The position numbers and the translations under genes were made by a program. DNA of 22,538 nt from a virus: positions 1-22,538 of the IMG/VR virus record IMGVR_UViG_3300010885_028194; one strand, given 5' to 3'. Shown piece after piece: positions 1 to 22,538 of this stretch. How positions within the stretch are numbered: position 1 is the stretch's first letter; each line of letters begins with the position of its first letter. The notes below the pieces were generated by a model. It saw only the letters and a list, made by a program, of their open reading frames with translations, was not told the DNA's origin and searched no databases.

Positions 1-2
1 AT

Positions 3-173
3 GAGTATTATGGGGATAATGGGATTGTGGATGTCTACACCAATAACCCAAATCACAAAATTGAATCATATGGTAGTGTGAAGTTGATTACGGAGGAGGA
101 AATGGTTAACCTCTCAAAAGAGGACATATCAATGTCAAATGCTATATGTAATTGGATAATCAGAACTTTATAA
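3..173 (+). CDS. C-terminal fragment of an unknown protein (5' end outside window)
   Basis: Reading frame 3 is open from the left edge and ends at TAA 171-173, giving 56 residues that begin EYYGDNGIVDVYTNN and end NWIIRTL. The competing frame from the ATG at position 1 stops after 26 codons and has a biased, Met-rich composition, so frame 3 is preferred. I recognise no family. The fragment ends just before a candidate host-type promoter for the next gene. Partial gene, function unknown. Confidence 0.6.
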   Translation, partial: EYYGDNGIVDVYTNNPNHKIESYGSVKLITEEEMVNLSKEDISMSNAICNWIIRTL

Positions 174-179
174 AATAAT

Positions 180-211
180 TTTGGCGGTTTCAAAACTATT
201 ATATACCTTTA
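180..211 (+). promoter_or_regulatory. Candidate Bacteroidota-type promoter for the cysteine peptidase gene
   Basis: TTTG at 180-183, a 20-base spacer, then TACCTTTA at 204-211. This matches TTTG-N19-21-TAnnTTTG except for the last base. Initiation about 5-7 bases downstream would fall almost on the ATG at 216, which would make the transcript nearly leaderless. The AT-rich background raises the chance-match risk. Confidence 0.35.
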
Positions 212-215
212 CATC

Positions 216-677
216 ATGAAACAACTACCATACCTCCAAAATTCAAGTGCAATTATCGGATACACCGATTCAGTATTAGCCCAAACAGAAACCAATGACT
301 GTTTTGTAAGAGCTGTCGCATCAGCATATCAAGTATGTTATGACAAAGCACATTCGTGGGTTAAGAAACATTTCAAAAGAAAGAATAATGCAGGAACATC
401 TAACGTTATTTTGTTTATGGAAAAGTTCGCGAATGATAGAAAAAAACTTAATGGAAGATATCCTAAAGTTATTCAAAATCTCAGAGAGTATGATTCAACC
501 AAATTAAAATATAAAAGAACAACTCTTAACCAATTCATTAAAAAGTATCCAACCGGAACGTATATTGTGATTGTTGAGAGACATGCATTTACTTTAATGA
601 ATGGTTTTGTTATTGGTAATCCACAAGATTCAAAATCACTTAAAAAAGTTGTTCACAACGCATTTAAAATTTCTTAG
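216..677 (+). CDS. Papain-like cysteine peptidase, small phage form
   Basis: A 153-residue protein with the layout of compact papain-like (C39/NlpC-like) peptidases found in phages. A TNDCFVRA block puts a candidate nucleophile at Cys29, at the head of a helix. A later strand pair, VIVERHAFTLMNG followed by FVIGNPQD, supplies candidate His123 and an Asn (129 or 135), giving a Cys-His-Asn order. There is no signal peptide or membrane segment, so it would act in the cytoplasm or be carried in the virion. It opens the rightward accessory run and is followed by a gap of 56 bases. The substrate cannot be told; related phage proteins may process proteins or counter host factors. The fold call is by motif only, and the active site is inferred. 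Confidence 0.6.
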   Translation: MKQLPYLQNSSAIIGYTDSVLAQTETNDCFVRAVASAYQVCYDKAHSWVKKHFKRKNNAGTSNVILFMEKFANDRKKLNGRYPKVIQNLREYDSTKLKYKRTTLNQFIKKYPTGTYIVIVERHAFTLMNGFVIGNPQDSKSLKKVVHNAFKIS

Positions 678-733
678 ATAATTATAGGAAATAAAAAATT
701 GTTTATTTAAAATAATAATACTAAATTTATGTT

Positions 734-1192
734 ATGGTAAGAATTTATTTAGATGACGTTAGAACACCAATTTCAGATAATTGGATTATCGTCAGAAATT
801 ACGAAGAATTTGTTAATAAAGTTAAAGAATCAGGGTTAGATAATATTGAGTTAATATCTTTTGACCACGATTTAGGTGATAGTGCTATGAATGAATATTT
901 CAATAATGTATCTCCAAACTATAAATTAGATTATGATAATATTACTGAAAAAACTGGTTATGATGCTGCTAAGTTTTTAGTTGATTATTACTATGAATTA
1001 AATCCTAATAGAGTCTCATCTAGTAGATTAGATAAGAAAAAATTGGAATTTAAATTTCCATTAGTTTATGTTCATTCAGCAAATCCTATTGGTAGTGCAA
1101 ACATAATAGGTTATATCAATAATTTTTTAATGAATGAAGGTCAACCACAGAATTGCGTAAGAGTTCAAATTCCTCACACAAATATAGATTAA
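734..1192 (+). CDS. Cyclic-phosphate processing receiver-like (cREC) domain protein
   Basis: A 152-residue single-domain protein. It opens with IYLDDVRTP (acidic pair Asp7-Asp8), continues with SFDHDLG (Asp44, His45, Asp46), a KTGYDAAKFL helix near residue 75, and YVHSANPIGSANI near residue 112. This series of blocks is typical of the cREC family, a receiver-like fold proposed from comparative genomics to process cyclic-phosphate ends of RNA, and common in phage and RNA-repair contexts. It has no phosphorelay output domain, so it is unlikely to be an ordinary response regulator. The next gene starts 2 bases after its stop, which indicates co-transcription. Two genes downstream is a calcineurin-like phosphoesterase, which could also act on phosphate ends. 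Family assignment is good; the biochemical role is inferred. Confidence 0.75.
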   Translation: MVRIYLDDVRTPISDNWIIVRNYEEFVNKVKESGLDNIELISFDHDLGDSAMNEYFNNVSPNYKLDYDNITEKTGYDAAKFLVDYYYELNPNRVSSSRLDKKKLEFKFPLVYVHSANPIGSANIIGYINNFLMNEGQPQNCVRVQIPHTNID

Positions 1193-1194
1193 AC

Positions 1195-1695
1195 ATGAAT
1201 ATCTTTTTTTTGGATTATGATTTAAAAAAATGTGCAGAATATCATTGTGATAAGCACGTTGTTAAAATGATACTTGAAACCGCACAACTTTTGTGTGGTG
1301 CTCATCATTTAACCGGAGAACCAAACGACCAAATACCGTATAAGTTATCACATAAAAATCATCCCTGTTCAATATGGGTTAGAGAGTCTTTAAGTAATTA
1401 CTTATTGTTATGTGAACTTGGTTTGGAGTTATGTAAAGAATATACTTACCGATACGAAAAACGACACAAATCTCAAGATGTTATTGAATGGTGTATAATG
1501 AATAAAATAAAGATTTCAGATAAAGGTCTTACAAAAGCACCAACAGCAATGCCTGACGAATATAAGGTTGATGATGTTGTTCAATCATATAGAAATTATT
1601 ATATGGGTGCAAAGTCCGGATTCGCGGTATGGAAAAAAAGAGAAATTCCTTTTTGGTTTTTAGAAAAAGAAGTTTTATCTTTGTCCTATGATTAA
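1195..1695 (+). CDS. Conserved phage protein of unknown function (CDKHVVKM family)
   Basis: I start it at ATG 1195 (MNIFFLDYDLKKCAEY), 2 bases after the cREC stop, rather than at the in-frame ATG 1153, which would overlap the upstream gene and add 14 residues of poor composition. The protein is 166 residues long. It has a conserved-looking N-terminal block CAEYHCDKHVVKMILETAQ, then NHPCSIWVRESLSNY, a helix with CKEYTYRYEKRHKSQ, and a C-terminal AMPDEYK/YRNYYMGAK region. This combination is one I associate with a widespread phage family usually left as hypothetical. The paired Cys and His residues could bind a metal, but no catalytic motif is certain. It overlaps the phosphoesterase gene by 8 bases, so the two are probably translationally coupled. 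Confidence 0.7.
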   Translation: MNIFFLDYDLKKCAEYHCDKHVVKMILETAQLLCGAHHLTGEPNDQIPYKLSHKNHPCSIWVRESLSNYLLLCELGLELCKEYTYRYEKRHKSQDVIEWCIMNKIKISDKGLTKAPTAMPDEYKVDDVVQSYRNYYMGAKSGFAVWKKREIPFWFLEKEVLSLSYD

Positions 1696-2356
1696 AATAC
1701 AAGCAGATAGTAAAGGTAGATTTCCAAATGTTTGGGTTATGTCGGACCCCCATTATAACCACAAAAACATTTGTCGTGGAGTAACTAATTGGAGATTACC
1801 AAATGGTGAAATCCCTATTGAACAGACTAGAGATTTTCGTAATCTTGAACAAATGAATTCAACAATAGTTGATAACATCAATCAGGTAGTTATGCAAGAC
1901 GAAACTTTAATTTGTCTTGGTGATTGGTCATTTGGTGGGTTTGAAAGTATTAAAGAATTTTGGGATAGATTGGTTTGTAAGAACATTCACTTGATTTTGG
2001 GTAATCACGACCATCACATTGAAAATAATAGAGATGGTGCTCAGGGTTTATTTAAAAGCGTTTCTCATTACAATACTTTAGTAATGGGGGATAATAAATT
2101 CCGTTTGATGCATTATCCTATTTCAAGTTGGGATGGGTTAAATAAAGGTTATTACCATCTTCACGGACACTGTCACTTACCAACTAATAAAAGATTCGGT
2201 ATTGGTAAAAGAATGGATGTTGGAATGGATGGTCATCCTGAATTTAGACCATACCATATTGATGAATGTGTTAGATTATTAAAAAATAGACCCGTTATGT
2301 CTGAGATAGGTAATGACCATCACACAGACAAAATTGTAAATAAAGATAAAGGATAA
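1688..2356 (+). CDS. Calcineurin-like metallophosphoesterase
   Basis: A 222-residue protein with the full set of metallophosphoesterase motifs: SDPHYNH (Asp20, His22), CLGDW (Gly78-Asp79), GNHDHH (105-110), a lone His in LMHYPISSW (142) and HGHCH (159-163). These would coordinate a two-metal centre that hydrolyses phosphomono- or diesters. The size and the HYPISSW block match the short phage/bacterial subfamily of unknown physiological substrate. No signal peptide is seen. It overlaps the preceding gene by 8 bases and is followed after 3 bases by another gene, so it sits inside an operon with the cREC gene. A role in RNA-end or nucleotide phosphate metabolism would fit that neighbour but is not shown. 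Confidence 0.88.
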   Translation: MIKIQADSKGRFPNVWVMSDPHYNHKNICRGVTNWRLPNGEIPIEQTRDFRNLEQMNSTIVDNINQVVMQDETLICLGDWSFGGFESIKEFWDRLVCKNIHLILGNHDHHIENNRDGAQGLFKSVSHYNTLVMGDNKFRLMHYPISSWDGLNKGYYHLHGHCHLPTNKRFGIGKRMDVGMDGHPEFRPYHIDECVRLLKNRPVMSEIGNDHHTDKIVNKDKG

Positions 2357-2359
2357 ATT

Positions 2360-2923
2360 ATGAAAATAAAAAGACAAGATATAAAATGGTTTTTGGAAAA
2401 TATTACTCGAAACGCCGAAAGAGATAAGATAGAGATTACCAATGAATATTTGGCAAATGAACTTGCCAATTATATGGAAGTTAATCCGGGATGTGTAAAT
2501 ATGGATGAGAGCAACCGCAAAGGTAGGTATTATTATTCTACCGTAGGTTATGGTGTTTTTAGTTTACTTGGGGAAAGATACAGAATGGGTAGGGTTGAAA
2601 TATTCGATAGACAAAACGATAGTGGGTATCAAATAGATGAAGGAACGTATTGTATGCCATTTGAAGCGGCAAACCAATTTGAACAGTTCATAGAGAATAT
2701 AGAAACAGATTTACCAATCAACATAGAGATGGGGACTTTTAATCAATGTAAAGCTGCGGTTGCCGAAGAACTTGGAATACCTGAAGATAAATTAAATGAT
2801 GCTGAAACTCAAAAAGAATTTTATAAAAAGAAGAATGACGAATACGCACAATCTTTAGGATTTAAAGATTTTGATGACCAACTCGCAAATAGTCGTTTTG
2901 GTGATTTAAGATTAAATAAATAA
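2360..2923 (+). CDS. Hypothetical protein, last gene of the left operon
   Basis: A 187-residue soluble protein that I do not recognise. The N-terminal half (about 1-60) is helical and charged. A central segment rich in Gly and Tyr around RYYYSTVGYGVFSLLG suggests a beta region. The C-terminal third is acidic and helical, with an AAVAEELGIPEDKL segment that may be a small helical domain. There are no membrane spans and no cysteine clusters. It starts 3 bases after the phosphoesterase and is followed by a strong stem-loop terminator, so it closes the operon. Length and codon use are ordinary for the window. Confidence 0.75.
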   Translation: MKIKRQDIKWFLENITRNAERDKIEITNEYLANELANYMEVNPGCVNMDESNRKGRYYYSTVGYGVFSLLGERYRMGRVEIFDRQNDSGYQIDEGTYCMPFEAANQFEQFIENIETDLPINIEMGTFNQCKAAVAEELGIPEDKLNDAETQKEFYKKKNDEYAQSLGFKDFDDQLANSRFGDLRLNK

Positions 2924-2930
2924 TAATTAA

Positions 2931-2957
2931 AAAAACATGATATAATATCATGTTTTT
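2931..2957 (+). terminator. Rho-independent terminator after the left operon
   Basis: A perfect 8-bp stem, ACATGATA (2935-2942) with TATCATGT (2946-2953), has a 3-base loop. It is extended by A-T pairing of the flanking A and T runs and followed by a T run to 2959. The symmetry would allow it to work in both directions. Confidence 0.85.
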
Positions 2958-2971
2958 TTATGCTGTTTATA

Positions 2972-2979
2972 TATTTATT
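2972..2979 (+). promoter_or_regulatory. TATTTATT element, candidate phage-type promoter
   Basis: One of about a dozen occurrences in this window of a (G/A)TATTTATAA-like motif before a gene start. It lies 26 bases before the ATG at 3006 and just after a terminator. The last two bases differ from the strongest copies. Confidence 0.35.
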
Positions 2980-3005
2980 AATTAAACGTAAATATTATTT
3001 AGCTT

Positions 3006-3602
3006 ATGTCGAATGAAGTTATAGTTGCATTTATAACCGGTGTACTTGGTCCCGTTTTATTGTTAGTTGTTAAACAAGTTTTCAGTGGAAAGAAAAACAA
3101 ACCGGATATTGTTAAGGACGCACTTAAAGAAAGTGAATTAGTTCAAACAAAAATAGAACATATTAGAGATGAGTTTAATGCTGATAGAGTTTGGATTGCA
3201 CAATTCCATAATGGGGGTAATTTTTATCCTACAGGTAAATCTATGGCTAAATTTACAATTGTTTATGAAGTCGTTAACGTTGGGGTTAGCTCAATTCAAT
3301 CAAATTTCCAAAGTATTCCTGTAAATTTGTTCAGTAGGTCAATTAATCAGTTATTGGAAAATAATTTAATATCAATTCCTGACTTTAAAGATGAAACTAT
3401 TGCTACATACGGATTAAAATATATTGCTGAAGATACTGGTTGTAAATCAGGTTATTTATTTGCAATAAAATCTATCGATGACAAATTTGTTGGTATTTTC
3501 GGTATGGATTTCACCAAAAAGAAGTCAAAACTAACAGATTCTGAAATAAATGAAATACTAGTATCCACCTCATCTTTAGGAGGAGTTTTAATGGGAAAAT
3601 AA
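3006..3602 (+). CDS. Membrane-anchored GAF-like domain protein
   Basis: A 198-residue protein. Residues 5-26 form a single hydrophobic helix (VIVAFITGVLGPVLLLVV) followed by a lysine-rich stop-transfer segment, so the remainder should lie in the cytoplasm. A short helix (about 37-58) leads into a domain with RVWIAQFHNGGNFYPTG (61-77), a pattern typical of GAF-like sensory folds, and ends with a SGYLFAIKS...GIFGMDF strand pair. No catalytic or output domain is attached, so any ligand or partner is unknown. It stands alone after a terminator and a phage-type promoter motif, and its stop directly abuts the stop of the convergent cysteine-rich gene with no bases between. The GAF call is by pattern and moderate. 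Confidence 0.6.
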   Translation: MSNEVIVAFITGVLGPVLLLVVKQVFSGKKNKPDIVKDALKESELVQTKIEHIRDEFNADRVWIAQFHNGGNFYPTGKSMAKFTIVYEVVNVGVSSIQSNFQSIPVNLFSRSINQLLENNLISIPDFKDETIATYGLKYIAEDTGCKSGYLFAIKSIDDKFVGIFGMDFTKKKSKLTDSEINEILVSTSSLGGVLMGK

Positions 3603-4484
3603 TTATTTTTTAAATTTATCCGGTAAATCTATAGAAATATTCGTAACTCTTAATGGTTGTTTACTTGTACCAAATTTATTAACTCTGTATTGACCATTAT
3701 TTAATAAATCACCAAAATATATACTATTTTCATATCTTATGTCAACTTCCTCAGTTATATCGTCATTTGAATCAAATTCAAAATAATATAAAAGGAATGT
3801 TTTATCTTCGTTGTATTTAGGACTTTCGATTTCTTCATTTTCTTCAATATGATAAAGAATCGTATTTTTTAATTCGTTATCATAAGACATATATGTTTCA
3901 ATACTGTAAGGAATTCTATCATCACATTCAATTTCACCATTACCATTACATTCATCACAAGTATTATATCCATTATGACAATTATCACACCTATTATAAC
4001 CATCACCATTACAATCATCACACGCAACTTTTCCATTACTATTACATTCATCACAAGAAGACGAATATCCTTCTATATCTTCTACTTCACCGTCACCACC
4101 ACATTCATTACAATCTATTTCTCCTGAACCATTACATGTATTGCAATCGTATTCACCATCACCACCACAATAATCACAAGAAACCTCACCATTACCGGAA
4201 CAATTCTCACAACGTATTTTAGTTTCTACATCACTAAAATTAATTACAGTAAACGTATATAGATTATTTACAATTTCTTCAACTATTTTTTTATCATCAT
4301 TACCTATTGATATTTGATAAGCAGTAAAAATTAATATCGGAAGGTCATTATTAGGGATTAATTCTTTAACAAAAGATAAACTATCACTTTGTAAAACTAT
4401 TTGGTATATTTTCTCGAGACTTTCACCTTTAACAAAAGGTTGAACTGATTTCGCAATACTGTAAATTCTATTTATATTACTCAT
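3603..4484 (-). CDS. Cysteine-rich protein with eight DnaJ-type CxxCxGxG repeats
   Basis: A 293-residue protein with three parts. Residues 1-90 are a helical region with no J-domain HPD motif. The middle (about 91-195) carries eight zinc-finger half-repeats of the DnaJ central-domain type, such as CENCSGNGEV, CDYCGGDGEY, CNTCNGSGEI, CNECGGDGEV, CDECNSNGKV and CDECNGNGEI. The C-terminal 100 residues are acidic and beta-prone. DnaJ itself has four CxxCxGxG motifs binding two zinc ions, so eight could bind about four. In DnaJ this region binds unfolded clients and supports DnaK activation; without a J domain this protein cannot act as a classical Hsp40. One late repeat (CDNCHNGYN) lacks a full GxG. 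On the minus strand alone, with a TATTTATA motif 10 bases upstream of its ATG. Confidence 0.75.
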   Translation of the reverse strand: MSNINRIYSIAKSVQPFVKGESLEKIYQIVLQSDSLSFVKELIPNNDLPILIFTAYQISIGNDDKKIVEEIVNNLYTFTVINFSDVETKIRCENCSGNGEVSCDYCGGDGEYDCNTCNGSGEIDCNECGGDGEVEDIEGYSSSCDECNSNGKVACDDCNGDGYNRCDNCHNGYNTCDECNGNGEIECDDRIPYSIETYMSYDNELKNTILYHIEENEEIESPKYNEDKTFLLYYFEFDSNDDITEEVDIRYENSIYFGDLLNNGQYRVNKFGTSKQPLRVTNISIDLPDKFKK

Positions 4485-4494
4485 TGTTTTTATT

Positions 4495-4502
4495 TATAAA
4501 TA
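4495..4502 (-). promoter_or_regulatory. TATTTATA element before the DnaJ-like gene
   Basis: On the minus strand TATTTATA is followed by AATAAAAACA and then the ATG at 4484. The sequence is part of the palindrome TATTTATAAATA, so a T4-late-like TATAAATA is present at the same place. It belongs to the recurrent family described in the findings. Confidence 0.4.
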
Positions 4503-4542
4503 TTAGTATTTATTAGATATTAAATATTAATTAATTTTAAAG

Positions 4543-4550
4543 TATTTATA
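4543..4550 (+). promoter_or_regulatory. TATTTATA element before the M23 peptidase gene
   Basis: GTATTTATAAATAAT is followed directly by the ATG at 4557, with 6 bases between the TATTTATA core and the start. If this is a -10-type element, the mRNA would be almost leaderless. It stands back to back with the element of the divergent DnaJ-like gene. Confidence 0.4.
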
Positions 4551-4556
4551 AATAAT

Positions 4557-5186
4557 ATGTCACAAGAATTAAATGAATCAATTAAAAAGACGAAAAAACT
4601 AATGTCATTAGTTTCTGAAGATATTTTAAAAGCACCTATTTCCGGTAGTTTAAGTGTAAACTCACCTTTCGGTGCAAAAAGAACTTATGAAACACATCCG
4701 GGCGTTGATTTATACGCAATATCAGGAACGGATGTTCTCTCACCTGCAGATGGTACTGTTATTTTTTCCGATTTCACTAATGGAGCTTGCGGAGGATGTA
4801 TTCAAATAGAACATAATTCAGGATTTGTATCAAGATATTGTCATTTGAAAGAACTAAAAGTAAATAAAGGAGATACCGTTAAAAAAGGTGAAATTATAGG
4901 TTTAAGTGGCGGTAATACCGGTGATAAGGGTAATGGGAACTCAAAAGGGGCTCACTTACATTTTGAACTAAAAAAAGATGGAGTGTTAGTTAATCCTATG
5001 GATTATATTGAAAAAGCGGAAATTGTTAATAATGGGACTTCAGAAAGTGAAGAAGAAAAATTATTAGATAAAATATTAAATTCAGAATATGATGGTAAAA
5101 AAATTAGTGATATTATTAATGACAAAGGAATATCATTTTTAGATGCACTTAAAAAAATAATAAAATTAGCTCAAGACTTTAATTAA
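4557..5186 (+). CDS. M23-family peptidoglycan endopeptidase (LytM-like)
   Basis: A 209-residue protein whose central domain (about 30-150) has the M23 zinc-site motifs: HPGVD (His47, Asp51), RYCHL (His96) and GAHLHFE (His133, His135). The surrounding glycine-rich turns (SPADGTV, GDTVKKGEIIG, LSGGNTG) are those of LytM domains. The enzyme should cut peptide cross-links in peptidoglycan, as a virion-borne lysin for entry or as an endolysin. There is no signal peptide or membrane helix. The N-terminal 25 residues (ESIKKTKKLMSLVSED) resemble short helical leaders in other proteins here and may target the protein to the head or virion. The C-terminal 55 residues are a charged helical tail. A strong terminator follows at once. 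Confidence 0.9.
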   Translation: MSQELNESIKKTKKLMSLVSEDILKAPISGSLSVNSPFGAKRTYETHPGVDLYAISGTDVLSPADGTVIFSDFTNGACGGCIQIEHNSGFVSRYCHLKELKVNKGDTVKKGEIIGLSGGNTGDKGNGNSKGAHLHFELKKDGVLVNPMDYIEKAEIVNNGTSESEEEKLLDKILNSEYDGKKISDIINDKGISFLDALKKIIKLAQDFN

Positions 5187-5189
5187 AAA

Positions 5190-5215
5190 AACCCCTCCAA
5201 AAGAGGGGTTTATAG
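5190..5215 (+). terminator. Terminator after the M23 gene
   Basis: An 8-bp stem, AACCCCTC (5190-5197) with GAGGGGTT (5203-5210), has a 5-base loop CAAAA and short T runs downstream. It shares its stem sequence with terminators at about 7930, 12208 and 18275. A upstream and T downstream also allow it to stop minus-strand transcripts from the lipoprotein gene. Confidence 0.85.
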
Positions 5216-5239
5216 TTTTTACTTAGGTCCGTAAATTAA

Positions 5240-5407
5240 TTACTTAACTTCAGTTACGCTAGTCGTATCTACCAATGTAGAATCAACTGTTTTAGTAGAA
5301 TCTACAACAACTGTCGTTGAGTCAGTCGAAACTTCTTTAGTTTCTGAACTTCCACCACAAGATGCCATTACAGTTACAACTCCTAATGCCAAAATTACTT
5401 TTTTCAT
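5240..5407 (-). CDS. Small lipoprotein, 55 residues
   Basis: ATG 5407-5405 to TAA 5242-5240 encodes 55 residues beginning MKKVILALGVVTVMASCGG. A two-lysine n-region, a hydrophobic stretch (4-14) and a lipobox VMAS-C with Cys17 mark it as a signal-peptidase-II lipoprotein; SCGG after the signal is a usual Bacteroidota form. The mature part is only 39 residues, rich in Thr, Ser, Val and Asp, with near-repeats VDSTKTVDSTLVDTTS, and is probably unfolded. An A-rich leader (AAAACAAAAACAGACAAAA) precedes the ATG instead of a Shine-Dalgarno site. Small phage lipoproteins can act in superinfection exclusion or lysis, but nothing here proves a role. It lies between the M23 gene and the tmRNA. Confidence 0.8.
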   Translation of the reverse strand: MKKVILALGVVTVMASCGGSSETKEVSTDSTTVVVDSTKTVDSTLVDTTSVTEVK

Positions 5408-5459
5408 TTTTGTCTGTTTTTGTTTTGTTTATTAATAAAATTTTTATTGTTTCAGAATA

Positions 5460-5491
5460 TAAATATAAGTGAATCTAAATAAAATGTCAAA
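5460..5491 (-). promoter_or_regulatory. Candidate Bacteroidota-type promoter for the lipoprotein gene
   Basis: On the minus strand TTTG (5491-5488), a 20-base spacer and TATATTTA (5467-5460) match TTTG-N19-21-TAnnTTTG except for the last base. It leaves a leader of roughly 45 bases before the ATG at 5407. TATATTTATA also overlaps the phage-type motif. Confidence 0.45.
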
Positions 5492-5496
5492 TGATT

Positions 5497-5532
5497 AGAA
5501 AAAAAATAAGGGAGAATTTTACTCCCTTATTT
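5497..5532 (-). terminator. tmRNA terminator
   Basis: Inverted repeat AATAAGGGAG (5505-5514) with CTCCCTTATT (5522-5531), 7-base loop. Read on the minus strand it follows the tmRNA 3' CCA by 8 bases and runs into a T stretch complementary to the A run at 5499-5506. Confidence 0.85.
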
Positions 5533-5539
5533 ACTTTGA

Positions 5540-5942
5540 TGGTGGAGATGGAGGGAGTTGAACCCTCGTCTTGTTCATCTTGACAATTAATGACTACACG
5601 TTTATTTAGTTATTCATAACTAACAAATAGGAAGTTATAGATTAAGATAATTACTTCCAACAATCCCCAAACTGGATTTTCAAGAGCCATTTGATTTGCT
5701 CCAACACTCAAAGTGGTGTTACACCGTGAGCACTTCTGTTCCTAGGCTTATGTGCACCGGCCCGAAGGTATCATAACAATTAAGCTACAGATACAGACTC
5801 TTCTTGTCTAATAAGACCAGAGAAAGCCATTTTGTCTAAAACGTTGCCGTTTAAATTTTACCACCGTTGATTTAAGTCGTAGATGACATCCGACTACGTG
5901 CCATTAATCCCCAACAATGCCAATCAATTCCAAAGCATCCCC
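5540..5942 (-). ncRNA. ssrA: tmRNA (ssrA), 403 nt, one-piece, with an unusual tag
   Basis: Read on the minus strand, the 5' end GGGGATG pairs with CATCTCC just before A-CCA at the 3' end, giving a 7-bp acceptor stem with a G-U at the third pair, the alanyl-tRNA synthetase identity element. The T arm is GAGGG-TTCAACT-CCCTC. The 3' CCA is encoded. The tag frame runs from GGC at 5848-5846 to TAA at 5782-5780: 22 residues beginning GNVLDKMAF and ending EESVSVA, preceded by the charged alanine. As I recall, bacterial tags of this phylum are short and end YALAA, so both length and end are unusual. tmRNA with SmpB rescues stalled ribosomes and marks products for proteolysis. No SmpB gene is in the window. 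It has its own promoter and terminator. The structure call is firm; pseudoknots were not folded. Confidence 0.95.
5780..5848 (-). other. tmRNA tag-peptide reading frame
   Basis: 22 sense codons plus TAA. The sequence TTTAAAC immediately before GGC AAC resembles the region that sets the resume codon, and the end GTA GCT TAA resembles the usual GCA GCT TAA. The other two frames give a stop after three codons, or an arginine-glutamine-rich 13-mer with no usual features. The resume codon is inferred by analogy. Confidence 0.75.
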
Positions 5943-5962
5943 ATAATTTCAAATAACTTTTA

Positions 5963-5993
5963 CAAAGATAAACATAAATATTCAATTTTCAAA
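5963..5993 (-). promoter_or_regulatory. Bacteroidota consensus promoter of the tmRNA
   Basis: On the minus strand TTTG (5993-5990), a 19-base spacer and TATCTTTG (5970-5963) match TTTG-N19-TAnnTTTG completely. The tmRNA 5' end lies 21 bases beyond the -7 box, leaving a short leader that RNase P would remove. The spacer is part of a long dyad. Confidence 0.75.
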
Positions 5994-6013
5994 CTAAATT
6001 GATATTTATGTTT
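5970..6013. repeat. 44-base dyad between tmRNA and the divergent gene
   Basis: AAACATAAATAT (5970-5981) is the exact reverse complement of ATATTTATGTTT (6002-6013). Inside it CAATTT (5983-5988) pairs with AAATTG (5996-6001), leaving one bulged T at 5982 and a 7-base loop. The left arm ends at the tmRNA -7 box and the -33 box lies in the loop. Each arm contains TATTTATG facing outward, so it may be a bidirectional promoter, an operator or both. Confidence 0.7.
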
Positions 6014-6024
6014 AAAGTAATTTA

Positions 6025-7044
6025 ATGAGAATTTTTGAAGAATCAAATCCTGATTGGTTTTATATGAATCTACATATGTTTAAAAAAGGGATAATTGATA
6101 AAAGAAGATTAATGGAAGAAGATATAATTTATGACATTAGAGATAATGGTATCGTTATATTAAGATTTGATGACAACTCAGATTATTTTAAATTATTTGA
6201 TTTAGATGAATACAATATTAATACTTTATCTCATATATTTTCTTATTATGGGTACCATGAATATTTTGACCCATATGCCGCAAATCAAGATTTTGACGAA
6301 GGGTATGTTTTAAATTATTTTAATAATGAAAATATGGAGTTATTGGCTGAAATTATGAAAGTTTTTTCTCCCGGTTTAGATGTTACTGAACGTAATAATG
6401 ACCGTAAAATAGCCGATATTCTTCGAACAACATTTGAAAGACAAGTATCAACCATAATTGATGAATATCATTCCCAAGTTGAGAGTGCAATGACATCCGC
6501 GATTGAAAAAAATGTAAAAGAAGAATTCTGTAATATATTTGAAGACGATAAAATATATAATAACGATTCTTGTTTTTACAAATATTACACAACGATTGAC
6601 AATTTAATAAATTTATATGACCATTTAAATGGTAAATCATTACCACCGTATGAAATGTTAAAAAAATTAGGGCATACAAAAAGTGTAGGAGAAGATTATG
6701 GTAACGCATATGATTTAGATTATTTTAAATATTTTGACTTAGAAGAATTTAATAGAGTTACAAAATCTAATTTGGAAGATATGTTAGAAAATATATATGA
6801 TTCTGATAGATTTGTAGATATTGAAGAATATAAGAGAATAATTGAAAAACTATCTAAATTTACCTTTGGTAAATGGTATAATTTACCAAAAAATAAAAAT
6901 AAAATGTTTAAAATCATCGAAATAGACCATGAAACAAATCATATTGTTTTTGAATATAAGAAAAAAATGACACAAGATATCGAAAAAGGGTCAGTATCTT
7001 ACGAAAGATTTAATTTATTTTTATATCACCCGGAATTATTTTAA
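6025..7044 (+). CDS. Hypothetical acidic protein
   Basis: A 339-residue protein that I do not recognise. It is very rich in Asp, Glu, Asn, Tyr and Phe. Residues 1-60 contain a short beta-prone segment (IIYDIRDNGIVILRFDDN). The middle (about 115-175) looks helical, with a KNVKEEFCNIFEDD stretch. The C-terminal 60 residues (FGKWYNLPKNKNKMFKIIEIDHETNHIVFEY) look like a small beta barrel. It has no signal peptide, no membrane span and no catalytic motif that I can name. It starts 14 bases after a TATTTATG element within the dyad shared with the divergent tmRNA promoter. The M20-type gene follows after 41 bases with its own promoter box. Confidence 0.75.
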   Translation: MRIFEESNPDWFYMNLHMFKKGIIDKRRLMEEDIIYDIRDNGIVILRFDDNSDYFKLFDLDEYNINTLSHIFSYYGYHEYFDPYAANQDFDEGYVLNYFNNENMELLAEIMKVFSPGLDVTERNNDRKIADILRTTFERQVSTIIDEYHSQVESAMTSAIEKNVKEEFCNIFEDDKIYNNDSCFYKYYTTIDNLINLYDHLNGKSLPPYEMLKKLGHTKSVGEDYGNAYDLDYFKYFDLEEFNRVTKSNLEDMLENIYDSDRFVDIEEYKRIIEKLSKFTFGKWYNLPKNKNKMFKIIEIDHETNHIVFEYKKKMTQDIEKGSVSYERFNLFLYHPELF

Positions 7045-7062
7045 TATTTCAAAATAATTTCT

Positions 7063-7070
7063 TATCTTTG
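7063..7070 (+). promoter_or_regulatory. TATCTTTG box before the M20-type gene
   Basis: This box is identical to the -7 boxes of the tmRNA and the clp gene, and lies 15 bases before the ATG at 7086. No clear TTG/TTTG is seen 19-21 bases upstream, so this is a half-consensus call. Confidence 0.45.
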
Positions 7071-7085
7071 TAAAAAACATATAAA

Positions 7086-7916
7086 ATGTCAAGAAATTTA
7101 GAATTATTAAAACAAGTATTATCAATTCCAACTCACACTTACGAAGAAGAACAAATGGTTCAATTTATTGTTGATTGGTGTAAACAAAACAATATTGAAT
7201 ATTATGTTGATGAACATCTTAATGTTTATGCAACCAAGCAAACCGGAGAAATTTCAGAAGATTTTATGTTTCCATGTGTAATATCTCACACAGATACAGT
7301 TCATAAGATTGATACAATTAACGTTTATGAGGAAATGAGAAGAAACTCAGACGGAGAATTATCATTATCTTTAAAAGCCTATAATGATGAAGGTAATCCA
7401 ACCGGAATCGGTGGAGATGATAAATGTGGGGTTTTTGCTTGTATTGAATTGTTAAAAGAATTACCAAATCTTAAGGCGGCGTTTTTTGTATCTGAAGAAA
7501 CCGGATGTCATGGTTCAAGATATGCGGATAAAAGTTTTTTTTCCAATGTGGGATACGCCATTCAGTTTGACGGACCTGAAAATTGGATGATAACCGAAAC
7601 TTGTTTTGGAACTAGATTATTTGACAGAAATGGTGAATTTTTTGAAAAATGTGATAAAATCATTAATGAAAATATGAATGATAAACGTAAATATATGACA
7701 CATCCGTATACTGATGTATATGCACTTAAAAGTTTATTTAATTTCTCTTGTATTAATATTTCTATAGGGTATTATGATTACCACACCAAAAATGAATACG
7801 TAGTTGTAGAAGATACATTCAATGGTATTGAGATTGGTAAAAAAATGATAGAAACATTAGGGTATAAAAAATATGAATACTCACAACAAAGTTCATCTAC
7901 ATTTAGATATTGGTAA
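7086..7916 (+). CDS. Compact M20-type zinc aminopeptidase (peptidase T-like)
   Basis: A 276-residue protein with the five metal-ligand positions of the M20/M28 clan in order: SHTDTVH (His68, Asp70), GIGGDDKCG (Asp111), SEETGCHGS (Glu137-Glu138 as general base and ligand), QFDGP (Asp162) and YDYHTKNEYV (His233). This is the arrangement of di-zinc aminopeptidases such as PepT, which trim short peptides in the cytoplasm. Typical PepT is about 400 residues because a dimerisation or lid domain sits between the fourth and fifth ligands. Here only about 70 residues separate them, so the lid is reduced or absent. That could change substrate length preference. It carries a host-type promoter box and is followed by a terminator. 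It could supply amino acids from degraded host peptides, which is inference. Confidence 0.85.
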   Translation: MSRNLELLKQVLSIPTHTYEEEQMVQFIVDWCKQNNIEYYVDEHLNVYATKQTGEISEDFMFPCVISHTDTVHKIDTINVYEEMRRNSDGELSLSLKAYNDEGNPTGIGGDDKCGVFACIELLKELPNLKAAFFVSEETGCHGSRYADKSFFSNVGYAIQFDGPENWMITETCFGTRLFDRNGEFFEKCDKIINENMNDKRKYMTHPYTDVYALKSLFNFSCINISIGYYDYHTKNEYVVVEDTFNGIEIGKKMIETLGYKKYEYSQQSSSTFRYW

Positions 7917-7923
7917 CAACTAA

Positions 7924-7953
7924 CCCCCCCCCCTCTTAATGAGGGGTTTTTTA
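7924..7953 (+). terminator. Terminator with a C10 tract
   Basis: CCCCTC (7930-7935) pairs with GAGGGG (7941-7946) across a TTAAT loop and is followed by TTTTTT. Six further C residues precede the stem, making a run of ten, which is odd in such an AT-rich sequence. The stem belongs to the same family as three other terminators here. Confidence 0.85.
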
Positions 7954-7964
7954 TTAAATGACGG

Positions 7965-7972
7965 TATTTATA
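7965..7972 (+). promoter_or_regulatory. TATTTATA element before the repeat-nuclease gene
   Basis: GTATTTATAATTG lies 20 bases before ATG 7993 and after the terminator. Its position supports starting the gene at 7993 rather than at the upstream in-frame codon at 7939, which lies inside the terminator. Confidence 0.4.
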
Positions 7973-7992
7973 ATTGTATTAAATACGTTTTA

Positions 7993-9534
7993 ATGAAAAA
8001 TCAACATAAATTGTTAATAGAACAAATACCGTTAAAATTTTCACATAAATCTCCTAAAGAATTAAATAAGGAGATTCAAAGTTTTATTATCAATAATAAT
8101 ATTAAAGGCCGTAAACAATTAATGCATTCTTCTGACTCTGAAAATGATTGGGGGACTGGTCAGATGTATAAAACGGCGGGACCACATGGATTAAACATAT
8201 TGCATAAATTATTTCCAAAAAAAACTCAGGAAGAAAAGTTAAAAGAAATTAAAAACTTTATTAAAAAAAATAATATTAAAAATCGCAATCAATTAAAGTA
8301 TTCTTCTGACATTGATAATGATTGGGGGGTAGGTGGTATGCATGTTTTTTTAAAAGATTTAAATTTTTTGGATAGTTTTTTTCCCGAAAAATCCAATGAA
8401 CAAAAAATAAAAGAAATTACTAATTTTGTTAAAAAAAATAAAATTAAAAATTATAACCAATTAATTCACACTTCTGACCGAGATAATGGATGGGGTCACG
8501 GGGGTATGGCTTCAACTGCAAAAGAACTAAATATATTAGATAATTTATTCCCTGAAAAATCTGATGAACAGAAAATAAAAGAAATTACCAATTTTGTTTT
8601 TAAAAATAAAATACAAAGTCGTACCGAATTAAAATTTTCTTCCAACCCTGAAAATGGATGGGGTCCGATGGCTATGTATAAAGAATCATTACCATCAAAA
8701 TTAAATATTTTAGATGACTTGTTTGGGTTTGAGAAAAAAGAATCAATAGGTGAGAAAAAAGTTTATGAATCACTATTAAAACTTGGGTATGAAGTAATAA
8801 AAGGAAGAAATGGGTTACGTCCTGGCGTCGCAGTAAGACAGTATACATTTAACGATTGTCATAGTCCAAAAGGAACAAATTTTTGTAACAGACTAAAAAT
8901 GGATTTTTATTTGATAACCGGTGAGAATGAAAAAATTGTTATTGAGTTTAATGGAGAACAACATTATAAATCCGTTAAAAGGTGGGGTGGAGATGAAGGA
9001 TTAGAATATCGTCAGGAATGTGACAGGATAAAAGAGGAATATTGTAAAAATAATAAAATTAGATTAATTGTTATTCCATATTGGGATTTAAATACAATTG
9101 ATGAGATAGTGACATCGGAAATAAAACCTTATAAAAAAATGAAAAAAAATATTAAATCAAAAACAGTAAAACTAACTGAGTCAGATTTGAGTAGAATTGT
9201 AAAACGTGTGATTAAAGAAAGTAAAATTAGTAATACAGTACTTAGAAGATTACATAATCCTGAAACTAAAAAATTTATTGAAAAATGTGCAATGAGTGAT
9301 ATAAAATACGCAAATGAACATAACCGTAGTCCAATGTATGTTTACAATCTCCTTCATGAAATTTTAAATAACGAAAAATTAGGAACTCAATTTTTGGTAC
9401 CTACTGACACTAACCCAAATGGTGATTTGGAATTTGATTTTGGTGGAAATACTGAAGATGAAGTTTTACATTTTTTGGAAGAAACATATGGAGATATGAT
9501 TTTAAATATTTATAAAAAATATAAGAAAAAATAA
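7993..9534 (+). CDS. Repeat-containing Vsr/PD-(D/E)XK-like nuclease fused to a phage C-terminal domain
   Basis: I start it at ATG 7993 (513 residues), since 7939 lies in a terminator. Residues 20-248 are four repeats of 56-58 residues, each with a helical start (EIxNFIKKNxIKNRxQL), an SSDxxNGWG core and an LNILDxLFPEK end; they are probably DNA-binding. Residues about 250-382 look like a PD-(D/E)XK or Vsr-type nuclease, with GEKKVYESLLKLGYEV, KMDFYL, IVIEFNGEQHYK and EYCKNNKIRLIVIPYW. This repeat-plus-nuclease plan is that of phage homing endonucleases. From Met383 (ATG 9139) a different 131-residue module follows, starting with a KTVKLTESDLSRIVKRVIKES helix of the kind seen at the N-terminus of other phage proteins. 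The fusion looks secondary. Overall nuclease call moderate; exact catalytic residues unproven. Confidence 0.7.
   Translation: MKNQHKLLIEQIPLKFSHKSPKELNKEIQSFIINNNIKGRKQLMHSSDSENDWGTGQMYKTAGPHGLNILHKLFPKKTQEEKLKEIKNFIKKNNIKNRNQLKYSSDIDNDWGVGGMHVFLKDLNFLDSFFPEKSNEQKIKEITNFVKKNKIKNYNQLIHTSDRDNGWGHGGMASTAKELNILDNLFPEKSDEQKIKEITNFVFKNKIQSRTELKFSSNPENGWGPMAMYKESLPSKLNILDDLFGFEKKESIGEKKVYESLLKLGYEVIKGRNGLRPGVAVRQYTFNDCHSPKGTNFCNRLKMDFYLITGENEKIVIEFNGEQHYKSVKRWGGDEGLEYRQECDRIKEEYCKNNKIRLIVIPYWDLNTIDEIVTSEIKPYKKMKKNIKSKTVKLTESDLSRIVKRVIKESKISNTVLRRLHNPETKKFIEKCAMSDIKYANEHNRSPMYVYNLLHEILNNEKLGTQFLVPTDTNPNGDLEFDFGGNTEDEVLHFLEETYGDMILNIYKKYKKK
8050..8736 (+). repeat. Four tandem protein-coding repeats of about 57 codons
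   Basis: These encode residues 20-77, 78-133, 134-189 and 190-248 of the repeat-nuclease protein. Units 2 and 3 are closest to each other in length and sequence; unit 4 diverges at its end (LNILDDLFGFEKK) where it joins the nuclease domain. The shared core is S-S/T-D/N-x-x-N-x-W-G. Confidence 0.85.
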
Positions 9535-9561
9535 ATATGAATGTAATAAACTATTAAAATA

Positions 9562-9588
9562 AAAAAAGGGGATTAATTCCCCTTTTTT
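9562..9588. terminator. Bidirectional terminator between convergent genes
   Basis: AAAAAAGGGGA (9562-9572) pairs with TCCCCTTTTTT (9578-9588) across a TTAAT loop. It serves both the repeat-nuclease gene and the convergent clp gene. The clp stop codon (9575-9573) lies in the loop and its last codons form one arm. Confidence 0.85.
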
Positions 9589-11621
9589 GTTTTAGTAACC
9601 TTTTTTGGACTACCTTCTTTTTTGACTACGATAGTTTCACCATCATCAGTTGTCAAGGAATACTTGATACCTTCTTTGATGTTACCTTTAAGAACTTCTT
9701 CAGAAACAAAGTCCTCCACTTTATCTTGAATTGCTCTCTTCAAAGGTCTTGCTCCGTACATCTCATCAAACCCAACTTTAGAAATCATTTTTTCAATTGA
9801 TTCATCAAAGGTAATTTGATATTTCAAACCATCTAATCTTGTTTTAAGTTTAGATAATTCAATTCCAACTATCTTATTAACGTGTTCTTGTTTTAATGAA
9901 TTAAAAACAACGATATCATCAATACGATTTATAAACTCAGGAGAGAAGAATTTTTTAAGTTCTTTCTGTAATGTTTCTTTACGTAGTTCTTCGTTTGCAA
10001 ATACGTTATTAGCATTTGTGAATCCTACACCGGCACCAAAGTCTTGCATTTTCTTAATACCCAAGTTTGATGTCATGATGATAATACAATTCTTAAAATT
10101 GATTTTACGACCTAAGCCATCTGTCATGTGACCATCATCCAACATTTGAAGTAACGCTGAGAAAATATCTTTATTTGCTTTCTCAATCTCATCAAATAAT
10201 ATAACTGAATATGGTTTATTTTTAACTTGTTCTGTTAACTGTCCACCTTCCTCATATCCAACATATCCTGGAGGTGCTCCGACTAAACGAGATACAGTAT
10301 GTTTTTCTTGGTATTCTGACATATCAACACGAATCAATGAATCTTCACTACCAAACACTTCTTTCGCTAATTGTTTTGCCAAATAAGTTTTACCAACACC
10401 GGTGGACCCTAAGAAAATAAATGAACCTATAGGTCTATTAGGGTCTTTTATACCCAATCTATTTCTCCTGATTGACTTTGTTATTCTTTTTACAGCCTCT
10501 TCTTGACCAATAACTTTATTATTTAGATTGGAATCCAAATCAACTAATGCTTTTGTATCATCAGCGTTTAATTTACTAACAGGTATTTTAGTCATATTAG
10601 AAACCACATCATATACTAACTCAAGAGAAACTTCTCTTTTTTGAGTTGATAAACCCTGTTCAAATTTCTTTTTTTCCTCATCTAATTTTGCCAAAATCTT
10701 TCGTTCTTTATCTCTCAATTCAGCGGCTTCCTCATATTTTTGAGTTTTAACCACATTTAATTTTTGAAGTTTTATTTCGGCCGCCTTTGATTTTAGTTCT
10801 TCAATTATTTCAGGTAATTTCATATCAACTTGACATCTAGCACCAACTTCATCAAGAATATCGATTGCCTTATCCGGAAACTCTCTATCTGTGATATATC
10901 TTTCTGCCAAGTTAACACATGACATCAATACTTCATCAGTGAATAATACTTTGTGGAAATTTTGATATTTCTCTTTTAAGTTACTTAGAATTTCAAAAGT
11001 TTGTTCTTTGGTAGCACCATCAACAATCACCTTTTGGAATCTACGTTCCAACGCTCCGTCTTTTTCAAAGTTCTTACGATATTCATCAAGAGTCGTAGCA
11101 CCAATACATTGTATTTCACCTCTCGCTAATGCCGGTTTGAATATGTTAGATGCGTCTAACGAACCTGATGAATTACCAGCACCTACAATGGTATGTATTT
11201 CATCAATAAAAATAATAATATCAGGATTAGCTTGTAATTCTTCGATTATTACCTTCATTCTTTCTTCAAATTGCCCACGATACTTTGTCCCGGCAACAAT
11301 TGAAGTCATTTCTAATGAAAGGATTCTTTTGTCCGCTAAATTTCGGGGACAATCACCTTCATAGATTTTCATGGCTAAACCTTCAGCAATTGCGGTTTTA
11401 CCACAACCCGGTTCACCAATAATAATTGGATTGTTTTTCTTTCTACGAGAAAGAATTTGTGCAATCCTAAGAATTTCTTTTTCTCTACCAACTACGGGGT
11501 CAAGCTTACCTTGTTCAGCCAATTTAATCAAATCTCTGCTAAAGTTATCTAACGCCGGTGTTTGAGAGTCAGAAATCTTTTTACTTTCTTTCCTGTTTTC
11601 ATCATCCATTGATTCTATCAT
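9573..11621 (-). CDS. clpC: ClpC-type AAA+ unfoldase lacking the N-domain
   Basis: A 682-residue protein with two AAA+ modules. D1: Walker A GEPGCGKT (69-76), pore loop KYRG (113-116), Walker B IIIFIDE (135-141) and ALERRF (190-195). A short middle domain has the UVR-like [13 protein letters not shown] (295-307) typical of ClpC. D2: Walker A GSTGVGKT (405-412), pore loop GYVG (452-455), Walker B VILFDE (473-478), TSNLG (517-521), GVGF (531-534) at the ClpP-docking loop, PEFINR (561-566) and GARPLKR (623-629). ClpB disaggregases have a long coiled-coil middle domain and no such loop, so this is a ClpP-partner type. Host ClpC is about 840 residues; the roughly 150-residue adaptor-binding N-domain is missing, replaced by 22 polar residues. 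No ClpP gene is in the window, so it would have to use host ClpP. Divergent from hsp20; a TATCTTTG box lies 17-24 bases upstream. Confidence 0.93.
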
Positions 11622-11637
11622 ATAAATTGTTTTTTTA

Positions 11638-11645
11638 CAAAGATA
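11638..11645 (-). promoter_or_regulatory. TATCTTTG box of the clp gene
   Basis: TATCTTTG on the minus strand (11645-11638), ending 16 bases before the ATG at 11621, is identical to the tmRNA -7 box. No good -33 TTTG is seen at the right spacing, so an activator may be needed, or the match is partial. Confidence 0.5.
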
Positions 11646-11670
11646 ACAAATTTTAAACTAAAAATAAAAT

Positions 11671-11739
11671 ATTGTCATATTGTCAGTTAAAAATATTTTT
11701 AATGACATTTAGACATATTATGTTTTATTAACATGTCTA
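11671..11739. promoter_or_regulatory. Operator-like repeats between clpC and hsp20
   Basis: This 194-base divergent intergenic region contains ATTGTCA twice (11671-11677 and 11679-11685) and AATGACA (11701-11707). It also has a perfect inverted repeat, TAGACAT (11710-11716) with ATGTCTA (11733-11739), at a 16-base gap. The related TGTC/GACA cores suggest a regulator binding site shared by the two chaperone genes. No TATTTATA element is seen before hsp20. Confidence 0.45.
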
Positions 11740-11815
11740 ATTTTCATTTAATGTCCTAATGGCATAAAATTAGTTAATTTATTTGAAAATAAAAATAAAA
11801 AAAAAATAAAAATTT

Positions 11816-12202
11816 ATGTATTACAAATTTTCAAACTTAGACAACCTTTTTGATGGGTTTTTCGGTCAACCAACATATAGTAGTATGGTTGTAAAAAACT
11901 CAAATAAAGAACCTTATGAGGTTAACTACACAAAAGATGGGGCTTACTTATTTTTTGATGTTCCGGGTTTTAATAAAACAAACCTAAAAGTAGAGATGGA
12001 AGGTGGTATTCTTTACATTGATGGTAAAAGAACCTATAAACTAAATGGTGAGGACTCAGAAAAGACAATCTCACAAAAATTTAAGATTGGACAAGAGTAT
12101 AATCCTGATAACATTGAAGCAACTATAGAAGATGGTATTCTAACTGTGTTTGTCGCTAACTACAAGAAAACGGAAAAGAAAAAAAGAATAAGTTTATTGT
12201 AA
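11816..12202 (+). CDS. hsp20: Small heat-shock protein (Hsp20 / alpha-crystallin family)
   Basis: A 128-residue protein with the plan of bacterial small heat-shock proteins: a short N-terminal arm with aromatic residues (LDNLFDGFFG, 8-17), an alpha-crystallin domain (about 34-117) including FDVPGFNKTNLKVEMEGGILYIDGKR, and the conserved late block EDGILTVFVANYKK (105-118) corresponding to A-x-x-x-n-G-v-L. The C-terminal RISLL provides the I-x-I/L anchor used for oligomer assembly. Such proteins hold unfolded clients without ATP; Hsp20 is also common in T4-like cyanophages. Here it is divergent from the N-domain-less clpC across a repeat-rich region, which suggests joint control, and is followed by a strong terminator. 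The leader is A-rich with no Shine-Dalgarno site. The assignment is firm; its client proteins are unknown. Confidence 0.93.
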   Translation: MYYKFSNLDNLFDGFFGQPTYSSMVVKNSNKEPYEVNYTKDGAYLFFDVPGFNKTNLKVEMEGGILYIDGKRTYKLNGEDSEKTISQKFKIGQEYNPDNIEATIEDGILTVFVANYKKTEKKKRISLL

Positions 12203-12207
12203 CAATC

Positions 12208-12236
12208 AACCCCTCTTTCGAAGAGGGGTTTTTATT
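12208..12236 (+). terminator. Terminator after hsp20
   Basis: A 10-bp stem, AACCCCTCTT (12208-12217) with AAGAGGGGTT (12221-12230), has a TCG loop and is followed by TTTATTTTTT. It shares the CCCCTC/GAGGGG stem of the terminator family. Confidence 0.9.
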
Positions 12237-12252
12237 TTTTCATATTTTGATA

Positions 12253-12260
12253 TATTTATA
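12253..12260 (+). promoter_or_regulatory. TATTTATA element
   Basis: It sits within ATATTTTGATATATTTATAA, a 20-base stretch repeated exactly before the gene at 14330. The core lies 15 bases before the ATG at 12276. Confidence 0.45.
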
Positions 12261-12275
12261 ATAAAAATATAAATT

Positions 12276-12851
12276 ATGAAACATCTATTTAATGATATTC
12301 CACAATCTGAAAAACAAAGGATTTTGGAAATGCACGGAGTTAAAAAAAGTATAATCTCTGAAGAAACTACAGATACAAGTATTTTAAATTTCTGTTCAAA
12401 ATGTAATGAACCAGAAAATATATGTGGTACAAAGAAAATGAGTCCGGATACTCTAAATAAATTCTCTGCCGAGTTAGTAACTATACTTAGTGGAGGAGCA
12501 CCAAAGAAAGGTATTTTAGGATTGGGAGGAAAAAATTATTCAAGAGTGGTTGATATTTTCAAACAATTACAAAATGAAGGTAATTTTTTAGATTTTTGTG
12601 ATTTATCAAAACAATATGGTAATGGAGGTGATGTACTTTCACTTTGTAACGATTTAAATAGTAAATTAGATAGTGATAGTAAAAGAAGTGTTATTGAAGT
12701 TTTAAATATTTTAGTTAACACAATTCAACCATGTCAACGTAAAGTAATTAAAAAACCAATTCAAAAAAAACCAATTAAGAAAAACCCAATCGTAACACCT
12801 CCGATTAAAAAACCACCATTTAATGACGATAGATATTACGCAAGTAAATAA
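12276..12851 (+). CDS. Hypothetical protein with a prohead-leader-like N-terminus
   Basis: A 191-residue protein. Residues 1-30 (DIPQSEKQRILEMHGVKKSIISEE) form an amphipathic helix ending in ISE, the (I/L)-x-E pattern cut by T4-type prohead proteases. Leaders of this kind recur in large Bacteroidota phages, so it may be packaged into the head and processed. The body (about 36-150) has a possible zinc site, FCSKCNEPENICG, and three more cysteines (FCDL, SLCN, QPCQ). The last 35 residues are a basic, proline-rich tail with repeated KKPI/KKNPI units, which could bind DNA. Gene order (own promoter motif, own terminator) gives no operon clue. Function unknown; the packaging idea is inference. Confidence 0.75.
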   Translation: MKHLFNDIPQSEKQRILEMHGVKKSIISEETTDTSILNFCSKCNEPENICGTKKMSPDTLNKFSAELVTILSGGAPKKGILGLGGKNYSRVVDIFKQLQNEGNFLDFCDLSKQYGNGGDVLSLCNDLNSKLDSDSKRSVIEVLNILVNTIQPCQRKVIKKPIQKKPIKKNPIVTPPIKKPPFNDDRYYASK

Positions 12852-12856
12852 ATTTT

Positions 12857-12885
12857 AAACCCCCACGTAAAAATGGGGGTTTTTT
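12857..12885 (+). terminator. Terminator
   Basis: A 9-bp stem, AAACCCCCA (12857-12865) with TGGGGGTTT (12874-12882), has an 8-base loop and is followed by TTT. Confidence 0.85.
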
Positions 12886-12887
12886 AA

Positions 12888-12895
12888 TATTTATC
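12888..12895 (+). promoter_or_regulatory. TATTTATC element
   Basis: It begins 6 bases after the terminator stem and ends 4 bases before the ATG at 12900. Initiation from a -10-like element here would start inside or at the gene, so either the mRNA is leaderless or the start codon lies slightly further in. Confidence 0.3.
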
Positions 12896-12899
12896 ATTT

Positions 12900-13220
12900 A
12901 TGAAACCGTTTATTAAATATATCGAATCGTTAGAATCTGATTCAAAATTACTTTCAATTTATAAAGAACTTAGAGAAGAATTTCAGCAATTGGGGTTTAC
13001 TGAAAAAGATTTAGAAAATCCTCCTAAGTATACTCATAATATGATGAAATTATATGATGAGTTTGGTGTTGAAAAAAATAAACTATTAAAAGAATTGAAG
13101 AGTTTTTTTAACGATATTGACATTAATGATTTTAATGATTATATTATGAGTAAGATGGAATTAATTAATAAAATAACTCCATTATCTAAACATAATAAAA
13201 GAAAAAACAATGGCGATTAA
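12900..13220 (+). CDS. Hypothetical helical protein
   Basis: A 106-residue charged, mostly helical protein with no recognised family. It begins MKPFIKYIESLESDSKLLSIYKEL. The segment around QQLGFTEKDLENPPKYTHNMM could be a turn between two helices, and the C-terminal end is basic (SKHNKRKNNGD). It overlaps the KTSC gene by 11 bases, with the stop inside the next start region, so the two are probably translated together. There are no cysteines and no membrane span. Confidence 0.7.
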   Translation: MKPFIKYIESLESDSKLLSIYKELREEFQQLGFTEKDLENPPKYTHNMMKLYDEFGVEKNKLLKELKSFFNDIDINDFNDYIMSKMELINKITPLSKHNKRKNNGD

Positions 13221-13452
13221 GAAAGAAACTATTTCCGGAACAAAAATAATAAATGAGATTGAATCTAGTAACTTACATATAACAGAATATGATACTGATA
13301 CAAATAAGTTAGTAGTGGAATTTAAGAATGGTTCAAGATACGAATACGATGGGGTTCCCCATAAATTATACACTCAATTTAGATTATCTGAATCACAGGG
13401 TAAATTTTTCAATAACGAAATATCAAAAACATATAAGTATAAAAAAATTTAA
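13210..13452 (+). CDS. KTSC-domain protein
   Basis: An 80-residue single-domain protein. It shows the KTSC pattern: ESSNLHITEYDTDTNKLVVEF, GSRYEYDGVPHKLYTQF and a C-terminal SQGKFFNNEISKTY. KTSC domains are small beta-rich modules often fused to lysyl-tRNA synthetase or nucleases, and found alone in phages; their role is unclear, with RNA binding suggested. The last motif here reads SESQGKFFN, so the Lys-Thr-Ser-Cys signature is not conserved literally, as in many members. It overlaps the upstream gene and lies before the nucleotidyltransferase gene. Confidence 0.8.
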   Translation: MAIKKETISGTKIINEIESSNLHITEYDTDTNKLVVEFKNGSRYEYDGVPHKLYTQFRLSESQGKFFNNEISKTYKYKKI

Positions 13453-13492
13453 TTCTATAATAGAATTAATTGGAAAATAACAACTTATATAG

Positions 13493-13500
13493 TATTTATA
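13493..13500 (+). promoter_or_regulatory. TATTTATA element before the nucleotidyltransferase gene
   Basis: GTATTTATAAGTTA runs directly into ATG 13506, with 5 bases after the core. Its position argues for the start at 13506 rather than TTG 13470. Confidence 0.4.
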
Positions 13501-13505
13501 AGTTA

Positions 13506-14264
13506 ATGAATAACAATAAAAAAATACTTTCAAGTTTTACTTTAAAAAAAGAACTGAATCCCAAAATTTGGGATTTTGGTGTTTCTAAGAATGACTTTCC
13601 AAAAATGAAAAGTGATGTTAGAGATAGTCTTATTAATATCGCTTACGAATTTATTGATTTCATTGGTATTGATGTTTTCATTGAGGATATAGTAATGACC
13701 GGTTCTTTAGCAAATTATAATTGGTCAAACTATTCTGATGTTGATTTACATTTAATAGTTAATTACGAACAATTTTCAAAAGAACAAGTTGATTTATATA
13801 AAGAATTATTTAATTTGAAAAAAATTATATTCAATAATAATCACGATATTACTGTCAAAAGTTATGATGTTGAGTTATATGCTCAAGATTCATCTGAACC
13901 GCATTTTAGTACTGGAGAATATTCTGTTTTATATGATGAATGGTTAAAGACACCAAAAAAAGAATCTGTAAAAATTGATAAAGATACCATAGAACATAAA
14001 GCGAATGAATGGATGAATAAAATAGATGGTGTTATAAAACATTCATCAGATGAAGATTTAGATACCGCTAAGAAAATAATAAAAAAGTACAAAGACAAAT
14101 TAAAGAAATATAGAACATCTGGCTTAGAAAAAGAGGGAGAGTATTCTAATGAAAATTTAGTTTTTAAATTGTTAAGAAGAAATGGTTATATTGAAAAACT
14201 AATTAAATTTCAAGACAAATTAATGGATAAAAAATTATCAGTTGAAAATAAGATTGACAAATAG
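13506..14264 (+). CDS. Pol-beta superfamily (MNT-type) nucleotidyltransferase
   Basis: I start it at ATG 13506 (252 residues) rather than TTG 13470, because a promoter-like element lies between. The motif TGSLANYNWSNYSDVDLHLIV supplies Gly66-Ser67 and the Asp78-x-Asp80 pair of nucleotidyltransferases, and DVELYAQD a candidate third acidic residue (Glu123). The fold transfers a nucleotide to RNA, protein or a small molecule. The long spacing between GS and DxD and the DLH end are typical of a phage subgroup. The C-terminal 120 residues are a lysine-rich helical region (AKKIIKKYKDKLKKYR), possibly for RNA or partner binding. No HEPN partner gene of the toxin-antitoxin type is next to it. Substrate unknown; family call good. 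Confidence 0.82.
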   Translation: MNNNKKILSSFTLKKELNPKIWDFGVSKNDFPKMKSDVRDSLINIAYEFIDFIGIDVFIEDIVMTGSLANYNWSNYSDVDLHLIVNYEQFSKEQVDLYKELFNLKKIIFNNNHDITVKSYDVELYAQDSSEPHFSTGEYSVLYDEWLKTPKKESVKIDKDTIEHKANEWMNKIDGVIKHSSDEDLDTAKKIIKKYKDKLKKYRTSGLEKEGEYSNENLVFKLLRRNGYIEKLIKFQDKLMDKKLSVENKIDK

Positions 14265-14287
14265 TTGAAATAAGTGATATTTTGATA

Positions 14288-14295
14288 TATTTATA
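14288..14295 (+). promoter_or_regulatory. TATTTATA element before the 14330 operon
   Basis: It is part of ATATTTTGATATATTTATAA, identical to the copy upstream of 12276. The core lies 34 bases before the ATG at 14330, the longest leader of the set. Confidence 0.45.
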
Positions 14296-14329
14296 AAGAA
14301 AAAATAATAAAATTTAAAAAATAAATAAA

Positions 14330-15640
14330 ATGGCAGACTTACAACCACTTGGAAGCGAAAAACTTCAGGGAATGGAGAAAATTCAAAGAATCTTAGAAAT
14401 TGCTAGATTTAGAGAAAATCAACCATCTGTAGTTAATGAAACTTCAAGAAACGAGTACAATATAACTTTAGTTGATGGAAACGAATATCAAATCGTTAAA
14501 GAAAAATCAGGATATATTATTAAAAAAACTATATCAGAATCTGAAACAGATTATATTGAGCCTATGAAAAATAGGAAATATTATCCATCATATTCACAAG
14601 CTCTAAAGAGATTGAATTTAATGATTAAAGAAAATAATTCTTTAAATAATAATAAAGAAGGTATTTCTTTATTCTCTGAACAAAAAAAGTTCACATTAAA
14701 AACTCCAGAAAAAAAAACTCCTGATGTAGGAGATGAGATTGAGAATGTACCTCCTCCACCTCCATCACCGGCAGGAGAAGAAACACCTCCTCCTCCACCA
14801 ATGGGTGACGAAGGGTCTGAAGAAATGCCACCAGCACCACCAATGGGTGATGAAGGGTCTGAAGAAATGCCTCCTGCCCCACCAATGGGTGATGAAGGAC
14901 AATCAGATGATGAAGATGTTACCTTTAAATCAATTCAAAAATTAGTTGGTAAAGTATCTCAAAAAATTAGAACATTAGAAGAAAAACAAGAGTTAAGTTC
15001 TTCAGATGCGAAATATATTATAAATTCAATTTTATCGGCGGTTGATTTGTCAAAATTAGAATCTGATGATTTAGATGAAATCATGTCTAAATTTGAAGAT
15101 GTTGGCGAAGAAAGTGATATGTCAGGTATGGAAGATGAAGAAGGTTCTGATGATGAAGAAGCGACCCCTCCTCCACCAATGGGTGATGAAGGTGAAGAAC
15201 CTTCATCTGAAATGGGTGAAAGTTGGGATACATTAGGTACCGACATTGCAACTAAAACTCTTTCTAAAATGATTACACCGGGTCAATTCAAAGAAGAAGA
15301 AGATGAAGACGCTGGACATATTGGAATGATTGCTGATGAGTTATTTGTTGAATCTAAAATTGAAGATATATTAACAAAATATTTTGTTATTAGTGAAGAT
15401 GAAAAAAAATTCAATAAAGTGATTGAATCAAATAGAAAAACTACAAATAAGATTAAAACTAAAAACGTATCTGAAGAAATAAAAAGACTTTCAGAATCAG
15501 TTAAACAAGAAATAACATCTAAGAAGTTTATTAGAGAAAAAACAAATGTTAAGTTTGTTGGTAAAACAAATAAGAAAAATTTAGTATTTGAAAGTAACAA
15601 TAAACAATATAAAATAACACCTGAAGGAAATATTCTATGA
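14330..15640 (+). CDS. Acidic, proline-rich repeat protein, first gene of a four-gene operon
   Basis: A 436-residue protein. Residues 1-110 form a small domain with a helix (GMEKIQRILEIARFRENQ) and a beta segment (NEYNITLVDGNEYQIVKEKSGYIIKK). Residues about 137-195 are low complexity, with three 14-residue units like PPAPPMGDEGSEEM. A helical domain follows (about 200-265), then another acidic stretch with a fourth PPPPMGDEG copy, a helical segment (about 335-400), and a basic C-terminal beta piece similar in style to the N-terminal one (VKFVGKTNKKNLVFESNNKQYKI). It begins the operon that leads up to the terminase gene, so a structural or head-assembly role is plausible. The disordered acidic linkers would suit a scaffold-like protein. 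I do not recognise the family. Confidence 0.8.
   Translation: MADLQPLGSEKLQGMEKIQRILEIARFRENQPSVVNETSRNEYNITLVDGNEYQIVKEKSGYIIKKTISESETDYIEPMKNRKYYPSYSQALKRLNLMIKENNSLNNNKEGISLFSEQKKFTLKTPEKKTPDVGDEIENVPPPPPSPAGEETPPPPPMGDEGSEEMPPAPPMGDEGSEEMPPAPPMGDEGQSDDEDVTFKSIQKLVGKVSQKIRTLEEKQELSSSDAKYIINSILSAVDLSKLESDDLDEIMSKFEDVGEESDMSGMEDEEGSDDEEATPPPPMGDEGEEPSSEMGESWDTLGTDIATKTLSKMITPGQFKEEEDEDAGHIGMIADELFVESKIEDILTKYFVISEDEKKFNKVIESNRKTTNKIKTKNVSEEIKRLSESVKQEITSKKFIREKTNVKFVGKTNKKNLVFESNNKQYKITPEGNIL
14786..14911 (+). repeat. Three tandem 42-base repeats
   Basis: Units at 14786-14827, 14828-14869 and 14870-14911 encode PPPPPMGDEGSEEM, PPAPPMGDEGSEEM and PPAPPMGDEGQSDD. A partial fourth copy (PPPPMGDEGEE) lies near 15170. 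The DNA units are near-identical, so the number may vary between relatives. Confidence 0.85.
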
Positions 15641-16047
15641 ATTATCTAATTTTTATAAATGGGTTAGGTCCAAATTATAAAGGTGATAATATGTACGAAT
15701 TTATTTTTTCGGATGATAAACAAAATATTTGGGATGATACTTGGGGAGCAAAACCATCAAATGGTTACCCAAAACCACCTCAATTAGAATATATTAAAAA
15801 AGTTGGAGTATTGAAAAACTTATCAATAGAATTTGATTTGATTCAAAACTCTGATTTTTTTAGTTTTATGGATAGTATGGATGATGTAATTGCGTTAGCT
15901 TGGGAAAAAGAAACTGATGACATTGATTTTACAAAAACAAAACGATTAGTGTTTAGATTTGGTGAAACTGAACAACAAATAAAAGATAAATTATATGAAC
16001 GAGACATTGTTCTTGAATTTGAAAAAAAAGTAATATATGAAAACTAA
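15637..16047 (+). CDS. Hypothetical protein, second gene of the operon
   Basis: A 136-residue protein starting inside the stop of the previous gene (ATGA overlap), which indicates translational coupling. It is acidic and aromatic, with MYEFIFSDDKQNIWDDTWGAKP near residue 19 and an alpha/beta region rich in acidic residues (FMDSMDDVIALAWEKETDD). The end RLVFRFGETEQQIKDKLYERDI suggests a final strand-helix pair. I do not recognise the family. An internal ATG at 15691 is a possible later start, since conservation probably begins near MYEF, but the tight overlap favours 15637. Confidence 0.75.
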   Translation: MNYLIFINGLGPNYKGDNMYEFIFSDDKQNIWDDTWGAKPSNGYPKPPQLEYIKKVGVLKNLSIEFDLIQNSDFFSFMDSMDDVIALAWEKETDDIDFTKTKRLVFRFGETEQQIKDKLYERDIVLEFEKKVIYEN

Positions 16048-16984
16048 CAAATACGCCGATTTAATTAAATTTGGTTTAAAGCCAAATACTTTGATGACAT
16101 TAAGTGAATCATCTATTAATACATTACATAAAAATTTAATTGAAGGAAAAACTTGTCCTAAGTGTGGAATGAAAAATTGTAAATGTAAAGGTTTAAAAAA
16201 AGGAGAAACTAAAGAAGCGGTAACAAAAACATCAACTACAACTACTGTTGATTTAACTAATCCATCAGACACTGCTGTAGCTAATAAAATGTTAATGGAT
16301 AAAGGAATTAATGCAGAAATAAATCCATCAACAAAAAAAATGAATATAACTTCGGGAGAGGTTAAGGAAGGTGGTAAAGGAGAAAAAACAAAATATAGTA
16401 AAATTAATCCATGGGCAGTTTGTCATTCTCAATTAGGTCCTAAAAAAACTCGTAAATTTGAAAGGTGTGTTATGGCGGTGAAAGATTCAATAAAAGAAGG
16501 AAAAAATCCTTTTTCTGTGATTTTAGAAAATAAAATCGTATCTTTGCTTGAAACACATTTGAAACCAAAAATGAAAAAAGGAGAACTTATGGATTTAATT
16601 AAGAATAAGAATATTAAAACCCCAATAGGAAAAATTGGTACTATGGGTAATTCTATTGGTGAAGATACAAAAGAAAAAGAAGCACCTGTTAAAAATCCGG
16701 GTACCAAGACACCGCCAAAACCAAAAACAAAAGACCCATTTAAACCAGAACCACATAAACAACCAAAACCAAAGGCTAAAAAAGAAACAAAAGAATCTGT
16801 TATGGATGCTCCGGCACCTACTAAAGAACCAAAAGTTACACCCGGTACTAAAACACCACCAAAACCAAAAACAAAAGACCCGTTTAGACCTGAACCACAC
16901 AAACAACCAAATCCAAAAGCAAATAAAAAAACATTACCAAGTTGGTTAACATTCAATAATTTAGGAATTAAATTTAAAAAATAA
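16037..16984 (+). CDS. Basic proline/lysine-rich protein with NPWAVC motif
   Basis: A 315-residue protein. Residues 1-38 end in LSESSINTLHKNLIEG, a leader-like helix with LIE, an (I/L)-x-E prohead-protease pattern. A zinc-knuckle-like CPKCGMKNCKC follows (40-50). Around residues 130-156 is KINPWAVCHSQLGPKKTRKFERCVMAVKDS, a motif I know from many phage and giant-virus proteins of unknown function. Two copies of a 29-residue basic repeat, PGTKTPPKPKTKDPFKPEPH and onward, lie at residues 221-249 and 269-297. The strongly basic, unfolded tail could bind DNA inside the head. It overlaps both neighbours (11 bases upstream; the next ATG shares the last base of its stop), so it is firmly within the operon. 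Confidence 0.8.
   Translation: MKTNKYADLIKFGLKPNTLMTLSESSINTLHKNLIEGKTCPKCGMKNCKCKGLKKGETKEAVTKTSTTTTVDLTNPSDTAVANKMLMDKGINAEINPSTKKMNITSGEVKEGGKGEKTKYSKINPWAVCHSQLGPKKTRKFERCVMAVKDSIKEGKNPFSVILENKIVSLLETHLKPKMKKGELMDLIKNKNIKTPIGKIGTMGNSIGEDTKEKEAPVKNPGTKTPPKPKTKDPFKPEPHKQPKPKAKKETKESVMDAPAPTKEPKVTPGTKTPPKPKTKDPFRPEPHKQPNPKANKKTLPSWLTFNNLGIKFKK
16697..16927 (+). repeat. Two 87-base coding repeats separated by 57 bases
   Basis: Copies at 16697-16783 and 16841-16927 encode PGTKTPPKPKTKDPF...HKQPKPKAKK and a version differing at three residues. By eye 12 of 29 codons differ, nine of them silently, so the protein sequence is conserved while the DNA has drifted. Confidence 0.85.
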
Positions 16985-18255
16985 TGAAAAGTAAAAGAAT
17001 TAGAGAACAAATAGATTACGGTGATTATCCTGAAAGGATGGACCCAAGTATTCAAAGAAAATTAGAAAGAGGTGAAACTCCTTATTCAAAACATCCGGCG
17101 ATGCCAGGTGGAGAACCTAATTTTGACCAAGTGGTAGCATCTAAAAGATTTAAAGATGTTGTTGATAAATTTGCAAGATATGCCGGCTCAAGACAACAAT
17201 TAAGAGGTGAGAATGCATTTCGAAATTTGATGATGAGTGCTATGAGAATGATGGGTAGTATTACACAAATTGAACAACAAAACAAACAATATTTAGAAAA
17301 TTTAGCAGTTGATTTAGTTAAAAAAGAAATGGGAATACCTGAAGGTAAAATTAATTTTGTTGCTAAATTAGTTCCTATGGGTTCTTTAAATGCAGCTGAA
17401 GATATGCAAGGAGAAGCTGAAGAATATAGTGAAGAAGAAATTAAAGATGCTTTTGAAGAAAATACTGAAGATATTATTGAGTTTACTGATGCATTTGAAA
17501 AATTTGATATGGAAAAAGCTAAGAGAAGATTTATGAATTCTCTTATACAAGGTGCTGCTAAGAAAGGTCATTATATGTTTGAGTTGGTTAGAAATGAAAT
17601 AGAAAGAATTGACCCTCAATTAATGAATTTATATGGATTATCTATGGCCACTTTAGATTATCTTTATTGGATTTATCCTGAAGATATGGTTATGGCGGCA
17701 TCTGCATCAGGTGAAGGTCAAGCAGGTCAAGAAGAAGTTGATTTAACAACAGACCCTCCGACAGTTAAGGCAAAAGGAGCTAGTTTCCCTATCTTAGTTC
17801 ATGAATTACTAAAAGGAGTTTATGATATTTTAGGTTCTCATGGTTTACCTGATGACCCAAGACAAGCGGAAATGATTAGAGCATCCGAAGATACTTTACC
17901 TGCAGAGGTTTGGGATGTTAGATTAGGACCTATTTTTTGGGAAAAGTTTTTAGCAGCATATCCTGATAAATTATTTGAAGAAGACCAAAAAATGATTCAG
18001 AATTATCTTATTAGCAGATTTGCTATGATTAGTGCTGAAGAATTTCTTAAAATGTCTAAATTAATATTAGCAGGAGACCCAAGAGGAACAAAATTTATTC
18101 AACAAATGGTTGATGATATTGTTGCCGATTTAAAAAGTGATGAATATAATCAATCAATGGGAGACGAAGAAGATAATGATTATGGTGATGATGATGACGA
18201 TGATGATAGATTAGATGACTTTTTAGGTGGATTAGGAATCTCAAGACCTAAATAA
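16984..18255 (+). CDS. Conserved hypothetical protein upstream of terminase, acidic C-terminus
   Basis: A 423-residue protein starting on the last base of the previous stop codon (TAATGA). Residues 1-45 are extended and charged; MKSKRIREQ near the start carries IRE, a possible prohead-protease site. Residues 50-200 are helical (FKDVVDKFARYAG, MMSAMRMMGSITQIEQQNKQYLENLAV). A further helical region (about 255-390) includes FPILVHELLKGVYDILGSHG and ends GTKFIQQMVDDIVADL. The last 30 residues are Asp-rich. There are no membrane spans or catalytic motifs. Its place as the last gene before a terminator and then terminase suggests a head or packaging role, but I do not recognise the family. Confidence 0.8.
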   Translation: MKSKRIREQIDYGDYPERMDPSIQRKLERGETPYSKHPAMPGGEPNFDQVVASKRFKDVVDKFARYAGSRQQLRGENAFRNLMMSAMRMMGSITQIEQQNKQYLENLAVDLVKKEMGIPEGKINFVAKLVPMGSLNAAEDMQGEAEEYSEEEIKDAFEENTEDIIEFTDAFEKFDMEKAKRRFMNSLIQGAAKKGHYMFELVRNEIERIDPQLMNLYGLSMATLDYLYWIYPEDMVMAASASGEGQAGQEEVDLTTDPPTVKAKGASFPILVHELLKGVYDILGSHGLPDDPRQAEMIRASEDTLPAEVWDVRLGPIFWEKFLAAYPDKLFEEDQKMIQNYLISRFAMISAEEFLKMSKLILAGDPRGTKFIQQMVDDIVADLKSDEYNQSMGDEEDNDYGDDDDDDDRLDDFLGGLGISRPK

Positions 18256-18272
18256 ACTAGTGAAAAATATTA

Positions 18273-18306
18273 AAAACCCCTCCTTTGGATAAATTGGAGG
18301 GGTTTT
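18273..18306 (+). terminator. Terminator between the 14330 operon and terminase
   Basis: An 11-bp stem, AAAACCCCTCC (18273-18283) with GGAGGGGTTTT (18296-18306), has a 12-base loop. The next gene's TATTTATA element begins 2 bases later, giving a terminator-promoter junction. Confidence 0.88.
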
Positions 18307-18307
18307 A

Positions 18308-18315
18308 TATTTATA
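18308..18315 (+). promoter_or_regulatory. TATTTATA element before terminase
   Basis: ATATTTATAATAT runs into the ATG at 18320, with 4 bases after the core. A terminator immediately before it means terminase needs its own promoter here, which supports the motif being functional. Confidence 0.5.
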
Positions 18316-18319
18316 ATAT

Positions 18320-20095
18320 ATGAGTTATACAAAAGAACAGTTAATAATAGAATACACAAAGTGTATTAGAAATACAACATATGCATTAAAAACCTATCTT
18401 CAAACTTATGATAATACGGTTTCACAATATGTCCCATTAGATTTATTTCCTGACCAAGTTTCATTACTTGATGATTACGAAAATTATAATGAGAATATTG
18501 CATTAAAGTACAGACAGGCGGGCGTATCAACTGTAACCGCCGCATGGGCATCTAAAAAGATAGCATTTGCATCAAAAAAGAAACCTGAAAAAATACTAAT
18601 CATTGCCAATAAACTTGACACAGCTCAGGAAATGGCAAATAAAGTAAGGGCATTTACTGAACAATGGCCTAGTTGGGTTAATGTTGGATTTTCTGCCGAT
18701 AAGAACTCACAAAGACATTATAAGTTAACAAATGGTTGTGAAGTTAAAGCGGTGGCAACATCGAAAGATGCACTTCGTGGATATACCCCCACCATTCTTA
18801 TATTTGATGAGGCGGCATATATTGAGGCAGACAGTGATTTCTGGTCTGCTTGTATGGCTTCACTATCAACCGGTGGTAAAGTTATTGTCGTATCAACACC
18901 AAATGGGTATGACCCAATTTATTATGAAATTTATGACCAAGCATTACGTGGAATGAATGAGTTTAAAATCACGGAAATGTATTGGTATAAAGACCCAAGA
19001 TATTCTAAAGATTTAAAATTAATGAAGGTTGAAGATTTAATCCATTATTATTTAAACAGAGAAGATTATCAAGGAAAAGAAATTGATACTATTGATTTTT
19101 CAGATATTCCACCAAGAGAAAGAAATTTTGATGAAATTAAAGAAAAATTAAGAAACGGTTACAAACCTACTTCAAGTTGGTTTGAAGGTATGGTTAAAAA
19201 ACTTAAATTCGACAAAAGAAAGGTTTCTCAGGAGTTGGAATGTAACTTCTTAGGTTCCGGTGATAACGTATTTGATTCAAAACAAATGCAAGATATCCAT
19301 CGTGATATGTTAAGAGAGCCGGTAAATAAAATGATGGGTAACGCATTATGGATATGGAAAGAACCTGTTGAGGGTCATAAGTATATAATGGGTGTAGACG
19401 TATCCAGAGGTGATTCTGACGACTTTACTTCGTTTGTTATAATAGACTTCGATGAGAGGGAACAAGTAGCTGAATATCTCGGAAAAATACCCCCAGACGT
19501 AGCTGCAGAAATTGCTTATAAGTGGGGGATGATGTATAACGCATTTATTGTTGTGGATTTAACAGGAGGAATGGGAGTTGCAACCGGTAGAAAACTACAG
19601 GAAATGGGATATAAGAATGTCTATGTTGATGGTATTGATTTTTCAAACAGATGGAAATACGACCCAAAAACATTAGAAAAAATACCCGGAATAAATTTTA
19701 ATAACAAAAGAGTTCAGATAATATCTTCATTTGAAGAAGCTATGAGACACGGATTTAAAATCTATAGTCATAGATTATTCAATGAGATGAATACATTTAT
19801 CTATGTTAACGGTAGACCTGACCACCAAAAAGGATATCATGACGATTTAATCATGGCAATCGCAATGGCAACGTACGTTGGAGAAACCTCATTTAGTAAA
19901 TTAACCAAAGTTACAGAACAAGCTAAAGCAATGATTAATTCTTGGCAAGTAAATAGTAATGAAGAAGTTACAAAATCAGTATCTTTTAACCCTATTCTAC
20001 CTGCTGGCTTACCATTCAATAGTAGAGATTTAAATAATGAACCATCAAGACAAGACTATGAAAAATATGGTTGGTTATTTGGTGGTAGAAGATAG
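18320..20095 (+). CDS. terL: Terminase large subunit, T4 gp17 type
   Basis: A 591-residue packaging motor. ATPase part: a deviant Walker A, YRQAGVST (64-71), in the style of the SRQLGKTT motif of T4 gp17; Walker B ILIFDEAA (159-166); and coupling motif STPNG (192-196). Nuclease part (RNase H-like): GVDVSRG (Asp360), VVDLTGG (Asp413) and YHDDLIMA (Asp508/509), the three acidic positions. The length is close to T4 gp17 (610). It pumps DNA into the prohead through the portal and cuts the concatemer. The small subunit is not recognised nearby. The portal gene follows after 36 bases with its own promoter-like element. A terminator and TATTTATA element lie immediately upstream. Assignment firm. Confidence 0.96.
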   Translation: MSYTKEQLIIEYTKCIRNTTYALKTYLQTYDNTVSQYVPLDLFPDQVSLLDDYENYNENIALKYRQAGVSTVTAAWASKKIAFASKKKPEKILIIANKLDTAQEMANKVRAFTEQWPSWVNVGFSADKNSQRHYKLTNGCEVKAVATSKDALRGYTPTILIFDEAAYIEADSDFWSACMASLSTGGKVIVVSTPNGYDPIYYEIYDQALRGMNEFKITEMYWYKDPRYSKDLKLMKVEDLIHYYLNREDYQGKEIDTIDFSDIPPRERNFDEIKEKLRNGYKPTSSWFEGMVKKLKFDKRKVSQELECNFLGSGDNVFDSKQMQDIHRDMLREPVNKMMGNALWIWKEPVEGHKYIMGVDVSRGDSDDFTSFVIIDFDEREQVAEYLGKIPPDVAAEIAYKWGMMYNAFIVVDLTGGMGVATGRKLQEMGYKNVYVDGIDFSNRWKYDPKTLEKIPGINFNNKRVQIISSFEEAMRHGFKIYSHRLFNEMNTFIYVNGRPDHQKGYHDDLIMAIAMATYVGETSFSKLTKVTEQAKAMINSWQVNSNEEVTKSVSFNPILPAGLPFNSRDLNNEPSRQDYEKYGWLFGGRR

Positions 20096-20105
20096 TCTTT
20101 ATTAA

Positions 20106-20113
20106 TACTTATA
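20106..20113 (+). promoter_or_regulatory. TACTTATA element before the portal gene
   Basis: AATACTTATAATAT lies 18 bases before ATG 20132. One base differs from TATTTATA, and the ATAATAT extension is the same as before terminase. Confidence 0.35.
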
Positions 20114-20131
20114 ATATATTAAATTTGAATT

Positions 20132-21979
20132 ATGGAACAAAACAATCAAAATAAAAATTTAACGGTATGGCAAAGGTTATCTCAAACCTTTGGTCCCAAT
20201 TCTTTATTGAACCAAGACTATCCAACGTTTAAATACGATAAAAAAGAGTTGTTAAAAACAACAAATAAACAAGAATACGAAAATGCAAAACTTCAAGCAC
20301 AACAAACCGTATATCTTGCAAATCAATGGACTAAAATAGAGAATAATTTATATACACAAGGTGTTTATTTTGAACCAACTAGGTTGGCATCTTACTATGA
20401 TTATGAATCTATGGAATACACTCCTGAAATATCAGCAGCGTTAGACATATATGCGGAAGAATCAACAACTCCCGGACAAAACGGATACATACTTCAAATA
20501 TATTCTGAATCAAAACGAATTAAATCAGTTTTGGCGGATTTATTTAATAATTCCTTAGATATCAACACAAACTTGGCAATGTGGACAAGAAACACCTGTA
20601 AATACGGTGACAACTTTGTTTATTTAAAACTTGACCCTGAAAAAGGTGTAGTAGGTTGTATGCAATTACCTAACATTGAAATTGAAAGACTTGAAAAAGG
20701 TATGAAAGGTAAAAGTACTCTTGACCATGGAACGGGAGGAGATGACCAAAAAGCATTACAATTCAATTGGAAGAATAAAGATATGAATTTTAATACATGG
20801 GAAGTTGCTCACTTCAGATTATTAGGTGATGATAGAAAACTTCCATATGGTACTTCCATGTTAGAAAAAGCAAGAAGGATTTGGAAACAATTATTACTAT
20901 CTGAAGATGCCATGTTAATATACCGTACATCAAGAGCACCGGAAAGAAGAATGTTTAAAGTGTTCGTTGGAAATATGGATGATAAGGATGTTGAGGCTTA
21001 TGTACAACGTGTGGCAAACAAATTCAAAAGAGACCAAGTAGTTGATAGTAAAACAGGTAATATTGATTTAAGGTTTAATCAAATGGCGGTAGACCAAGAT
21101 TATTTTATACCTGTTAGAGATGCTTCAGCACCTGACCCAATTACAACATTACCCGGAGCACAAAACTTATCTGAAATTGCGGATATCGAATATATTCAAA
21201 AGAAATTATTAACCGCACTAAGAGTACCAAAAGCGTTCTTAGGATTTGAGGAAACTGTTGGTGATGGTAAAAATTTATCTCTACAAGATATTCGTTTCGC
21301 AAGAACAATCAATAGAATTCAAAAAAGTATGTTAGCAGAACTTAATAAGATAGCTATCATACATTTATTTTTATTAGGATTTGAAGATGAATTATCTAAT
21401 TTTACCCTAACTCTAACAAATCCGTCAACACAAGCTGACTTACTTAAAATAGATGTTTGGAAAGAAAAAATATTATTATATAAAGACGCCGTTACAGCTA
21501 TACAAGGTATTGCACCTGTATCTCAATCATGGGCCAAAAAACATGTTCTTGGTTTCTCAGACGAAGAAATTAGATTAGATATACAACAACAAAGAATTGA
21601 AATTGCCGTTGCTAAAGAACTTGAAAATACCGCAACTGTAATTACCAAAACAGGTATATTTGATAATATTGACAAGTTATATGGGGGAAGTGCTTCAGGA
21701 GCAACAGGAAATGCATCAACACCACCCGGAGGTGAACCCGAACCAAGTGGATTAGGTGGAGGTCCTGAACCATCACCTGAACCGGCAGGAGGGGAAGCTC
21801 CTCCAGCAGGAGGAGCACCTGAAGGAGCCGGAGTTACACCCGAATCAAAGAAAGAAAATTTAAATATATTATTAGAAACAAGTGATATGTTAACTGAAGA
21901 TTCTTTTATTGATTTGTCAAGAGGTAGAAATTCTTTAGGTGATATTGAAGCTCAGTTGAATAAACTCTTAAATAGTTGA
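20132..21979 (+). CDS. Portal vertex protein, T4 gp20 type
   Basis: A 615-residue protein whose core fits T4-like portal proteins: RLASYYDYESMEYTPEISAALDIYAEESTTPGQNG early on, then NTNLAMWTRNTCKYGDNFVYLKLDPEKG, WEVAHFRLLGDDRKLPYGTSMLEKARRIWKQLLLSEDAMLIYRTSRAPERRMFKV (stem and clip region), and AFLGFEETVGDGKNLSLQDIRFARTINRIQ. The portal forms the dodecameric ring at the head vertex that docks the terminase. T4 gp20 is 524 residues. Here about 90 extra residues form a Gly/Pro/Glu-rich linker (about 524-575) and a helical tail ending in SLGDIEAQLNKLL. MLTED near the end contains LTE, a possible prohead-protease site, so the tail could be removed during maturation. Its position after terminase fits the head module. 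Confidence 0.95.
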   Translation: MEQNNQNKNLTVWQRLSQTFGPNSLLNQDYPTFKYDKKELLKTTNKQEYENAKLQAQQTVYLANQWTKIENNLYTQGVYFEPTRLASYYDYESMEYTPEISAALDIYAEESTTPGQNGYILQIYSESKRIKSVLADLFNNSLDINTNLAMWTRNTCKYGDNFVYLKLDPEKGVVGCMQLPNIEIERLEKGMKGKSTLDHGTGGDDQKALQFNWKNKDMNFNTWEVAHFRLLGDDRKLPYGTSMLEKARRIWKQLLLSEDAMLIYRTSRAPERRMFKVFVGNMDDKDVEAYVQRVANKFKRDQVVDSKTGNIDLRFNQMAVDQDYFIPVRDASAPDPITTLPGAQNLSEIADIEYIQKKLLTALRVPKAFLGFEETVGDGKNLSLQDIRFARTINRIQKSMLAELNKIAIIHLFLLGFEDELSNFTLTLTNPSTQADLLKIDVWKEKILLYKDAVTAIQGIAPVSQSWAKKHVLGFSDEEIRLDIQQQRIEIAVAKELENTATVITKTGIFDNIDKLYGGSASGATGNASTPPGGEPEPSGLGGGPEPSPEPAGGEAPPAGGAPEGAGVTPESKKENLNILLETSDMLTEDSFIDLSRGRNSLGDIEAQLNKLLNS

Positions 21980-21987
21980 TATTTATT
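21980..21987 (+). promoter_or_regulatory. TATTTATT element before the last gene
   Basis: GATATTTATTATAAAC lies 15 bases before ATG 22003 and overlaps the end of the portal gene region by one base after the stop. A second CATTTATA is at 21994-22001. Confidence 0.3.
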
Positions 21988-22002
21988 ATAAACATTTATA
22001 TT

Positions 22003-22538
22003 ATGGAATTTGGATTATTAAAATCAAAAATAGAAAAAAAATTAGTAGAATCATACTCAAATAAAACATTTGAAAAAGAAATTAAAACTTTTAAAAAGTT
22101 AGTTTTAAAAAATTCTGAAGTGAGTAAAGCATACCACATCTATGAAGAATTGAGTAAAGATAAAGGTTTTGATAAAACTTTTGCAGAAGAGTTTGTATCT
22201 GAATGTATTGATTTATATAGTAGAATACAATTACCAAAATCTAAAATAACTTTATTAGAAAAATGGGTTAATAATGTTAAGTGTGAAAACCAATACAAAG
22301 ATATAGATACTGTGTTAGGGAAAAATACAGTTATTATTGAAAACATTATCAACTGTAAAAGAAATATCGTATCAAAATTAATATCTAAATCAGATATTAA
22401 AGAATCTATTAATATACCTTTAAAATCAGTGTTAGAAATTGCTAATGATTCTTTAAAAAATTATTTATCAGAATTAAATGAATCTGAATTAAGTGAGATT
22501 AAAAAATATTTAACACTTACAAATGAAGAATTAAATAA
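22003..22538 (+). CDS. Hypothetical head-region protein, 3' end outside window
   Basis: The frame is open from ATG 22003 to the right edge: 178 complete codons and no stop. It begins MEFGLLKSKIEKKLVESYSN. The sequence is charged and almost wholly helical, with Lys-, Glu- and Ser-rich heptad-like stretches (FEKEIKTFKKLVLKNSEVSKAYHIYEELSKDKG) and a later LKSVLEIANDSLKNYLSELNESELSEIKKYL. In T4 the portal gene is followed by small prohead-core proteins and the prohead protease. A core or scaffold protein would fit this position and composition, but no protease motif is seen in the visible part, and the family is not recognised. Confidence 0.75.
   Translation, partial: MEFGLLKSKIEKKLVESYSNKTFEKEIKTFKKLVLKNSEVSKAYHIYEELSKDKGFDKTFAEEFVSECIDLYSRIQLPKSKITLLEKWVNNVKCENQYKDIDTVLGKNTVIIENIINCKRNIVSKLISKSDIKESINIPLKSVLEIANDSLKNYLSELNESELSEIKKYLTLTNEELN

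Follow-up and report, generated by a model that had tools for sequence, protein, structure and literature searches.

The window analysed here, the whole 22,538-nucleotide stretch of IMG/VR virus record IMGVR_UViG_3300010885_028194, carries what a first-pass annotation had described as a complete phage tmRNA with a long, non-standard tag, whose end could direct rescued phage products to another protease or spare them. Phage tmRNAs are known, having been found in 402 of 18,146 phage genomes in 2021 (PMC9004378). Huge phages, in which both tmRNA and SmpB are known (Al-Shayeb et al. 2020, PMC7162821), resemble the present case in that the tmRNA is borne by the phage, with SmpB in some genomes; the passages of that paper in which these genes are named mention neither a tag nor a link to ClpC, and ARAGORN was the program used there. 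The features of the locus, with window positions, are as follows.

5963..5993 (-): Bacteroidota-type promoter, TTTG-N19-TATCTTTG, 20 nt upstream of the tmRNA gene
5540..5942 (-): tmRNA (ssrA) gene, one-piece form, full-length match to Rfam RF00023
5780..5848 (-): tag frame GNVLDKMAFSGLIRQEESVSVA plus stop codon TAA, resume codon GGC, placed by the model-aligned resume codon and the tag profile
5504..5532 (-): intrinsic terminator, hairpin of 11 pairs, then a T run

A covariance search with the full RF00023 model matched positions 5942-5540 (-) at 92.5 bits (E 3.6e-35), the gathering cut-off being 47 bits. The acceptor stem is paired at 7/7 positions and contains G3:U70, and CCA is encoded, so that the description of a functional-looking tmRNA is supported; the RNA is predicted to be charged with alanine and to take part in SmpB-dependent tagging of stalled chains. 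The model also placed the resume codon at the GGC from which the tag had first been read (5848-5846, with the stop at 5782-5780), and its alignment ruled out a resume codon at any other position. Translation from this codon yielded GNVLDKMAFSGLIRQEESVSVA, confirming the proposed 22-residue tag with its unusual end. The segment following the tag, the pseudoknot region, aligned poorly to RF00023 in the window tmRNA and contained gaps in the alignment of phage tmRNAs. ARAGORN reported neither the window tmRNA nor most of the relatives tested, suggesting that surveys based on this program undercount such phage tmRNAs.

Related loci were collected with two baits. Use of the terminase gave 80 viral loci, with a full tmRNA in 12 of the 50 contigs searched, while use of ClpC gave 44 further contigs with a tmRNA; the resulting set of 57 tmRNAs includes that of the window. 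Scanning with a tag profile, in which the window tag scores E 1.9e-12, revealed extra cases beyond the Rfam search, and the total of 69 distinct tags was reached by searching with IUPAC codon patterns built only on the tag. No match was obtained with an exact pattern taken from the tmRNA's 3' half, and tblastn detected the same tag in no cultured phage, the short query making this a weak test. All 57 tmRNAs contain G3:U70, an A four bases ahead of the resume codon (position -4) and an open tag frame whose product, 21 or 22 residues long, is homologous to the window tag, and the acceptor stem is fully paired (7/7) in 56 of them. The loss of frame in close relatives, named beforehand as grounds for rejecting the tag, was therefore not seen. 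An origin of tmRNA and tag by artefact or chance was excluded by the RF00023 match and by the recovery of 84 tag-bearing loci, against 0 in reversed sequence.

The proposed expression signals were examined as well. A terminator had been claimed and was recovered as the 11-pair hairpin and T run at 5532-5504 (-), terminator-like sites in the region numbering 2 against 0.2 expected. Taken by itself within the window, the promoter element is not significant (2 found versus 1.7 expected), whereas the same element precedes 37/57 of the related phage tmRNAs versus 0.36 expected. TTTG-N19-TATCTTTG is a promoter form known from Bacteroidota, and its occurrence upstream of these 37 tmRNAs points to Bacteroidota as the host phylum.

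The tag is not peculiar to one contig. Among the 69 distinct homologous tags from related T4-like phages, 59 consist of 21 residues and 10 of 22, with the consensus GN[VT][LF][NA]K[ML]xxhGLh[RK]E...VxA and with G1, N2, K6, G11, L12 and the final Ala near-invariant. The last residue is Ala in 66/69 tags and the end is AA in 15/69, and the host-type YALAA end is missing from essentially all of them. The first-pass annotation had stressed the C-terminus; the end does differ from that of the hosts, but the conserved core KMxxhGLhR is equally distinctive. It had also anticipated that conservation among relatives would indicate a selected function, and this expectation was matched at the level of the peptide. 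Among 50 distinct nucleotide versions of the tag, differences at codon positions 1/2/3 were 0.39/0.22/0.52 and the median dN/dS was 0.36 (Nei-Gojobori). Single-base codon differences were synonymous in 3909 cases versus 2054 nonsynonymous (66% synonymous versus 26% expected), counts that are not independent because the sequences share ancestry. Furthermore, Arg was retained through AGA and CGT and Leu through CTT and TTA, codons differing at two positions. Differences of this kind fit selection on the peptide rather than RNA structure alone.

Comparison with cellular tmRNAs showed how far the tag departs from that of its hosts. The commonest tmRNA tag length is 10 (PMC11915505). Trusted tags from Bacteroidota genomes (n = 38) comprised 28 of 9, 9 of 10 and 1 of 8 residues and mostly followed G...[YF]A[LM]AA, in agreement with the first-pass annotation, in which host tags are shorter and end differently. 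The one-piece tmRNA of Bacteroidota (RF00023) shares with the phage form the G3:U70 tRNA-like domain, a GGC/GGA resume codon in the same context and the Bacteroidota promoter; unlike it, the phage tmRNA encodes 21-22 rather than 8-10 residues without the [YF]A[LM]AA end and carries, downstream of the tag, a conserved segment of its own, GGTCGG/GGAACAGAAG (GGAACAGAAG in 47/57 phage versus 0/38 cellular tmRNAs). A tree built from 53 phage and 38 Bacteroidota tmRNAs placed the phage sequences in a single clade with support 1.0. A tag borrowed from the host was rejected, as the tag profile found no full-length phage-type tag in the genomes sampled (396 from Bacteroidota, 398 from Flavobacteriales), partial matches in these ~790 genomes reaching E 0.008 at best; as a positive control, the profile matched 8/9 phage records, with E values from 1e-12 to 3e-8. 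Separately, a Tannerella genome contained a second tmRNA-like locus of ~450 nt with an implausible ARAGORN tag, and a few other Bacteroidota genomes gave two tmRNA matches.

As Ala is the last residue of 66 tags and 15 of them end in AA, host ClpX might still recognise them. Host proteases, ClpXP or others, might accordingly read the tag, the tmRNA serving as added rescue capacity, the longer peptide being a drifted yet constrained variant and any phage ClpC an independent proteostasis gene. Other phage tmRNAs with host-like tags, such as GEDNFALAA of Pelagibacter phage Mosig, would fit such an arrangement. A peptide of 21-22 residues in which G1 and G11 are invariant and N2, K6 and L12 nearly so, however, far exceeds the needs of a C-terminal AA signal, and the YALAA end is gone from essentially all of the tags. 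A second gene of the window bears on this explanation; it is located, together with two neighbours, as follows.

9573..11621 (-): ClpC-like AAA+ unfoldase of 682 aa without N-domain, with ClpP-docking loop VGF
11816..12202 (+): small heat-shock protein (HSP20), a proteostasis neighbour
3603..4484 (-): DnaJ-type CxxCxGxG zinc-finger repeat protein (below the Pfam cut-off), a possible proteostasis neighbour

The phage ClpC contains two AAA+ rings with Walker, pore and arginine motifs, the pore and Walker motifs being intact. Among solved structures it matches those of ClpC best, starting at residue 150 of the latter; it has the D1 and D2 rings, the pore loops and the ClpP loop in common with ClpC (PDB 6em8, 3j3s), whereas the whole N-domain is absent. 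Since all 97 complete phage ClpC ORFs start no more than 33 residues before the window's start, the N-domain is missing in 97/97, and a ClpP loop of the [ILV]GF type is kept in 93/93 distinct sequences. Identity to cellular relatives is ~45-52%, and no close bacterial source above ~52% was found. In ClpA and ClpC the N-domain is the adaptor-binding site. When ClpA of Leptospira lacks this domain, it reportedly continues to degrade ssrA-tagged eGFP and is no longer inhibited by ClpS (PMC12493166).

In nearly all relatives the tmRNA lies ~2-7 kb behind this gene on the same strand. Across 13 terminase-found contigs, the window included, the distance was 2.0-6.7 kb, and in 12/13 the tmRNA was behind ClpC and on the same strand. 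The tag was present behind ClpC in 55/56 ClpC-found loci with at least 4 kb of sequence behind the gene, and, conversely, ClpC (55-88% identical to that of the window) was present upstream in 60/61 loci found by the tag pattern alone and having at least 5 kb of upstream sequence. In one exception, locus L436 from the rearranged contig G003, the tmRNA was present with ClpC on the other strand; ClpC contig G057 contained no tag within 5.5 kb. As the spacing varies, genes must come and go between the two. Linkage may in part be inherited gene order, all tags being derived from one phage lineage. In the window, a peptidase M20/M42-like protein (7086-7916) is encoded between ClpC and the tmRNA, and a further gene encodes a 531-aa protein with ~4 copies of a ~60-residue unit (NKIKNxxQLxxxSDxxNGWGxGxM) and no Pfam match (7939-9534).

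Linkage that is nearly strict from both directions argues against reading by host proteases with an independent ClpC. On the other side, N-domain-less ClpC occurs without any tmRNA in the related huge phages LR745206 and LR756502, from which it follows that the unfoldase has work beyond the tag. Weighing these points together with the tag ends, we regard reading by host proteases as rather unlikely. The window's N-domain-less ClpC, to which the tag had not previously been linked, is instead a candidate protease partner. Because a long, conserved, non-host tag adjoins an unfoldase lacking the adaptor domain, the simplest account is a phage-owned branch of trans-translation and degradation in which the tag would serve as a private degron and ClpC as its direct reader, and we lean slightly towards it; recognition itself is a prediction.

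Under this private-degron scheme, the phage tmRNA would be made during infection from the host-type promoter and charged with alanine. Together with SmpB, either that of the host or, in some relatives, the phage's own, it would free ribosomes stalled on broken mRNAs, adding (A)GNVLDKMAFSGLIRQEESVSVA to the stalled chains in place of the short host tag, G...[YF]ALAA. Specific affinity would come from the conserved core K[LM]xxhGLh[RK], and the C-terminal VxA end would engage the pore of the N-domain-less ring, which would then hand the tagged protein to ClpP of the host or, in some relatives, of the phage. Whether the whole clade operates in this way, with its own tmRNA, a degron of 21-22 residues and a phage ClpC as reader (in some cases with SmpB and ClpP), apart from the ClpXP of the host and the adaptors that serve it, is a proposition that we consider evenly balanced.

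Such accessory genes were found in a minority of contigs, which are fragments: SmpB is encoded in 7/50, mostly adjoining the tmRNA, and ClpP in 14/50, away from ClpC, most contigs having neither. The SmpB sequences read are apparently complete, including the C-terminal tail, as are those of ClpP, which have what look like the catalytic Ser and His motifs.

ClpC-type rings are capable of remodelling as well as degradation, and with the host-type LAA end lost and HSP20 and a DnaJ-type zinc-finger protein encoded nearby, the tag might be no degron at all, instead sparing, sorting or marking rescued phage proteins for refolding by ClpC or small heat-shock proteins or for sequestration. The ClpP-docking loop in 93/93 phage ClpC sequences and the ClpP genes of some phages speak against this, as does the absence of a similar end from other phage proteins (none alike among 2052 distinct ORF C-termini, which also excluded mimicry of a phage-protein C-terminus by the tag), and we consider such a role improbable. 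A further possibility starts from the rescue of ribosomes on cleaved mRNA, an established role of tmRNA: the phage copy could mainly relieve stalling caused by an mRNA-cleaving host defence, its distinct tag merely avoiding the host pathway by evading host adaptors. Avoidance by itself, however, does not account for a specific 21-residue motif conserved over a long range beside ClpC proteins that are only 55-88% identical to that of the window, making this counter-defence role very improbable.

The window belongs to a T4-like phage with a large terminase and a T4-type portal, the nearest terminases, at ~28% identity, being those of Flavobacterium phages and of an uncultured huge phage. The tmRNA, ClpC and the zinc-finger protein are encoded on the minus strand, all other genes of recognised families on the plus strand. 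Near the terminase and portal genes, positions 14330-15640 encode a protein with proline/acid-rich repeats (GSEEMPPAPPMGDE). The phages carrying this tmRNA form a large group from lakes, with Bacteroidota as hosts. Moraphages, described in 2025, are T4-related, mostly freshwater phages of 200-307 kb with predicted Bacteroidota hosts (PMC12619734); they share a ClpA-type ATPase and HSP20/DnaJ genes with the window's phage, which from agreeing gene content, habitat and contig size is likely a moraphage, and tmRNA is unmentioned in their description.

The ssrA tag of Mesoplasma florum is not known to be related to the phage tag. In that organism Lon is the sole ssrA-degrading protease, as cited in PMC10873288, so that a changed tag is matched to a different protease, as proposed for the phage; the system differs in using Lon rather than ClpC and in belonging to a mollicute bacterium rather than a phage. 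The tmRNAs of Pelagibacter phage Mosig and phage Melnitz (PMC9004378) are likewise phage-encoded, but are of the two-piece form and encode host-like tags. No report of this tag family, of peptide selection on phage tags or of pairing with a phage unfoldase was found in the open-access literature. The locus offers a testable case in which a virus would both recode the ssrA degron and bring the reader for it, a parallel to the Mycoplasma switch to Lon; if true, it would also provide an unfoldase with an orthogonal degron for Bacteroidota.

Other RNAs were observed in related and huge phages. In five relatives (L085, L090, L091, L092, L093) GOLLD RNA (275-330 bits) and the tmRNA are no more than ~2.5 kb apart, and in two huge phages, of 634 kb and 642 kb, GOLLD RNA lies near ClpC (L400, 17601-18006; L401, 14013-14419). 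A second phage tmRNA with a long tag (~35-36 residues, ending PAAV), unrelated to that of the window, was found in the uncultured 484-kb huge phage LR756508 (L403, 1501-1947), ARAGORN giving a doubtful tag for it; the same genome has a 112-nt RNA (L406) that looks like a lone tRNA-like domain and in this resembles the one in mycobacteriophage DS6A.
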